Shown in pieces: positions 1 through 64,000 of a stretch of 64,000 nt of DNA. The notes beneath the pieces are model-generated. The model was not told the DNA's origin. It ran no database searches and worked only from the letters and a program-made list of their open reading frames with translations. Each line of letters begins with the position of its first letter. Positions within the stretch are counted from its first letter, which is position 1. The stretch lies in contig JACOEM010000001.1 of the NCBI GenBank assembly GCA_024998565.1, positions 642,485-706,484 of the forward strand, in the 5' to 3' direction. Made by a program: the position numbers and the translations under genes. This DNA comes from Nitrospira sp. GTDB lineage: Bacteria > Nitrospirota > Nitrospiria > Nitrospirales > Nitrospiraceae.

Positions 1-2
1 TT

Positions 3-449
3 TTCTGGATCGTAGCCGTGACGTGTGGATTGGTTCTGGGGCCATCCGGGCGGCTCCAGGCGGCCGGTCCGCCCCCTGCCTACGGCAAAGAACATACGAT
101 TACGATCGATCCGACTCCATTGGTGCCGCAATCCTGGTGGCAGGTGCCCGGTGTGACGCCCCCGCTCTGGGTTTTAGACCCGGAGACCTCGGATGCCTAC
201 CGGACAACCGAAACGCGCGAGCTGAAGCTCAAGCCGGGACAATACAAGTTCATCAGTTTTACCTTCGACTTCCCCTTCACGGTGAGTTTGGACGGGAAAC
301 TGGAATACTCCAAGTCACTCGATCAATGTGTGGAGGGCCGCGGGACTCAGACCCTGGTGGTACGGTGCAAACGCACCTATCCCCATGGCGGTCAACGTGA
401 TGCCTATTACGGGAATAGTGAGGTGGGTGATGGCACAGGCACTCGATGA
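3..449 (+). CDS. Secreted protein of unknown function (5' end outside window)
   Basis: The reading frame is open from the left edge, so the start lies upstream. The first visible residues are hydrophobic (FWIVAVTCGLVLG) and are followed by a polar stretch with small residues (GRLQAAGPPP). This looks like the end of a signal peptide, so the mature protein is probably periplasmic or surface-exposed. The rest is about 120 residues, rich in beta-prone segments, with two cysteines about 13 residues apart near the C-terminus (DQCVEG and VRCKRT) that could form a disulfide. I do not recognise a family. The last 20 bases overlap the start of the first HEAT-repeat gene, which suggests that the two are translationally coupled and belong to one operon. 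Confidence 0.6.
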   Translation, partial: FWIVAVTCGLVLGPSGRLQAAGPPPAYGKEHTITIDPTPLVPQSWWQVPGVTPPLWVLDPETSDAYRTTETRELKLKPGQYKFISFTFDFPFTVSLDGKLEYSKSLDQCVEGRGTQTLVVRCKRTYPHGGQRDAYYGNSEVGDGTGTR

Positions 450-1800
450 TCTGCTGGATTCCCTCGAAGATGCGGACGACGCAACACGTGAAGAGGCGGC
501 GAAAGCCCTCGCCGAGTTAGCGAACCCGGCCACGCTGGATGCGCTCATCGGCGCCTGTAGCGATGAGTTTTGGTCTGTGCGGACTCGTGCCGGATGGGGC
601 GTGGCTAGGATCGGCGGCCCGAAGGCGATCGAAGCGCTGATCGTGCTCTTCAACGACCCGATCATGGAAGTTCGCAATGAAGCAGTTGCGGCCGTGGTCT
701 CGCTTGGCGCGGGCCAGCTGGATCGGCTGCTTGCCGCGATGAAGGATGAGCGGTGGCGGGTTCGGGAGCATGCGGCCAAGGCCTGCGGGGATCTCCATGA
801 TTCGCGCGCCGTCGATGCGCTGATCTTTGCCTGTCGGGATCGCGACGGTGCCGTGAAGAGTGCCGCCGCGGAAGCGCTGGGAAAAATCGGCGATCCGAAA
901 GCCATTCCCGCGTTGGTGAAATTATTCCGTGATTCATCCAAGATCGTCCGTGAAACCGCCGGTATTGCCCTGGTGGCGATCGGACAGCCCTCCGTCGATT
1001 TGTTGCTCGAGACGTTGAAGGACAAAGATTTCGTCGTGCGTTGTCATGCGGCTCGTGCATTGGGAGGGATGACGACAGACTATCAAATCGGCCGGAGCTG
1101 GGTGCGGGAGCCGCGTGTCGTCGATGCCTTGATCGAGGCGTTGAAAGATCCGGACCGGGCCGTGCGGGAAGATGCCACGATTGCATTGGGTATGATCGGC
1201 GATCCACGCGCCATCGACGGGCTATTGGAAGCAATGAAAGACGGTGCCGTGAAGCGCCATGCCATCGCCTCGCTGGGTATGATCGGCGATCCGCGAGCCC
1301 TTCCTGCCGTCTTGGCGGCGCTCAAGGGAAAAGGTGTGCGTCAGGACGGCACTCCGACCCCAGGGTGCATCGTCAGTGAAGACGCCTTTATCAAGGAGGC
1401 GGCGGCCACTGCGCTCGGTCATTTCCGCGATCCGCGCGTCATTCCCGACCTCATCATGCTGCTGAAGGACGGGGTCTTGCGTGAGAAGGCAGCAGCCGCG
1501 CTGGTGCTGATCGGCGACTCGGCCATCGAACCGCTGATCTCCTTTCTCTATGATCCCAAAGCGTCGGAAGTTGAAGCCGAGGGCGAACGCGTCCTGTCCT
1601 ACGCCTCCGTGCGGCTGACGGCTAAAGATTCTCTGCGGTTACTCGTTGTTGAGACACTGGAACATCTTGGGTGGACGCCTCCGGATGAAGAGACGTCGGT
1701 GGACTCCAGCCAGGCCGACAATCTTCGTGTCGATCGACCGCTGGGCGACATCGGCCGATTCGGTCCGAGCGGAGATTTTGCAAAAGGATCGGTGCGGTAA
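430..1800 (+). CDS. HEAT-repeat protein 1 (PBS-lyase/CpcE-like repeats)
   Basis: This is a 456-residue protein made almost entirely of about 31-residue helical repeats of the type DxxWxVRxxAAxALGxIGDPRAxxALxxALKD. This is the short HEAT or PBS-lyase (CpcE/F) repeat, and such proteins usually act as binding scaffolds. The ATG at 430 is chosen because gaggtggg lies just upstream and the repeats begin about 10 residues later; the frame is open further upstream, but the extra residues are not repeat-like. There are two breaks in the periodicity: a loop around residues 215-230 (DYQIGRSWVREP) and one around 300-320 (DGTPTPGC, with Cys313). A non-repeat tail of about 30 residues ends the protein. 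It overlaps the preceding secreted-protein gene and heads a run of five such genes. The specific ligand is unknown. Confidence 0.85.
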   Translation: MAQALDDLLDSLEDADDATREEAAKALAELANPATLDALIGACSDEFWSVRTRAGWGVARIGGPKAIEALIVLFNDPIMEVRNEAVAAVVSLGAGQLDRLLAAMKDERWRVREHAAKACGDLHDSRAVDALIFACRDRDGAVKSAAAEALGKIGDPKAIPALVKLFRDSSKIVRETAGIALVAIGQPSVDLLLETLKDKDFVVRCHAARALGGMTTDYQIGRSWVREPRVVDALIEALKDPDRAVREDATIALGMIGDPRAIDGLLEAMKDGAVKRHAIASLGMIGDPRALPAVLAALKGKGVRQDGTPTPGCIVSEDAFIKEAAATALGHFRDPRVIPDLIMLLKDGVLREKAAAALVLIGDSAIEPLISFLYDPKASEVEAEGERVLSYASVRLTAKDSLRLLVVETLEHLGWTPPDEETSVDSSQADNLRVDRPLGDIGRFGPSGDFAKGSVR

Positions 1801-1931
1801 TCACTGGGCTTCCTCCTCTTGGGATTCGTTCCCCGGGATGAACAGATCCGGCGCTCCTACCGGCTACTCTCCTCTGTCTAGACCAGATGCGCGGGGACGG
1901 TTCGATGCCAGGTCGCATGGCCGACCCTGCG

Positions 1932-1960
1932 TTGACCCCTCAAAAAATCCTGTGTTAAGG
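1932..1960 (+). promoter_or_regulatory. Weak sigma-70-like promoter candidate before HEAT-repeat gene 2
   Basis: A TTGACC box at 1932-1937 is separated by 17 bases from TTAAGG at 1955-1960. The -35 box is close to consensus and the -10 box is poor. It lies in the only sizeable gap (about 190 bases, otherwise featureless) within the HEAT cluster. Gene 2 may therefore have its own start of transcription. Confidence 0.25.
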
Positions 1961-1989
1961 TCGATGGCCTCACCAGGGGCCGAGGTACC

Positions 1990-3072
1990 ATGGCCGACAC
2001 TGTCAGTGAACAGATCGCAGCGCTGTCGGACGAAGATTGGGCGATTCGGGAAGAGGCTGCGACCCTGCTGGGCGCGCTCAACGACGCCCGGGCGGTTCTG
2101 CCGCTGACGAAGTTGCTCCGCGACACCGACCGGGCTGTCCGTGAGGCGGCGATCGGGTCGCTCTCCGCGCTCGGGTCCGCGTCGGTTCCCGCTCTTGCCG
2201 GCTGCTTGGCGGATCCGGCGTTGCAGGTCCAGGAAGCGGCCTCGTCCATTTTGGCCTCGATTGCCGATGCACGGGTCTTCCGCCCGCTGGTCGAGGCCCT
2301 GGGGAGTCGCGATTGGATCGTACGCATGCATGCGGCGAAGGGGCTGGGACGGATCGGGGATCCCGAAGCCGTCAGCGTCTTGATGCCGCTCTTGCAGGAC
2401 AAGGTCAAGGCAGTTCGTGAGGAGGCCTCCAGCGCACTGGCCGCGATCGGCGCTGCCGCTGTGTTGGGGTTGATCCAAGCCCTGGAGCACGATGACTGGT
2501 TGGTTCGCCTTCATGCCGTGGAGGCGTTGGGGAAGCTGAAGTCTCCGGAGTCTGTCGATCCGTTGCTGCGCGCGCTGTTCAATGAGCGGGACTCGGCGAT
2601 TCGCGAAGATGTGGTGCGGGCCCTAGGTGCGATCCGGGATGTGCGCGCGGTAGATTATCTGGTGACGGTGATGAAGGAGCCGGGGTTGCGGCTGCTGGCC
2701 GTCGAGGCGCTCGGCCATATCGGCGACTCTCGTGCCGTGCCGCTTCTTCGGCGCGTTGTCGAGGGGGTGCCGCTGGGTGAGCCTCGTGATACGGCTACTC
2801 CTTGTGCCGATGGCTGGACGGACGAGATGGCGATCATGGGGATGGCGGCTCGCGCGTTGGGGATGATCGCCGACGGTGTGGCTATTCCCTCTCTGATTGT
2901 GGCCTTGCGGAATACTATTACCCGGTCTGAGGCGGCTGCGGCTTTGGCCAAGTTTGGCCCGGCGGTGATTCCGTCCCTGCTCCCGATGTTGGCAAAGGAA
3001 CAGGACGAGAATATTCGGTATCACGTTCGAGAGACGTTGACGGCTGTCGGCTGGCGGCCGGGACGAGTGTAA
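1990..3072 (+). CDS. HEAT-repeat protein 2
   Basis: This is a 360-residue all-repeat protein in the same style as its neighbours, with about ten HEAT/PBS-lyase repeats starting at residue 10 (DEDWAIREEAATLLGAL). Around residues 258-280 the repeat pattern is interrupted by a loop (GEPRDTATPCADGW, with Cys272). This resembles the cysteine-bearing loop at the corresponding place, near the third-last repeats, in HEAT-repeat protein 1. The two are probably paralogues in which the loop has been kept. The ATG at 1990 is the first in frame and has a purine-rich stretch (ggggccgagg) before it. There is no signal peptide, so it is likely cytoplasmic. Function is unknown; the fold suggests a binding scaffold or a chaperone for a modified protein. 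Confidence 0.85.
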   Translation: MADTVSEQIAALSDEDWAIREEAATLLGALNDARAVLPLTKLLRDTDRAVREAAIGSLSALGSASVPALAGCLADPALQVQEAASSILASIADARVFRPLVEALGSRDWIVRMHAAKGLGRIGDPEAVSVLMPLLQDKVKAVREEASSALAAIGAAAVLGLIQALEHDDWLVRLHAVEALGKLKSPESVDPLLRALFNERDSAIREDVVRALGAIRDVRAVDYLVTVMKEPGLRLLAVEALGHIGDSRAVPLLRRVVEGVPLGEPRDTATPCADGWTDEMAIMGMAARALGMIADGVAIPSLIVALRNTITRSEAAAALAKFGPAVIPSLLPMLAKEQDENIRYHVRETLTAVGWRPGRV

Positions 3073-3163
3073 AAGCATAGCAGCAGTGATGGAGTGATGA
3101 GCTGGGGTGGCGCTTGCCTCGCGTATTCACGAATCAACGGATTACGTGCTCGCCGGTTGTAGG

Positions 3164-4264
3164 ATGTCCAAAGAAACTATCGAGACACTCGTTTCTGAAC
3201 TGACCCACGAGGAAGAGTGGCGGCGTATGCGGGCCACAGCGGCCTGCTTAGCCGGTGGGCCTCGGGCAGTGCAGGCGTTGACGCAGGCGTTAGGATCGGG
3301 CGATGTGGCGCTCCGGGTTGAAGCGGCGGCGATGTTGTCGCGGATCAAAGATCCGGCAGCCGGACTTTCGTTGGTCGGTTTGCTTCGGGATTCCGAGGAA
3401 ACCGTCCGGCAAGCCGCTTTTTCAGCTCTGGAACAGATGGCCGGCAATCTGGATGACGAGACCGCCGCGGGTTTGGTGCGCAATCTTCACGAGTCTTCCG
3501 ATGAGGATGTGCGGAACCGGGTCCGTCAGCTCTTGGGCGTGATCCCCAACGCAATCACTCCCTTGTGCGAAATGTTGACCCATCCGGAGGTCGAAGCGCA
3601 GACGACCGCGGCGACAATCCTCGAACACTTGCTTGATCCGCGCTCGGCAAACGGATTGATCGATGCCATGTCCTCTCCCGCGGTTCGTGATACCGCCGTG
3701 CGCACGCTGAAGAAGCTGGGGGCGATACGTGACCGGATCGATGCGACGTTTAATGCCTTGCGCGATGTGGAGGGGGCGAGCGAACGTGAGGAAGCCCGCA
3801 TGTCCACGGTCATGGATTTGCTGGGGATCGGGCGACCTGCGGTCGAAATTTTAATCGAGTATCTGGAAGATGACGATTGGGTGGTGCGGGAAGCGGCCGC
3901 GGACTTGCTGGGGAAGATCGGGGATGTGCGCGCGGTCGAGCCGTTGATGAAGCGGCTGCAGTTGGATAAGGATACCGGAGTGAAAGAGTATGCCGTGAAG
4001 TCGCTGGGGCTCATCGGAGACCCGCGTCCGGCGCAATTGTATATCGAGGCGATTCCGATCAGGCCGCTGCGGGTGATGGCGATCGAAGCCTTGGCGAAAA
4101 TCAAGGACGTCGAGGTGTTGCGTCCGTATAACGAGTTGTTCAACCGGTTGCGGACCGACCGGGACGGCATCGTTTCCTATAGTGCGGGCCTCATCGCGGA
4201 CAAACTGGCCGCGCTTGAAGGCGAACAGCCGGTCGGACAGGAGGAATCGGACGATCATGAGTGA
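3164..4264 (+). CDS. HEAT-repeat protein 3
   Basis: This is a 366-residue protein. It starts MSKETIETLVSEL and then has HEAT/PBS-lyase repeats, less regular in the first half and more canonical in the second (DDWVVREAAADLLGKIGDVRAVEPL). A charged, non-repeat insertion lies near residues 185-215 (EGASEREEARM). The ATG at 3164 is preferred because its N-terminus aligns in style with the other cluster members. An upstream in-frame GTG at 3107 with a gatgagctggg sequence before it is possible and would add 19 residues. The end overlaps the next gene by eight bases, so the two are co-translated. Cytoplasmic, function unknown. Confidence 0.8.
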   Translation: MSKETIETLVSELTHEEEWRRMRATAACLAGGPRAVQALTQALGSGDVALRVEAAAMLSRIKDPAAGLSLVGLLRDSEETVRQAAFSALEQMAGNLDDETAAGLVRNLHESSDEDVRNRVRQLLGVIPNAITPLCEMLTHPEVEAQTTAATILEHLLDPRSANGLIDAMSSPAVRDTAVRTLKKLGAIRDRIDATFNALRDVEGASEREEARMSTVMDLLGIGRPAVEILIEYLEDDDWVVREAAADLLGKIGDVRAVEPLMKRLQLDKDTGVKEYAVKSLGLIGDPRPAQLYIEAIPIRPLRVMAIEALAKIKDVEVLRPYNELFNRLRTDRDGIVSYSAGLIADKLAALEGEQPVGQEESDDHE

Positions 4265-5018
4265 TGCCGAGCGAATTGCACAATTAATCTCCGCGCTACG
4301 CGATGACAACGAGGCGTTGCGGGACCATGCGATGGCAAGCCTCGGGCAGATGGGGGTCGAGGCCGTTCCACAGTTGATCGGCCTGATGGCCGATGAAGAC
4401 GTGGTGATTCGCGAGGCGGCCGCGACGGCTGTGGTGCGGATCGGACCCGTGGCGTTCGATCAGATGCTGGAGGCACTGACCGACGATGAATGGGCGATTC
4501 GCGAACAGGCGGCGAATGCGCTGGGACGTTTCCGCGATCCGCGCGCGGTGGATCCTTTGATGGTGGCCCTGAAAGATAAGGACGGGGCCGTCCGGACGGC
4601 GGCTGTCTGGGCGCTGGAACGGATCGGCGACTCGCGCGCGACGCCGGGATTGATCGAGGCGCTCGGCGACGGGACGGTGCGAGAGGACGTCGCTCGGGTC
4701 TTGAAAAAGATCGGTGATACCAGGGCCGTCGATGCGTTGATCGGCGGACTACTGGGCCCCAACTGGATGGTGCGGCGCCATGCCGCGGAAGCGCTCGGCA
4801 AGATCGGCGATCCACGCAGCGCCGATGCGTTGATCCAGTCTCTGCAAGATGAGGATTGGCTCGTGCGGCGGAATGCGGCCGAATCGTTGGCGCGCTTGGG
4901 GGCGAAGCAGGCCATCGAGCCGCTGCTCCCTCTCCTGGAAGATGAAAACACAATGGTGCAGGAGACCGTCGAAGGTGTCCTTGCGAGTTTGGGATGGAAG
5001 CAGGCGACCTCGTCATAA
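4257..5018 (+). CDS. HEAT-repeat protein 4
   Basis: This is a compact 253-residue protein made of about eight very regular HEAT/PBS-lyase repeats with almost no extra sequence. It begins MSDAERIAQLISALRDD and ends right after the last repeat. The repeats closely match those of the neighbours (for example DDEWAIREQAANALGRFRDPRAVDPLM), which points to recent duplication within the cluster. The start at 4257 overlaps the preceding stop codon by eight bases, with ggacaggaggaa as ribosome binding site about 10 bases upstream. The next gene starts 20 bases after the stop. Probably a soluble scaffold protein; the partner cannot be read from the sequence. Confidence 0.85.
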   Translation: MSDAERIAQLISALRDDNEALRDHAMASLGQMGVEAVPQLIGLMADEDVVIREAAATAVVRIGPVAFDQMLEALTDDEWAIREQAANALGRFRDPRAVDPLMVALKDKDGAVRTAAVWALERIGDSRATPGLIEALGDGTVREDVARVLKKIGDTRAVDALIGGLLGPNWMVRRHAAEALGKIGDPRSADALIQSLQDEDWLVRRNAAESLARLGAKQAIEPLLPLLEDENTMVQETVEGVLASLGWKQATSS

Positions 5019-5038
5019 CCCGATAAAGGAACTCTACT

Positions 5039-5749
5039 ATGGCAGAAGAAGCACCGGTAAAACTGATTCAGATCGGACCAAAGGGCGGGACCAAGAAGGA
5101 CGGGTTCAACCTGGTGACGGAACGCGTGGTGGCCGTCAATCCCGAAGCCAAGCAGTTGGAGGTGGAACTGCTAGCCTACGACGGGAAGACCGTCGTGTTG
5201 GATGTCGGCGATGAGGCCCTGGAAGATTTCCTCAAGATCAAGCCCGGCGATGGGGCGACGATCCGTGTGGTTGAGGAGGGCGGCAAGCGCATTGCGAAGA
5301 GCTTCCGGATTCGCGCCAAAGACCCGAATGCGGCCAAAGCCGATGCCATGTTGATCGACCTCAAGGATTCCCATTGGCTCAATCGCAAGTATGCAGCGGA
5401 AGTGCTGGGCGAATTGAAAGATCCACGCGCCGTTGTGCCGCTGGTGGAAGCTCTGAGCGATGAGGTCGGCGATGTTCGGCAGCGGGCTTACGATTCGCTG
5501 ATTAAGATCGGCGGATCGGCGGTTTCGTCGCTGGTGCCGTTGCTGGTTTCCGAGGAGGATGATGTGCGCCAGTCGGCCACGGAGATCATCCGGAAGATCG
5601 GGAAGCCGGCTGTCGAGCCTCTCGCCACGGCACTTGCCGAAGCCGATGACCGTCTAAAGACGAGAATCATGAAAGTGCTCGATCGGATGGGCTATAAGCC
5701 GAAGGCCAAAGAGGGTGCCCAGGCCGAGCCTGCAAAGCTGCTTAGTTAG
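5039..5749 (+). CDS. Beta-domain plus HEAT-repeat fusion protein (HEAT-repeat protein 5)
   Basis: This is a 236-residue protein with two parts. Residues 1-95 are a lysine- and valine-rich, beta-prone domain (VKLIQIGPKGGTKKDGF, then LKIKPGDGATIRVVEEGGKRI) that looks like a small barrel; I cannot assign it to a family. Residues 105-220 are four HEAT repeats (DSHWLNRKYAAEVLGELKDPRAVVPL and similar), with a short charged tail. The ATG at 5039 follows aaaggaa at good spacing. It is the last gene of the HEAT cluster and the only one with a recognisable extra domain, so it may contribute the binding or effector function. A hairpin terminator follows directly. Confidence 0.8.
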   Translation: MAEEAPVKLIQIGPKGGTKKDGFNLVTERVVAVNPEAKQLEVELLAYDGKTVVLDVGDEALEDFLKIKPGDGATIRVVEEGGKRIAKSFRIRAKDPNAAKADAMLIDLKDSHWLNRKYAAEVLGELKDPRAVVPLVEALSDEVGDVRQRAYDSLIKIGGSAVSSLVPLLVSEEDDVRQSATEIIRKIGKPAVEPLATALAEADDRLKTRIMKVLDRMGYKPKAKEGAQAEPAKLLS

Positions 5750-5758
5750 TGTGAGCCG

Positions 5759-5783
5759 TCCGGCCGCCGGTTAGGCGGCCGGA
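5759..5783. terminator. Bidirectional hairpin between HEAT cluster and ugd
   Basis: A 10-base perfect stem (tccggccgcc at 5759-5768 pairing with ggcggccgga at 5774-5783) encloses a five-base loop. The loop contains the TAA stop codon of the minus-strand ugd gene. It lies between two convergent transcription units and probably ends both. The T-tract is short on either side, so termination strength is uncertain. Confidence 0.6.
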
Positions 5784-7090
5784 TTCTTGGTGGGGCGACC
5801 GACCGAGACGTGGCGGAATCCGAAGCCGACCACGCGGTCTGATTCATAGGTATTGCGGAGATCCAGCAGAAGCGGTTGACGCATGGATTTCTTCAGCCGA
5901 TCGAAATCAAGATTCCTGAACTGGTTCCACTCGGTCATGATGATCAGGCCGTCGGCGCCTTCTGCGACGTCGTAGGTATCCTGGCAGGGCACCATTCCCG
6001 GCAGCAGTTTCGTCGACTCCTCCATCGAGGCCGGGTCGTAGGCGCGAATCGTCGCCCCTTCCTTCATCAGTTCGCTCAAGATGGTCAGTGACGGGGCTTC
6101 CCGCATATCATTAGTGTTGGGTTTGAACGACAGACCCAACACGCCGAGCGTTTTTCCCTTCACGCCGCCACAGGCCTCTTTCACCTTCTCGACCATGCGC
6201 AGGTGTTGTTCGTAGTTCACCTTGGCCGCGGCGCCCGCAATCTGGAACGGGTACCCCACGCGCTCGCCGGTCTGGACCAGTGCAGCCAAGTCCTTCGGGA
6301 AACACGAACCTCCGAATCCCGGCCCGGCATGCAGGAATTTGTTCCCGATGCGATTGTCGAGGCCCATTCCTTTGGAGACCATTTGCACGTCGGCGCCCAC
6401 CTTTTCGCAGACGGTGGCGATTTCGTTGATGAAGGAAATCTTGACGGCGAGAAACGCATTGGAGGCGTACTTGATCATCTCAGCAGTTGGGATGTCGGTT
6501 ACGACAATCGGGGTTTCCAACAGGTACAGCGGACGATAGAGGTCTTTCATAATTGCGACCGCCTGCTCACTGTCCGCGCCGATCACGACGCGGTTGGGAC
6601 GCATAAAGTCTTCAATGGCGGATCCTTCGCGGAGGAACTCCGGATTGGAGACGATGTCAAAACGGAAACGGCCGGTTTGGTTGGCCTTGATGACTTCACG
6701 CAATTTTTCGCCGGTGCCGACAGGGACGGTGGACTTCGTGACAATGACCTTGTAGCCGGTCATGTTTTTGGCGATGCCGCGGCCCACTTCTTCGACATAG
6801 GACAGATCGGCTGAGCCGTCCGATTTCGGGGGCGTGCCGACGGCAATGAAGATGACCAGCGCTTTGTCGACGGCCTTGGCGACATCGGTGGTGAAATGAA
6901 GGCGGTCTTCTTTGATGCCTTTGGCGACGAGTTCGGTGATACCGGGTTCGAAAAACGGGACTTCACCCTTCTCGAGTCTGGCGATGCGGCGCGCATCCGT
7001 GTCCATACAGGTGACGTTCACGCCGAATTCCGCGAAGCAGGCACCGGTGACTAAGCCGACATAGCCCGTTCCAATCACGCTGATATGCAT
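5771..7090 (-). CDS. ugd: UDP-glucose 6-dehydrogenase
   Basis: The product oxidises UDP-glucose to UDP-glucuronate with two NAD+, supplying precursors for extracellular polysaccharide or lipopolysaccharide. The 439-residue length matches the family. The N-terminus carries the Rossmann motif GTGYVGLV (residues 7-14), followed by TPP and STVPVGTG motifs. The central helix and the catalytic motif GGSCFPKD (Cys263) are intact. A second nucleotide-binding domain follows (GKTLGVLGLSFKPNTND). The start at 7090 is set by a strong aggagga ribosome binding site; the frame continues upstream but the extra sequence is not conserved-looking. It is transcribed alone, away from the CBS-domain gene. GDP-mannose dehydrogenase is a related alternative but fits less well. 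Confidence 0.93.
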   Translation of the reverse strand: MHISVIGTGYVGLVTGACFAEFGVNVTCMDTDARRIARLEKGEVPFFEPGITELVAKGIKEDRLHFTTDVAKAVDKALVIFIAVGTPPKSDGSADLSYVEEVGRGIAKNMTGYKVIVTKSTVPVGTGEKLREVIKANQTGRFRFDIVSNPEFLREGSAIEDFMRPNRVVIGADSEQAVAIMKDLYRPLYLLETPIVVTDIPTAEMIKYASNAFLAVKISFINEIATVCEKVGADVQMVSKGMGLDNRIGNKFLHAGPGFGGSCFPKDLAALVQTGERVGYPFQIAGAAAKVNYEQHLRMVEKVKEACGGVKGKTLGVLGLSFKPNTNDMREAPSLTILSELMKEGATIRAYDPASMEESTKLLPGMVPCQDTYDVAEGADGLIIMTEWNQFRNLDFDRLKKSMRQPLLLDLRNTYESDRVVGFGFRHVSVGRPTKNPAA

Positions 7091-7153
7091 GGAAGCATCT
7101 CCTCCTGAAGATAAGCCGTCGAAACTGTGGGTAAGTACGTGTGTAGAGTCGGT

Positions 7154-7182
7154 AGTATAGCAACGCGTACGAAAGTGAGCAA
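7154..7182 (-). promoter_or_regulatory. Probable sigma-70 promoter of ugd
   Basis: On the minus strand, TTGCTC (7182-7177) and TATACT (7159-7154) are separated by 17 bases. The -10 box has five of six consensus bases and the -35 box three of six. It lies about 65 bases upstream of the ugd start. Confidence 0.45.
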
Positions 7183-7280
7183 ACATAACGCAGGTTTTGG
7201 CAGGGGTGCGGAAGAGGCGAATTGCAGATTGCCGCGCACATCCAGTAGAATTCGGCCCTCTTCGAAGCAGAGGCTGGCGA

Positions 7281-7691
7281 ATGGCAGGTTCAGGCGGGCC
7301 CATCCAACGACCATTAGCGATGATGATGCGTCCTATCACGAGGACTGTCCATCCCGATGACACTTTGTTGGCCGTGGCCAGGCAACTGCGCGACGCCCGT
7401 GTTGGAGCGATGCTGGTAGCCGATCAGGGTGGCTATGTGGGGATTGTCAGTGAGGCCGATCTCGTCCGAAAAGCCATGGCCAGCGGCGCAGCCGCGGAAC
7501 AGGTCATGGCCCGGTCTGTGATGAGCACCCCGGTCATGACGATCGATATTGCCCAATCCGCGCATGAGGCGAGCGATGTAATGGCCGAGCGGGGAATCCG
7601 GCATCTCGTGATTACAGAAGAGGGCCGAGTGGTGGGGATGATTTCCGTACGCGACCTGCTTCGCTACTTCAAGAATTGGGGAACGCTCTAA
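7281..7691 (+). CDS. CBS-domain pair protein
   Basis: This is a 136-residue protein that consists mainly of two CBS domains (about residues 15-70 and 78-132). These form a Bateman module that binds adenosine nucleotides and senses energy state or salt. Typical features are visible: RPITRTVHPDDTL, then VGIVSEADLVRKAM, STPVMTIDIAQS, and VGMISVRDLLRYF at the end. No enzyme domain is attached, so it is probably a stand-alone regulatory or sensor subunit. The ATG at 7281 with gagg upstream is chosen; the ATG cluster at 7320 is another possible start, and longer starts give residues unlike the family. It runs divergently from ugd and 63 bases ahead of the spermidine-synthase-like gene. Confidence 0.8.
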   Translation: MAGSGGPIQRPLAMMMRPITRTVHPDDTLLAVARQLRDARVGAMLVADQGGYVGIVSEADLVRKAMASGAAAEQVMARSVMSTPVMTIDIAQSAHEASDVMAERGIRHLVITEEGRVVGMISVRDLLRYFKNWGTL

Positions 7692-7754
7692 CATGATGCC
7701 GTACTATGTCCAATACTGCCGCCGTATCACCACGCATCCAACGGTTCTTCCTCA

Positions 7755-9320
7755 ATGACTGGTCAGAGTCCTGCGATACATCCCACTCCGCGTCTCTTTT
7801 TGCTCGTGACCGCGCTGGTGACCGGCGCGATTGTTATGGCCCTGGAAATTTTGGGGAGTCGGTTATTGGCCCCCATATTCGGCAACTCGCTCTTTGTCTG
7901 GGGAGCGTTGATCGGGATCATCCTGGCGGCCATGAGTTCAGGATATGCGTTCGGCGGTTGGGCCTCGGATCGGTATCGTGTCGCGGCGGTGTTGGCCTGG
8001 CTCCTGCTCGGTTCCGGCGCCTGGACGTTGCTGATGTCCTGGATGGGACAGGTGACGATTCTGAAGGTGGCGAGAGTTGTTGAAGACCCGCGATGGGGAC
8101 CAAGCCTCGCTGCTTGTGTGCTGCTGGCCCCTCCTGCATTCGGATTGAGCGGTGTCATGCCGGCATTGCTTCGGTTAGCGGTGGTCGATATGGGGTATCT
8201 GGGTCGTCATGCGGGCAGCATGATTGCGCTGTCCACCGTTGGGAGTCTGGCCGGGACCTGGGGCACCGCTTTTTTCCTTCTTTCGTGGTTAGGAACTCAG
8301 ACGCTCGTCGCATCCTTGGGAGTGATTCAAGTCCTGCTCGGCCTCTTGTGGCTGCAGCGAGGCAGCGGACGGATCACGAAACTGGCGGGCCTCTTCCTGA
8401 CTGGTCTGCTCATCGTGGTCTGGTATGTGTTTGGCCAGACTCCGGTTGTCGCCGGAGTCTTGCACCAGGAGGATAGTCCATACCAGCAGGTTCGCGTCCG
8501 CGACGACGATCTGTTCCGATACCTGGTACTGGATCGAACTTGGCATGCCGTCATGTGGCGGTCTGACCCGACTACGCTCTTTCTGCCCTATAGTCAGCTC
8601 ATGGTTGCTGCGGTCGCGCTGACTCCGGCGCCCAAACGGGGACTCATTTTAGGGCATGGAGGCGGGTCGATCGCCAAGTGGCTGGCCCATGTGTGGCCGG
8701 AGTTGGAGCTGGATGTCGTCGAGTTTGACCCGGTCGTCGTTCGGATGGCCGAGGAGTATTTCGAGTATCACCCTCCCGCCAATCATCATGTGTTCGTCAA
8801 AGATGCCCGAGTATTTTTGCGGGATACGACAGCGACTTATGACGTGATCTGGGTCGATGCGTTTGCCCGCCATCTGGTTCCCTTTCATCTGACTACGGTC
8901 GAATTTTTTGCCGAACTCAGACGCAAACTGAGTCCCAATGGCGTGGTGTCAGTCAATCTTGCTTCCTCGGGAGGTGGCGGAGATCTTCAGCGAGCGAGGG
9001 CGGTGGTGCAGACATTGAAGACGGCGTTTCCCACACTCGAGTCCTTTGGAGTGAAAGGGCCTTGGCGGGCGCATCAAACCACGGCGGAGAATTTGATTTT
9101 TTTCGGCGGCGCTCCGATCGACACGACCCCGTATGATGAAGTCGTGAAGCGTATCCAATCGCAAGTAGAAGCCCGCCGGCTGCCACCCGAAGCGACTGCC
9201 TTGTTGGCGGCGCGACGCACCCAGCCATGGTCCCCGGGCCTGACCTTGACCGACGACTATACGCCCTACGATTTGCTGATCGGATCGCATGCGGTAGAAA
9301 CGTCGCCTGACGTGAAGTGA
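7755..9320 (+). CDS. Membrane-fused spermidine synthase-like protein
   Basis: This is a 521-residue protein. The first about 215 residues hold six or so hydrophobic membrane segments (LVTALVTGAIVMALEILGSR is typical of this fusion family). The C-terminal half is a spermidine-synthase-type methyltransferase-fold domain: glycine-rich LGHGGGSIAKW near residue 300, an acidic DVVEFDP strand, then VKDARVFLRDT and IWVDAFA. Real spermidine synthases transfer aminopropyl groups from decarboxylated S-adenosylmethionine. Membrane-fused forms are common, and their substrate is mostly unproven. The ATG at 7755 is the first good in-frame start, although its ribosome binding site is weak. No polyamine genes lie next to it, so the substrate remains open. 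Confidence 0.8.
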   Translation: MTGQSPAIHPTPRLFLLVTALVTGAIVMALEILGSRLLAPIFGNSLFVWGALIGIILAAMSSGYAFGGWASDRYRVAAVLAWLLLGSGAWTLLMSWMGQVTILKVARVVEDPRWGPSLAACVLLAPPAFGLSGVMPALLRLAVVDMGYLGRHAGSMIALSTVGSLAGTWGTAFFLLSWLGTQTLVASLGVIQVLLGLLWLQRGSGRITKLAGLFLTGLLIVVWYVFGQTPVVAGVLHQEDSPYQQVRVRDDDLFRYLVLDRTWHAVMWRSDPTTLFLPYSQLMVAAVALTPAPKRGLILGHGGGSIAKWLAHVWPELELDVVEFDPVVVRMAEEYFEYHPPANHHVFVKDARVFLRDTTATYDVIWVDAFARHLVPFHLTTVEFFAELRRKLSPNGVVSVNLASSGGGGDLQRARAVVQTLKTAFPTLESFGVKGPWRAHQTTAENLIFFGGAPIDTTPYDEVVKRIQSQVEARRLPPEATALLAARRTQPWSPGLTLTDDYTPYDLLIGSHAVETSPDVK

Positions 9321-9423
9321 TTTCCGTAACTGTCTGAAATGGCAAATTATATAAGGGAGTCGAGTTCTTGGCCGTCCCGCGATGTCATGGAGAGCGAGGT
9401 CCGCTTGACGCCCAAGAACTTTC

Positions 9424-9453
9424 TTGCTTCCTTTTTAATCCCTATGCTATAAG
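9424..9453 (+). promoter_or_regulatory. Candidate promoter of the cupredoxin gene
   Basis: TTGCTT (9424-9429) is followed by an 18-base spacer and TATAAG (9448-9453). The -10 box is five of six. It lies in the 284-base gap before the cupredoxin gene, which would give a leader of about 145 bases. I see no coding sequence or other structure in this gap. Confidence 0.4.
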
Positions 9454-9604
9454 GTGTCCCTCGTCAGCCTATTATTTAGGACATTTTCGAGTAGTAGCGG
9501 CTAGGCTCCTGGGCGGAGCATCTAGCACAGAGGGTCAAGCGCGCGGTGGTCATTATTCACCAACCTAATCGCATCTCTTCTTAATCTCTTTAAGGAGGTA
9601 GGTC

Positions 9605-10084
9605 ATGGGTAAGACGATGGTAGCAGTGTTTTTTGGCCTGGTCATGCTGATGGCTGGGGCATCAGGCGCATATGCGCATCAAGCCGGCGGTGTCGAAATC
9701 GGTGATTTGGATACCGGTTCCGTCGTCGGTCAGCCGTTTAAGGAATTGGTTGTGGATGCGGAATTGTTCGCCGTTGAAATCGGTAATATGAAAGCGTGGT
9801 ATCCGCCTGTCACCGTGATCGATTTTAAGGTGCGTCCGGGCCGTCCGGTCGTTTTGAAAGTTACGAACAACTCTGCCGCGGAGCATGGATTCCAGATGAC
9901 CGATCCTGTGAATGCGGCTTCTCCGTTTGTGCTGAAGGCGGAAGTGGTGTTGAAGCCTGGTGAAACAAAATACATCGGTGTTCCAACCAGTGATTTGTTC
10001 AATGCGACCCAGGGAAATACGCTGAGCTATCGCTGCCATTTGCACCCGGCCCACGTCGGTGGCAAGATCTTGATGATTAAGTAG
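9605..10084 (+). CDS. Secreted cupredoxin-like protein
   Basis: This is a 159-residue exported protein. Residues 1-24 are a clear signal peptide ending AYA, so cleavage would leave His25 as the first residue. The mature part is a beta-sandwich of cupredoxin type with likely copper ligands His94 (AEHGF) and Cys144 and His147 in the C-terminal loop (CHLHPAH). A second histidine at 150 is present, but the methionine usual in blue copper proteins is absent at the expected place. It probably binds copper and carries electrons or copper in the periplasm. A strong aaggaggt precedes the ATG by six bases, suggesting high expression. A perfect hairpin follows the gene. The partner protein cannot be deduced from the neighbours. 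Confidence 0.8.
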   Translation: MGKTMVAVFFGLVMLMAGASGAYAHQAGGVEIGDLDTGSVVGQPFKELVVDAELFAVEIGNMKAWYPPVTVIDFKVRPGRPVVLKVTNNSAAEHGFQMTDPVNAASPFVLKAEVVLKPGETKYIGVPTSDLFNATQGNTLSYRCHLHPAHVGGKILMIK

Positions 10085-10108
10085 TCGACCTTTCAGCTAC
10101 GCATAGTG

Positions 10109-10144
10109 CAACGCCCCATCTGCAGCAATGCAGATGGGGCGTTG
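10109..10144. terminator. Perfect 16-bp hairpin with GCAA loop
   Basis: The arms 10109-10124 and 10129-10144 pair perfectly over 16 bases around a GCAA tetraloop. The hairpin lies 24 bases after the cupredoxin stop and before the convergent minus-strand gene. Thymines after the stem are interspersed (gttgttgtat), so it may act as a bidirectional terminator or stabilise the mRNA 3' end. Confidence 0.75.
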
Positions 10145-10190
10145 TTGTATCAGGCGCATCGCCGGCTGGTATCGATACAATGTTTCCTTC

Positions 10191-10526
10191 CTAGGCTTCC
10201 TGCTCCTTTTGGCATTCGGCTTCGGCGTCCAGCGGAATATTCTGAACGCCTCTGAGTCTCCCGTCTACGATGAGGAGCAAGAAGCGGCTTGCTGTTGGGG
10301 CATCCTTCCGCCGCTCGGTGACGATTGCGTTCATGTCCACGATCATTTCGTCTCCGTCCCATTGCGTGTCATTGACGATCCAGAAGTGATTGGCTGCATT
10401 CGGAAACTGTTTCGTGACGAAGCTCTCGATGATGGCTCCGATGTCTCCGGTGTCGGCCATGGTGTGGAGGGGGAGCAAGGCAAGGGCAAGGCCGGCGAAT
10501 AAGATCAGGCGGTTTGCGCGTGTCAT
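10191..10526 (-). CDS. Small secreted protein of unknown function
   Basis: This is a 111-residue protein with a typical signal peptide (MTRANRLILFAGLALALLPLHTMA, about 24 residues) and a compact mature domain with conserved-looking segments (NHFWIVNDTQWDGDEMIVDM, then RFLLLIVDGRLRGVQNI). It looks like a small alpha/beta domain, but I cannot name a family. The start at 10526 is chosen because a strong gggaggt lies four to five bases upstream. A GTG two codons earlier is too close to it. The gene stands alone between two hairpins, convergent with the cupredoxin gene, and is probably periplasmic. Confidence 0.65.
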   Translation of the reverse strand: MTRANRLILFAGLALALLPLHTMADTGDIGAIIESFVTKQFPNAANHFWIVNDTQWDGDEMIVDMNAIVTERRKDAPTASRFLLLIVDGRLRGVQNIPLDAEAECQKEQEA

Positions 10527-10674
10527 GAGCACCTCCCGTTGAGAGGGTGACGATTAGGCGGATGCAGCAACGCCTTGAAGATGGGCGGCCTGCGCAGGCC
10601 GCATCTCTCTTAAAGTCTACAGCCGTCGGCCGGTGAAAGCCAGGGAGTTAGCTGTTTGTGCAGCGCAGAAACGC

Positions 10675-10698
10675 CGAAGGCTCCCGGAGGAGCCTTCG
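10675..10698. terminator. Hairpin downstream of the ferredoxin gene
   Basis: A 10-base perfect stem (cgaaggctcc at 10675-10684 and ggagccttcg at 10689-10698) encloses a CGGA loop. It lies 35 bases past the end of the minus-strand ferredoxin gene and is its likely terminator. The T-run on that strand is weak. Confidence 0.6.
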
Positions 10699-10732
10699 TG
10701 GTGTCACCTATTAGAAGAATGACGTATACTGA

Positions 10733-11080
10733 CTAGTTTCGAACCCCGCTCCATACCTTAGCCGGATCAATTTCCTTGTCTGGATTCAAGGTCTTCGCTT
10801 TCTCCAGCAACACGTCGGTTGTTTCCGGATAGGCCGGGTCGGCAATGCAGCAATTGTCTACCGGGCAGACCGCCGCGCATTGGGGTTCGTCAAAGTGTCC
10901 AACGCATTCTGTGCAACGATCATGAGTGATGACATAAATGTTGTCACCGACTCCCTGGCCGTCGCCGACATGATTACCCTTGCCTTCAGCGTCGCTGCGG
11001 GTTTCAAAGATCGCTTCGTTGGGACATTCTGGCAGGCATGCCCCGCAGGAAATACACTCATCGGTGATCAGAAGCGCCAT
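10733..11080 (-). CDS. 2[4Fe-4S] ferredoxin (YfhL/Allochromatium type)
   Basis: This is a 115-residue cytoplasmic electron carrier. The first cluster motif is CISCGACLPECP near residues 9-19. The second is CTECVGHFDEPQCAAVCP, with eight residues between the second and third cysteines. This insertion, together with a C-terminal helical extension of about 30 residues, marks the Allochromatium vinosum-type ferredoxins. All eight ligand cysteines are present, and two further cysteines occur in DNCCI. A gaaggagg site lies about eight bases upstream of the ATG. It is transcribed alone from a recognisable promoter and is separated by a hairpin from the next gene. Its redox partners are not nearby. 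Confidence 0.9.
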   Translation of the reverse strand: MALLITDECISCGACLPECPNEAIFETRSDAEGKGNHVGDGQGVGDNIYVITHDRCTECVGHFDEPQCAAVCPVDNCCIADPAYPETTDVLLEKAKTLNPDKEIDPAKVWSGVRN

Positions 11081-11173
11081 GGCCTGTGCCTCCTTCTCAG
11101 TTCCTTTAATGACGGATAAGATGTTGACAATTTCGTGCCGCCGCGACCATAGTTCGCGGCGAAACAGGTCCGC

Positions 11174-11203
11174 ATTCTATGCCGCCGTTCTTCGGCAAGT
11201 CAA
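11174..11203 (-). promoter_or_regulatory. Sigma-70 promoter of the ferredoxin gene
   Basis: On the minus strand, TTGACT (11203-11198) and TAGAAT (11179-11174) are separated by 18 bases. Both boxes match five of six consensus bases. They lie about 95 bases upstream of the ferredoxin start. Confidence 0.55.
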
Positions 11204-11327
11204 CAGAGTGAGACTCGGGAAGAAGGCCTAGCACTCGGAAAGTCATGGGGCTTTGGGCCCAATGTACATGCGGCTCTGCGCGTGTGCGATCACATGAGGA
11301 TGCATCCATGTCCAGCAGCATTTGGTT

Positions 11328-11825
11328 ATGGTGAAGCGCGTGAGTGCGGCTGAGTCGGAGCAGCGTCGCAAGAAAATTGTGACGTTCGTGCTGTTGGTTA
11401 TTTTGTTAGTCAGCGTGAGCCTGTTTCTCGGGGGGCCGAAGGAGTCCGAGCTTATCATCGTGGAATTTCCCAATGGAAAGACGATGGAAACGGAAGTGGC
11501 CAGTACCCCTGAGAAATTGCTGTTCGGGCTGGCGTTTCGGGAAGGATTGCCAGTCGATACGGGGATGCTTTATATCTTTGAGTCGACGGGTTTGCATCGC
11601 GTTCAGACTCGGCAGTTTCGCATCGCTGTCGATATGGTGTGGATTGATGAGAGTCACCATGTGGTCCACATCCTGGAGCAAGTGCCGCCCTGCGAGAAGG
11701 ATCCATGTCCGCTCTACGGGCCTCCGCCCGAACCGGTTCGTTATCTCATCGAGGCCGAGGCGGGCTCCGTCCGGCGCACAGGTATCACGACAGGAATGGA
11801 GCTCAAGTTTACGCTTCGTATGTAA
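11328..11825 (+). CDS. DUF192 family membrane-anchored protein
   Basis: This is a 165-residue protein with a positively charged start (ESEQRRKK), one membrane segment at about residues 18-37 (IVTFVLLVILLVSVSLFLGG) and a DUF192 domain outside. The domain signs are VASTPEKLLFGLAFREGLPVDTGMLYIF, then MVWIDESHHVVHILEQVPPC and the final GSVRRTGITTGMELKF. The biochemical role of DUF192 is not settled. Unlike many family members, the proline and cysteine segment CEKDPCPLYGPP suggests a disulfide in the periplasm. The ATG at 11328 is chosen although it has no good ribosome binding site. The Rieske gene follows after 16 bases, which points to co-transcription. Confidence 0.75.
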   Translation: MVKRVSAAESEQRRKKIVTFVLLVILLVSVSLFLGGPKESELIIVEFPNGKTMETEVASTPEKLLFGLAFREGLPVDTGMLYIFESTGLHRVQTRQFRIAVDMVWIDESHHVVHILEQVPPCEKDPCPLYGPPPEPVRYLIEAEAGSVRRTGITTGMELKFTLRM

Positions 11826-11841
11826 GGAATCGGAGTTGTGT

Positions 11842-12159
11842 ATGGAAGGGTTTCAGTGCGTGGCCAAGGTCGAAGAGATTCCTCCTGGGCAGGTCAAGGT
11901 TGTGAAGGTCAACGAGCGGGCCATTGCCGTATTCAATATCGACGGCCAATTTCACGCGATCTATAATTCCTGCCCTCACGAGGGCGGCCCCTTGAATAAG
12001 GGCCGAGTGAAGGGGCATGTGGTCTCTTGTCCCTGGCATGACCTGGCGTTCGATGTCCGGAACGGACAAGGCACGGATGGCGGCGGCTACTGTGTCGGGA
12101 GCTATGACGTGCGGGTGGAAGACGGGCAGGTGTTTGTCGGGGGGCGGCGCAAGGTATAG
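11842..12159 (+). CDS. Rieske [2Fe-2S] ferredoxin
   Basis: This is a 105-residue protein consisting of one Rieske domain. The cluster ligands are all visible: Cys44 and His46 (SCPHEGG) and Cys63 and His66 (SCPWHD). There is no membrane segment or Tat signal, so it is a soluble cytoplasmic ferredoxin of the type that feeds dioxygenases or nitrite-reductase-like enzymes (NirD-like in size). No partner oxygenase or reductase lies next to it, so its redox partner is unknown. The ATG at 11842 follows aatcggag. It lies in a row with the DUF192 gene and the small gene after it and is probably co-transcribed with both. Confidence 0.88.
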   Translation: MEGFQCVAKVEEIPPGQVKVVKVNERAIAVFNIDGQFHAIYNSCPHEGGPLNKGRVKGHVVSCPWHDLAFDVRNGQGTDGGGYCVGSYDVRVEDGQVFVGGRRKV

Positions 12160-12197
12160 CCGGGTGAGTGATTACCGCGGAGCGGCATGAGAATATT

Positions 12198-12530
12198 ATG
12201 AGTCCATTAAGCAAGGCAGTTCCCACCGGTGCAGAGCAGGAGCCGGGTGCTAAGGCGATCAAGGCTAGAGTGGGGGCATCGGTTCACATTCGGCTGTGGG
12301 AGGATCGCACCCGCGGCGAATTGTGGGTTCCGTCCTACGACGCGACCGTCATGCCTCTGGTCGAAGACGATTTTCTTCGCACTGCCAGTAACAATGCGGT
12401 CGACGCGGGGCAGCGTACGTTTGAATTTAGGCCTATGGCCGCAGGAGCTCACCGGTTGGTGTTTGAAAAGCGGATGGGGTGGAAATTCACGGCAGAGGAC
12501 CGGCAGATTTTTTACGTGACCGTATCCTGA
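12198..12530 (+). CDS. Possible chagasin-like (I42) protease inhibitor
   Basis: This is a small protein of about 110 residues, all beta-prone. Its C-terminal half resembles inhibitors of papain-like proteases in order and spacing: GELWVP, then AGQRTFEFRPMAAGAHRLVFEKR and GWKF followed by a final beta-strand (RQIFYVTVS). The classical NPTTGY loop is not present, so the assignment is tentative. It has no convincing signal peptide, which is unusual because many relatives are periplasmic. The ATG at 12198 is preferred; a GTG at 12168 would add ten residues. It follows the Rieske gene by 38 bases and precedes the aminotransferase gene by 27. Confidence 0.5.
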   Translation: MSPLSKAVPTGAEQEPGAKAIKARVGASVHIRLWEDRTRGELWVPSYDATVMPLVEDDFLRTASNNAVDAGQRTFEFRPMAAGAHRLVFEKRMGWKFTAEDRQIFYVTVS

Positions 12531-12557
12531 GGTTCGAACGGTGCTGAGAAATGAGTC

Positions 12558-13397
12558 ATGCCTGACATCGCGTATGTGAATGGTCGCTTTGGTCCGCTGG
12601 CTGATGCGGTCGTCAGTATTGAAGATCGAGGCTTTCAGTTCGGTGACGGTGTGTATGAAGTCATTCGCACCTATCGCGGACAGCCCTTCGCCATTGAAGC
12701 GCACCTTGCTCGATTGGAACGAAGTGCCCAGGCGTTGCAACTTCCAATTGGGCATACGAGGGCTCAGTGGATGTCCTTGATTCAAGAAGGCCTGCGGCTG
12801 AGCCAATTCCCTGAAACCAAAATTTATCTCCAGATCACCCGCGGGCAGGCTCCTCGCGATCATCCATTTCCTGTCTCGTCCGCCCCCACCACCGTTCTGA
12901 CCTTTCGCGAACTCCACCCGCTGGATGCCTCCGTCCGCAACGCCGGGGTTCAGGCTATGTCGTTCGAGGACATTCGATGGGGACGCTGTGACATCAAGAG
13001 CGTCAACCTGCTGGCCAACGTCCTGGCGCGGCAGCGAGCCAAGGAGGCGGACGTGTTTGAAGCGATCCTGGTTCGGGAGGGGATGGTCACGGAGGGGTCG
13101 GTCAGTAATGTGATGGTGGTGCGGAACGGCGTCGTTCAGACGGCGCCGGAAGGGCACAGGATTCTATCCGGCGTGACGCGCGCGATCGTCCTGGAACTGG
13201 CGCGTAAAGAAGGTATCCCGGTGACGGAATCGTTCGTCACTCGGGAAGAATTACACGCGGCGTCGGAGGTCTTTTTGACAGGAACGACCGTGGAGGTATT
13301 GTCCGTGGTGCGTGTCGACGGACATGCGATTGGGGTCGGATCTCCTGGCCCTGTTTCGCAGTTATTGTCTCGCCGTTTCGAGGCGCTGGTCGGCTAG
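12558..13397 (+). CDS. dat: Class-IV aminotransferase, probably D-amino-acid transaminase
   Basis: This is a 279-residue PLP enzyme of fold type IV. It starts MPDIAYVNGRF, followed by the family motif EDRGFQFGDGVYEVIRTY. The Schiff-base lysine is Lys147 (RCDIKSVNLL). The C-terminal motif TEGSVSNVMVV and the SGVTRAIVLELA segment are typical. RCDIKSVNLLANVLA is closest to D-alanine aminotransferases, which make D-glutamate for peptidoglycan. Branched-chain aminotransferase and 4-amino-4-deoxychorismate lyase are related alternatives. The start at 12558 has the stretch gaggttcgaacgg some 20 bases upstream and otherwise no strong ribosome binding site. A strong hairpin terminator follows. Confidence 0.8.
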   Translation: MPDIAYVNGRFGPLADAVVSIEDRGFQFGDGVYEVIRTYRGQPFAIEAHLARLERSAQALQLPIGHTRAQWMSLIQEGLRLSQFPETKIYLQITRGQAPRDHPFPVSSAPTTVLTFRELHPLDASVRNAGVQAMSFEDIRWGRCDIKSVNLLANVLARQRAKEADVFEAILVREGMVTEGSVSNVMVVRNGVVQTAPEGHRILSGVTRAIVLELARKEGIPVTESFVTREELHAASEVFLTGTTVEVLSVVRVDGHAIGVGSPGPVSQLLSRRFEALVG

Positions 13398-13444
13398 CGG
13401 CCCCTTGCTTTCACTCCTATGGCATGGTAAGGTTCTCGCGCTGT

Positions 13445-13468
13445 AAGTGGGCCAAGGCCCACTTTTTT
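13445..13468 (+). terminator. Strong rho-independent terminator just before rimP
   Basis: The stem aagtgggcc (13445-13453) pairs with ggcccactt (13456-13464) and is followed directly by six thymines. It lies only 20 bases before the rimP start. It ends the aminotransferase unit, or acts as an attenuator in the leader of the rimP-nusA-infB operon. Confidence 0.8.
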
Positions 13469-13487
13469 GTTTGAGCAACTTTTTTCT

Positions 13488-14006
13488 ATGAGTGACGCGG
13501 GAGCAGTGTCGGCAGGGAAGCCGTCGGTGAAACGCGCTGAGGCGCTGAACCTTCGTGTCCAAGAAGTCGCGACTCCTATTTTGCAGTCTCATGGCCTTGA
13601 GTTGGTTGAGGCCGTTTGTGTCGGCCAGGGGCCCCGGACCGTAATCCGTGTCTTCATCGACAAGCCCGGAGGGATCACGCTGACTGACTGTGAGCAGGCG
13701 CACCGCTCCTTGAGTCCGGCGCTTGATGTCATTGATCCGTTCCCGCATGCCTACACGCTGGAGATTTCATCGCCAGGACTGGATCGTCCCTTGCGGAGTG
13801 TGCAGGATTACCGGCGTCTGATCGGGAAGCCGGTGACGCTCAAGTTGCGCGAACCGATTCAGGCGCAGTGGCGGTTGGCGGGCACTGTGGTTGAGGTTGA
13901 TGACCGCGGGGTCGCCCTTGCCATTCAGCAGAAAAAAGTCACGGAGACAATCCGAGTTGAGTTTGATCAGATCGCTCTGGCGCGGCGGAAGGTGGAGTTC
14001 TCGTAG
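13488..14006 (+). CDS. rimP: Ribosome maturation factor RimP
   Basis: This is a 172-residue cytoplasmic protein needed for 30S subunit maturation. The N-terminal domain (LNLRVQEVATPILQSHGLELVEAVCVGQGPRTVIRVFID) and the C-terminal SH3-like domain (GKPVTLKLREPI...) are in the usual order. The motif SPALDVIDPFPHAYTLEISSPGLDRPL is characteristic. The ATG at 13488 is chosen; no ribosome binding site is visible because the T-rich end of a terminator precedes it. A TTG at 13467 in the T-run is an unlikely alternative. It is the first gene of the rimP-nusA-infB operon, in the same order as in most bacteria. Confidence 0.92.
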   Translation: MSDAGAVSAGKPSVKRAEALNLRVQEVATPILQSHGLELVEAVCVGQGPRTVIRVFIDKPGGITLTDCEQAHRSLSPALDVIDPFPHAYTLEISSPGLDRPLRSVQDYRRLIGKPVTLKLREPIQAQWRLAGTVVEVDDRGVALAIQQKKVTETIRVEFDQIALARRKVEFS

Positions 14007-14051
14007 TGGCAGATGGTGCCAGGGTGGTGCGTTAACCATGAGGTGTGAGCT

Positions 14052-15191
14052 ATGAACCGAGAGTTGATCGCCGTCATTGATGAAATCGGCCGGCAAAAAG
14101 GGATCGATAAGGCCAGGGTCATTGGCGCGATCGAGTCAGCATTGCAAACCGCTGCCAAAAAACGATTCGGTCAGGCCGAAAACATCCAGGTGGAAATCGA
14201 CCCGAAGACCGGCGAAATCTCGGTCGTTTCAAAGAAAATCATTGTCGATACGGTCGCCAATCCAAAAGCGGAAATCTCATTGAAGGAAGCGCGCGAGTAT
14301 GACGAGGGCGCGGAGGTTGGCGATGAGATCGGTTCTCTGATCGAGATGGACGAGTTGGGCCGGATTGCGGCACAGACGGCCAAGCAGGTGATCTTTCAGA
14401 AGGTGCGCGAGGCAGAGTGGGAAGCTGTTCAGAAGGAATATTCAACTCGTCAGGGCGATCTGGTGAACGGAATCATTCTAGGCATGGAGCGCCGAAACTT
14501 TCTGGTCGATCTCGGCAAGACCGAAGCCATTCTTCCCATTCAGGAGCAGATCCCGCGTGAAACCTATCGGCGTGGAGATCGGGTGAAGGCCCTGCTCTTG
14601 GAGGTGCGTCGCACCCCCAAAGACGTGCAGGTCATTCTTTCCCGGAGCCACCCGCAGTTTGTAGCGAAGATGTTCGAGCTCGAAGTGCCGGAAGTCGGCG
14701 AAAAGATCGTTGAAATCAAGTCGATCGTGCGCGAGCCCGGCGATCGTACCAAAATTGCTGTCTCGTCACGGGACAAGGCTGTGGACCCGGTCGGGGCCTG
14801 TGTCGGCATCAAGGGCTCGCGTGTGCAGGCCGTGGTTCGCGAGTTACGCGGGGAAAAGATCGACATCATTACGTGGACTCAGGATCCGCGTGTTTTTATC
14901 GCCGAAGCATTGAATCCGGCTACGATCGAGAAGGTCGGAATCGACGAAGAAAAGAAGTCGGCCCTGGTGGTGGTGGCCGATTCCCAGCTGTCTCTGGCAA
15001 TCGGGAAGAACGGGCAAAATGTGCGGCTCGCCGCACGCTTGACCGGTTGGAAGATCGATATCATCAGCGCGACCGAATACGAGAAGGAGAAGGCGGAGCG
15101 GGATCGGGATATCAAGGCGGCCCTGGCCGAAGAAACCGAGGCGCAGCGCCAGCAAGATGAAGCGCGGGCTGCCGCGCAACAGGCGGAGTGA
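14052..15191 (+). CDS. nusA: Transcription termination/antitermination factor NusA
   Basis: This is a 379-residue protein that binds RNA polymerase and nascent RNA and controls pausing, termination and antitermination. The domains are in order: N-terminal polymerase-binding domain (residues 1-130), S1 domain (about 135-200, GDLVNGIILGMERRNFLVDLGK), KH1 (FELEVPEVGEKIVEIKSIVREPGDRTKIAV, with the GIKGSR motif) and KH2 (VVADSQLSLAIGKNGQNVRLAARLTGWKIDI). It ends with a charged helical tail, and the acidic repeats found in E. coli are absent, as is common outside the proteobacteria. No ylxR gene lies between nusA and infB. Confidence 0.96.
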   Translation: MNRELIAVIDEIGRQKGIDKARVIGAIESALQTAAKKRFGQAENIQVEIDPKTGEISVVSKKIIVDTVANPKAEISLKEAREYDEGAEVGDEIGSLIEMDELGRIAAQTAKQVIFQKVREAEWEAVQKEYSTRQGDLVNGIILGMERRNFLVDLGKTEAILPIQEQIPRETYRRGDRVKALLLEVRRTPKDVQVILSRSHPQFVAKMFELEVPEVGEKIVEIKSIVREPGDRTKIAVSSRDKAVDPVGACVGIKGSRVQAVVRELRGEKIDIITWTQDPRVFIAEALNPATIEKVGIDEEKKSALVVVADSQLSLAIGKNGQNVRLAARLTGWKIDIISATEYEKEKAERDRDIKAALAEETEAQRQQDEARAAAQQAE

Positions 15192-15254
15192 AGCGGCTCG
15201 GCATGCACGGGCTGAATGGCAATTATTTAAGCGGGTGGAGCTGAGCGGTACTGT

Positions 15255-17852
15255 ATGCGCGTGTACGAATTAGCAAAGCAGCTGGGGATGGAAAATCGGG
15301 AGCTGATTCCTGAATTGAAACGGCTCGGGATTCCGGTGGCGTCCCACAGCAGCGCCTTGGATGACGATTCGGTTCGCGTTGTCTTGGAGAAGCTGAGCTC
15401 GAAGGCGCGGAGTGGTGAGGCTGCGTCCGGCGGGCATGAAGCGAAGAAGGTGGTTCGTTCGTCGAAAGAATCCGGTACGTCTCACGAGAGGGGGCACGCG
15501 GCGGCGCATGAAGAGCCTCCAAAGCCGGACAAGAAACGGATCCTCATCAAGAAGAAGAGGGAAGAAGGTGCTGAGGATGCCGCTGCGTCCCTAGCGGCGG
15601 CAGAAGCGGCGTTTGCGCCTGTTGTCCCTGCAGGGCCCGATGCGGCGGTCGCAGCGTCTGCGACCAGCCATGAGGCAGAAGCGATTGAGGCTGCCCCGGT
15701 TGAGTCGGCCCCGCCCGAGGAGGCAGTACCCCAGCCGCCTGTCGTCACGGTTTCAGAGGAATTGCCGGTCAAGCCGGTCCAGGTTCCTCCGGTCACGACT
15801 CCTCCGCTGGATGCGCTGGCGACGGCGAAGAAGAAAAGCGCAGCTACGGAGGCCATGGAAAGCGAAGCGGCAGCGCGGGAAAAATTGAAAAAGGCCAAGA
15901 AGGCTCCGCGGACCCGTGAGGAAGATGAAGCCAAGTTTAAGAACGACGCTACTCGATGGGGAGATCTGCGGGCGATCCCGGTGCAGCGGCGTGAAGACCG
16001 GTCCAAGCATATTCACCATGCCTCGCCAACGGAAGTCACGAAACCGAGAAAGAAAAGCGTGAAATTAAGCGCAGGAGTGAGCGTCAAGGAATTCGCGGAA
16101 CTCATCGGTCAGCGGCCTGCGGACGTGGTCCGGAAGCTGATGGAGATGGGGCAAATGGTGACCTTCAATCAGTCGATCAATCTGGAGGCGGCCTCCTTGA
16201 TCGCCGAAGAGTACGGCACCAGGGTGGAAGTGTCGACGGAAAAGGTCGGGGAAGCGTTGCTGGAAGAAGCCGCCCAATCATCGGGTGAGGAGCATGCGGT
16301 CTTGCGGCCTCCGGTCGTCACGATCATGGGGCATGTCGATCATGGAAAAACGTCCCTGCTCGATGCGATTCGCCTGACAAAGGTGGCGGAAGGTGAGGCC
16401 GGAGGGATTACGCAGCATATCGGCGCCTATATCGTCGGAGTTCGCGGCAAGCAGGTGACCTTCCTCGATACCCCGGGCCACGAAGCCTTTACGGCCATGC
16501 GCGCCAGAGGCGCGAAGGCCACGGACATCGTGATTCTGGTTGTGGCTGCCGATGATGGCGTCATGCCCCAGACGGTGGAAGCCATTCACCATGCCAAGGC
16601 TGCCGGAGTGCCATTGATCGTGGCCATCAATAAGGTCGATAAACCGGGCGCCAATATCGATCGTGTCAAGAATGCTTTGACCGAACATGGGCTGGTTCCT
16701 GAGCCGTGGGGCGGCGATACGATTATGGTCGAAGTGTCCGCCAAGCAGCGGACGGGTCTGGACCAGTTGCTGGAGATGATTCTTCTGCAGGCGGAAGTGT
16801 TGGAGCTGAAGGCGGACCCCTCGCGCATGGCCAAGGGCCTGGTGATCGAAGCAAAGTTGGATCGCGGGCGTGGACCGATCGCGACGGTGCTGGTGCAGAG
16901 CGGGACGCTCCATGTCGGGGATGCGTTTGTAGTCGGCAATTTCAGCGGCCGCGTGCGGGCGCTCATCACCGACACGGGGAGCAAGACGACTGAGGCTGGC
17001 CCGTCTGTTCCTGTCGAGGTGATTGGTCTGCCGGGCGTGCCGTCGGCAGGCGACTTATTTACCATTGTGAAGGACGAACGAGTTGCCCGTGAGATTGCGC
17101 AGGAGCGGGCGATGAAGCAGCGGGCGGCAGATCTGGCCGGGCCGGCCAAGGTGAGCCTGGACGATCTGTTTGCCAAGATACAAGAGGGCAATGTCAAAGA
17201 ATTGCCCATCGTCATCAAGGCCGATGTGCAGGGGTCGGCCGAAGCTCTGGCCGCTGCGGTGGAAAAAATGCCGGTCGGCGCGGTCAAGTTACGGGTGATG
17301 CATACCGGTGTGGGCGGGATCACGGAAACCGACATTCTCCTGGCGGCCGCTTCCAAGGCCATTGTGATCGGATTTAACATCCGTCCGGAGCCGAAAGCGG
17401 CGGCATTGGCCGAACGAGAGGGTGTCGATGTACGCCTGTACAGCATCATTTACGATGCCCTCAACGATATCCGGGCCGCGATGGAGGGCCTGCTCGAACC
17501 CACTCTCAAGGAGCGTGTGCTTGGGCGGGCCGAGGTGCGGCAGATGTTTACCATCCCCAAGGCCGGTCTGGTGGCCGGTTGTTACGTGGTGGACGGCGTC
17601 ATCTCCAGGGCCAGCGTCGGTGTGCGCGTGCTTCGCGACAGTGTGGTGGTGTATGAGGGCAAGCTGGGCTCGCTCCGTCGATTTAAGGACGATGTGCGTG
17701 AAGTGCAGCAGGGGTATGAGTGCGGTATCACGGTCGAAAACTTCAATGACCTCAAAGCCGGGGACATTATCGAGGCCTACGTCGTCGATAAGATTGCTGC
17801 GAAGCTTGAGCCGGCGAACCGTGGTGCGTCTCCCCAAAGTCATCGGGCATGA
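15255..17852 (+). CDS. infB: Translation initiation factor IF-2
   Basis: This is an 865-residue GTPase that brings initiator tRNA to the 30S subunit. The N-terminal IF2_N domain ([26 protein letters not shown]) is followed by a long low-complexity linker rich in Ala, Pro, Glu and Lys (residues 55-270). A second IF2_N-like segment follows ([27 protein letters not shown]). The G domain begins with GHVDHGKT at residues 359-366, with DTPGHE and NKVDKP further on. The IF-2 C-terminal domains complete the protein ([10 protein letters not shown] and [13 protein letters not shown]). It overlaps ylxP by four bases (ATGA). Confidence 0.97.
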
Positions 17853-18130
17853 TCGTCGGGCTTTGCACGGTTGAGCTGTTTATTCCCGACGGGCATTCAT
17901 TGAAAGAGAAACGCCAGGTCCTGCAGAGCCTGAAGACCCGGTTGCGAGACAAGTTTAATCTATCGGTCGCGGAAGTCGGAGACCAGGATTTGTGGCAGAA
18001 GGCAATTTTGGGGTTGGTCTGCGTGGCAAATGAATCCGCGCATGTGAACCAGGTGTTGGATCAAGCGGTGAATTTGATTCAGTCCGTGCCGGCGATCCAA
18101 CTATTGCGCTCGCGAATCGAGATGCTGTAA
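17849..18130 (+). CDS. ylxP: DUF503 family protein YlxP
   Basis: This is a 93-residue single-domain protein of the DUF503 family. It starts [44 protein letters not shown], which matches the family signature throughout. Members sit between infB and rbfA in many bacteria and are linked with ribosome assembly, but their precise role is not established. The ATG overlaps the infB stop codon (ATGA), so it is translationally coupled. rbfA follows after nine bases. Confidence 0.88.
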
Positions 18131-18139
18131 GGCGGCGTC

Positions 18140-18538
18140 ATGACCAAATCGACGTACAGCCGGGCCGATCGTGTGGCAGACCAGATTCGCATGGAAGTGG
18201 CCGACATCCTGATGCGGAAGATCAAAGATCCCCGCGTCCGCTCGGTTACCGTGACGGATGTGGAGTTGACCAAAGATCTTCGCATCGCGCGCGTCTTTGT
18301 GACGACCATGGAGCAGAATAAAGATGAGCGGTTGGTGTTCGACGGGCTGGCGAAGGCCAGCGGTTTCGTTCGGGCGGAGTTGGGACGGCGTCTGGCATTA
18401 CGATACCTGCCGGAGCTGATCTTTATGAAAGACATCAGTGGCCCTAGAGCTGACCGAGTCCTGGAGCTGTTGGATGGACTGCACCGCGATCAATCCCACG
18501 AAGAGATGTTGGCAGAGACCCCCCACACCGATGTCTAG
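18140..18538 (+). CDS. rbfA: Ribosome-binding factor A
   Basis: This is a 132-residue KH-type protein that binds the 30S subunit near the 5' end of 16S rRNA and is needed for its late maturation and for growth in the cold. It begins with basic, tyrosine-containing sequence (MTKSTYSRADRVADQIRMEVADILMRKIKDPRV) and contains the family signatures SVTVTDVELTKDLRIARVFV and LALRYLPELIFMKD. A C-terminal extension of about 15 residues is the only variable part. The start at 18140 follows aaggcggc. It is part of the infB-ylxP-rbfA-truB string. Confidence 0.94.
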   Translation: MTKSTYSRADRVADQIRMEVADILMRKIKDPRVRSVTVTDVELTKDLRIARVFVTTMEQNKDERLVFDGLAKASGFVRAELGRRLALRYLPELIFMKDISGPRADRVLELLDGLHRDQSHEEMLAETPHTDV

Positions 18539-18541
18539 CAA

Positions 18542-19573
18542 ATGACCATGATCGCCTCGATGGAGCCACGCGCGACTACTGTGCTTCAGGACGGAGTGTT
18601 GAACGTCCGCAAGGAAGCCGGGTGGACGTCGCACGATGTGGTGGCTCGCATTCGTGGGAAGTTGCGCGGCATGAAGTTGGGCCATGCCGGAACGCTGGAT
18701 CCGGCGGCGACCGGTGTCCTGCCGTTGCTCGTCGGGCGTGGAACGCGCATCGCCGAGTATTTGCTGGAGTGGGACAAAACCTATCTCGCCGGATTGCGAC
18801 TTGGTGAAACCACCGACACGCAAGATGCCACCGGGACAGTGCTCCTGCGCTCACCGATTGAGTCGTTGACGGGAGCCCGTATCCGTGAAGTGGTAGCACA
18901 GTTCGAGGGGCGTATTCACCAGCTTCCCCCCATGTACTCTGCAGTGAAAGTCGGGGGAGTTCCTTTATACAAAGCGGCGCGAGCCGGGCGAGAAGTGTCT
19001 CGACAGCCTCGTGAAGTCACCGTCTTTCGCCTCGATATCGTGGATATTCAGATTCCCGATGTAACACTCCGGGTGGCCTGCTCCAAAGGGACCTATATCA
19101 GAACGCTCTGCGCGGATATCGGGGACAAGTTAGGGGTTGGCGGTCATATGGCGACGTTGGTTCGTGAACGCGTGGGACCGCTGACTGTGGACCAGGCGTT
19201 GACGGTGGACGAAGTCGAATCACGGTTGGAGCAAGGCACGCTGGCGGCGTCGATGCTGACGTTGGATCAAGCGCTGCTCGGACTTCCGGCGTGCATCGTG
19301 GGAGCGGCGACGGCCGGACGGGTCCTGCACGGCATGCCGGTTCCTAACTCAGAAGTGCTGGCCTGGCATGGTCTGTCCTCGCCTCTCTCTGAGGGGGCGA
19401 ATCGGGCCATTCGCATCAAGGACGGAGCGGGGCGGTTATTAGCCATCGGCACGATGCCGGAGGGCATGAATGTCGAGGCGCCGGCGGCGAATGCGCAATC
19501 GATTGCTGTATCGAAGGTATTGGTCACAGAAGAATCACAGGGTGGTAGTATCGCGAACTCAATAGAGGAGTAG
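18542..19573 (+). CDS. truB: tRNA pseudouridine-55 synthase
   Basis: This is a 343-residue enzyme that converts U55 in the T-loop of tRNAs to pseudouridine. The catalytic aspartate is Asp53 in the motif GHAGTLDPAATGVLPLLVG. Other family signs are TKT-like ATRIAEYLLEWDKTYLA, QLPPMYSAVKVGGVPLYKAARAG and SKGTYIRTLCADIG. A C-terminal PUA-like domain (about residues 250-320) completes it, followed by a tail of low similarity. The start overlaps nothing; rbfA ends three bases before. Two ATGs (18542 and 18548) are close together. The gene lies just before rpsO. Confidence 0.95.
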   Translation: MTMIASMEPRATTVLQDGVLNVRKEAGWTSHDVVARIRGKLRGMKLGHAGTLDPAATGVLPLLVGRGTRIAEYLLEWDKTYLAGLRLGETTDTQDATGTVLLRSPIESLTGARIREVVAQFEGRIHQLPPMYSAVKVGGVPLYKAARAGREVSRQPREVTVFRLDIVDIQIPDVTLRVACSKGTYIRTLCADIGDKLGVGGHMATLVRERVGPLTVDQALTVDEVESRLEQGTLAASMLTLDQALLGLPACIVGAATAGRVLHGMPVPNSEVLAWHGLSSPLSEGANRAIRIKDGAGRLLAIGTMPEGMNVEAPAANAQSIAVSKVLVTEESQGGSIANSIEE

Positions 19574-19579
19574 AGACGT

Positions 19580-19849
19580 ATGGCACTGGTAAAAGAAGTG
19601 AAAACGGAATTGGTCAAGGGTTTCCAGAAGCATGACAAGGACACCGGATCTCCGGAAGTGCAGATTGCGATCCTGACGAACCGGATTACGTATTTGACGG
19701 AACATTTCAAGCTACACAAGAAAGACCACCATTCCCGGCGCGGGCTGTTGACGTTGGTCGGACGTCGTCGTCGGTTGTTGGACTATCTCCGAAAAGTTGA
19801 AGAAGCCCGGTATCGCGCCATTCTGGAGCGCCTGGGTATTCGTAAGTAG
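19580..19849 (+). CDS. rpsO: 30S ribosomal protein S15
   Basis: This is an 89-residue protein that binds 16S rRNA early in the assembly of the 30S subunit. The sequence is canonical: [62 protein letters not shown]. The ATG at 19580 has agaggag upstream. It sits between truB and pnp, an order seen in many bacteria. A hairpin follows about 15 bases after the stop. Confidence 0.97.
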
Positions 19850-19863
19850 TCGTGTGAGCGAAT

Positions 19864-19891
19864 CGGCTGCCACCTGCGTGGGTGGCGGCCG
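19864..19891 (+). terminator. Hairpin between rpsO and pnp
   Basis: An 11-pair stem (19864-19874 with 19881-19891, one G-T pair) encloses a six-base loop. No T-run follows, so it may be an mRNA processing or stabilising element rather than a true terminator. In E. coli the same gap carries an attenuator and an RNase III site that control pnp. Confidence 0.45.
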
Positions 19892-20044
19892 AACCATGTG
19901 TTGCCCCCGCAGGTGAACACTGAAACAAGTTCAACGACACGGGTCGACATTCAGACGAGGGCAGGGGCTATCGTTGAATGTGCAGGTAGCCGGTTGAACT
20001 TATCTCTGTGGGCATCTGTGGGATTTAAACGGAGGAGACCATAG

Positions 20045-22162
20045 ATGAAACATGTTGTAGACATTGAGCTGGCCGGGCGCCGGTTGACGCTGGAGACCGG
20101 ACGCATCGCGAAGCAGGCGGACGGTGCTATCTGGGCCACGTACGGTGATACTGTTGTGCTCGCAACGGCCGTTGCGTCACAAAATGCCAAACCGGGAGTG
20201 GATTTTCTTCCGCTGACCGTGGATTACCAGGAAAAGACGTATGCGGCCGGTAAGATTCCGGGCGGCTATTTTAAGCGGGAAGGTCGGCCTTCCGAGCGGG
20301 AAGTGCTCACCAGCCGGTTGATTGACCGGCCGCTCCGCCCGCTCTTTCCTGAAGGCTATTACTTCGAAACGCAAGTCATCGCCTCGGTCTTGTCTGCGGA
20401 TAAGACAGGCGTGTCGGATGTCATCGGCATTATCGCAGCCTCCGCGGCCTTGGCGGTCTCGTCGATTCCTTTCAACGGGCCGATCGCCGGTGTGAAGATC
20501 GGTCGGGTGAACGGGCAGTTCGTGGTGAACCCCGATCTGGAAACCCTGGAAACCAGTGATCTTCATCTCGTCGTGGCGGGCACTGCCGACGCGGTCATGA
20601 TGGTCGAAGCCGGCGCCAATGAATTGCCGGAAGCGACCATGCTCGAAGCTATCGAACTGGCGCACAGCGAAATTAAGAAAATCGTCGCGAAGATCGAAGA
20701 ACTGCGCAAGTTGGTCGGCAAGGCGAAGCGGGTCGTGGTGCAGGAGGCGATCGACGCCGCATTGACCGAGCAGGTGCGGGCGTTGGTGGCCGGGCCGATT
20801 CGCGAAGCCATCCTCATCCCCAATAAGAGTGCACGGCAGGAACGCCTGGATCAGGTGTTGGCCGAGACGGTTGCGAAGCTCAAGTCGGACGAGCCGAATC
20901 GGGACCGGCACGTGAAGATTATTTTCCATGGTCTGGAGTACACAGAAGTTCGTAACATGATTCTCGAAAAGCGGGTGCGTGCCGACGGGCGTGGTCCGGC
21001 GGACATTCGACCGATTACCTGCGAAGTCGGAGTCCTGCCGCGTGCACACGGTTCCGCAGTCTTCACCCGCGGAGAAACCCAGAGTTTGGCGGTGGTGACG
21101 CTGGGTACAACCGACGATGAGCAGCGCATCGATGCCTTGGAGGGCGAATACATGCGCACCTTCATGCTGCATTATAATTTCCCGCCTTTCAGTGTGGGTG
21201 AGGCACGGCCGTTGCGGTCGCCCGGCCGCCGCGAGGTCGGCCATGGGGCCCTTGCCGAGCGCGCGCTCAAGTCGATTATTCCCGGCAAGGACAAGTTCCC
21301 CTATACCGTGCGGATTGTTTCGGAAATCCTGGAGTCGAACGGATCTTCTTCCATGGCGACGGTGTGCGGCGGTACGTTGGCGCTTTTGGATGCGGGCGTT
21401 CCGATTAAGGAGCCGGTGGCGGGGATCGCGATGGGGTTGATCAAGGAAGGCAATCAGGTGCTGGTTCTGTCCGATATTCTCGGATTGGAGGATCACCTGG
21501 GCGATATGGACTTTAAGGTCACGGGAACCAAAAACGGCGTGACGGCGCTTCAGATGGATATCAAGATCGGCGGCATTACCTCCGAATTGATGCGTGAAGC
21601 GCTGGCTCAAGCGAAGGCGGGTCGGTTACACATTCTCGGGTGTATGGCCCAGGCGTTGACCGAACCGCGTACCAAGCTGTCAGCGTTCGCTCCGCGCATA
21701 TTCCCGATGAAGATCAAGCAAGACAAGATCCGCGATGTCATCGGCCCGGGTGGAAAGATGATCCGCAGCATCATCGCGGAGACCGGTGTGAAGATCAATG
21801 TCGAAGACACCGGCGATGTGACGATTGCCTCTTCCGATGAAGCATCGGCACAGAAGGCTATCGATATGATCAAGCGCCTGACCGAGGAAGTCGAGGTCGG
21901 CAAAATCTATCTCGGAACGGTCCGCAAGATTATGGACTTCGGCGCATTCGTCGAAGTGCTTCCCGGTACGGACGGCTTGGTGCACATTTCCCAGCTGGCC
22001 CATCATCGCGTCAAGGCGGTCACCGACGAGGTGTCCGAAGGCGATCAGGTGATGGTGAAGGTGCTGGAAATCGATAAGCAGGGAAAGATTCGCTTGAGCC
22101 GGAAGGAAGCCATGCCGGCACCGGCTGGTTCACCTGCCACCGAACCAACACCCGCGGGATAA
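20045..22162 (+). CDS. pnp: Polyribonucleotide nucleotidyltransferase (PNPase)
   Basis: This is a 705-residue 3'-to-5' exoribonuclease that degrades mRNA by phosphorolysis. Two RNase PH domains are visible (starting at residue 8 with [21 protein letters not shown], and around 310-540 with [21 protein letters not shown]). They are separated by a helical domain. The second active core has the motifs [15 protein letters not shown] and [24 protein letters not shown] domain ([20 protein letters not shown]) and an S1 domain ([33 protein letters not shown]) follow. A ggaggag site precedes the ATG. The M16 peptidase gene follows after six bases. Confidence 0.97.
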
Positions 22163-22168
22163 TCGATC

Positions 22169-23422
22169 GTGTATCGCAAGATCGTTCTCGATAACCGGTT
22201 GCGCATTGTGGCCGAGCTGTTGCCGACGTTGAAGTCCGTCACGATCGGTATATGGGTCAACGTCGGATCGCGCGATGAGCAACCGGGGGAAGAGGGGCTG
22301 TCTCACTTCCTGGAACATATGTTTTTCAAGGGAACGCGCAGCCGCACGGCGACGCAGATTTCCCGCGAGATCGATGCGCTGGGGGGTGAGATGAATGCGT
22401 TCACCACCCGAGAAACGACGACCTTTTACGTGAAGGTGCTGGATCAACAGTTGGAGGCAGCGTTGGAGCTGCTCTCGGATCTGTTCTATCGGTCCCGGTT
22501 TGAGTCGAAAGAGGTCGAAAAAGAAAAGCAGGTGGTGCTCGAAGAGATCAGGATGGTTCAGGATGATCCGGAGGATCTGGTTCAAGAGCTTCACATGAAG
22601 CATACGCTGGGAAGCCATCCCTTGGGCCGGCCGATCCTGGGGCAGGCACCGAGAATTCAAGCTCTGGGACGGAACGATCTGGTGTCGTACGTTGGTTCGC
22701 ACTACGATCCGGAGCGCACGGTCGTTGCGGTGGCCGGCAACTTTACCTGGCGCCGTTTAGAGCAGTTGTTGGCGCGGTATTTTTCCGACTCCCACAAAGG
22801 TGTGGCCGCCCAGCCAAGCCGTCGTCCGCCTGAGGTGAAAGGTGGGGTGCTGGTTAAGCGCAAAGCTCTTGAGCAGGTCCATCTGTGCTTGGGCCTTCAG
22901 GGTCTGAGTGCCGGGCATAAGGATCGATATGCGGCGCATGCGCTCAACGGGGTGTTGGGCGGGAGTGTGAGTTCGCGCCTCTTTCAGGAGGTGCGGGAAA
23001 AGCGTGGGCTCGTGTACTCGATCTATTCGTTCTTGTCCACCTATTCCGATGGCGGAATGACCACGGTGTATGCGGGTACGCGCCCGAAAGAGGTTGAGCG
23101 TGTCGTGGAAGTTGTCTGCCGGGAGTTGAAGAAGCTCCGGACCCATGGAATCGATGCGAAAGATTTAGCCCGGGTCAAAAATCAAATGAAGGGCAGTCTG
23201 ATGCTCAGCCTGGAGAGTTCGCACAGCCGCATGAGCAAGTTGGCAAAGGACGAATTGACGCAGGGCAATCACGTGTCGCTCGAGCAGATGATTGCGGAAA
23301 TCGATCGTGTGACCACCGATCAAGTGTATCGGGTGGCGCAAACGTTACTCGATCAGCGCTGTCTTTCAATTACCGCACTTGGCCCGATTCCGACGAAGAG
23401 TCTGCAGTCGTTTGCGTCATAA
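22169..23422 (+). CDS. M16 family zinc peptidase
   Basis: This is a 417-residue protein with the inverted zinc-binding motif HFLEH (His46, Glu49, His50) and the downstream glutamate region (ETTTFYVKVLDQQLEAALELLSDL). The second half has the usual RxxxY-type motif of the family (GGSVSSRLFQEVREKRGLVYSIYS). It resembles the processing-peptidase-like proteins that follow pnp in many bacteria (PqqL/MPP type). It has no signal peptide and the length is typical for a single M16 polypeptide. The start is GTG at 22169, six bases after pnp, so it is in the same operon. Substrates are unknown. Confidence 0.92.
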   Translation: MYRKIVLDNRLRIVAELLPTLKSVTIGIWVNVGSRDEQPGEEGLSHFLEHMFFKGTRSRTATQISREIDALGGEMNAFTTRETTTFYVKVLDQQLEAALELLSDLFYRSRFESKEVEKEKQVVLEEIRMVQDDPEDLVQELHMKHTLGSHPLGRPILGQAPRIQALGRNDLVSYVGSHYDPERTVVAVAGNFTWRRLEQLLARYFSDSHKGVAAQPSRRPPEVKGGVLVKRKALEQVHLCLGLQGLSAGHKDRYAAHALNGVLGGSVSSRLFQEVREKRGLVYSIYSFLSTYSDGGMTTVYAGTRPKEVERVVEVVCRELKKLRTHGIDAKDLARVKNQMKGSLMLSLESSHSRMSKLAKDELTQGNHVSLEQMIAEIDRVTTDQVYRVAQTLLDQRCLSITALGPIPTKSLQSFAS

Positions 23423-23795
23423 CCGGTCAGGTGCGGGGTATCTGTAGGCGGGTGCACGCGCTGGTCAAGCCGTGAATTGCGGTGATTTGAGCGCGATCAC
23501 AGGGCTAACTAGTTGAAACGCCGCTTAATTTCAAGTGGTAATGATGGTTGGATTTCGGTAAAACATTTTCTTGACACGTTTGGTGGATTTAAGTACCATG
23601 GCCGCGTTTTCATCATATAAGTCTGAATTTATTTCGGCTGCATTACAGGGGAAGGTAAGCAGAGAGAAAGGGGGTGTGCGTCGCACTTCCTCCTCCTAGC
23701 GCGTTCTCTGGATTTTTGTTTTTTTCTGAACTCTTTTTTTGGATACTGTGATTCAACGGTTCTCTGGTCATCATTTTTCCAAGGAGGGTAGGGTT
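23423..23795 (+). promoter_or_regulatory. 373-base intergenic region with promoter and long leader
   Basis: This gap has no convincing coding sequence. It contains the inverted repeat TTGAAA...TTTCAA at 23513-23534 (10-base spacer), the promoter at 23571-23599 and a leader of nearly 190 bases. The end of the leader has two T-tracts (about 23712-23738) and a strong ribosome binding site. No hairpin precedes the T-tracts, so they are not a classical terminator. Confidence 0.5.
23571..23599 (+). promoter_or_regulatory. Sigma-70 promoter of the secreted two-gene unit
   Basis: TTGACA (perfect -35 box, 23571-23576) is followed by a 17-base spacer and TACCAT (23594-23599, four of six). Transcription would start near 23606 and give a leader of about 190 bases. 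Confidence 0.6.
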
Positions 23796-24308
23796 ATGAA
23801 TAGGGTCGGAATTCTAGCCGCACTTGCAGTCTCCTCCGTTGTCGGCTTGTTGACCGCCGGTGTTACGTTGGCGGCCGATGCTCCAGCCGGGGGCGGACCG
23901 AGCGAAGTCACCACGGGCAGCGGAAAGTTTTTTAAGGGTGAGCCCACCAATACTTTGAAAGGTCGGGTGTGGTCGCAATGGGCAGACAATCCTGATACCG
24001 AATTGCTCTTCGGCATCCAGTACTGGAATACTGGTGATCCAGCTTCTGGTGAGGGCGGTGGCCGCTCTTCAACGCAAATGGACGTCAAGCCGCCGGATCC
24101 TTTGTTTACCTGCTGCGGCTGGGGATTCACCGGTGGTACGGACAAGAACAATCCTTACGCCGGCTGGTATCATGCAGCGACCACAGTCCGTTTGTCTGTG
24201 AAGGATAAGAGTTTGATGGATCAAATCATCAAGGCATCGCAGGAACTCGTCGCGATGGAAGTGACCCTTGACGGTCGGACCATTACCGGATTTAAGGTCT
24301 TGAAATAG
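23796..24308 (+). CDS. Secreted protein of unknown function A
   Basis: This is a 170-residue exported protein. Residues 1-27 are a signal peptide ending in LAADAPAGG. The mature part begins with a glycine-rich stretch and then has LKGRVWSQWADNPDTELLFGIQYWN, a proline-rich patch and a FTCCGWGFTGGTDKNNPY segment with two adjacent cysteines. The strongly preferred start at 23796 has aaggaggg upstream. I recognise no family. The following gene shares the LxGRV opening after its signal peptide and a similar strand-rich composition, so the two may be partners. The strong promoter and ribosome binding site suggest an abundant periplasmic or surface protein. Confidence 0.7.
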   Translation: MNRVGILAALAVSSVVGLLTAGVTLAADAPAGGGPSEVTTGSGKFFKGEPTNTLKGRVWSQWADNPDTELLFGIQYWNTGDPASGEGGGRSSTQMDVKPPDPLFTCCGWGFTGGTDKNNPYAGWYHAATTVRLSVKDKSLMDQIIKASQELVAMEVTLDGRTITGFKVLK

Positions 24309-24368
24309 AATTTATACGCGAGGCGACATTCTTGAGACATTTTTGTCTTCTTTAAGGAGGATGTGATT

Positions 24369-25043
24369 ATGAAGCTTCAAAAGCAGGGGTGGACCTTTAT
24401 GGCTGCCGTGGCTTTGGTGGTAGGATTTACCTCCACTGCGCTGGCCATTGAGGCGTTCCAGGAACGATTCGAGTGGGGAGATCTGAGCAAGCCCACCACG
24501 CTGCAGGGGCGTGTCATCATTCTTGATCCGTACGATGAAGCGGTCTGGCTCAACATCGCTGTGTTCGGCGGCAACGCCGAGAGCGGTCTGTGGTGGCAGA
24601 GAGTGCACCCAGGCAAGAACCTCAAATTTTATCCGGCTGACAAGAATGTGTGGGAACAGTTGAAGTCCATGGCGCGTGCGCATTCCGGGCCGGCTGCAGC
24701 GAAGGAAGTTCCTCCTGGATCCCCGACCACTCTCGTGGAATTTGTGGCCCAGGAAGTCGAGCAGAATCGCCGCGTGATTTCATCGGTCAAGAAGTTGCCC
24801 GAGAATGCCGGCGAAATGGGTAAGCCAAAGAGCATCTCGTCCCTTCGTTTGAAGGAATGTGAAGGGAAGACGGAAGTGGATGCTCCTTGCCACGCCGCGA
24901 AGACGCTGCTGAACACGTCCCCGAAGTCTCCTGATGGAGATAAGGTATTGATGCAGTATGATGTGTTATTGCCCAATGGCAAGCCGCTTGCCAACCTGAT
25001 TCCCTGGACAGCGAAGTACAATCAGGGTGGTGGACATCACTGA
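24369..25043 (+). CDS. Secreted protein of unknown function B
   Basis: This is a 224-residue protein with a signal peptide (residues 1-26, ending STALAIEA). Next come FEWGDLSKPTTLQGRVIILDPYDEAVWLN and FGGNAESGLWWQRVHPGKNLKFYP. The middle is rich in lysine and glutamate. A cysteine pair (LKECEGKTEVDAPCHAA) could form a disulfide. The C-terminus is GGGHH, which may bind a metal. The ATG at 24369 follows aaggaggatg by five bases. It is the second gene of a two-gene unit and is followed by a strong terminator. Its family is not recognised. Confidence 0.7.
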   Translation: MKLQKQGWTFMAAVALVVGFTSTALAIEAFQERFEWGDLSKPTTLQGRVIILDPYDEAVWLNIAVFGGNAESGLWWQRVHPGKNLKFYPADKNVWEQLKSMARAHSGPAAAKEVPPGSPTTLVEFVAQEVEQNRRVISSVKKLPENAGEMGKPKSISSLRLKECEGKTEVDAPCHAAKTLLNTSPKSPDGDKVLMQYDVLLPNGKPLANLIPWTAKYNQGGGHH

Positions 25044-25072
25044 GTAGTAAAAGGCCATTGGCCTGAAGTGAG

Positions 25073-25107
25073 AAGGCGGCATTCCGGAAGGGATGCCGCC
25101 TTTTTAT
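25073..25107 (+). terminator. Rho-independent terminator after secreted protein B
   Basis: The stem aaggcggcat (25073-25082) pairs with atgccgcctt (25093-25102), followed by tttttattt. It closes the two-gene secreted unit and lies just before the convergent mutS gene. Confidence 0.9.
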
Positions 25108-25148
25108 TTGGGATATCAAAGGAAGAACGGTCTAAGCCGCGGGAAAGA

Positions 25149-27797
25149 CTATTCCTTCAGCAGCCGTTGTTGCAGCTCAGCGAGCCGATTGAGTGCATCA
25201 AGGGGGGTCATGGAGAAGAGATCCATTTGGCGAACCTCCTCAAGCATAGGATGAGGCGCCGGGAGCGTGGCATCAAATTGAAGCGACTGCTGGTTCTCCT
25301 GCACTGGCCGTCCGGATGACGAAGAGGACTCAAGTTGAGCAAGGACGGTCTTGGCCCTATGTATCACCTGTTCAGGAAGACCTGCCAGTTGAGCAACATG
25401 GATTCCATAGCTGCGATCGGCGCCTCCACGAATAATCTTACGCAGAAATAGTACCTTCCCATCACGCTCCTGAACTGCAACGCAATAGTTCGTGATCCCT
25501 TCTCGTAGACTCTCCAATTGGGTCATTTCGTGATAATGGGTCGCGAAGAGCGTGCGCGCGCCGAGACGCTGAGGATCCTGGATGTATTCTGCAATTGCCC
25601 AGGCAATGCTCAGCCCGTCGTAGGTGCTCGTGCCGCGTCCGATTTCATCCAGGAGGATCAAGCTGCGAGGTGTGGCGCAGTTGAGGATATGGGCTGATTC
25701 CGTCATCTCAACCATGAAGGTACTCTGGCCACCTGCGAGGTTGTCGGAGGCGCCGACTCTGGTGAAAATGCGATCAGTCAGTCCGATGTGGGCTTCCGTG
25801 GCGGGGACAAAGCTCCCCATCTGCGCCATCAAGGCAATCAGAGCGACCTGTCTGAGGTAGGTGCTCTTCCCGGCCATGTTGGGGCCGGTCAGAATGTGCA
25901 GCCGGCTGGTAGCCAGATCCAGATGGGTATCGTTCGGGATAAATCCACCGGAAAGTTCAAGGCGTTCGACGACCGGGTGTCGTCCTTGAATAATATGAAG
26001 TCCATCACCTTCGTCGACGGTTGGTCGCGCGTAGCGATTGAGCGCGGCGGTTTCCGCGAGGGCGGCGATTACATCAAGGGTGGCCAATCGGCGGCTGATC
26101 TCCTGAAGACGGGATGTTTCCGCAGCGAGTCGTGTCCGGATTTGTTCGAACAGTGCTTGCTCCAGGGCGGTCAGTTTTGTGTCGGCTCCCGTGACCCGCT
26201 CTTCGAGTTCCTTCAACTCGGCAGTCATGAAGCGCTCGGCATTGACCAGAGTTTGCTTGCGGATGTAGTCGGGCGGTACGTTCCCGAGATTGGCCTTTGT
26301 GACTTCTATATAGTACCCAAAGACTTGGTTGTATCTGATTTTAAGCGACTCAACGCCGGTCCGTTCACGCTCTTTGGCTTCCAGGCCGGCAATCCAGCCT
26401 TTGCCCTCCCGGCTTGCCTTTCGAAGCTCATCGACCTCGGGGTGGAAGCCGCTCTTCAGGATGCTGCCGTCGCGAATTGATACGGGCGCCTCCTGTTCAA
26501 TGGCTCCTTCGATCAATTCGTAGAGATCCTGAGCGTTGTCCCATGACGACCTCAGGTCGGCGATGAGTGGAGAATCGAGCGCGGATAATTCGGACTGAAT
26601 GGCGGGGAGCGAAGAGACCGAAATCTTCAGCGCGAGGACGTCTCGCGGATTGGCAACTCCGAGGGACATGCGGCTACAGAGACGGGAAATGTCCTGGACG
26701 GTTCGCAAGGCTGTTCGGAGGCGAACTCGTGCGTCGATCTGTCGTTTGAGTTCGTCAACTGCTGTCAGTCGGACCTCGATTGCCGAACTGTTGACCAATG
26801 GCCGCAGGAGCCACTCACGGAGCAACCGGCTTCCCATGGCGGTGACGGTACGATCCAGAACGCCCAATAATGTATAGGCGGACTGGTTCGACGATTCTTC
26901 CGCGCGACCGGCAGGCCTGACGAGTTCCAGGTTACGGATGGTGACGCTGTCCAGGTGCATGGCGTCACGATCCTGTCTCACGCGTGGCGGACGGATATGG
27001 TCGAGCGGAGCCGACGGTTGGGTCTCCCTGACGTAGCGCAACACCGCTGCCCCGGCCTGAATGCCCAGTGTGAGGAGGTGGCAGCCGAAGGCTTCCAGGG
27101 AATGTACGTGAAACTGTTCCTGTAACGCGATGCGACCTTGCTCCTGGTCGAACCAGGTTGCAGGTTGCGTGCAGCATCGGGGACCGGTCAGATCGGCAGT
27201 CCACTGTAGTTTGCCCGGGGAGAGATCCTCTGGAAACAGCAATTCTTTCGGTTCAAGGCGCGCCAGTTCGTCCCGCAACGCGGCCTCTGCTTGTGGCCCA
27301 TGAAACTCACTGAGCCAGTAGTCTCCCGTTGAGACTTCAAGCGTAGCAAGGCCGTAGGAACATTCTTTGAGTCCAGTCCCTGCGGAACGAAGGCGCACGG
27401 ATACCGCGGCCAGCACGTTGGATTCCGTGGAGGGAAGGAATTCGCTGTCGATGAGTGTGCCGGGGGTATAGAGCCGGACGACCTCCCTGCGTACCAGACC
27501 CTTGGCGAGTTTGGGATCTTCGACCTGCTCGCACAGGGCGACGGTTCGTCCCGCACGGAGGAGTTTCGCGATGTAATTGGTGGCGGCGTGATAGGGGACA
27601 CCGCAGAGCGGGATGGGGGTCTCGCTGGATTTATCGCGAGATGTCAGCGCAATGGAGAGAAGCTTGCTCGCCTCCACCGCGTCTTCCTGGAACATTTCAT
27701 AGAAATCGCCGACACGGAAAAAGAGGATGGCATCGCGATAGGCCTGCTTGATGTCGCGGTATTGCCGCATCAATGGTGTGCCGTCGGCGTCACCCAT
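25149..27797 (-). CDS. mutS: DNA mismatch repair protein MutS
   Basis: This 882-residue protein recognises mismatches and small loops and recruits MutL. It starts MGDADGTPLMRQYRDIKQAYRDAILFFRVGDFYEMF, where FRVGDFYE is the mismatch-binding domain with its phenylalanine and glutamate. The ATPase is near the C-terminus: Walker A GPNMAGKST at residues 638-646, then TRVGASDNLAGGQSTFMVEMTE, DEIGRGTSTYDG and ATHYHEM. A C-terminal dimerisation helix follows. It overlaps the LapA-like gene upstream by eight bases, so translation is coupled. Confidence 0.97.
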   Translation of the reverse strand: MGDADGTPLMRQYRDIKQAYRDAILFFRVGDFYEMFQEDAVEASKLLSIALTSRDKSSETPIPLCGVPYHAATNYIAKLLRAGRTVALCEQVEDPKLAKGLVRREVVRLYTPGTLIDSEFLPSTESNVLAAVSVRLRSAGTGLKECSYGLATLEVSTGDYWLSEFHGPQAEAALRDELARLEPKELLFPEDLSPGKLQWTADLTGPRCCTQPATWFDQEQGRIALQEQFHVHSLEAFGCHLLTLGIQAGAAVLRYVRETQPSAPLDHIRPPRVRQDRDAMHLDSVTIRNLELVRPAGRAEESSNQSAYTLLGVLDRTVTAMGSRLLREWLLRPLVNSSAIEVRLTAVDELKRQIDARVRLRTALRTVQDISRLCSRMSLGVANPRDVLALKISVSSLPAIQSELSALDSPLIADLRSSWDNAQDLYELIEGAIEQEAPVSIRDGSILKSGFHPEVDELRKASREGKGWIAGLEAKERERTGVESLKIRYNQVFGYYIEVTKANLGNVPPDYIRKQTLVNAERFMTAELKELEERVTGADTKLTALEQALFEQIRTRLAAETSRLQEISRRLATLDVIAALAETAALNRYARPTVDEGDGLHIIQGRHPVVERLELSGGFIPNDTHLDLATSRLHILTGPNMAGKSTYLRQVALIALMAQMGSFVPATEAHIGLTDRIFTRVGASDNLAGGQSTFMVEMTESAHILNCATPRSLILLDEIGRGTSTYDGLSIAWAIAEYIQDPQRLGARTLFATHYHEMTQLESLREGITNYCVAVQERDGKVLFLRKIIRGGADRSYGIHVAQLAGLPEQVIHRAKTVLAQLESSSSSGRPVQENQQSLQFDATLPAPHPMLEEVRQMDLFSMTPLDALNRLAELQQRLLKE

Positions 27798-28134
27798 CGG
27801 AAGGCTCTCCCTCCGCCGGAATGTCCGAAGACGTCCCCACGCGACGGGCGGCTTTGTCGAGGGCCTGCCGGAGGCGTTCCAGATCTACCTCGGCCTCCTG
27901 CAGCGCCTTGGTTTTTCGCCGAAGTTCGATGCGGCCGCGCACCCAGGCCGGAAACAGCAGAATTCCGGACACTAACAACCCGACGCCGAAGGCCGCCAGA
28001 ATCGGTTTATAGATCAGGATTGAGGCGGATCGAAGACCGAAAAAATACCGCAGAGTGACTTCCTGCTCCTGGTTCTGCAAAAAAAACGACAGCGCGAGTA
28101 GCAGCAGCGTTCCCACCAATATCAATCGGATCAA
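27790..28134 (-). CDS. LapA-domain (DUF1049) membrane protein
   Basis: This is a 114-residue membrane protein with two hydrophobic segments (residues 2-20, LILVGTLLLLALSFF, and 43-62, PILAAFGVGLLVSGILLF). A charged coiled-coil tail (ELRRKTKALQEAEVDLERLRQALDKAARR) follows. The NQEQEVTLRYFF segment between the two membrane helices is typical of LapA-domain proteins, which are associated with lipopolysaccharide assembly in enterobacteria; here the role is unknown. The likely start is TTG at 28134, overlapping the tsaE stop. It lies between tsaE and mutS, with overlaps on both sides. Confidence 0.75.
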   Translation of the reverse strand: MIRLILVGTLLLLALSFFLQNQEQEVTLRYFFGLRSASILIYKPILAAFGVGLLVSGILLFPAWVRGRIELRRKTKALQEAEVDLERLRQALDKAARRVGTSSDIPAEGEPSDG

Positions 28135-28655
28135 TGCGGGGCCCTCCTTGGCCGGCTCAATTGTACACGGGTTTGCCGAGCCGCTCTAGTGGGGCGATCC
28201 GAGGAGAGGCGCGCGCGGAGTGCGTCCAGCAGACGCCGTGCCGCAGGGCCTCTGGCGGTGAGAATTGCGCGGCGGGTTGCCGGAGGGCGGTGCGACAAGT
28301 GGACATCGAGCCGGTCCGCCGGAAGGTCGTCGCCCCATCGGTCGGCCCATTCGATGGCCGTGACGGTATGGCCGTCTAAGTAGTCGTTGAGACCGGTGTC
28401 TTCGAGTTGAGCGGCGGTCAGCCGGTAAAGATCGGTGTGGACCAGTGGAAGGCGTCCTTGGTATTCGTGGATCAGTGTAAATGTGGGGCTGCTCACGTCC
28501 GTTGGTTCGGCGAGCAGTCCGTCTGCGATGCCTTTGACCAGCGAGGTCTTGCCTGCTCCCAGTTCACCGAACAGGGCGAGGACTTCGCCGCCCTGGAGGA
28601 GTGCGCCCAGGCAGCGGCCCAGGCGGTGTGTCTGTTGTGGAGATCGAAGCACCAT
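28131..28655 (-). CDS. tsaE: tRNA threonylcarbamoyladenosine biosynthesis protein TsaE
   Basis: This ATPase works with TsaB and TsaD to make the t6A modification at position 37 of ANN-decoding tRNAs. It has the P-loop GELGAGKTSLVKGIADGL near the N-terminus, DVSSPTFTLIHEYQG, and the VHTDLYRL and AIEWADRWGD motifs. The ATG at 28655 gives 174 residues, the usual length. An ATG at 28757 would add 34 residues of proline-rich sequence and overlap the end of the nnr gene; it cannot be ruled out. The C-terminus has a basic, arginine-rich extension (about 40 residues) that is not typical. It overlaps the next gene by four bases. Confidence 0.88.
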   Translation of the reverse strand: MVLRSPQQTHRLGRCLGALLQGGEVLALFGELGAGKTSLVKGIADGLLAEPTDVSSPTFTLIHEYQGRLPLVHTDLYRLTAAQLEDTGLNDYLDGHTVTAIEWADRWGDDLPADRLDVHLSHRPPATRRAILTARGPAARRLLDALRARLSSDRPTRAARQTRVQLSRPRRAPH

Positions 28656-28728
28656 ACGGCACGGTTTGCCGACAGGGGGACGCCCCGCCTGTAGCGGGCC
28701 GACAGGTGCCGCAGACGATGGCAACGGC

Positions 28729-30285
28729 TTAGGTGTGTGTGGTCTGCGCGAGGGCATGGGGGATGTGCTGAATGAGATCACTCGCAATCATGCCGGCTTG
28801 GCCGAGATGCTGGGCGGCCAAATCTCCGGCCAGACCATGAAAGTAGGTTGCGGCACAGGCAGCGTCCCAAGGGGCCAAGCCTTGAGCGAGCAGTCCGCCG
28901 ACCATGCCCGTCAAGACATCACCGGTTCCCGCGGTGGCCATGCCGGGATTGCCGGTCGGGCAGATGGCTGCCAGGCCATCCGGGCGCGCAATCACCGTGC
29001 GGGCCCCTTTGAGAATGACAAAGACGCCGCGTTCCCGCGCAAATCTCGTTGCCGTGCCAAGACGATCTTCATTGACTGATTGTGTGGTCGCCTCGGCTTC
29101 CAATCTGGCCATCTCGCCGGGATGAGGGGTGATAATCGGTGGTCGTTTGCACTCGGTCAGTAGCGAGGACTTTCCTGCCAATGCATTCAATGCATCGGCA
29201 TCGAGTACGCAAGGCTTGTCGATTCGCTTCACGAATTCCTGCACCAGTTCGACGGTCTCAGGATGGGTGGTCAGGCCCGGTCCGATCGCGACGGCATCCC
29301 TGGCGCCGCCGAACGCGAGCAAGCGTTCCAAGCCGGAACGCGCGAAGGTCCGGGCTTTGGTCTCCGGCATCGGGAGGGTCATCACTTCGAGGAGTTTGGC
29401 TTCCAGAATATCATTGGCGCTCGACGGGATCGCGGCCGTCACCAGGCCGGTTCCGATGCGCAGGGCTGAGAGCGCTGCCATGGCCGCGGCGCCTGTCTTG
29501 CCGACCGAGCCGGCGATGACGCCGAGGTGGCCGTAGGTGCCTTTGTGTGCCGAGGGGCGTCGTGGGGGGAGTGCCGCGCGCATGGCCCTATCGGTCAGCA
29601 GCATCAGCCGACTTCCGACGGAGTCGACAAACGAGGCGGGAATCCCAATATCCACGAGTCGAACCGTTCCGGCGCAATCGATGCCGGATCCACTATAGAG
29701 TCCTGCTTTCGGTAACCCGAAGGTCACCGTGAGATCGGCGCGTACGGCGGCTCCCAGCACCGCTCCGGTATCGGCATGCAGGCCTGATGGAAGATCGACG
29801 GCCACGGTCGGGCGGCCTGAGGCGGTCATGGCCTCGATCGCATCACGATAGAGTCCGGTGACGGGGGTGGAGAGGCCGGTGCCTAGAATCGCATCGACGA
29901 GAATATCGCCGCTCGCCAACCGCCGTTGTATGGCCTCGACGTCAGTAGGGCTTGTGACGGCCGATTTCCCTGCCGACCGGAGAAAGCGCTGGTACATCGT
30001 CTTTGCATCGCGACTGAGATCGTCGGGGGACGCGAGCAGCAGGATGTGGACGCGGGCTTGTTTTCGTCGTAACAGCCGCCCGACGACAAAACCGTCTCCC
30101 CCGTTATTCCCCTTGCCGCAGAGGATGATGACCGATTTTTCGGCGAGTGGGGCGTACCGGGCTTCGAGTTGGGTGACGACCCCCGCTCCGGCTCGTTCCA
30201 TCAGCGTCAGGGACGGCACTGAGGCTTCCGTGATGGTCCGCTGATCCAGGGCTCGCATTTGCTCGGCGGTTACGATCGGTATCAT
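28729..30285 (-). CDS. nnr: Bifunctional NAD(P)H-hydrate epimerase/dehydratase
   Basis: This is a 518-residue repair enzyme that corrects damaged (hydrated) NAD(P)H. The N-terminal YjeF_N epimerase domain covers residues 1-215 (VTAEQMRALDQRTI, then GKGNNGGDGFVVGRLL). The C-terminal ADP-dependent dehydratase domain begins near residue 230 (AHKGTYGHLGVIAGSVGKTGAAAMAA) and ends with the active-site motif NPGMATAGTGDVLTGMVGG. Both domains look intact. The ATG at 30285 follows a gap of 67 bases after pdxJ. tsaE is downstream, as in many bacteria where nnr and tsaE lie together. Confidence 0.93.
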   Translation of the reverse strand: MIPIVTAEQMRALDQRTITEASVPSLTLMERAGAGVVTQLEARYAPLAEKSVIILCGKGNNGGDGFVVGRLLRRKQARVHILLLASPDDLSRDAKTMYQRFLRSAGKSAVTSPTDVEAIQRRLASGDILVDAILGTGLSTPVTGLYRDAIEAMTASGRPTVAVDLPSGLHADTGAVLGAAVRADLTVTFGLPKAGLYSGSGIDCAGTVRLVDIGIPASFVDSVGSRLMLLTDRAMRAALPPRRPSAHKGTYGHLGVIAGSVGKTGAAAMAALSALRIGTGLVTAAIPSSANDILEAKLLEVMTLPMPETKARTFARSGLERLLAFGGARDAVAIGPGLTTHPETVELVQEFVKRIDKPCVLDADALNALAGKSSLLTECKRPPIITPHPGEMARLEAEATTQSVNEDRLGTATRFARERGVFVILKGARTVIARPDGLAAICPTGNPGMATAGTGDVLTGMVGGLLAQGLAPWDAACAATYFHGLAGDLAAQHLGQAGMIASDLIQHIPHALAQTTHT

Positions 30286-30352
30286 ATGTTCTGTGACTCC
30301 CGGTCGGTTTCTCGCGGCGAGGCTGAGAGCCCGTGCCGTGGTGCTGTTCGAA

Positions 30353-31066
30353 TTAGGCTATTAATTCTTTCATTTCGCGCACCGCCTGGACCAATCCGAC
30401 CATGACGGATCGGGCGATGATGCTGTGGCCGATGTTGAATTCCACAATCTCGGGCAACTTGGCGAGTCGTTTCACATTTTTGTAGGTCAAGCCATGCCCG
30501 GCGTTCACGCCGAGGCCGAGCTTGTAGGCCAGTTTGGCTGCCTGGGTAATGGCTTCGAATTCCTCGTCTTCCTCCTTCGACCGCTTGGCGTTGGAGTAGC
30601 GGCCGGTATGTAACTCGACATAGGCTGCGCCGATTTTGTGCGCCGCCTTGATTTGGTCGAGGCTCGGTTCGACAAACAGGCTTGTTGGGATGCCTCCGTC
30701 CCGGAGCAGATCGACGATTTTCTGAATGCGATCGCGGTGGTTGGCGACATCGAGGCCGCCTTCGGTGGTCAGTTCTTGGCGGCGTTCCGGGACGAGTGTC
30801 ACCAGATCCGGTTTCACGCTCAGGGCGATCTTGGCCATGGCGTCGTCGGCGGCCATCTCCAGGTCCAGTTTGGTTCGCACGATTTCCCGCAGCATGGTGA
30901 GGTCTCGATCTTGAATATGCCGGCGGTCTTCCCGCAGATGCACGACCAGGCCATCCGCCCCGGCTAATTCCACAAGAAGGGCTGCGGTCAGCGGGTCAGG
31001 ATCGGTCCCTCCGCGCGCCTGCCGGAGTGTCGCTACATGATCGATATTTACACCCAGTCGAGCCAT
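30353..31066 (-). CDS. pdxJ: Pyridoxine 5'-phosphate synthase PdxJ
   Basis: This is a 237-residue enzyme that condenses 1-deoxyxylulose 5-phosphate with 3-amino-2-oxopropyl phosphate in the last ring-forming step of the DXP-dependent vitamin B6 pathway. It starts [25 protein letters not shown], typical of the family; [15 protein letters not shown] and the TTEGGLDV and HTGRYSNA segments follow. The start at 31066 has ggagg upstream; a longer start at 31090 is less typical. In many bacteria acpS follows pdxJ, but here nnr is next and no acpS gene is seen. Confidence 0.95.
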
Positions 31067-31367
31067 TACGCCTCCGCGATTTCCCTGCATATCATAGGAG
31101 AAAGATTTCGGAACTGGTCGAAATTCATAGACAATTCTCTCGTTACTGAGGCATTATTAACAGAAGACGGTATGGGGGAGCAAGGAGCCAGGTTGTGGGA
31201 AGCCTCACTGTTTTGAGTGTGACCACGGTAGGGCGTTCGTGCCCAAGTCCTGACAATCGTAGCGAAATTGACTCGTTTTGAGGCCTCCATTAAAATACGC
31301 CCCTTTCAGAGGCATGGCGACCGAATCTGTTCGGCAGAGGACCCGCCTGTAGGAGTCTGACAAATTC
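31067..31367. other. 301-base divergent intergenic region (pdxJ / alaC)
   Basis: The region holds no convincing gene. Its right half carries the strong promoter of the alaC operon. For pdxJ only weak, AT-rich candidates are visible (ttaataat on the minus strand near 31150), so I do not assign a promoter for it. Confidence 0.4.
31268..31296 (+). promoter_or_regulatory. Sigma-70 promoter of the alaC-hom-thrC-apgM-lysC-cimA operon
   Basis: TTGACT (31268-31273) is followed by an optimal 17-base spacer and TAAAAT (31291-31296). Both boxes match five of six consensus bases. Transcription would start about 65 bases before alaC. Confidence 0.7.
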
Positions 31368-32564
31368 ATGGCGATCGGCGACGGATTTTACCGCATTAAA
31401 CGACTTCCCCCCTACGTATTTGCACAAGTACAAACCCTGAAACTTGAGGCGCGTCAGCGGGGCGAGGATATCATCGACTTCGGCATGGGCAATCCCGATC
31501 AGCCGACGCCGCCTCATATCGTCGACAAGTTGATCGAGGCGTCGAAGAAGGCCAAGAATCACCGTTATTCGGCCTCTCGCGGGATCACGAAGCTGCGTCA
31601 TGCGATTACCGGTTGGTATAAGCGCAATTACGATGTGGATTTGGATCCCGAGACCGAAGCGATCGTGACGATCGGTTCCAAGGAAGGCATTGCCCACTTG
31701 GCGCTGGCCACGATCGGGCCAGGCGATGTGGTGCTGACGCCCACGCCCACCTATCCCATCCATATGTACAGTTTTATCATCGCCGGCGGGGAAGTGCGCG
31801 GGATTGAACTGCGGCAGGACAGCGATTTTTTCGACGACCTGTTGCGTGTCTATCGCCAAACCCTCCCGCGTCCGCGTATTCTCGTGATCAATTTCCCGCA
31901 CAATCCGACGACCGCCGTGGTCGATCTTGAGTTTTTCAAGAAGATCGTCGCGTTTGCCAAGGAACACGACGTGATTGTGATTCATGACCTGGCCTATGCC
32001 GATATCGCGTTCGACGGCTATAAGGCGCCGAGTTTTCTACAGGTGCCGGAAGCGAAGGATGTGGGCGTGGAGTTTTATACCCTCTCCAAGGCCTACAACA
32101 TGCCCGGCTGGAGAGTCGGATTCTGCGTCGGTAACCGCGAAGTAGTCGGCGCGCTCGCGAAGCTGAAGAGCTATCTCGACTACGGAATTTTTCAGCCGAT
32201 TCAGATTGCCAGTACGGTGGCGTTGAATGGCCCACAGGACTGCGTCAAGGAAGTCGTGCAGCGGTATCAAAACCGTCGCAATGTGCTTGTGAACGGGCTG
32301 AATCGTATCGGCTGGCCGGTGGCACTACCCCGCGCGACCATGTTCGTCTGGGCTCGTATTCCGGACCCGTTCCGGCATATGGGATCGCTGGAGTTTTCGA
32401 AGCTGCTTCTTCGGGAAGCCAAGGTCGCGGTGTCGCCAGGAATCGGGTTCGGAGAGGGTGGAGATGAATTCGTGCGGTTTGCGCTGGTGGAAAATGAACA
32501 TCGCACGCGGCAGGCTTTGCGCGGGATCCGCAAAGTGCTGAATTTGGATGACCAGGAATCATGA
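31368..32564 (+). CDS. alaC: Class-I aminotransferase, AlaC type
   Basis: This is a 398-residue PLP enzyme of the alanine/LL-diaminopimelate aminotransferase group. The motifs are [34 protein letters not shown] and [12 protein letters not shown]. The PLP lysine is Lys241 in [15 protein letters not shown]. The close match of these motifs to AlaC (glutamate-pyruvate transaminase) supports that name, although LL-DAP or aspartate aminotransferase is possible. It heads an operon for threonine and citramalate synthesis, which would allow a role in aspartate or alanine supply. The following hom gene overlaps it by four bases. Confidence 0.88.
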
Positions 32565-33874
32565 AGAGTGAGATCGGCGTCGGGTTAATCGGATTTGGAA
32601 CGGTCGGCACCGGTGTGGCTCGGGTGCTGATCGAAAATGCTGAGCTGATTCGTCGGCGGGTGGGCGTGCCCGTCAAGCTGGTTCGCATCGCGGACCTCGA
32701 CATCACGCGCGATCGCGGCACTGCGATTCCTCCGGGCGTGCTCACGACGGATATTCAGCAAGTCGTCACGGATCCACGGGTGGATATCGTCATCGAATTG
32801 ATCGGCGGCTATGACTTCGCCAAGCGCGTGATTCTGGATGCCATTCAGCGTGGTAAACATGTAGTCACGGCCAACAAGGCCTTGCTGGCCGTGCATGGTG
32901 AAGAGATCTTTGCCGCGGCGTCGCGTCAAGGCATCGACCTCGGCTTCGAGGCGAGCGTGGGCGGCGGAATTCCAGTCATCCGCGCATTGATGGAAGGATT
33001 GGCTGCGAATAATATTCAGTCGATCTATGGCATCATCAACGGCACCTCGAACTATATTCTCAGCCGGATGACCAGTGAAGGGCAGCGTTTTGACGTGGTG
33101 TTGGAGGAGGCGAAACGTGCCGGCTACGCAGAGGCCGACCCCACGTTCGATGTGGCGGGCATTGATTCGGCGCACAAACTGACCATCATGGTCAGTCTGG
33201 CTTACGGCACGCCTGTCAATTTCAAAGAGATCTACACAGAAGGTATCACCGGGCTCACGCCGCTCGACATTGCCTACGCGAAGGAGTTCGGGTTTACCAT
33301 CAAGCTGCTGGCGATCGCAAAATACTCCGAGGGCGAGATCGAGGCACGCGTGCATCCGACGATGGTGCCGTCGGCTTCCCAAATCGCCAAGGTCGACGGT
33401 GTCTACAATGCGATCCAGCTGGTGGGCGATGCCGTCGAAGATGTGGTGCTGTATGGTCGGGGCGCGGGGTCGATGCCGACGGGAAGTGCGGTCGTGAGCG
33501 ATGTCATGGCCATCGCGCGCAATCTCCTCAAAGATGCCGCCGGGCGTGTCCCGCCTGCATCCTATCAGCCCGATCAGCGTCGGCCGTTGCGCATGCGGCC
33601 GATGGAAGAAATAACCTCGCTCTACTACATTCGCTTTATGGTGGTCGATCGGCCGGGCGTCTTGTCGCAGATTGCCGGAGTCCTGGGTCGTTATGGGATC
33701 AGCATTTCGTCGGTGTTGCAGCAGGGACGCAAAGAGGGGCAGACGGTGCCGGTCGTCATCATGACACATATGGCAAAGGAGCGGGACATTCAGAACGCGC
33801 TCCGTGAAATCAACCCCATGTCCTACATCTCCGAGCCCACGACGCTGATCAGGGTCGAAGGGCGGGATGAATGA
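32561..33874 (+). CDS. hom: Homoserine dehydrogenase
   Basis: This is a 437-residue NAD(P)-dependent enzyme that reduces aspartate semialdehyde to homoserine. It has the Rossmann motif [13 protein letters not shown] at the start, the catalytic region [36 protein letters not shown], and the [13 protein letters not shown]-type segment. A C-terminal ACT domain (residues about 350-430, [21 protein letters not shown]) suggests feedback inhibition by threonine. It overlaps alaC (ATGA) and precedes threonine synthase by 44 bases. Confidence 0.96.
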
Positions 33875-33918
33875 AGGGGGCTCTCCGGCTTGCTGAGAGG
33901 ATGGTTGAGTAGACTCTT

Positions 33919-34977
33919 ATGATTCGTTGGCGTGGGATCATCGAAGAATACCGGAAGTTCCTGCCGGTCACGGCCCAGACACCCGTGATCACGCTGGGCG
34001 AAGGCCATACTCCACTCATCCGCGCGGCGCGGCTTGCGAAGAAGATCGCTCCGGGGATTGATCTGTATCTGAAGTATGAAGGCATGAACCCCACCGGATC
34101 CTTCAAGGATCGCGGCATGACTATGGCGATTTCCAAGGCTGTCGAAGGGGGCGCGCGGGCGGTCATTTGCGCCTCCACCGGAAATACGTCTGCCTCCGCT
34201 GCCGCGTACGGGGCCAGGGCGGGTATTGCCGTGTACGTGCTCATTCCGGCCGGTAAGATCGCCCTGGGGAAATTGTCGCAGGCGATGATGCACCAGGCCA
34301 CGGTCATTCAAGTCGAAGGGAATTTTGACCAGGCGTTGACCATCGTCAAAGAGCTGTCGGCCACGTATCCCGTTGAGTTGGTCAATTCTCTGAACCCCTT
34401 CCGGATCGAGGGGCAGAAAACGGCGGCCATGGAGATTTGCGACGATCTCGGCGATGCACCGGCTATGCATGTACTTCCTGTAGGGAATGCAGGTAATATC
34501 ACCGCCTATTGGAACGGCTATCGGGAGTATCGTGCGGCCAATCAGACGACGCGGTTGCCTCGGATGATGGGATTTCAGGCCGCCGGTGCGGCGCCGATTG
34601 TCTTAGGCCATATCGTCGAAGAGCCACAGACGGTGGCTACGGCGATCCGAATCGGCAATCCGGCCAGTTGGCAATCGGCCCTCACGGCGGTGAAGGAGTC
34701 GTCCGGTGCCATCGATATGGTCTCCGATGAAGAAATTCTGCATGCCTATGCCCTGGTGGCCAGTGAGGAAGGCGTCTTTTGTGAACCAGCATCCGCTACG
34801 TCCGTGGCCGGTGTCATTAAGTTGAGTCAGGCCGGACAATTAAAAGAAGGTACCACGGTTGTGTGTACGTTGACCGGGCATGGTTTGAAGGATGCCGATA
34901 CGGCGATCGGCATTTCACGACAGCCTCAAACAGTGAGAGCCACCCGCGATGATGTGGCCCGCCTCCTTCATGTCTGA
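33919..34977 (+). CDS. thrC: Threonine synthase
   Basis: This is a 352-residue PLP enzyme that converts O-phosphohomoserine to threonine. It begins with the [18 protein letters not shown] motif and carries the PLP lysine at Lys63 in [11 protein letters not shown]. The glycine-rich phosphate loop is [14 protein letters not shown]. The length is that of the shorter bacterial threonine synthases (ThrC class II). The next gene, of the apgM family, may supply the phosphohomoserine that it uses. The start at 33919 is ATG with gagaggatgg upstream. Confidence 0.95.
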
Positions 34978-34995
34978 TTACCTCAGGAACATTGC

Positions 34996-36246
34996 ATGAA
35001 ATATTTGATCCTGCATGCCGACGGGATGGCAGATCTCGCGTGTCCGGAACTCGGTGGAAAAACCCCGCTTCAAGCGGCCGCAACTCCGAACCTTGACCAG
35101 ATCGCCCAGCGTGGCGAGGTGGGGTTGTTGAGCCTTCCCTCGGAAGCCGGAGCCGCTGGAAGTGATGTCACCAGTGTGGCTGTGCTGGGATATGATCCGA
35201 AAAAGTATTATCCGGGCCCAGGCCCACTGGAGGCGGCCGGTCTCGGCGTCACGGTGGGTGAGCAGGACGTGGTGTTCCGGTGCACCATGGTGACGGTGCG
35301 GGGGGAGTCTGCCTCCGGTAGCAAAGATCGAGCAACCGACATCAAGAAACTCGGGCCGCATGTCCTCATGGAGGACGCGACCGCCGGTCTCATTGACACG
35401 GAGCAGGCTCGTGAGTTGCTCGAAGCGGTGAATGAACAGCTTGGCTCGGAGTCGATTCAGTTTTACCCCGGTTCCGGGCATCGGCACCTTATGGTCTGGG
35501 TCGGAGGGAAATCCCGCGCGACGTGTCTCGATCCGCAACCGTTGGTCGGCCGGTCGATCGCCGATGCGTTACCGAGCGGTGACGGCGCCGACGTGCTGCG
35601 CAAGATCATGGATGCGGCGTTTTTCATCCTGCGCGACCATCCGGTGAATGAGGAACGTGAGCAGGAGGGGTTGAAGCCCGCCAATTGCCTGTGGTTGTGG
35701 GGCCAGGGCCGTGCCGCCGTGTGGCCGCCCTTGCCGGAGCGATACCAGATCGCCGGTGTGGTGGTGTCATCCAGTGATGTCCATCGTGGAGTTGGGGTGT
35801 GCGCCGGGTTGGATGCGGTCGAGCTTCCGCTTGCCGACGGAAACGATGCGAATGAGTTCACGGGTTGCGTCCAAACGGCGGTGCAGGAATTGGGCAGGAA
35901 GGATTTCGTCTATCTGCATGCCGGGCTTTCCGACGACGTGTTGCATGCGACGGATGTCCAGGAGAAGGTGCGGGCCATTGAGCGGTTCGATACTCAGGTC
36001 GTCGGGCCGATTCTTTCTGCACTGGCGGCGCATCCAGCCTATCGGTTGCTGGTCGTGTGTGATCCCGGCCTCTCGAAGGGCCACGGTTCTGAGGTTCCGC
36101 CGATCCTGTATGCGCTGTGTGATAGTGCCGCCAAGCCGTCGGCCGGAGTCACCAAGCGGTTTCACGAGCAGGATGCGAATATCGCCGGGACCGCGCCTCG
36201 CGATGCCACGAAGTTGATGTTGCGATTATTCCCGCGCGGAGTATAG
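34996..36246 (+). CDS. apgM-family protein, possible homoserine kinase
   Basis: This is a 416-residue alkaline-phosphatase-superfamily protein closest to the archaeal-type cofactor-independent phosphoglycerate mutase. The visible motifs are [14 protein letters not shown], the substrate-binding [30 protein letters not shown] segment, [13 protein letters not shown] and, near the end, [19 protein letters not shown]. In several bacteria members of this group lie in threonine operons that lack homoserine kinase, and they have been proposed to phosphorylate homoserine. Here it sits between thrC and lysC, with hom nearby and no thrB in the operon. The alternative is a real phosphoglycerate mutase. 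Confidence 0.85.
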
Positions 36247-36250
36247 AGCT

Positions 36251-37486
36251 GTGGCGCTGATCGTTCAAAAATACGGGGGAACATCCGTCGGGACGGTCGA
36301 ACGGATTCATCGTGTCGCCGAACGTGTCGAACGCGCTCAGAAAGGCGGCCACCAGGTGGTGGTGGTGTTGTCGGCCATGAGCGGAGAAACTGATCGACTG
36401 CTGAAGTTGGCGCATGAAGTTACCGGTGCGCCTGACGAACGGGAATTGGACATGCTGCTCTCGACGGGGGAGCGGGTGACGATTGCGTTGCTTGCCATGG
36501 AACTCCGGGGCCGAGGGGTGAATGCCCGCTCCTTCACGGGACGGCAGGTCGGCATTCACACGGACAGCGCACACACCAAAGCTAGAATTTCACGCGTCAC
36601 GGCCGATCGAATCAAGGAAGCGTTGTCTGCGGGCGTGATCCCCGTTGTGGCAGGATTCCAGGGCATTAACGCCAGCTCGGATGTCACGACGCTGGGCCGG
36701 GGCGGGTCCGATCTAACAGCCGTTGCGCTGGCAGCGGCGCTCAAGGCCGACCGCTGCATTATTTATACGGATGTGGATGGTGTCTACACTGCCGATCCGA
36801 ACATCGTGCCGGCTGCGCGGCGTCTGGAGAAGATCTCCTACGAAGAGATGTTGGAAATGGCCAGCCTCGGCGCCAAGGTGCTGCAGAGTCGCTCGGTAGA
36901 GTTTGCGGCCAAGTACTCCGTGCCGGTAGAGGTCAATTCAAGTTTCAAAGAAGGAAAGGGAACGCTCGTGACACGTGAAGATGCCGATATGGAAGGGGTC
37001 ATGGTGTCGGGTGTGACGGGGGACCGCAATCAGGCCAAGATTACGATTGTTGGTGTGCCGGATCGGCCAGGGATCGCCGCGCGCGTGTTCGGGGCCGTGG
37101 CCAATGCCAACATCGTGGTGGATATGATCATCCAAAACGTCAGCCAGGCCTCCACAACCGACATTTCGTTCACGGTTCCCAAAGCCGATTTGCGCAATGC
37201 CGTCGATCTCGTCCAGCGCCTGTCCGAAGAGATCGGCGCCCGATCCGTGGCTGTGACGGAATCCATCGCCAAGGTGTCGCTCATCGGGGTGGGTATGCGG
37301 TCGCATTCCGGAGTGGCGGCAAAAATGTTTGAGGTGCTCTCCCGCGAAGGCGTGAACATTATGATGATCAGCACGTCGGAAATTAAGATTTCCTGTGTCA
37401 TCGAGGAAAAGTATTTGGAATTGGCCATGCGCACGCTTCATACGGCGTTCGGCCTGGATCGGGTTTCGGCGCCTGCCCTGGGCTAA
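36251..37486 (+). CDS. lysC: Aspartate kinase
   Basis: This is a 411-residue enzyme that starts the aspartate-family pathway by phosphorylating aspartate. It begins [19 protein letters not shown], with the kinase motif KYGGTS. The nucleotide-binding and catalytic segments include [30 protein letters not shown] and [15 protein letters not shown]. Two ACT domains occupy the C-terminal third ([15 protein letters not shown] and [38 protein letters not shown]) and imply feedback control by threonine or lysine. The start is GTG at 36251, five bases after the previous stop. cimA follows. Confidence 0.96.
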
Positions 37487-37561
37487 TCTGTCAGAAGCGC
37501 GCCAACGAGCGGCCTGGTGTCTCCTCGACAGGTCCGCCACGAGCCTGTTACTCTCACGCCC

Positions 37562-39205
37562 ATGAAACGTCGAACTACAGCGCCGCGGCGTGCACGCGGA
37601 TCGGAGCCTGTCTCGGTGCCGTCTCTCACGGCGGCGCAAGCATCTGCGCTCGAAATCTACGATACCACCTTGCGGGATGGCGCTCAGGCGGAGGATGTCA
37701 GTTTCTCCGTGGAGGATAAGCTTCGTGTGGCGCAACAACTGGATGACCTCGGTGTGCATTTCATCGAGGGGGGATGGCCGGGTGCAAATCCGAAAGACAT
37801 CGAGTTCTTTCGTATGGTCAAGACTATTCCCTTCAAGAATGCGACCATCGTAGCGTTCGGTTCGACTCGGAAAGCCAGCAACTCGGTTCGAAAAGATAAA
37901 AACCTTCAAGAATTGCTCGCGTCCGGTACTCCAACCATCACGCTCTTCGGTAAGAGTTGGTCGTTTCAAGTAACGGATGCATTGGGCATTGCGCTCGCCA
38001 AGAATTTGGAGTTGATCGAAGACTCGATTCACTACTTGCGCTCCAAGGATCGTCGGGTCTTCTATGACGCCGAACATTTTTTCGACGGATACAAGGCGAA
38101 TCCAGACTATGCCTTGCAGACGATTCGCAGAGCGATTGCCGGGGGCGCCGAGCGGGTCATTCTCTGTGATACCAACGGCGGGACCATGCCGTGGGAAATC
38201 CGTGAAATTTGCCGTATTGTGAAGCAGGAATGTCCTGTACCCTTGGGGATTCATGCGCACAACGACAGCGAAATGGCGGTGGCAAACTCGCTCGTCGCCG
38301 TGGAGTCGGGCATTCTGCAGGTGCAGGGGACGATCAACGGAATCGGTGAGCGATGCGGCAATGCCAATCTCTGCTCCATCATTCCAAATCTACAGTTGAA
38401 AATGCAGCGGCCTGCGCTCGGCAACAAGCTGACGCACCTGAAGGATGTATCCGGGTTTGTGACGGAGATCGCCAACCTGATGCCCAATAAGCGGCAACCC
38501 TACGTCGGGGATGCGGCCTTTGCGCACAAGGGCGGCGTGCATATTCATGCGGTGCTCAAGAATGCGGCGACCTACGAACACATCGATCCTGCAGCGGTGG
38601 GAAACCGTCGTCGGATCTTGGTCTCGGATTATGCGGGGCGCAGCGGGCTCCTGGAAAAGGTTGAAGCGTACGGCATTTCGCTGAACAAGAATCACGCAAA
38701 GTTGCAAGAACTGGTCGAGACGCTCAAGGAACGCGAAAGCCAAGGGTACCAATTTGAAGGTGCGGAGGGATCGTTTGAGCTGCTGATGCGCAAAGCCATG
38801 GGCAGCCATCGTCCGTCCTTTCAGCTGCTCGGCTTCCGGGTGATTGTCGAGAAGAAGCAGGAGCACGGTCTGCTGTTGTCGGAGGCCACCGTGATGGTGA
38901 AGGTCGGGGAGGTCGTCGAGCATACGGCCGCTGTCGGGGCCGGTCCCGTGAATGCCCTCGACCATGCGCTCCGTAAAGCCTTGGAGAAGTTCTATCCGCA
39001 ACTTCGTGAAGTGAAGCTTCTGGACTATAAGGTCCGTGTGCTCTCTGCGGATAAGGGGACGGAATCGAAGGTGCGCGTTCTCATTGAGTCGGGTGATCAC
39101 AAGGACAAGTGGGGCACCGTCGGTGTGTCGGAAAACATCATGGAAGCGAGCTGGCAGGCACTGGCGGACAGCATCGAGTATAAATTGCTGCTCGCGGATC
39201 GTTAG
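37562..39205 (+). CDS. cimA: Citramalate synthase
   Basis: This is a 547-residue enzyme that condenses pyruvate and acetyl-CoA to (R)-citramalate, the first step of threonine-independent isoleucine synthesis. The catalytic HMGL domain begins with LEIYDTTLRDGAQAEDVSF. The metal-binding segment is LGIHAHNDSEMAVANSL, with GTINGIGERCGNANL after it. A C-terminal LeuA-type allosteric domain (residues about 400-545) follows. Isopropylmalate synthase is related, but the RDGAQAED motif favours CimA. The first 30 residues are basic and not typical; the ATG at 37562 and a TTG-like later start are both possible. It is the last gene of the operon. Confidence 0.92.
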   Translation: MKRRTTAPRRARGSEPVSVPSLTAAQASALEIYDTTLRDGAQAEDVSFSVEDKLRVAQQLDDLGVHFIEGGWPGANPKDIEFFRMVKTIPFKNATIVAFGSTRKASNSVRKDKNLQELLASGTPTITLFGKSWSFQVTDALGIALAKNLELIEDSIHYLRSKDRRVFYDAEHFFDGYKANPDYALQTIRRAIAGGAERVILCDTNGGTMPWEIREICRIVKQECPVPLGIHAHNDSEMAVANSLVAVESGILQVQGTINGIGERCGNANLCSIIPNLQLKMQRPALGNKLTHLKDVSGFVTEIANLMPNKRQPYVGDAAFAHKGGVHIHAVLKNAATYEHIDPAAVGNRRRILVSDYAGRSGLLEKVEAYGISLNKNHAKLQELVETLKERESQGYQFEGAEGSFELLMRKAMGSHRPSFQLLGFRVIVEKKQEHGLLLSEATVMVKVGEVVEHTAAVGAGPVNALDHALRKALEKFYPQLREVKLLDYKVRVLSADKGTESKVRVLIESGDHKDKWGTVGVSENIMEASWQALADSIEYKLLLADR

Positions 39206-39238
39206 GCTCTTTTCACCTCCATCGGGCGCACATAATCC

Positions 39239-39267
39239 TTGACAGGGCAGGTAACCTCACGTAACTT
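39239..39267 (+). promoter_or_regulatory. Candidate promoter of the HU/IHF gene
   Basis: TTGACA (perfect -35, 39239-39244), a 17-base spacer and TAACTT (39262-39267, three of six). It lies 84 bases before the HU/IHF start and after cimA, in a 145-base gap with no other visible feature. Confidence 0.45.
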
Positions 39268-39350
39268 ATGGGGAAATTCTTTGTCTTGGACGCTGGACAC
39301 CAAGAAGCACTTCCTAAGGAACGACTCTAGTGGATGGCGGGGGGAAAGGC

Positions 39351-39626
39351 ATGAGAAAGGCGGATATCGCGAACGAAATCTTCAAGCAGGTCGGAGTATC
39401 CAAGAACGATGCAGCCGATATCGTCGAACTCGTGCTCAATCTGCTGAAGGGAGTGCTACAAAAAGGTGACGCGGTCAAAATTGCAGGATTCGGGAATTTT
39501 GTAGTACGAAGCAAAGGGGCTCGCAAGGGACGGAACCCGCGAACCGGAGAAGAAATCGGGATTACTCCCCGGCGAGTGGTCACGTTTCGGCCCAGTCAGG
39601 TATTTAAAAAGTACGTCAATTCCTAA
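39351..39626 (+). CDS. HU/IHF family DNA-binding protein
   Basis: This is a 91-residue nucleoid protein of the HU/IHF family. The order is an N-terminal helical dimerisation part (MRKADIANEIFKQVGVSKNDAADIVELVLNLLKG) and a beta-arm region (VKIAGFGNFVVRSKGARKGRNPRTGEEIGITPRRVVTFRPSQVFKKYVN). The GRNPRTGEE motif is the tip of the DNA-bending arm. The closest match is the IHF-alpha group, but HU cannot be excluded. The ATG at 39351 follows ggggggaaaggc. The MerR-type regulator follows after 41 bases, an arrangement seen in many bacteria. Confidence 0.93.
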   Translation: MRKADIANEIFKQVGVSKNDAADIVELVLNLLKGVLQKGDAVKIAGFGNFVVRSKGARKGRNPRTGEEIGITPRRVVTFRPSQVFKKYVNS

Positions 39627-39667
39627 TCGCTACCTTGCTACGAGCACAAGCAGCATGAGGACCGGTC

Positions 39668-40021
39668 ATGGGGAATGAGCCCAGACTGGGAAGCAAAGTC
39701 TTTTACAAAATCGGCGAAGTCAGCAAGATTTCCAAACTGCCGGCTTATGTCTTGCGGTTTTGGGAATCGGAGTTTAGCTTCCTGAGACCGAAGAAGAGCC
39801 GCGGCAATCAGCGGCTCTATGTGCAGAAAGATGTCGATACGGTGCTGGAGATCAAGCGCATGCTCTATGACGAGGGGCATACGCTGGCCGGGGTGAAGCG
39901 GTACTGGGCTCGTCGAGGACGAGTCACTGTGAAGAAGCTGAGCTCGCGGAAAGAACTGGCACAACGTGTCAGAGGCGACCTCCAGGCGATCATTAGAATG
40001 ATCGATTCTCATTCGTCGTGA
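39668..40021 (+). CDS. MerR-type transcriptional regulator
   Basis: This is a 117-residue protein. A MerR-type winged helix-turn-helix occupies residues 10-80 ([45 protein letters not shown]). A helix with [16 protein letters not shown] follows. No ligand-binding domain is present, so it belongs to the short MerR-like group that typically follows ihfA/himA in bacteria, with unknown targets. The ATG at 39668 has ggaccgg upstream. The tRNA-Pro gene is about 60 bases downstream and may be read through. Confidence 0.88.
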
Positions 40022-40080
40022 ACGGTTTTTGTGATGCGGGCGGCTGCGTCCACTTGTGGGTACATCGATGTCGTGTGTGT

Positions 40081-40157
40081 CGGGGCGTAGCGCAGCCCGG
40101 TAGCGCACTCGCTTGGGGTGCGAGGGGTCGTGGGTTCAAATCCCGCCGCCCCGACCA
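40081..40157 (+). tRNA. tRNA-Pro (anticodon GGG)
   Basis: The acceptor arms CGGGGCG and CGCCCCG pair over seven bases. The D-arm is GCGC with loop AGCCCGGTA, and the anticodon stem is CTCGC/GCGAG with the loop TTGGGGT, so the anticodon is GGG. The T-arm is GTGGG-TTCAAAT-CCCGC. The terminal CCA is encoded (40155-40157). It reads CCC and CCU proline codons. No intron is seen and there is no tRNA cluster. Confidence 0.96.
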
Positions 40158-40323
40158 TCGGCACGATGTTCTCTACCACTGTCAGTGTCCTGAGGGACGT
40201 TGATCATTGCGGACGATCTTGTGAGTGTGTTCGAGTGTGTTCCCCTCTCTTGTGTCCCCACTCTTGATCCAGCGATTTCGGAACTCCTCTTTCACGATCT
40301 GTGCGAAACGTAAAGGAGCGGTT

Positions 40324-41139
40324 GTGGCGCGTGTACGGATTCTTGTGACGAATGACGATGGCATTGCGTCTCCCGGGATTCACGCGGTCGCGGCGGCGTT
40401 GGGTGCATTGGGGGAAGTGTGGATCGTCGCACCCGATCGGGAGCGGACAGCCGTCGGGCATGCGGTCACGTTGCATAAGCCGCTTCGTATTACCAAGATG
40501 GCACCCCGTGTCTTCATGGTGAACGGGACACCTGTGGACTGTGTCAACTTGGCTCTGGTGAAGGTATTGCCGGGGCGGCCGTCGTTGATCGTCTCGGGGA
40601 TTAATCGAGGGGTCAATCTCGGCGATGATGTGATGTATTCCGGCACCGTGTCGGGGGCTCTGGAAGGAACGATTCTGGGCATCCCCTCGATCGCTGTGTC
40701 TCAAGAGGGTGACGAGACGTTCCGGTTCGATGTCGGAGCGCAGTATGCGGCTCGAGTGGCTGCCGAGGTATTGCGGCATGGATTGCCGCCGGAAACGATC
40801 CTGAACGTGAATATTCCGAATGCTCCGGTCCGGTCGATCAAGGGGGTGAAAGTGACCTGCTTGAGTCGGCGTCGTTTCAACAACCCCGTCGTTGAAAAAG
40901 TCGATCCGAGGGGCCGGAAGTATTACTGGATCGCCGGGACGCGTCAGTCGTGGAGTCGTGAGAAAGATGCCGATCACGAAGCGTTGGAGCAGCGCATGGT
41001 GTCCGTGACCCCGATCCACCTGGATACGACCCACCATGAAGTGCTGGAACAGTTCAAGGCGTGGGAGCGGCCGCTCTCGAAACCGTCTGCGCTTCCGACA
41101 CCGCCGAAGCCACGCGCAAGAAGGAGAGCCCAGGCGTGA
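40324..41139 (+). CDS. surE: 5'/3'-nucleotidase SurE
   Basis: This is a 271-residue phosphatase acting on nucleoside monophosphates. The N-terminus carries the metal ligands ILVTNDDG (residues 6-13). Typical motifs are VAPDRERTAVGHAVTL, VNGTPVDCVNLAL and VSGINRGVNLGDDVMYSGTVSGALEG. It has a C-terminal tail of about 30 residues rich in proline and arginine. The GTG start at 40324 is selected because aaaggag lies seven bases before it; a longer reading frame starting at 40225 is unconvincing. It overlaps the DedA gene by four bases (GTGA). surE is often associated with stress survival and stationary phase. Confidence 0.95.
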   Translation: MARVRILVTNDDGIASPGIHAVAAALGALGEVWIVAPDRERTAVGHAVTLHKPLRITKMAPRVFMVNGTPVDCVNLALVKVLPGRPSLIVSGINRGVNLGDDVMYSGTVSGALEGTILGIPSIAVSQEGDETFRFDVGAQYAARVAAEVLRHGLPPETILNVNIPNAPVRSIKGVKVTCLSRRRFNNPVVEKVDPRGRKYYWIAGTRQSWSREKDADHEALEQRMVSVTPIHLDTTHHEVLEQFKAWERPLSKPSALPTPPKPRARRRAQA

Positions 41140-41771
41140 CCGGCCTCATCGAGTGGTTGATCGAAGTGCTCGGCCGGTTCGTGATCGCCACGATTTCGAC
41201 CTTCGGCTATACGGGTATTGTCATTACGATGGCGATCGAAAGTGCCTGTATCCCACTGCCGAGTGAAATCATCATGCCGTTTTCCGGCTACCTGGTCTCC
41301 ACCGGACAATTTTCAATGTGGGGCGTAGCCTTCGCCGGCGCGATCGGCAATGTGCTCGGGTCCCTGGTCGCGTACTACGTCGGGGTATGGGGAGGGCGGC
41401 CGTTTGTCGAACGCTATGGCCGGTATTTCCTGGTCTCGCAGCACGATGTGGACGTGGCCGACCGGTGGTTTGCGAAACATGGGGAGGCCGCGGTGTTGAT
41501 CGGCCGGCTGCTACCCGTTGTGCGAACGTTCATCTCTCTCCCGGCGGGAATTGCCCGCATGGACATCAAAAAGTTCGTGCTGTATTCATTCGTGGGCGCG
41601 CTTCCCTTCTGTTATGCGTTAGCCTATGTGGGACTGAAGATGGGGGAGCACTGGAATGAGTTGCACCAGTATTTCCATCACGCGGATCTGGTGATCGGGT
41701 TGTGTCTTGCCGTGGGCCTCGGGTATTTTCTCTGGTCCCACTGGCCGAAGCGTCGTCCGTCTATGGAGTAA
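41136..41771 (+). CDS. DedA family membrane protein
   Basis: This is a 211-residue inner-membrane protein with about four hydrophobic segments. It has the DedA signatures IVITMAIESACIPLPSEIIMPFSGYLV, GRLLPVVRTFISLPAGIARMDIKKFVLYSFVGALPF, and a glycine-rich GAIGNVLGSLVAYYVGVWGG. DedA proteins are implicated in phospholipid recycling and membrane potential. The GTG at 41136 overlaps the surE stop (GTGA) with aaggagag upstream. It is directly followed by cysS (ATG immediately after its stop). Confidence 0.9.
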   Translation: MTGLIEWLIEVLGRFVIATISTFGYTGIVITMAIESACIPLPSEIIMPFSGYLVSTGQFSMWGVAFAGAIGNVLGSLVAYYVGVWGGRPFVERYGRYFLVSQHDVDVADRWFAKHGEAAVLIGRLLPVVRTFISLPAGIARMDIKKFVLYSFVGALPFCYALAYVGLKMGEHWNELHQYFHHADLVIGLCLAVGLGYFLWSHWPKRRPSME

Positions 41772-43241
41772 ATGCGCATCATGTTGCGTCTCTACAATAC
41801 CCTGACCGGAAGCAAAGAGCCGTTCGAACCATTGGTGCCCCGCAAGGTCCGCATGTATGTGTGCGGGGTGACGGTGTACGACTATTGCCACATCGGACAT
41901 GCCCGGAGTGCGCTGGTGTTCGACGTGTTGCGCCGGTATCTGGAATACTCAGGTTTCGTCGTCGAGTTTGCCAAGAACTTCACGGATGTCGATGACAAGA
42001 TCATCAAGCGGGCGAATGAACAGGGTGTGAGCTGCGAGCACGTCACCACCACCTACATCAACGCCTACTACGAGGATATGGAGAAGCTCGGTGTACGCCG
42101 CGCGACGCTCGAACCCAGAGCGACGGAACATATTGCCGACATTGTGCGGCTTGTCGACACGTTGCTCACTAAGGGGATGGCGTATCGTGTCGACGGGGAT
42201 GTCTATTTCCAGGTCGATCGGTATCCGGTGTACGGCCGGCTCTCGAAGCGGAACGTCGATGACTTGCAAGCAGGAGCGCGTGTGGATGTCGATGAGCGGA
42301 AACGTCACCCGATGGATTTCGCACTCTGGAAAGGCAGCAAGCCCGGTGAGCCTTCGTGGGATAGTCCTTGGGGCCCGGGCCGTCCCGGCTGGCATATTGA
42401 ATGTTCCGCGATGGCCATGCGGCATCTTGGTGAAACATTCGATATCCATGGCGGGGGGATGGATCTCATTTTCCCGCACCACGAAAATGAGATCGCGCAA
42501 TCCTGCGGGGCCACGGGCAAGGAATTCGCGCGGTATTGGGTGCACAACGGGTTTGTTCAGATCAATCAAGAGAAGATGTCCAAGTCGCTCGGTAATTTTT
42601 TTACCATTCGCGAAATCTTTCAGAAGTCGGAATGGCCTGACACGGTGACCGGCGAGATGCTGCGCTATTTCCTGCTCACGACGCACTATCGAAGTCCGTT
42701 GGATTTTTCCGATCAGAGTCTGAAGGAAGCGAAAAACGCACTCAACGGATTCTACGATCTCTTTGAGCGGCTGAATGAATCCGCTCCGGTCCATAGTGCA
42801 GGCGATCAGCCGATGCGGGATGCGATGGTGCGGACGCGCGCGGCGTTTGTGGCCGCCATGGACGATGATCTGAATACGCCCAACGCGCTGGCGGCCTTGC
42901 AGATGTTGCGAGGGGAGACCAACAAAGCTCTCGAAGCCGGACTGTCCGGTGAGATGCGGCGGATGGTGCGGCAAGAGTTCCGGGCCTTAGGAATCGTCCT
43001 GGGGCTCCTCCAAACCGACACCTGGCGATTTAAAATTCAACGGCAGCAGCCAGCATCCGGCGGAGCGGAGGCATCTACGGACGCCCTGTCAGACGAGGAC
43101 ATTGCCGGCAAGCTAGCCGCACGTCTGGCCGCAAAGCGATCGAAGAATTACCAACTCGCCGACCAGTTGCGAGCAGAGTTGGCCTCCCATGGCATTACGA
43201 TTGAGGACCGCCCGGATGGCACCAGTCGATGGAAGCGATAA
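41772..43241 (+). CDS. cysS: Cysteinyl-tRNA synthetase
   Basis: This is a 489-residue class-I synthetase that charges tRNA-Cys. The class motifs are complete: CHIGHARSALVFDVLRRYL (HIGH) and KMSKSLGNFFTI (KMSKS). The zinc site is contributed by the cysteines in MYVCGVTVYDYC, ECSAMA and further histidine residues. The DALR-type anticodon-binding domain ends the protein. The first ATG (41772) follows the DedA stop codon directly, with tggag before it; an ATG three codons later would also fit. The RlmB gene overlaps its end. Confidence 0.97.
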   Translation: MRIMLRLYNTLTGSKEPFEPLVPRKVRMYVCGVTVYDYCHIGHARSALVFDVLRRYLEYSGFVVEFAKNFTDVDDKIIKRANEQGVSCEHVTTTYINAYYEDMEKLGVRRATLEPRATEHIADIVRLVDTLLTKGMAYRVDGDVYFQVDRYPVYGRLSKRNVDDLQAGARVDVDERKRHPMDFALWKGSKPGEPSWDSPWGPGRPGWHIECSAMAMRHLGETFDIHGGGMDLIFPHHENEIAQSCGATGKEFARYWVHNGFVQINQEKMSKSLGNFFTIREIFQKSEWPDTVTGEMLRYFLLTTHYRSPLDFSDQSLKEAKNALNGFYDLFERLNESAPVHSAGDQPMRDAMVRTRAAFVAAMDDDLNTPNALAALQMLRGETNKALEAGLSGEMRRMVRQEFRALGIVLGLLQTDTWRFKIQRQQPASGGAEASTDALSDEDIAGKLAARLAAKRSKNYQLADQLRAELASHGITIEDRPDGTSRWKR

Positions 43242-43992
43242 CTCGCTGGATGTGATCTACGGCCTCCACGCCGTGCGTGAAGCGCTTCGCGCCGGGGTTC
43301 GTCCGATCCAACGTCTCCTCGTGTTGGGAACCGATCGACAGTTCGGGGAAATTGCGCGTCTGGCCCGCGAGCAGCGTGTGCCGGTGCGAGTCGAACCGCG
43401 GGCTGCGTTGGATCGACTGGTTCCTTCAGGTCACCACCAGGGGGTGGTGGGTGTGGTTGCCGCTAAAGCCTATGCGGAGTCCGACGATATTCTCGCTTCC
43501 GCGCACGTTGAAGGGCGGACGCCACTGCTGGTCCTGTTGGACGGCGTGGAAGACCCGCACAACCTTGGGGCGATTCTGCGGACGGCCGAAGCGTCGGGCG
43601 TGCAAGGCGTCTTTATTCCGGAACGCCGCGCAGTGGGGCTGACAAGTGTGGTGGCAAAGGCCTCTGCCGGGGCGGTCGATTACATGCCCGTCGGGCGTGT
43701 GCCGAATCTGTCGCGCTTGATCGAACGTCTTCAAAATGCAGGCATTTGGGTCTATGCGTTGGATGCCGAGGCTCCAAAGGCCTATACCGAGCTCGATTTC
43801 AGCGGCCCGGTGGCACTCGTGTTCGGCGGGGAAGGAACTGGGGTTCGTCCAGGGGTGCGTGACGCCTGCGATGAGGCCGCCCACATTCCCATGCTGGGGA
43901 AAGTCAGCTCGCTTAATGTCTCGGCATCAGCAGCCATCGTGCTGTATGAGGCATTGCGTCAACGTCGGGAAGGTGCGGGGAAGAAGCCGTAA
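43216..43992 (+). CDS. rlmB: 23S rRNA (guanosine-2'-O)-methyltransferase RlmB (TrmH family)
   Basis: This is a 258-residue SpoU/TrmH methyltransferase. It starts with an N-terminal substrate-binding domain (VIYGLHAVREALRAG). The knotted SAM domain follows with LLVLLDGVEDPHNLGAILRTAEASGVQG, VALVFGGEGTGVRPGVRDACDEAAHIPM and LNVSASAAIVLYEAL. It probably methylates G2251 of 23S rRNA, but tRNA targets are possible. The ATG at 43216 lies within the end of cysS (26 bases of overlap), which couples the two. Only 18 bases separate it from the convergent LuxR-type gene. Confidence 0.93.
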   Translation: MAPVDGSDNSLDVIYGLHAVREALRAGVRPIQRLLVLGTDRQFGEIARLAREQRVPVRVEPRAALDRLVPSGHHQGVVGVVAAKAYAESDDILASAHVEGRTPLLVLLDGVEDPHNLGAILRTAEASGVQGVFIPERRAVGLTSVVAKASAGAVDYMPVGRVPNLSRLIERLQNAGIWVYALDAEAPKAYTELDFSGPVALVFGGEGTGVRPGVRDACDEAAHIPMLGKVSSLNVSASAAIVLYEALRQRREGAGKKP

Positions 43993-44010
43993 GGAAGGGT
44001 GCGAAGGGGC

Positions 44011-44301
44011 TCACCGGAGCTTCAGCATTTTTCCCTGGATGGCGGCCTTGAGCAGTTGGGCGGTATTGGAAACCCGGATCTTTTTCATCATATTCGCCCG
44101 ATGCGCCTCAACGGTTTTGACACTGATTTTTAACCGCTGAGCAATTTCCTTGTTCTTGAATCCGGTCCAAATCAACTCGAGGATTTCCTGTTCGCGTGTT
44201 GTGAGTGCTTCGGGACGTCGTTTGCGAAGGGGAAGAACAGGATCCGGTGCGGATACTTTGGCTCGACTTTTCGTGGTCTTGGCGACTGGCGACATGTACA
44301 T
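44011..44301 (-). CDS. Stand-alone LuxR-type HTH regulator
   Basis: This is a 96-residue protein. Residues 30-95 are a GerE/LuxR helix-turn-helix (LTTREQEILELIWTGFKNKEIAQRLKISVKTVEAHRANMMKKI). The first 30 residues are basic and contain no receiver or sensor domain. It could be a one-piece regulator or the DNA-binding remnant of a response regulator. It points away from the prepilin peptidase gene, so it may regulate the pilus genes from the shared upstream region. The start at 44301 has tggag upstream. Its partner kinase is not visible here. Confidence 0.82.
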   Translation of the reverse strand: MYMSPVAKTTKSRAKVSAPDPVLPLRKRRPEALTTREQEILELIWTGFKNKEIAQRLKISVKTVEAHRANMMKKIRVSNTAQLLKAAIQGKMLKLR

Positions 44302-44442
44302 CTAGCTCCACTTCAGGTAAAGGCAATTCACAGATTGAGGCTTGCGACCTTCTGCGCCAAAATTGCTCCCGGATTATACGCAGTGCCTCCGGCGTTTGTA
44401 AATGAAAAGCGCCAAGGCATGGGGTCTTGTCGTCTGCTCTTA

Positions 44443-44471
44443 TTGCCCTAGGATTCAATACGTACTATTAG
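44443..44471 (+). promoter_or_regulatory. Candidate promoter of the prepilin peptidase gene
   Basis: TTGCCC (44443-44448), a 17-base spacer and TATTAG (44466-44471, four of six) lie about 45 bases before the prepilin peptidase gene, in the gap shared with the divergent LuxR-type gene. Confidence 0.35.
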
Positions 44472-44516
44472 AAGAGGGCTCGTGTCGAGCCTGGCCACAT
44501 TGTTTCAGGAATGTTC

Positions 44517-45290
44517 ATGATTCCATATGTGACGGTACTGCTATTCGGCGCAGTGATCGGCAGTTTTTTGAATGTCTGCATTCATCGCCTTCCGCGTGAA
44601 GAATCGGTTGCCTGGCCGGCTTCTCGCTGTCCCTCCTGCCGCCAGGCGATTGCTTTCTACGACAACATTCCGATTGTGAGTTATCTGCTTCTGCGGGGTC
44701 ACTGCCGGGCCTGTCATGTGCCGATTGCGATCCAGTATCCAGTGGTGGAAGCGGCCAACGCGATCGGATACGTGCTGGTCTTTTGGACGTTCGGGTTTAC
44801 GCCGGCGGCCTGGGCCTATGCGGCGCTCGTGTCCGGGCTAATCGTGGTGACGGGGACCGACCTCTCCCATACGATGATCCCGGACGCCGTTACCCTGCCG
44901 GGAATCGTCATCGGTCTGCTGTGTGCCGTCTTGATCCTTCCGATAGGACTTGTCGATTCCATGCTCGGTGTGTTGTTGGGCGGCGGGATCCTATGGTTTT
45001 TGGCGTGGATCAGTCCCTACGTGTTCGGGAAGGAAGGGATGGGGGGCGGGGATATCAAGCTGATGGCCATGGTCGGGGCCTTCCTCGGCTGGCAGCCGGT
45101 GTTGTTGGCGATTATGATCGGATCTTTTCTGGGGTCCATTGTCGGTGTCGGGCTCATCGCCATCGGGGTCATGCGGCGTGAGCAGTACATTCCATTCGGA
45201 CCGTTCTTGGCAGTGGGATCAATCCTTGCCCTGTTGTTTCATCAGCCCCTGCTTGAGTGGTATTGGGCGCTGATCGACATTCCTCAGTAA
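44517..45290 (+). CDS. pilD: Type IV prepilin peptidase
   Basis: This is a 257-residue inner-membrane aspartic protease that cleaves type IV prepilin leaders and methylates the new N-terminus. The N-terminal zinc-binding motifs CPSCRQ and CRACH are present. The two catalytic aspartates lie in VTGTDLSHTMIPD and the GGGDIKLMAMVG motif. About eight hydrophobic segments are seen. The start at 44517 has an agga eight bases upstream; an ATG six bases earlier is an alternative. It precedes the first minor-pilin cassette by 290 bases and would process all pilins in this window. Confidence 0.94.
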   Translation: MIPYVTVLLFGAVIGSFLNVCIHRLPREESVAWPASRCPSCRQAIAFYDNIPIVSYLLLRGHCRACHVPIAIQYPVVEAANAIGYVLVFWTFGFTPAAWAYAALVSGLIVVTGTDLSHTMIPDAVTLPGIVIGLLCAVLILPIGLVDSMLGVLLGGGILWFLAWISPYVFGKEGMGGGDIKLMAMVGAFLGWQPVLLAIMIGSFLGSIVGVGLIAIGVMRREQYIPFGPFLAVGSILALLFHQPLLEWYWALIDIPQ

Positions 45291-45581
45291 TTGCCTTCAA
45301 ATCGTTATCCAGAGCCAATTTCCAAGGATCAGCGCCTCGCCGAACTGTATCTGAACGGATGACTGACTGTATCCGATTCGGAACAGTTCATAACTGTTCA
45401 CGCGCTTTTTTCTGTCCTACCTCAGGCAACATTCCACGGCTCACGGCAGATTTCCTCAACATTTCTATAGCTTCGCCGGCCGCTTCGTAGAAGAGGTGGC
45501 CTCATTGCTTCTACAGGCGTCGGGAATGAGAAACGGCATGGAACTTGGAAATGCTCTACGCGCTCGAAGAAAGGAGCCGGT
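45291..45581 (+). other. Intergenic region before minor-pilin cassette A
   Basis: The 291 bases hold no convincing gene. The main structure is the palindrome at 45381-45399 followed by a T-run. I find no clear sigma-70 promoter in it. Confidence 0.35.
45381..45411 (+). promoter_or_regulatory. 19-base palindrome followed by a T-run (operator or terminator)
   Basis: GAACAGTT (45381-45388) and AACTGTTC (45392-45399) form a perfect inverted repeat around CAT. Six thymines follow at 45406-45411. It could be an operator for a dimeric regulator, such as the nearby LuxR-type protein, or a weak terminator of the peptidase gene. Confidence 0.45.
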
Positions 45582-46016
45582 ATGAACGAACGTGGCGGGA
45601 GTCTTGTGGAGCTGTGTACGGTGGTCGCGATCATCGGGATTGTGGTGGGCGTGAGTGTGCCTGGATGGGCCGCCCTTGTCGCAAAACATCAACAGCGCGC
45701 GGTGATGGTGGAGATCGCATCGGAGTTGCGCATGGCCCGGCAATTGGCGATGGCGAGGCATGAGCGTATTCGAGTGGTCGTGGATGCGGAACAGTATGAA
45801 TTGCGCACGGAATGCATGGACTGTGACACAAGCTTGCTGCGCCGGTATGAGTTCGCTCACAAAGGCACGGCGGTTGAGTCGATGACGACGAAACCGGAAA
45901 TCATGTTTCAGGCCAGCGGTCGTTCGGCCACGGCGACGACCATGGTCCTGGTCGACGGTCGTCGTGCGACACATCAGGTCACGGTGAGCATCACCGGACG
46001 GGTGACCCTGTCATGA
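45582..46016 (+). CDS. Minor pseudopilin, FimT/GspH type (cassette A)
   Basis: This is a 144-residue pilin-like protein. The leader is only a few residues (MNERG), followed by the hydrophobic helix SLVELCTVVAIIGIVVGVSVPGWAAL. With cleavage after the first glycine of RGG, glutamate is at position +5, as in prepilins; residue +1 would be glycine rather than the usual phenylalanine. The globular part has the FimT/GspH character (EIASELRMARQLAMARHERIRVVV), with a cysteine pair ECMDC. A gaaaggag site lies upstream of the ATG. It overlaps the next gene (ATGA) and would act at the initiating tip complex of a pilus. Confidence 0.85.
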   Translation: MNERGGSLVELCTVVAIIGIVVGVSVPGWAALVAKHQQRAVMVEIASELRMARQLAMARHERIRVVVDAEQYELRTECMDCDTSLLRRYEFAHKGTAVESMTTKPEIMFQASGRSATATTMVLVDGRRATHQVTVSITGRVTLS

Positions 46017-46540
46017 CACAATGTGAGTCGAATCGTGTGACGCGACGATCTGTGTTGATGAGTGCCAAAGGGTTCACCCTCGTGGAGAGCATGGTGGCGT
46101 TGGTGGTGCTGTCGATCGGCGTGATCGGGACAATCGGCATGTGCGAATGGGCTGAGCGAGGTCTGCAGCGCGGGGCGTTGACGACAACCGCGCTGGCGCT
46201 CGCTGAATCACGGCTGGAGGCCAAGCGGAGTGTGGCGTGGGAGCGGTTGTTGATGGACGACGTGGATCAAGACGGAATAGTGGAGTCCGTCATGCACGAC
46301 GATGGCTTGCAGGATGATCAGACGAACGGCGACGGCATCTTCACGGCCAGTGCCACCCAGTCCAACATCCGGCTTGTCTGGACCGTGGAACTGAATCGCG
46401 GCCATGAGCCAGCCGGGGCGAGCCTGGCGACTATCGAGGCGCGCGCAATCTTCCGGACCATGGGAGGGCAGGAGAAAGAGGTTCGCGTTCGCACGATCCG
46501 GGCCAATCCTCGGTATGTCGGCCTGTCTGTGTTGTCATGA
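46013..46540 (+). CDS. Minor pilin, PilV type (cassette A)
   Basis: This is a 175-residue prepilin with a leader of about 19 residues and the cleavage and helix motif SAKGFTLVESMVALVVLSIGVIGTIGM, with glutamate at position +5. It resembles PilV/GspI minor pilins (RGLQRGALTTTALALAESRLEAKRSVAWERL). The C-terminal half is beta-rich (NIRLVWTVELNRG and RAIFRTMGGQEKEVRVRTI). It overlaps the genes on either side by ATGA, so it is one of four tightly coupled minor pilins. Type II secretion pseudopilins are related; the presence of PilY1 and prepilin peptidase in the region favours a type IV pilus. Confidence 0.83.
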   Translation: MTQCESNRVTRRSVLMSAKGFTLVESMVALVVLSIGVIGTIGMCEWAERGLQRGALTTTALALAESRLEAKRSVAWERLLMDDVDQDGIVESVMHDDGLQDDQTNGDGIFTASATQSNIRLVWTVELNRGHEPAGASLATIEARAIFRTMGGQEKEVRVRTIRANPRYVGLSVLS

Positions 46541-47313
46541 GGCGCGGCATGGTCAGCAGTTCGCACGCGCCAAAGCACATGAATATTGGATGGTGCCTCG
46601 GCTCTGCCGGAGCGAGTCTCATAGAACTCCTCATCGCAATGGCGATCAGCAGCATCGCAATATCCGCTTCAATTCATGTCTTTTCCTCAGTCGGCCTGCG
46701 GTTCGGCGCACAGCATTCGACGATGGTGACGAATCAGGACCTGCGCCTGGGTTTGGATGTGCTGTGCAGCGAGGTGCGTCTGGCTGGAGGCGGATTGTTA
46801 GGTGGAGATTCGCCGTTTCTCAAGGCGAAGTCGGACGAGATCGAATTCTTCGCCAACTTGAGTGGTGCGTCGACTACGCTGACACAGGTCGCAGAAATCG
46901 GCCGCCAGGATCTCCCTGTGGAAGAAGGAGCCGGTTGGCCAAAAGGCAAGCAACTACTGGTGTGCACAACCGTGCACTGCGCCTGGAATCAGTTGGCTGC
47001 CGATGGACGGAAGCAGACGCTGACATTGGTGACACCGACTGCCGAACAGTTTCCAGTGCGTAGCGCCATATTCCTGCTGAATCGAGTCCGTTACTACGTG
47101 AAGCGCCAGGATGATGGGGCGATGCGGGTCATGCGTGATGTGGATGGCGGTGCGAGTACGCTCTTGGGCGATGTGAGTCAGTTCGAGCTGCAATATTTTG
47201 ATAGGGAGGGGCGTGTGACGACGGACTTGAGCGAGGTGGTGCGGGTACGTGTGGCGATACAGGCCGGACGACAAGGAGCGAGGCTGGTGCGGGACGTGGC
47301 AATCCGGATGTAA
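46537..47313 (+). CDS. Minor pilin, PilW type (cassette A)
   Basis: This is a 258-residue pilin-like protein. After a leader of about 25 residues comes SAGASLIELLIAMAISSIAISASIHVFS, in which glutamate is at +5 and alanine at +1. The following segment (FGAQHSTMVTNQDLRLGLDVLCSEVRLAGGGLLG) is typical of PilW/GspJ proteins. A cysteine pair (VCTTVHC) and a beta-rich C-terminus (VRVAIQAGRQGARLVRDVAIRM) complete it. It overlaps the preceding gene by four bases. The next gene begins 18 bases downstream. Confidence 0.82.
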   Translation: MRRGMVSSSHAPKHMNIGWCLGSAGASLIELLIAMAISSIAISASIHVFSSVGLRFGAQHSTMVTNQDLRLGLDVLCSEVRLAGGGLLGGDSPFLKAKSDEIEFFANLSGASTTLTQVAEIGRQDLPVEEGAGWPKGKQLLVCTTVHCAWNQLAADGRKQTLTLVTPTAEQFPVRSAIFLLNRVRYYVKRQDDGAMRVMRDVDGGASTLLGDVSQFELQYFDREGRVTTDLSEVVRVRVAIQAGRQGARLVRDVAIRM

Positions 47314-47331
47314 TAGGTAAAAGGAATAACT

Positions 47332-48819
47332 ATGAAGACAAGCATGGGACGATCACGAATTGCGGTGCGGCGAGATGAGAGGGGAATGGCGTTGTTGGCG
47401 GTGCTCATGGTGGTGTTTCTGCTGACCTTGCTGGGGATGACTTCTATGCAGTTGGCCGGCCAGGAGATCGTCGGCGCCAGTGCGTTACAAGAGGAACGGC
47501 TTGCGCACCACGCCGCTGAAGCGGCGGTTGATGTAGTGATGGGATGGTTTCACGATCCTGCGCTGCATCCGCAGGGAGTCGAGACGACGTGGTTGACGAA
47601 ACGGTTGGTGAATGCACAGGGAGATGCCTCCTATTTCGATGCACAGGGGCGCGCACAGTTTGCGGGAACCGGTGCGTCTCCGGATGTGGTCTTTGATGCG
47701 GCCAATGCTCAGCATGACCGGCTTATGAACGATCCGCAGGCCGGTTGGTTCAAATCCCTCAAGGGGCTTGCGAGGATTCTCAAGTTACGAGTCTATGGGG
47801 CGACGCGGCCGGGTCTGCTCTGCACGGTGGAGGTGACGGCCGCAGCCGGCCATACCTCACGGGTAACGAAAACGGTATCCGTCGAATTCGGCGCCTATGC
47901 CGTTCCGGCGCTGCACGCGCCGATCCAGAGCGGCACAGTAGGAAATGAATCTGCGCCACCCTCGGCCGGTTCGGTGTTTGCCCATTGGGGCGACATGGTG
48001 GTACGCGGCAAAGCGTATTTCCCTCGACCGGAGGCGGTCCCGATGAAGAGCGGGTTGGCACCGGTGACGGGGCAGGCCTATGACGAAATGACGCACCGCG
48101 AAGATCGCTGGTTCACCATCCGGCTCGGTGGCGACGCGTTTTTTGCGCAGCTCCCGGCAGAGGCCTGGTCGGGACTTCCACTCAATCTCCACACGCACCA
48201 GGATCCGGTGCCTGGTCTCAAGGTAGACCAGTGGGACTACGACACTTTGAAAAGTATGGCCAGGCAGTTCGGGCAGTACTACGGCATCGACCGGGATGGA
48301 TTGCTGTATGCCGGTGGTGTGATCCAGCCAGGATCGGGGCGCCCAGCCTCGGAAGTGTTTGCCTCGAAGGGCCCCGGTGACCATCGGGGGTTGATCTTTG
48401 TCGATACGCTCGATGGGACTTCTCCGCGACTTGACAATTTAGGGACGATTGTGCTCGATCAAGAGTATGCCGAGGGCATCTTCATTGTGAATGCGCATGT
48501 GCTTTGGAAGACAGAGACGTATGGTAAACCGATTCCGGCTCTCAGTCCTCCGCCGGAGGGTCAGCAATCGCTCGGGAGCCGGATTCCGGTTCAGTTGCCC
48601 GGCATTCATCTGCAGGGCGTTCTGTATGTCGCGGGTGATGTGCGGTATGCAGGACACCTCAGAGTCTATGGCGGGGTAGTCTCGCAAGGGGCCATTGTGG
48701 ATGTTGCGAACGGGTCGGGGAAGTTGGAAGTTTGGTACAACCACGACCTCCGCGAGGGGCTCGTGCAGGGTATGCCGTTGGTCTTTGTGGCAGCTGGCAG
48801 TTGGCAGGCCAAAATCTGA
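47332..48819 (+). CDS. Large PilX-type minor pilin (cassette A)
   Basis: This is a 495-residue protein. The N-terminus is PilX/GspK-like: DERGMALLAVLMVVFLLTLLGMTSMQLAGQEIVGASALQEERLAHHAAEAAVD. It lacks the glutamate at +5, as GspK-type tip pilins do. The remaining 400 residues form a large, beta-rich region ending with a repetitive strand pattern (LQGVLYVAGDVRYAGHLRVYGGVVSQGAIVDVANGSGKLEVWYNHDL), which is common in such large PilX proteins. It may cap the pilus and bind PilY1 or a surface. The start at 47332 is ATG with gtaaaagga upstream. It is much longer than typical PilX (about 170-200 residues). Confidence 0.82.
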   Translation: MKTSMGRSRIAVRRDERGMALLAVLMVVFLLTLLGMTSMQLAGQEIVGASALQEERLAHHAAEAAVDVVMGWFHDPALHPQGVETTWLTKRLVNAQGDASYFDAQGRAQFAGTGASPDVVFDAANAQHDRLMNDPQAGWFKSLKGLARILKLRVYGATRPGLLCTVEVTAAAGHTSRVTKTVSVEFGAYAVPALHAPIQSGTVGNESAPPSAGSVFAHWGDMVVRGKAYFPRPEAVPMKSGLAPVTGQAYDEMTHREDRWFTIRLGGDAFFAQLPAEAWSGLPLNLHTHQDPVPGLKVDQWDYDTLKSMARQFGQYYGIDRDGLLYAGGVIQPGSGRPASEVFASKGPGDHRGLIFVDTLDGTSPRLDNLGTIVLDQEYAEGIFIVNAHVLWKTETYGKPIPALSPPPEGQQSLGSRIPVQLPGIHLQGVLYVAGDVRYAGHLRVYGGVVSQGAIVDVANGSGKLEVWYNHDLREGLVQGMPLVFVAAGSWQAKI

Positions 48820-48923
48820 CGGCAGTGCTGCGGGGTTGACGCGGTCATCCTGCCGGCATGTTGAATCCAGACAATCATCTGCAATCGAATCGTCTCCACG
48901 GAGTCCAGAAAGGAATCGCTTCC

Positions 48924-50723
48924 ATGAGTCGTACCACGATGTCCACGCTATCAGCCGCTGAGTCTTCTCGAGGGGGCAGCGCTTCGGTGCAGGCGCGCTC
49001 CGTTAGTTGCTATCACCGGCTCGTCGAACAGGGCTTTTTGCGACAGGAGGAGTTAGTGCTTGCCATAGGCGAAGCCGCACGCAAGCGGCTCGATGTGGCA
49101 ACTGTGCTCATGGAGCGGTACAGAATACCGAAGCCGGCTCTCGGTGCCGCACTGGCGGATTTCTATCACTGCCCGTTTCTCGCTTATGACGAGCGCACGC
49201 TTCTGGAGCGGGAGCTATTCAGAAATCTCAGCCTGGACTATCTTCGGCTGAACCATTGGGTTCCCGTCAGGCGTCAAGGCAACGGAATCGAAGTCCTGAT
49301 CGACGACCCGCACAATCCCGATAAGTTGTTCGATGTGCGACGAGCGTTTCCGGGTCAGGCACTGTCCTATTGCGTCGGACTTCGTTGCGATATTGAGCGG
49401 TTTTTAAATGCCATTCAAGGGCGTGAGTCGGGCGATGCAATCTCCGACATTCTTGGCGAGCTGGTCAGTGAAGCGCAGCTCGAAGAACAGCAAAACGCGA
49501 CGATTGCGGCGATTACGGAAAACGATTCGGCCATCGTCCGGCTCGCTAATCAAATCATTACGGACGCCTATCGGCGCGGGGCCTCGGATATCCATGTTGA
49601 GCCTTATGCCGATCGAAAGGAAACGGCTGTGCGTTTCCGTGTCGACGGCACCTGCTTTACGTACATGAAGATTCCGGCAGCCTACCGCCGGGCGATCGTC
49701 TCGCGCCTGAAGATTATGGCGAGTCTGGACATTGCCGAGCGGCGCAAGCCGCAGGATGGCAAAATCCGATTCAAGTTGGGTACCGGGCAGGAGATCGAAT
49801 TGCGGGTCGCAACACTTCCCACTTCCGGCTTTAATGAAGACGTGGTGATTCGCCTGCTGACTGCCCACGGACCTCGCCGGTTGGAGGAACTGGAGTTCAG
49901 CGACGGAACACGCCGGCTCGTACGGCAGCTGGCTCAAAAGCCGCATGGCATCGTCCTGTGCGCCGGTCCGACCGGATCAGGAAAGACCACCACCTTGCAT
50001 GCCATTCTGGCGTCGATTAATACCGATGAACGAAAGATCTGGACGGCCGAGGATCCCATCGAGATTACTCAGGACGGATTGCGGCAGGTGCAGGTTCATC
50101 CCAAGATCGGACTCACGTTTGCGACGACCATGAGGGCCTTCCTGAGAGCAGATCCGGACGTGATCATGATCGGGGAAATGCGGGACAAGGAGACGGCGGA
50201 TATTGCCATTGAAGCCTCTCTGACCGGACACTTGGTGTTCAGTACCATTCATACGAATAGCGCCGTCGAGACTGTGGTGCGATTGCTCGATCTGGGGTGC
50301 GACCCGTTCAATTTTTCAGATGCCATGTTGGGAGTGTTGGCGATGCGGTTGTGCAAGCGCATCTGTCCCAACTGCCGCGAGGCCTACCATCCCACGCGCA
50401 GCGAATATGACGAACTCGTGCAGGCCTTTGGGGAGGGTGATTGGGAAGGCGTGCATCCTGCATATAATCCGGGGCTCACACTGTTTCGTGGACGAGGGTG
50501 TGACACGTGTAACCAGACCGGGTACCGTGGACGAGTGCCCATCCATGAGTTGATGGTGGTGTCTGATTCCATGAAGGCACTGATTCAGGCCAGGGCGCGC
50601 ACCGGGGAACTACTCACACTCGCAAAGAGCGACGGGATGAGGACGTTGGTGCAAGACGGTATCGAGAAAGTCTTGCAAGGCCTCACCACGTATAAACAGG
50701 TGCGGGCGGTGGCGATCAAATAG
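48924..50723 (+). CDS. Type II/IV secretion ATPase, PilB/GspE type
   Basis: This is a 599-residue hexameric ATPase that powers pilus extension or pseudopilus assembly. The N-terminal MshEN-like domain (residues 30-150) is followed by an N2 domain. The P-loop is GPTGSGKTTTLHAI at residues 348-361. The aspartate box follows the P-loop, the Walker B is DVIMIGEMRD and the histidine box is STIHTNSAVETVVRL. The tetracysteine zinc motif (CPNC and CDTCNQTGYRGR) is intact. The ATG at 48924 has aaagga nine bases upstream. It separates the two minor-pilin cassettes. No PilC platform protein or PilT is in the window. Confidence 0.92.
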   Translation: MSRTTMSTLSAAESSRGGSASVQARSVSCYHRLVEQGFLRQEELVLAIGEAARKRLDVATVLMERYRIPKPALGAALADFYHCPFLAYDERTLLERELFRNLSLDYLRLNHWVPVRRQGNGIEVLIDDPHNPDKLFDVRRAFPGQALSYCVGLRCDIERFLNAIQGRESGDAISDILGELVSEAQLEEQQNATIAAITENDSAIVRLANQIITDAYRRGASDIHVEPYADRKETAVRFRVDGTCFTYMKIPAAYRRAIVSRLKIMASLDIAERRKPQDGKIRFKLGTGQEIELRVATLPTSGFNEDVVIRLLTAHGPRRLEELEFSDGTRRLVRQLAQKPHGIVLCAGPTGSGKTTTLHAILASINTDERKIWTAEDPIEITQDGLRQVQVHPKIGLTFATTMRAFLRADPDVIMIGEMRDKETADIAIEASLTGHLVFSTIHTNSAVETVVRLLDLGCDPFNFSDAMLGVLAMRLCKRICPNCREAYHPTRSEYDELVQAFGEGDWEGVHPAYNPGLTLFRGRGCDTCNQTGYRGRVPIHELMVVSDSMKALIQARARTGELLTLAKSDGMRTLVQDGIEKVLQGLTTYKQVRAVAIK

Positions 50724-50751
50724 TGTCATCGCGTCCGGCACATCTCACTAC

Positions 50752-50765
50752 TTGCCCCAGGGCAA
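50752..50765 (+). other. Short hairpin after the ATPase gene
   Basis: TTGCCC (50752-50757) and GGGCAA (50760-50765) form a perfect inverted repeat around CA, 28 bases past the stop. It is short and lacks a T-run, so it is at most a weak terminator. Confidence 0.3.
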
Positions 50766-51103
50766 TTCTCTCCGTTCAAGGTAGTTTCTGCCTGTTGAAT
50801 GTATGCGGGCGAAAGCTCAGAAGAGGCCCGTTCTGAATTGCCACCCATCTCGGGTTCGTTTTCCGGTCTCTGCCCGCATCAAGAGGTTGGTCGCGGCTTC
50901 TCTTGCGTCCTTCCTCTCTCATCATTCCTGGCTCACCAGTAGGTGAAGTACGCCAGAAATCCGACAAAAATTGTCATCGAAGTGATCACGGAACGCTCGG
51001 AATTGTACGCCGTCCAGTATGAATGGGCTTGATATATCAATCTGTTAGGCCATCATCCCATGTCATATCCATCGGCATGGCACTTGCTCATCTGGCTGTT
51101 GCC
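50766..51103 (+). other. Intergenic region before minor-pilin cassette B
   Basis: About 340 bases without a convincing gene. It contains two small inverted repeats: GACAA-AAA-TTGTC (50963-50975) and TTGATATATCAA (51030-51041). No consensus promoter is clear. An in-frame ATG at 51023 would extend the next gene but the extra residues look unlike a prepilin leader. Confidence 0.3.
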
Positions 51104-51580
51104 ATGTGTGTCTCTATCTCTCTCCAACGGTCTGCTGCTGTCCACCGCCAGAGGGGCTTCACCCTGATCGAGGTGATGATAGCGGTCGCGATTGTCGGGA
51201 TTCTGGCCATGGTGGCCGTCCCCAACTATCTTCAATGGAATGCCCGCTATCAGCTGAAACAAGCCACAACGGAATTGGCTGGCAGTCTCAACCTGGCCCG
51301 GATGGCAGCGATGAATCGGAATCTTGCCGTCACAGCCACATTGGTCCTTGTGTCGGGCAGGGTGAATGTCGATTTCGGAGGTGCGTTAGCCCCTATTGTG
51401 TTGCCCCAGGCCGTCGTCGGATTCACGGGAGGTCCGACGATTCAATTCACCCAGCAAGGGTTGAGCGGGGCTGCGGCGAATGTTCCTGTGGCGCTGACGT
51501 CCCAACAGGGGACGACCTATTCCGTGGTCGTCACTCCGGCAGGCAAGGTGAACTGGTGTGCGCATGCGACGTGCCCATAG
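51104..51580 (+). CDS. Minor pseudopilin, FimT/GspH type (cassette B)
   Basis: This is a pilin-like protein with the classic prepilin motif RQRGFTLIEVMIAVAIVGILAMVAVPNYLQW, in which phenylalanine is at +1 and glutamate at +5. The start at 51104 would give 158 residues and an 18-residue leader; starts at 51077 and 51023 would make the leader too long. The region after the helix (RYQLKQATTELAGSLNLARMAAMNRNLAVTATLVL) is FimT/GspH-like. The C-terminus ends CAHATCP, with a cysteine pair. The ribosome binding site is weak for all starts. The next gene begins seven bases after its end. Confidence 0.85.
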   Translation: MCVSISLQRSAAVHRQRGFTLIEVMIAVAIVGILAMVAVPNYLQWNARYQLKQATTELAGSLNLARMAAMNRNLAVTATLVLVSGRVNVDFGGALAPIVLPQAVVGFTGGPTIQFTQQGLSGAAANVPVALTSQQGTTYSVVVTPAGKVNWCAHATCP

Positions 51581-51587
51581 AGGCCCA

Positions 51588-52112
51588 ATGAAACACCGTC
51601 AAAACTCACACCCCTGCTTCAGTCTGCTCGCCGCCGCACAGCGGGGGTTTACGTTGTTGGAAGCCATGATTGCGGCCGGTGTGCTCTCGGTCGGACTGTT
51701 GGGATTGGCGGGTCTCTCGGGGATGTCGCTGGGCAAGAATGTCGATGCCAACGACATGTCGCGCGTGACCAATATCGCCGCCGATATGGCGGAGCGCATT
51801 CAAAATAACCGGCAGCGCGTCCTGGATTACCATAACACCAACACGGGCATGGCCTGCGCACAGAGCGCAAGCACGCAACGCATGGCGTTGGGAGATTGCA
51901 CGCAGTGGCAAACGCTGGTGGCGAATTCCGGTCTCACGGGTGCCACTGGACTTGTCACCGCGGCCCGCCTTGATCCGGACCCCACCGCGAATCCGGTGAC
52001 GATGAACCGGTTCCTTGTCACGGTGACCGTCAGCTGGCAAACCAGACAGACGGATGTGAGCACGGCTCGGACCAAGACCGCGATATTTACGACGGTGGTC
52101 GCGCCGGAATAG
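51588..52112 (+). CDS. Minor pilin, PilV type (cassette B)
   Basis: This is a 174-residue prepilin with the motif AQRGFTLLEAMIAAGVLSVGLLGLAGLSGMSLGKN, followed by TNIAADMAERIQNNRQRVLDYH, typical of the PilV family. A cysteine pair (ACAQSA and DCTQW) probably forms a disulfide. The C-terminal part is beta-rich (RFLVTVTVSWQTRQTD). The ATG at 51588 is chosen because agagg lies upstream; an earlier start is inside the preceding gene. The order fimT-pilV-pilW-pilX repeats that of cassette A. Confidence 0.85.
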   Translation: MKHRQNSHPCFSLLAAAQRGFTLLEAMIAAGVLSVGLLGLAGLSGMSLGKNVDANDMSRVTNIAADMAERIQNNRQRVLDYHNTNTGMACAQSASTQRMALGDCTQWQTLVANSGLTGATGLVTAARLDPDPTANPVTMNRFLVTVTVSWQTRQTDVSTARTKTAIFTTVVAPE

Positions 52113-52132
52113 GCGTAGCCTGGAGCATGACG

Positions 52133-53236
52133 ATGCGTAGATTTGACTGGAACCAGCAGGGCTTCACTCTCGTGGAACTAATGGCGGCCGTCCTGATCAC
52201 GGTGGTGATTGTGGCTGCGACGATGACCACCGTCGTGACGTCAAATCGCGCCAATGTCGTCAACACACAGGTCGCAGACACGCAACAGAATGTGCGATTA
52301 GCCATCGACTTGCTCAGCCGGGATATCAAACTGGCCGGCTTTAATTACAATGCGACAGATCCGGCAACCGGATCTGTGGGCGCGTGCAATGCCACCATCG
52401 GCGCCGTCGTGAAGCCGGTTGGACTGCTGCCCCAAGACCAAACGCCGACAGGTGCGGACACCGGGGCTGATAGCGTGTCGATGGTGTTGCCGGTGATGAA
52501 TACGACAGGGTGGATACTGACGGCGGCGGTCGGTGGAACGCCGAACAATAAGACGTATGACAACAGCATCAGTCTTTCCGGAGCCGCTATGACGGAGATG
52601 GTTGCACAAGGTCTTGTGGTCGGATCGACGATTTCCATCGGCGGTGCATTGTCAAAGACGGTGCAGGCTGTCAATGCCACTTCGATTGGCTTCGGTACCG
52701 GAAATTTCGTCGATGGACAATTCCCGGTCGGTACGCCTGTGTATTTGATGCAATGCGTGCGGTATCAAGTCGTGGCGAATACGCCGGCGACCTGCGGTAG
52801 TGACACGCCTTGCCTGGTGCGAAACAACGTGCCGCTGGTCGATGGTGTGGAAGACTTGCAACTCGCCTACGCCTGTGACGGGTGCAATCAGGCCGCGCCC
52901 AATCCCTTGTTTCCGGACGGGGTTGTCGATGATCAAGATGCCTCCTCGACGTCTGGATTTCCCACCTTCACGCAGGGAGATTTTGTCTCCAACAGTGCGT
53001 GGGCGATTGCCCCGTGGACGCCGGATAAGATCAGGCTGGCGCAAGTGGGCCTGGTGGTCAGACCGACGAACGCGGATGACGGTCTTGATGAGAAGGGAAC
53101 CAAGGCCGTCAACACCACCGGGCCTGTGATCATCGGCGACCATAATCCCTCTGCAGATACGGGTTATAACGCGAGCACGTATATGCAACAGCGACGGCGC
53201 GTGATGATCCGCACCATTCAGCCGAGAAACCTGTAA
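52133..53236 (+). CDS. Minor pilin, PilW type (cassette B)
   Basis: This is a 367-residue protein, with a short leader and the motif NQQGFTLVELMAAVLITVVIVAATMTTVVTSNRANVVNTQ. It continues with VADTQQNVRLAIDLLSRDIKLAGFNYN, as in PilW/GspJ proteins. It is longer than its cassette-A counterpart because of a beta-rich extension with cysteines (ATCGSDTPCL and YACDGCNQ). The ATG at 52133 has ggag seven bases upstream; an ATG at 52127 would be too close to it. It precedes the PilX-type gene by 14 bases. Confidence 0.85.
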   Translation: MRRFDWNQQGFTLVELMAAVLITVVIVAATMTTVVTSNRANVVNTQVADTQQNVRLAIDLLSRDIKLAGFNYNATDPATGSVGACNATIGAVVKPVGLLPQDQTPTGADTGADSVSMVLPVMNTTGWILTAAVGGTPNNKTYDNSISLSGAAMTEMVAQGLVVGSTISIGGALSKTVQAVNATSIGFGTGNFVDGQFPVGTPVYLMQCVRYQVVANTPATCGSDTPCLVRNNVPLVDGVEDLQLAYACDGCNQAAPNPLFPDGVVDDQDASSTSGFPTFTQGDFVSNSAWAIAPWTPDKIRLAQVGLVVRPTNADDGLDEKGTKAVNTTGPVIIGDHNPSADTGYNASTYMQQRRRVMIRTIQPRNL

Positions 53237-53250
53237 CGAGAGACGCTGTG

Positions 53251-53883
53251 ATGAATCTGCGACAGGTCACAACCGATCGAGGCCAACAGGATACGTGCAC
53301 AGGGCTGAGGAATCAGCGGGGCATCGCATTGCTCACCGTGATGTTGATGTTGTTGATTCTCACCATACTCGGCATCGCCTCCATCACTGTCACCAGTATG
53401 GAAAATCGAATGGCGGGATTTTTCCGCACGACCGAGGCTGTGGTAGCGGCTGCCGATTCGTGTGAAGGACTGGCCGCCAACATCATTCAGCAGACGCTGT
53501 CGCCTCCAGGGGTGCTCCCGGCTTCGTTCATCGCACCGACGGGGCCGGTTCCGACGGCCAATGCCACCACATTGTACGCAGAAATTTATGGCTACGATCT
53601 GCCGTCGCCGGCTCCGGCAAACACACCGGCCGTCAACTATGCGGATGTGGCGAGCACCGCACCGAATTTTGTGATGACGAATCTTCCCGGATTCACGGTC
53701 AACGGCGACATCGATCTCTTGTATACGCATACGAAGAGTGGGCAGGGCACAGGAGTGGCCGGCACAGAACATGTCTATCGGATTACCTGCATGGCGAGTA
53801 ACCCCGCGACCGGTTCCAATAGCATGGTGACCTCGGTGTACGGCTGTTTGGATGGCGATACCTGTGTCAAGAAAATCAACTGA
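53251..53883 (+). CDS. PilX-type minor pilin (cassette B)
   Basis: This is a 210-residue protein with the N-terminal helix NQRGIALLTVMLMLLILTILGIASITVTSMENRMAG of the PilX family, again without a glutamate at +5. The segment TEAVVAAADSCEGLAANIIQQT follows, as in PilX proteins. Cysteines near the C-terminus (RITCMAS and YGCLDGDTCVKK) could form disulfides. It is the usual PilX size, in contrast to the 495-residue version in cassette A. The small secreted-protein gene follows after ten bases. Confidence 0.83.
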   Translation: MNLRQVTTDRGQQDTCTGLRNQRGIALLTVMLMLLILTILGIASITVTSMENRMAGFFRTTEAVVAAADSCEGLAANIIQQTLSPPGVLPASFIAPTGPVPTANATTLYAEIYGYDLPSPAPANTPAVNYADVASTAPNFVMTNLPGFTVNGDIDLLYTHTKSGQGTGVAGTEHVYRITCMASNPATGSNSMVTSVYGCLDGDTCVKKIN

Positions 53884-53893
53884 GAGAGGGCGC

Positions 53894-54229
53894 ATGGCGA
53901 TGAACAACACAGTAGTTATTGTGATGCTCGGCCTGCTGACACTCGGACAGACGATGCCTTCCGTGCCGTCCAGCAGCAGCGCAGAGACAGAGCAAGCACC
54001 GGAGGCGATGCGGTTTTCGACGGCCGGGTTTCAGGCCGGCGTGATCGACGAGGTGCAGGGATCAAGCATTCGCATCGATGGGCGTAGTTATGTGTTGAAG
54101 TCTGCGGTGGTGGTGCTCACCCACGAAGGGGAGCCGCTCGAGATTGAGCGGATCATTCCCACTTCGCTCGTAAAGTTTCATCTGAAAGAGGGCCACATCG
54201 ACAAGATGGTGGTCACGTTGCCGCAGTAA
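53894..54229 (+). CDS. Small secreted protein between PilX and PilY1
   Basis: This is a 111-residue protein with a signal peptide (MAMNNTVVIVMLGLLTLGQTMPSVPSSSSA) and a small beta-rich domain. The visible pattern is GFQAGVIDEVQGSSIRIDGRSYVL, followed by strands and VKFHLKEGHIDKMVVTLPQ. I do not recognise the family. Its position between pilX and pilY1 suggests a role in pilus assembly or in export or folding of PilY1, perhaps like a small outer- or inner-membrane-associated pilus protein. The start at 53894 has gagaggg upstream. Confidence 0.65.
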   Translation: MAMNNTVVIVMLGLLTLGQTMPSVPSSSSAETEQAPEAMRFSTAGFQAGVIDEVQGSSIRIDGRSYVLKSAVVVLTHEGEPLEIERIIPTSLVKFHLKEGHIDKMVVTLPQ

Positions 54230-54306
54230 CGCATGAAAGGTCTTGTCTCAACTCGTAGCCGAGAATCGACGGCTGTTGTCCTGTTTGAGATAAGGAGGAA
54301 GAACGC

Positions 54307-57300
54307 ATGAATCGCCGAACCCTTGTCGCTGTGATGTTGGTGGCCGGCAGCCTGAGTGCTGCGTTGCTTGGCTCCCGTGATGCCGTCGCCGTCGTGTCCA
54401 ACGCCGATTACACGGCTGTGCCGGCTTTCGTGTCGAACGCGACGACGCCGAATATCATTGTGGTGATGGACAACTCGGGCAGTATGAGCAATCGAGCCTG
54501 TGAGTCGTCGTCGTGCGGGACGCTGGCGGATGGGAGTACGTCGACTACGACTACGTGGACCAATACCACACGGTACTCCGGGTACTTTGATTCATTGCGC
54601 TGTTATACCTACAACACAACCGATACTCGATTCGAGAACGGGACCAGCAAGACCGCATTGGCGACAGCCTGTCCGGACACGGAATGGGACGGGAACTTTT
54701 TGAACTGGGCGACCTTGCGCCGGTTCGATGCGGTGAAACGAGCGATGATCGGCGGGGACTGTTTCAGCGCTAGAGCTGCCGACGGAACTTGCCCAACCAG
54801 CGGCACGCCGGCATTAAAGACGGTGCGTGCGCAGCTCAGTGGGGTGAATACGGAACGTGCGGATGTCAACTATGGCAGTGGCATCGGCGTGAACACCTAT
54901 GTGGGCCGAATACCACTGGCCGATAGAGGGAGTAATCCAGGAACGATCTCGATCCACGTATCAGGCGCCTACTTTTGTGTCGACAATGATGCGACGTTCG
55001 ACAGTAACTGCGGGGACGCCTACAGTGTTCGAAAATATCATCTGAAGGTTGGATACACGACGGAGCCGACCGGGGTCATCCAGCAGATCGGCAGTAAAGC
55101 GCGGTTTGGACTGGTTGAGTTCAAGTCCAGCAGCGAGGGCGCGCGGATGCTGGTCGGAGCTGGATCGCGGCAGTCTATCGACTGGTCTGGAAGTGGGGTG
55201 GAGACGTTCACGACGAACACTGCGGCCATGGTTGATGCGGTGCAGGAGTCTTATCCTTCGACATGGACTCCGTTGAGTGAGGCGTTATATGAAACCGCAC
55301 GGTATGTCGCGCAGATTCAATCCACGTTTGCAACGGGTTATGTCTATCCGATCGCGTTTTCCGGTGGCATTTCAAATGGCGTCAATTTTGCCACGAGCGG
55401 TGCCGGTTCGATTGGAACGAGTGAATTGACGGCATTGGTCGGTTCTGAAACGTGCCCCGCAGGATATATCACGAATGCCTGTGGCCGCGACCCGTATTTT
55501 TTTGGACAAAACCATACCCCGCCATGGTCCGCGAGTTCTCAGGTCGTGGCCTGCTGCCGGACGTTTGTGATCGTATTCACGGACGGCGAGCCGACGCAAG
55601 ATCAGAATATCCCGACGGCTTTGCAAGACTATGCGCATGCCCATCATGGGCAGCACTGCATTGGGAGCGATAGCGCGGCCCCTCCACGGCCTATCAATGG
55701 AACCTGCAACACGAACGCCGCGACACCGTATAGCGATTTACTCGCGGAGCACAAGACGGACTATGCTTCAAACGGAAGTCACTACTTGGATGACGTGGCT
55801 TACTGGGCCCACACGACCGACCTCCGGCCTTGTAGCGGCACGACTGACGGCACCATCACAGGGTTGTCGGTCACCGGACATTGCATCGCAGGGACTCAGA
55901 GTCTGACGGTGTATTCCTTCTTTGCCTTCGGCAACATCAATGGTCGAGGAATCCTGGCTCAAGCGGCCCGGTTGGGGGGGTTTGAGGATTCCAACAATGA
56001 CGGCATCCCACAAACGAATGAATGGGATAAAGAGAACAATCTCACCGGTGCGGCGACTCCCGACGGTATCCCGGACGCGTATTTTGAATCTTCGAACGTT
56101 GATGATCTTCAGGACAAGCTGCTCGCCACCATCGCAAGTATTCTCAGGCGAAGTGCGTCCGGTTCATCCGTATCCGTGCTGGCCACTGCCTCGACCGGCG
56201 AAGGGGCTCTGTACCAATCCTATTTTTATCCCAGCACGATCGAACCCTCGACGTTGAGCGATGTGAAATGGACCGGTTATACACAGGCCCTGTTTATCGA
56301 TACCTTCGGCAATACTCGTGAGGATACGAACCAGGATGGTCGGCTTGATTACAAGGTCGACAAGATCATCAAGACTCGTTTCGATTCCGTGTCGAATTCG
56401 GTGAAAGTCGATAAATACGTGGATTCCGACGGAGACGGATTGCCTAACGATCAGAATAGCGACAATCAGGTGACGGTGGCGGACTGCAACCCCTGCGGGC
56501 AGGCGTTGAGCGAGATTCAGCCTATTTGGGAAGCCGGGAAGCAACTGGCGTTGAAAGACTCCACCACTCGTACCATCCTTACCTGGGTTGATTCCGATCA
56601 TGACGGTGTGGTCGATTCCGGCGAACAGCTGGCATTCACGACAGCCAACGAGCCGACGCTCCGACCATACCTTCGTGCCACGTCGAGTGCGGAAGGAACC
56701 AAGATCATTAATTTTGTGCGTGGTTGCGATGTGGGGACATGCGCGGAACAGGCGACGACGAGGGATCGCCGTCTTCAGGTTCCGGCCGGGAGCGGGAGTC
56801 TGAAGGTGTGGAAACTCGGGGATGTCATTCACTCCACCCCGACCGTGGTTGCGGGTCCGAAGGACCGGCATGATGCCATCTATGGCGATCAGAGTTATTC
56901 GGCATTTCTCCAGAAGTGGTACAACCGCAGGCAGGTCGCCTACGTGGGCGGAAACGACGGCATGCTGCACGCGTTCAACGCGGGTTATTACCATCCCGGC
57001 GATGATGCGAGCGCCTCTGCTCCCGCTAATGTTACCGAGCACGGCTGGTTTACGACTGCCCCTGCGGACAATTCCACCGGGGCTCCATTAGGGGATGAGC
57101 TGTGGGGATTCGTGCCCTATGAACTCCTTCCGCAGCTGGAGTTTTTGAGCCGCGCCGACTACCAGCATACGTACTATGTTGATTTACCCCTCAAGGTAGC
57201 GGATGTCCGCATTTTCACTCCGGACACGGATCATCCAAATGGGTGGGGCACGATCCTCATCGGCGGATTCAGAATGGGAGGAAGTTGCGGTGCCTGTTCG

Positions 57301-58722
57301 GCGGGAACCGGTGCGCCGCCGATGACGGTCAATATCAGCGGCACGGACTATACCTTCTACAGTTCGTACTTCGCCATGGATATCACGAATCCCGATGCTC
57401 CCAAATTGCTCTGGTCGTTCAGCAGTTCGAATTTGGGACTGACGACGAGTGCGCCTGCCGTAGTTCGCGTGAATCCCGCAGCCGATGCCAAGGCCAGCAA
57501 TACGAACGCCAAGTGGTACATGGTGGTCGGGTCTGGCCCGACCGGATATGACGCCAGCGTAGTGCAAAGCGCAAAAGTCTTTGCTGTCGACCTTGCCACG
57601 GGTCCGGGTAGCGGCAACAGCCTTGTCACGTCGTATTCGGTGGGGTCCTGGAATTCGTATATCGGAGACATCACGGCTTTCGACCGAGATCTCGATTACC
57701 GTCACGATGTTGTGTATTTCGGGCGAGTGATTCATGACGGAGCACTTCCCTGGCGAGGCAAGATATATCGTTTGACCATGGGAGCCGGGGGAGCCACGGC
57801 CAAGTTCGGTACGGTCACGAATCCGACTCAGTGGGGCATCGCCTCGGGAAGTGCTCGCGTGCCCACGGAGATGTTGGATACGTTCGTGTCAGGGGCGGAG
57901 ATGGGCCCCGTTGCGACCGCGCCATCAGTGACCACCGACGATGCGGCGAACGTGTGGGTCTTTGCAGGCAGCGGGCGCTATTACAGCAAATCCGACAAGA
58001 CCGACCTGTCCACGCAGTACTTCGTGGGGATGAAAGATTCGGTTCTCAATGCCGGATGCAATCAATCAGCCGGCGCTCTCAACTGTATGGACAATGATCT
58101 TGTGGATGTCTCGAATGCCACCGTTTGTGTGGTGGGAGTCGGCGATTGCGGTCAGGCCAGTGGAACCAACCAAGTCTCCGGCGTGTCCGGTGCCACGACG
58201 TTTACCGGCTTGATCGGATTGGTTCAGAGTAAAGATGGTTGGGTGACTAAACTGGTCGAACCCGCTAACCCACCGACGAACCCAGTCCCCTACGGCATCG
58301 GCGAACGGGCGGTGAGCAGCCCAACGGTATTCGGAGGGGTGGTGTTTTTCCCCACCTTTATTCCAACGAACGACATCTGTGTATCATCCGGAACGAGCAG
58401 ACTCTGGGCGCTCTTCTATAAAACGGGGAGTGCCTATCAAGAACCGATCATCGGAACGACGGCTTCAGGGGCGAATCAAACGGTCAATAAGTTCGGTTCT
58501 CTTGGCGAAGGATTGGCATTCGGTATCGTAGTCCATATGGGCTCAGGACGGGACGGCGGCAGTCCGTTCGGCCTCCTCATCAATATGAGTCAGGGAAACT
58601 TCGGTGACTGTGCGACCTGCGGGTTCGGCGGAGGGTCTCCCGGAGGTCTTCCGAGCTCCAATATCGGGGCTAATGTTGCGATCGATCCACGGAGCCGATA
58701 CTTCTCATGGACGAACATGTGA
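54307..58722 (+). CDS. pilY1: Type IV pilus tip protein PilY1
   Basis: This is a 1471-residue exported protein (signal peptide of about 29 residues). It carries a von Willebrand factor A-like domain with a MIDAS motif DNSGSMS (Asp55, Ser57, Ser59) and, in the C-terminal half, the PilY1/PilC beta-propeller domain (VAYVGGNDGMLHAFNAGYY). Several acidic loops of the form DxDxDG occur: D673 (DTNQDGRLD), D706 (DSDGDGLPN) and D762 (DSDHDGVVD). They probably bind calcium and could control pilus retraction and adhesion. A strong ataaggagg precedes the ATG by several bases. It overlaps the next gene by one base. Numerous cysteines suggest disulfides. Confidence 0.93.
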   Translation: MNRRTLVAVMLVAGSLSAALLGSRDAVAVVSNADYTAVPAFVSNATTPNIIVVMDNSGSMSNRACESSSCGTLADGSTSTTTTWTNTTRYSGYFDSLRCYTYNTTDTRFENGTSKTALATACPDTEWDGNFLNWATLRRFDAVKRAMIGGDCFSARAADGTCPTSGTPALKTVRAQLSGVNTERADVNYGSGIGVNTYVGRIPLADRGSNPGTISIHVSGAYFCVDNDATFDSNCGDAYSVRKYHLKVGYTTEPTGVIQQIGSKARFGLVEFKSSSEGARMLVGAGSRQSIDWSGSGVETFTTNTAAMVDAVQESYPSTWTPLSEALYETARYVAQIQSTFATGYVYPIAFSGGISNGVNFATSGAGSIGTSELTALVGSETCPAGYITNACGRDPYFFGQNHTPPWSASSQVVACCRTFVIVFTDGEPTQDQNIPTALQDYAHAHHGQHCIGSDSAAPPRPINGTCNTNAATPYSDLLAEHKTDYASNGSHYLDDVAYWAHTTDLRPCSGTTDGTITGLSVTGHCIAGTQSLTVYSFFAFGNINGRGILAQAARLGGFEDSNNDGIPQTNEWDKENNLTGAATPDGIPDAYFESSNVDDLQDKLLATIASILRRSASGSSVSVLATASTGEGALYQSYFYPSTIEPSTLSDVKWTGYTQALFIDTFGNTREDTNQDGRLDYKVDKIIKTRFDSVSNSVKVDKYVDSDGDGLPNDQNSDNQVTVADCNPCGQALSEIQPIWEAGKQLALKDSTTRTILTWVDSDHDGVVDSGEQLAFTTANEPTLRPYLRATSSAEGTKIINFVRGCDVGTCAEQATTRDRRLQVPAGSGSLKVWKLGDVIHSTPTVVAGPKDRHDAIYGDQSYSAFLQKWYNRRQVAYVGGNDGMLHAFNAGYYHPGDDASASAPANVTEHGWFTTAPADNSTGAPLGDELWGFVPYELLPQLEFLSRADYQHTYYVDLPLKVADVRIFTPDTDHPNGWGTILIGGFRMGGSCGACSAGTGAPPMTVNISGTDYTFYSSYFAMDITNPDAPKLLWSFSSSNLGLTTSAPAVVRVNPAADAKASNTNAKWYMVVGSGPTGYDASVVQSAKVFAVDLATGPGSGNSLVTSYSVGSWNSYIGDITAFDRDLDYRHDVVYFGRVIHDGALPWRGKIYRLTMGAGGATAKFGTVTNPTQWGIASGSARVPTEMLDTFVSGAEMGPVATAPSVTTDDAANVWVFAGSGRYYSKSDKTDLSTQYFVGMKDSVLNAGCNQSAGALNCMDNDLVDVSNATVCVVGVGDCGQASGTNQVSGVSGATTFTGLIGLVQSKDGWVTKLVEPANPPTNPVPYGIGERAVSSPTVFGGVVFFPTFIPTNDICVSSGTSRLWALFYKTGSAYQEPIIGTTASGANQTVNKFGSLGEGLAFGIVVHMGSGRDGGSPFGLLINMSQGNFGDCATCGFGGGSPGGLPSSNIGANVAIDPRSRYFSWTNM

Positions 58723-59744
58723 TGATCCCCTTTGTACAGGATAAACACGGGAGGGTGGGGGGGCTCCGTCCCCTTGCCTTTCCTCAGGCAACTCGCCTGG
58801 GTTTGATGGCCCTTGCGATTGCTGTCTGCGGCGGTTGTTCGTCTTCTCCTCAGGACGGCGGGGTTCCCGGGGCCGGTACAAAAACTAATCACCCACCGAC
58901 CGTTCGTCTCGTGACCATCGTTCCCAGTCCCTTGATCCTGGCCGGACCAATCACCGCCCACGTTGCGGCCGACGATCCGGACGGCACCGAACCGACCAAA
59001 CGGTTCCAGTGGATCGTGAACGGGGTTTCGGTACCGGGTGCGACGGGGCATGAGCTCCGCGCGGACCACGCAAAGCGTGGCGACACGGTCGCACTCGAAG
59101 TGGTGGCGTCTGATGGGCAGGCAGAGAGCGCTCCCTATCGCACAGAGCCGGTCATGGTGGTGAATACGCCCCCGCTCGTGTCACGGGTGACCATTGAGGC
59201 AGATTCATCCGATAAGGGGAATCGGGTCCTCGCCAATGTCGAGGCGGTGGACCCCGACCATGACGACATCCAATACGTATATCGGTGGTGGCGTAACGAC
59301 AAGCAGGTGAAAGAAGGCGAGGAAAACGTTCTTGATACAACCGGGTTTGGTCGAAAGGATATAGTGGCGGTCGAAGTCGTCGCGAGGGATCAGGATGCGA
59401 CGGCCCCACCTGCTCGATCAGTGCCGATTGTCCTCGGGAATTCACCGCCACAAATCCTCTCAAGTCCGGCTGCGTTGACCGACCGAGAGCAATACGAGTA
59501 CGTCGTCCAAGCGAAGGATGTCGATGGCGATAGCATCAACTATGGGCTTGAGACAGGGCCTCCGGGGATGACGATTGACAAGGTGACGGGCCACGTGACC
59601 TGGAAGGTGACGCCGGGTGTCGGGGGGACTCATCGCATCAAGATCATGGTGGAAGACGGACAAGGGGGCACGGCCTGGCAGGAGTTTGAGCTCTCGATTC
59701 CCTCTACAGCCCAATCGCTGACAGGTTCCCCCGCTCAAGGCTAG
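58722..59744 (+). CDS. Lipoprotein with Ig/cadherin-like repeats, linked to PilY1
   Basis: This is a 340-residue exported protein with a lipoprotein-like signal (LALAIAVCGGCSSS, with a plausible lipid-modified cysteine but an atypical lipobox). Three beta-sandwich repeats with the pattern NTPPLVSRVTIE...VDPDHDDIQYVYRWWRN follow, like Ig, PKD or cadherin domains; the third (SPPQILSSPAALTDREQYEYVVQAKDVDGDSINYGL) is of the putative-Ig type. The start at 58722 overlaps the stop of pilY1 by one base (TGATG); an ATG at 58707 would overlap by 16. It may anchor or present PilY1 at the cell surface. Function is inferred from position only. Confidence 0.72.
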   Translation: MIPFVQDKHGRVGGLRPLAFPQATRLGLMALAIAVCGGCSSSPQDGGVPGAGTKTNHPPTVRLVTIVPSPLILAGPITAHVAADDPDGTEPTKRFQWIVNGVSVPGATGHELRADHAKRGDTVALEVVASDGQAESAPYRTEPVMVVNTPPLVSRVTIEADSSDKGNRVLANVEAVDPDHDDIQYVYRWWRNDKQVKEGEENVLDTTGFGRKDIVAVEVVARDQDATAPPARSVPIVLGNSPPQILSSPAALTDREQYEYVVQAKDVDGDSINYGLETGPPGMTIDKVTGHVTWKVTPGVGGTHRIKIMVEDGQGGTAWQEFELSIPSTAQSLTGSPAQG

Positions 59745-59790
59745 TCGGTTCCGGGTGGCCTCCTAATTTTCTGCCCTGTCCCCTCCGACC

Positions 59791-59820
59791 TTGTTCCGGA
59801 CTTTCCCGGTTTGTTAGAAT
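59791..59820 (+). promoter_or_regulatory. Candidate promoter of phoH-ybeY-ftsY
   Basis: TTGTTC (59791-59796, three of six) is followed by an 18-base spacer and TAGAAT (59815-59820, five of six). It lies 40 bases before phoH. The rest of this 115-base gap is featureless. Confidence 0.4.
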
Positions 59821-59859
59821 CTTCCTATCGTCCTGGCGAAAGGAGTTTTCGACACCGGC

Positions 59860-60921
59860 GTGCGCAAGATCAAACTACGGGAAGGCACGAATACCGCAGC
59901 CCTGTTCGGGCACCATGATCGACACCTCAAGCTGATTGAGGAAGAGTTCGGCGTGCGATGCTCGGCGCGGGGTGAGGAAGTGACGGTGGAGGGTACGCCT
60001 GAGACCGTCAAGCAGGCGGAACGGGTTCTCAATGAGCTCGCTTCGTTGACGAATGAAGGGTATGACCTGCGGTCTGATGATGTGACGCATGCACTGACCG
60101 CTCTCCGCCACAACCACGACGCTTCTCTTAAAGAATTACTTTTCAGCGCCTCCCCCATCGTCACTCGGAAGCGATTCATCGTTCCGAAGACTCCGACCCA
60201 GAAATACTATCTGGATGCGATCGAAAAACACGACATCGTGATCGGTATCGGTCCTGCGGGCACGGGCAAGACCTATTTGGCCATGGCGATGGCGGTCAGT
60301 GCGCTGATGAAAAAAGATGTCAGCCGCATCATCCTCGCAAGGCCGGCTGTTGAGGCCGGGGAGAAGCTGGGCTACTTGCCCGGCGATATGTATGCTAAGG
60401 TCAATCCCTACCTTCGTCCGCTCTACGATGCCTTGTTCGACATGATGGACATGGAACGGGCCAATCGCCTGATCGAGCGAGGGGATATCGAAATTGCGCC
60501 CCTTGCGTTCATGCGCGGCCGTACCCTGAACGATTCATTTGTGATCCTGGACGAAGCGCAAAACGCGACCGCCGAACAGATGAAGATGTTCCTCACACGG
60601 TTAGGCTTCCATTCGAAGGCCGTCGTGACGGGGGACATTACGCAGATCGACCTGCCGTCGGACCGGGTGTCCGGCCTCATCGAGGTGCGCGACATTCTTC
60701 AGGACATTGCCGGGATCGAGTTTGTCTACTTCGACGAGCGGGATGTCGTGCGGCATCGCCTCGTCCAGGAGATTATCAAAGCCTACGATCGCCACACGGC
60801 CGGTCCTGGGCACCCCGCTCAGCCAAGAAAAGGCGAGGCTCAGACGAAGGGCCATCGTTCGGATTCCAAGCCCACTCGTCCCGCATCTCCCTCCACAGGT
60901 TCCTGGGGCCAGTCGCATTAA
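59860..60921 (+). CDS. PhoH family ATPase
   Basis: This is a 353-residue protein. The N-terminal third (residues 1-110) is a KH-like RNA-binding part with the segment LFGHHDRHLKLIEEEFGVRCSARGEEVTVEGTPE. The PhoH ATPase domain has the P-loop GPAGTGKTYLAMA at residues 131-143, followed by ILARPAVEAGEKLGYLPGDMYAKVNPYLRPLYD and FVILDEAQNATAEQMKMFLTRLG. A charged, non-conserved tail of about 40 residues ends it. It has a GTG start at 59860; aaggag lies upstream but rather far (14 bases). The gene pair with ybeY suggests a role in RNA metabolism. Confidence 0.92.
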   Translation: MRKIKLREGTNTAALFGHHDRHLKLIEEEFGVRCSARGEEVTVEGTPETVKQAERVLNELASLTNEGYDLRSDDVTHALTALRHNHDASLKELLFSASPIVTRKRFIVPKTPTQKYYLDAIEKHDIVIGIGPAGTGKTYLAMAMAVSALMKKDVSRIILARPAVEAGEKLGYLPGDMYAKVNPYLRPLYDALFDMMDMERANRLIERGDIEIAPLAFMRGRTLNDSFVILDEAQNATAEQMKMFLTRLGFHSKAVVTGDITQIDLPSDRVSGLIEVRDILQDIAGIEFVYFDERDVVRHRLVQEIIKAYDRHTAGPGHPAQPRKGEAQTKGHRSDSKPTRPASPSTGSWGQSH

Positions 60922-61391
60922 TGCCGGTTGTGATCGGCATGCGGCTGACAAGGTGGCACCTCCGTCTCGGTGCCCTCAAAAAACTTGCCATACAGGTGTT
61001 GCAGGCAACCGGCGAAGCCGAGGCGCTGTTGAGCCTTGAGATCGTCGGCGATGTCAGGATGCGACGCCTGAATCAAACCTTTCGTCATCGCGACAAGACG
61101 ACGGATGTGCTGGCGTTTGCGACCAGGGAAGGGCCGGGGCCATCCTCGCCTCTTCTCGGCGACGTCGTTATTTCCCTGCCGCAGGCCATTCGTCAGGCGC
61201 GTCGTCATGAGCAGGGCGTTGACCACGAGTTAGCGGTTCTGCTGATTCATGGTGTGCTCCACTTGTGCGGGTATGACCACGAGCGCAGTGAGGCGGAGTC
61301 GCAACGCATGAGCCGTCGCGAAAAGGCCCTGCTCCGCGCTGTTGCACCGGTTCCACGGCTATTGGTGTCACGCGGATCGGATCGGGTATGA
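60921..61391 (+). CDS. ybeY: Endoribonuclease YbeY
   Basis: This is a 156-residue metal-dependent RNase needed for 16S rRNA 3'-end maturation and ribosome quality control. The zinc-binding motif HGVLHLCGYDH is present (the three histidines of the H-x3-H-x5-H pattern), preceded by GEAEALLSLEIVGDVRMRRLNQTFRHRDKTTDVLAFA, where the DKTTDVLSF-type motif is characteristic. The ATG at 60921 shares one base with the phoH stop; an ATG six codons later is possible. phoH-ybeY is a widely conserved pair. Confidence 0.93.
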   Translation: MPVVIGMRLTRWHLRLGALKKLAIQVLQATGEAEALLSLEIVGDVRMRRLNQTFRHRDKTTDVLAFATREGPGPSSPLLGDVVISLPQAIRQARRHEQGVDHELAVLLIHGVLHLCGYDHERSEAESQRMSRREKALLRAVAPVPRLLVSRGSDRV

Positions 61392-61479
61392 TGCGGCAGT
61401 GGATCGCTGTGCACGAGAAGTCCTAGGCTGGATCGTTCATTAATCATTCGGGCCGGTCGAAGAGAGGGTGAGGTACGCG

Positions 61480-62394
61480 GTGGGTTGGCTTCAGAAACTA
61501 AGTGCGGGGCTCTCCAAAACGCGAGATGCGGTCACGGGACAACTGGATCGACTCCTGGGGCGGGCGGCGGATCCGGCGCTGCTGGATGAGCTGGAAGTGG
61601 CCCTGATCAGCGCAGACTTGGGCATGCCGGTCGTGGAACGCGTGATGGGGCAGTTGCGGGCTCAGATGCGAGGTGGTAATTTCTCGTCAGCCGATAAAGT
61701 GCGAGATCTCTTGCGGCAATCCGTACTGCAAATTTTGCTGCCGACACAATCCGCCTCGATGGAGCAACTCGTGGCGCAGGGGCCGCGTCCCTTTGTGATT
61801 CTTGCCGTGGGGGTCAACGGCGTCGGCAAGACCACGACGGTGGCGAAGCTGACCCAACGGTTTCGGCAACAGGGGAAAAAGCCATTACTCGTGGCCGGGG
61901 ATACCTTCCGCGCGGCGGCAATCGATCAATTGCAGGTCTGGGCGGACCGCATCGAGGTCGACGTGATCCGTCATCGACCGGGTGCAGATCCGGCTGCTGT
62001 GGCCTACGATGGGATGACGGCTGCGAAAGCGCGCGGGTCGGACGTGGTGCTGATTGATACCGCCGGGCGGCTGCACACCAAAACAAATCTCATGGACGAA
62101 TTGCGGAAGATCAAACGGGTGGTTGCGCAAGAATGCCAGGGGGCGCCACATGAGGTGTTGTTGGTATTGGATGCGACGGTCGGCCAGAATGCCATTGCCC
62201 AGGCACGACAGTTTCACGAGGCTGTGGGGGTGACCGGAATCGCCCTGACCAAGCTGGATGGAACGGCGCGTGGCGGGATCGTGGTGGCCATCGCCGACAC
62301 CTTCAAGATCCCGGTCCGCTTGATCGGCGTCGGGGAAGCGGTCGAGGACCTTCAGGACTTTGACGCCAAGGCATTTGTCGATGCGTTGTTCTAA
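61480..62394 (+). CDS. ftsY: Signal recognition particle receptor FtsY
   Basis: This is a 304-residue GTPase that receives ribosome-SRP complexes at the membrane. The N-terminal NG domain begins GWLQKLSAGLSKTRDAV. The P-loop is GVNGVGKTTT at residues 111-120, followed by GDTFRAAAIDQL, DTAGRLHTKTNLMDELRKIKRV, and the TKLDGTARGG and GVGEAVEDLQDFDAKAFVDAL motifs. The acidic N-terminal A domain of E. coli FtsY is absent, a common variant. The GTG at 61480 is preferred because gtgaggt lies six bases upstream; a GTG at 61468 would add four residues. Confidence 0.95.
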   Translation: MGWLQKLSAGLSKTRDAVTGQLDRLLGRAADPALLDELEVALISADLGMPVVERVMGQLRAQMRGGNFSSADKVRDLLRQSVLQILLPTQSASMEQLVAQGPRPFVILAVGVNGVGKTTTVAKLTQRFRQQGKKPLLVAGDTFRAAAIDQLQVWADRIEVDVIRHRPGADPAAVAYDGMTAAKARGSDVVLIDTAGRLHTKTNLMDELRKIKRVVAQECQGAPHEVLLVLDATVGQNAIAQARQFHEAVGVTGIALTKLDGTARGGIVVAIADTFKIPVRLIGVGEAVEDLQDFDAKAFVDALF

Positions 62395-62544
62395 TCGCTC
62401 CTGACGAACCGCCACCCGCGGTACTCCAGAAACGCTTTCCTTCAATTTCTTCTCATCTTGCCGCGCTCATGCTAGGCTTCTGCTGACGGGCGACTTCCCT
62501 CCGTGGCCCTGTCGCTCCTGATCCAGGCACACACGCGAGACACG

Positions 62545-63333
62545 ATGATGAGCACGTTACTGGTGATCGACGATGATCGGTTGCACTGCGACCTGCTGCA
62601 GATGGCCCTGGCCCGTCACGGGTATCACGTCAGCACTGCGACCAGTGGTCGTGAGGGGGTTGCGTTGTTTCGCCAGCTTCGCCCGCTGGTGACGCTGCTC
62701 GATCTGCGCATGCCGGACATGGATGGTCTGGCGGTGCTCAAGGAGATTCGAACGCATGATCCCCGTGCCGGGGTGATTATGCTGGGTGGCGGCGCGACGG
62801 AGGAATTGGAGAATCGGGCGCGCGAGTTGCGCGTCACGGATTTCCTGCGCAAGGGGCTGTCGCTGGATGTGCTCATCGGGGCCGTCCATCGTGTGGCGCA
62901 GCAGGCGAGGCGATTGGCTTCATCCGAGCAGTCCCGTGCCGGGGAAGAAATCGATCAGCTTCCCGATGAGCAGATCCTTGTCGTCGATGACGATGTGATG
63001 GCGCGTGATCTGCTGGTGCGGTTTCTCAGCCTGCGCGGGTACCACGTTCGCGCTGCGCGCGACGGTCGTGAAGCGCTGCGACTGATCGGTGAGTCGGCGC
63101 CGGATCTTCTGATTTTGGATCTCGCTATGCCGGAAATGAACGGCGTGGAGGTCTTGCGGACGCTTGCGGCGCGCGATTATGCCGGCAGGACGATCATTTT
63201 GAGCGGACATCAAAACGACCCCTTACTGGCCGAGGCCTGGGCGTTGGGCCCGCAAGAGGTCCTGGACAAGCCGATTGATTTGGAGCGGGCATTGATGGCT
63301 ATCCAGCTTGTGATGGTCTGTCGGGAGTGTTAA
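62545..63333 (+). CDS. Tandem receiver-domain protein
   Basis: This 262-residue protein consists of two CheY-like receiver domains and no output domain. The first (about residues 5-120) has the acidic pocket VIDDDR, the phosphoacceptor aspartate in LLDLRMPDMDG and the conserved lysine (FLRKGLS), but has glycine instead of threonine or serine in IMLGGGA. The second (about 145-260) has VVDDD, ILDLAMPEMNG, serine in IILSGH and lysine in VLDKPI, and is complete. A linker of about 25 residues separates them. The ATG at 62545 is followed by another ATG at 62548. It may act in a phosphorelay or bind a partner; the cognate kinase is not in view. Confidence 0.85.
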   Translation: MMSTLLVIDDDRLHCDLLQMALARHGYHVSTATSGREGVALFRQLRPLVTLLDLRMPDMDGLAVLKEIRTHDPRAGVIMLGGGATEELENRARELRVTDFLRKGLSLDVLIGAVHRVAQQARRLASSEQSRAGEEIDQLPDEQILVVDDDVMARDLLVRFLSLRGYHVRAARDGREALRLIGESAPDLLILDLAMPEMNGVEVLRTLAARDYAGRTIILSGHQNDPLLAEAWALGPQEVLDKPIDLERALMAIQLVMVCREC

Positions 63334-63366
63334 TCTTCACCGTCCACCTCGGGGTGCCGGTGAAGG

Positions 63367-64000
63367 GTGAATGGTTTGTATCGCCTCATCCGTTTCAGTC
63401 TGTTGACAATTTGTCTCCTTCCTGCGCCTGCAGTCGCTGAGTCTGCTGTTCCCCCTCCGACGATTGAACACCATCAACTCGCACTCGAGTTGCATCCTGA
63501 TTCCCATCGCTTGATCGCGACGGATCGAGTGACTGTTGCCGGGGGAGATCGCGGACAGGAACTGGCGTTTTCCCTCGCGCCGACTCTTCTGTTGGAGCGA
63601 GTCGAGGACCTGACCCACTGCCAGGATCCCTGCGAATCCGCCCCGGCTGTTCCATTTACGAGAGATGGTTCTGCTGGCCAGTCGGAGTTACAACGGATCA
63701 TTCTGAATCCGCCTTCCAACCGGTCCGGCGGATCGATACGGCTGAAGTTTGTCTATCACGGGGTGATTGATGATCCTCCCCGGGACCCACGCCACCTGCG
63801 GTTTGTCACGCCGAGCGAAACAGCCGGCCACATCGGTCCTGAAGGGGTGTATCTCAGCAGCGAGAGCCAGTGGTACCCGGACCTCGACGATTCGCTGGCC
63901 ACCTATGATGTACGCATCACGTTGCCTGAAGGGTGGGCCGCCGTCACGCAGGGCACGGCCCAGGCTGACTCCTCGCGATGGATTGTCTCTACGAAAAGCG
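63367..64000 (+). CDS. M1-type zinc metallopeptidase, N-terminal part (3' end outside window)
   Basis: The reading frame is open from 63367 to the right edge, 211 codons so far. The signal peptide (NGLYRLIRFSLLTICLLPAPAVAES, about residues 2-26) suggests export. The mature sequence begins APTIEHHQLALELHPDSHRLIATDRVTV-like and then has GVYLSSESQWYPDLDDSLATYDVRITLPEGWAAVTQGTA. This resembles the N-terminal domain of M1 (aminopeptidase N-like) peptidases, before the HEXXH site, which is outside the window. The GTG at 63367 is the only start in frame that leaves the signal peptide complete; a TTG at 63376 is also possible. Its function beyond peptide cleavage is unknown. Confidence 0.75.
   Translation, partial: MNGLYRLIRFSLLTICLLPAPAVAESAVPPPTIEHHQLALELHPDSHRLIATDRVTVAGGDRGQELAFSLAPTLLLERVEDLTHCQDPCESAPAVPFTRDGSAGQSELQRIILNPPSNRSGGSIRLKFVYHGVIDDPPRDPRHLRFVTPSETAGHIGPEGVYLSSESQWYPDLDDSLATYDVRITLPEGWAAVTQGTAQADSSRWIVSTKS

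Follow-up and report, generated by a model that had tools for sequence, protein, structure and literature searches.

Organization of the locus

The window, i.e. the whole 64,000-nt stretch of Nitrospira DNA that was analysed, contains two adjacent forward-strand genes, here called A and B, which form a compact two-gene unit bounded by a -35/-10 promoter on the 5' side and a hairpin terminator on the 3' side. Gene A (23796-24308, +) encodes a protein of 170 amino acids and gene B (24369-25043, +) one of 224 amino acids; each open reading frame starts with a Sec-type signal peptide, read by eye, and each product is predicted to contain an OB-fold, which in B would span approximately residues 40 to 144. 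The two genes are 60 nt apart, and AAGGAGG precedes the ATG of both (at 24354-24360, +, in the case of gene B). They are flanked upstream by an M16-type peptidase gene (22169-23422, +), with pnp further upstream, and downstream by the convergent mutS gene (25149-27797, -), all three in conserved synteny with the pair.

The promoter (23571-23599, +) consists of TTGACA, a 17-nt spacer and TACCAT, and with a consensus score of 10/12 it is the best of the region. Of 94 distinct sequences lying 5' of gene A, 94% contain TTGACA-N17/18-TA...T, compared with 0.3% of mononucleotide shuffles, and these two boxes are also kept in the second and third families of the order. Conservation across the order extends to AAACATTT, directly upstream of the promoter, and to TTnAGTACnAT around the -10 box. 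At five loci (L046, L047, L071, L094 and L098), a second promoter-like TTGACA site lies about 50 nt 5' of the conserved one, which suggests tandem promoters. At the other end of the unit, between the convergent genes B and mutS, folding revealed a hairpin terminator with a U-tract, shared by both genes, that a simple scan had missed (25066-25109); it has 20 pairs and a GGAA loop, and the region 25040-25112 folds at -39.9 kcal/mol (z -6.8). The good promoter, the strong ribosome binding sites of both genes, the strong terminator and the leader of nearly 190 bases described in an earlier, sequence-only reading of the window were thus all recovered.

The 5' leader, whose start is inferred from the promoter, covers about 190 nt (approximately 23606-23795, +). 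A leader of this size in the window's genus would leave room for an RNA switch controlling the operon. The same reading had taken the features of the unit to suggest high and regulated expression; regulation by way of the leader was not supported. The distance from the -35 box to the start of gene A varies widely, being mostly 185 to 247 nt and about 110 nt in some genera; in some other genera the leader is shorter than 80 nt, and the leaders of relatives do not align with one another. The leader of the window folds no better than its shuffles (z -1.2) and matches no Rfam family, and no conserved RNA structure of the riboswitch kind was found in it. Control by a leader switch is therefore highly improbable and largely refuted, and the promoter is more likely to be constitutive or under global regulation.

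Distribution and conservation of the gene pair

Neither A nor B matched any family in Pfam, NCBIfam, PHROGs or PADLOC; comparison with PDB sequences returned only noise, and some 30 diverse relatives of each protein gave only scattered noise against Pfam, which upholds the initial view that the proteins belong to no known family. The Nitrospira of the window lies near Ca. N. defluvii, with 96% (B) and 97.6% (A) identity; the search that gave the match of B found none but close relatives. Within the host family, B is present in 168 of 175 genomes, representing all 22 genera, and in 113 of the 114 with a completeness of ≥90% and a contamination of ≤5%. Of 295 genomes sampled from the phylum, 96 contain B and 95 contain A, every one of them belonging to three families of one order; both are absent from the 15 genomes of other families of the same class among those listed, as well as from the rest of the phylum sample. 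The pair is single-copy, A and B are adjacent wherever both were found, and pnp, the M16 peptidase gene, A, B and convergent mutS follow one another in this order at nearly all loci of sufficient length. Given this confinement to three families of one order, the constant adjacency and the fixed gene order, the simplest view of the pair is that of a signature passed on by vertical descent within the order Nitrospirales, a range wider than the single lineage to which it had been thought perhaps specific. What is new here is an undescribed, order-specific and single-copy adjacent pair at a fixed locus, the layout itself being ordinary. In one draft genome, gene A (L048:722-1120) appears to be frameshifted after residue 131, probably through a sequence error.

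Since dS was near saturation, only dN values were compared, against a genome taken, by inference, as that of N. moscoviensis, whose five nxrB copies are placed as the published tag numbers would lead one to expect. A (0.16) and B (0.19) evolve more slowly than MutS (0.29) and the M16 peptidase (0.28) and faster than Pnp (0.11); for exported proteins they are under strong constraint, and strong purifying selection acts on this gene pair, which is nearly universal in the order. The same genome was used to compare the pair with NITMOv2_2496, which ranks with the most abundant transcripts of N. moscoviensis and encodes an exported protein without assigned function (PMC6606698). The two were found to be distinct, A and B lying near 4,216 kb, which interpolates to a tag of about 4470, and tag 2496 being expected at about 2,356 kb; because the reported protein is another locus, its top-level expression lends no support to a link of the pair with nitrite. 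A search of the literature for locus tags near A and B found nothing, and codon bias was discarded as a proxy for expression, as the ribosomal proteins of this genome do not rise above background.

Conserved blocks and short relatives of B

In protein A, the conserved blocks are LKGRVWSQWADNPDGELLFGIQYWN, PPDPLFTCCAWGF and GWYHAATTVRLAVKDKALMDQIIKASQELVAMEVTLDGRTITGFK, together with an insert, PDPLFxCCxWGF, between predicted strands 2 and 3; its aromatic-rich conserved stretches are W59/W62/W77, CCxWGF and GWY. Protein B has a strongly conserved mature N terminus, IEAFQERFEWGD, directly past the signal peptide, followed by LQGRVIILDPYDEAVWLN, then by EQNxRVISSVKKL and finally by a variable C-terminal tail; IEAFQERFEWGD and DPYDEAVW are its aromatic-rich conserved stretches. 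The LxGRV motif said to be shared by both proteins was located at L54-V58 in A and L45-V49 in B, where it plausibly forms the first strand of the predicted OB-fold in each case. The terminal GGGHH ascribed to B is indeed present in the protein of the window; it is not a conserved feature, as the tail varies and is absent from many relatives, and metal binding by these C-terminal histidines, for which tests had been suggested, was accordingly rejected. Elsewhere, CC-x-W-G of A is kept in two of the three families with the pair, its CC being lost in the third, while His126 of A and the two cysteines of B are lost in the second family, so that no cysteine or histidine can be a universal ligand.

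Three Nitrospirales genomes contain short exported relatives of the OB domain of B, none of which matches a Pfam family. Two of them, of about 125 amino acids (L114:4419-4799, - and L116:4339-4716, -), adjoin an ABC-F type ATPase gene, and the third (L115:4347-4844, +) adjoins a D-Ala-D-Ala carboxypeptidase-like gene. They share with B the core GRV-x3-D-x-Y-D-E-A-x-W (looser in L115) and the strand order, and match its profile with E-values of about 1e-5 to 1e-7; unlike B, they consist of one domain and have no A partner. No such relative was detected in the window's own genome.

Predicted fold and comparison with CusF and SilF

The AlphaFold models of the two proteins are weak overall (mean pLDDT 50 and 56), the strands and the helix being their better parts. 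Both show strands 1-2-3, a helix and strands 4-5, which is the OB order, and on the strength of these better-modelled strands A and B are probably, albeit with low confidence, small beta-barrels of the OB-fold type. Foldseek gave no match with E < 0.001 against the PDB; with Foldseek and VIA-align combined, the SilF barrel ranked first for each model independently. The score of B against SilF (Z 9.4, rmsd 2.1 over 73 residues) stands above those of the other OB domains ranked beneath it, and that of A (Z 7.3, rmsd 2.5 over 76 residues) falls within the range of common arrangements. As putative five-stranded barrels predicted to be exported, both have SilF/CusF as their top match, the models being of low confidence and export being read from the signal peptides. 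A profile-profile comparison of A with B by hhalign was not significant (probability about 4%) and gave no indication of paralogy at the sequence level; for this reason, kinship of A with B is suggested by the predicted fold only.

CusF and SilF are periplasmic Ag(I)/Cu(I) chaperones, and A and B would resemble them as small periplasmic OB-fold barrels. They differ in showing 10-12% identity, in matching no CusF/SilF Pfam profile and in having long inserts and a tail added. The metal ligands of SilF are His63, Trp71, Met74 and Met76 (PMC10656224). No such His-Trp-Met-Met set for Cu(I)/Ag(I) was found in A or B, and the counterparts of the ligand strand, assigned by eye from the strand order, are TTVRL in A and NLKFY in B, both devoid of methionine. 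As these ligands are lacking, we do not file A and B as members of the CusF family; the pair may possibly work like CusF through other ligands.

Co-occurrence with nitrite oxidoreductase

For the occurrence of nitrite oxidoreductase (NXR), real NxrB and NxrA sequences were used, TIGR03478 having been discarded as too distant a marker. High-stringency NxrB matches were confined to this order, save for a single fragment from another part of the phylum. NxrA was looked for in twelve genomes of the order, almost all of them lacking such an NxrB match, and 11 were positive, many with fragments cut at contig ends (G115, G127, G141, G254 and G268 being examples of matches that break off there), as expected for repeated genes; where a Nitrospira draft seems to lack nxr, this is often due to its assembly. 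As far as draft genomes allow, the distributions of A/B and of NxrA/NxrB coincide, all within one clade, and because there is a single clade, a functional link and common descent are inseparable.

Functional interpretation

The reading that best accounts for the whole, and to which we give roughly an even chance of being right, is that of a two-gene operon for an exported OB-fold pair which would serve the Nitrospirales cell envelope as a non-enzymatic module for binding or assembly. A and B, co-encoded in one operon, would be exported by the Sec route to the periplasm, each built on an OB-fold barrel with strands 1-2-3, a helix and strands 4-5; there they would act together as non-enzymatic partners, probably as a heteromer in which they bind each other, and their aromatic-rich conserved stretches would hold a partner or ligand. 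The most interesting candidate client, though an unlikely one, would be the periplasmic nitrite-oxidising respiratory system shared by the order. OB-folds frequently bind sugars or peptides, and this, along with order-wide core presence, predicted export and slow evolution, would also fit structural or peptidoglycan/polysaccharide-binding envelope proteins with no link to nitrite. We consider this alternative rather unlikely, though ahead of the other rivals, as no known envelope domain was detected in the pair and a LysM-chain match reached an E-value of only 0.1.

A more specific proposal, which we regard as unlikely, is that the nitrite-oxidising system of Nitrospira includes A and B as dedicated periplasmic parts, so far undescribed, which would be involved in assembly, anchoring or electron hand-over of nitrite oxidoreductase. 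They might be accessory to this periplasmic enzyme, help to assemble it or form small non-haem subunits of it, in a part like that of NXR-T (Kustd1705), the tubule-inducing subunit of the anammox nitrite oxidoreductase, which is a monohaem cytochrome c with its gene in the nxr cluster (PMC8387239). A and B are unrelated to NXR-T, and the analogy would extend to the possible role only, namely that of a small partner exported by organisms with an enzyme of this type; in contrast to NXR-T, both lack a haem motif and are encoded away from the nxr genes. The proposal draws on the shared order and largely shared genomes, on the apparent NxrA losses being mostly contig-end fragments and on the predicted export of both proteins, but the association is completely confounded with phylogeny. 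Less probable still is a copper/silver chaperone pair of the CusF/SilF kind, which would supply or protect periplasmic copper and respiratory enzymes, with the vicinal cysteines of A as its site. The best structural match of both models and the retention of CC-x-W-G in two families would speak for it, whereas the methionine-free strands at the SilF site, the family-wise losses of cysteines and His126 described above and the lack of cus/sil-type genes among the immediate neighbours speak against it.

Among nitrite oxidisers, Nitrospira are the most widespread (PMC8115632). The build of their periplasmic respiratory system is poorly known, and the pair provides a short list of two candidate genes; a role in nitrite oxidation, if true, would explain its retention by the whole order. 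The pair is also a genomic marker for the entire order, including the divergent third family. In this family (G282, the most divergent genome with A and B; loci L117 and L134), the pair occurs together with a full-length NxrA of only 72% identity, and the family is possibly a deep-branching nitrite oxidiser.
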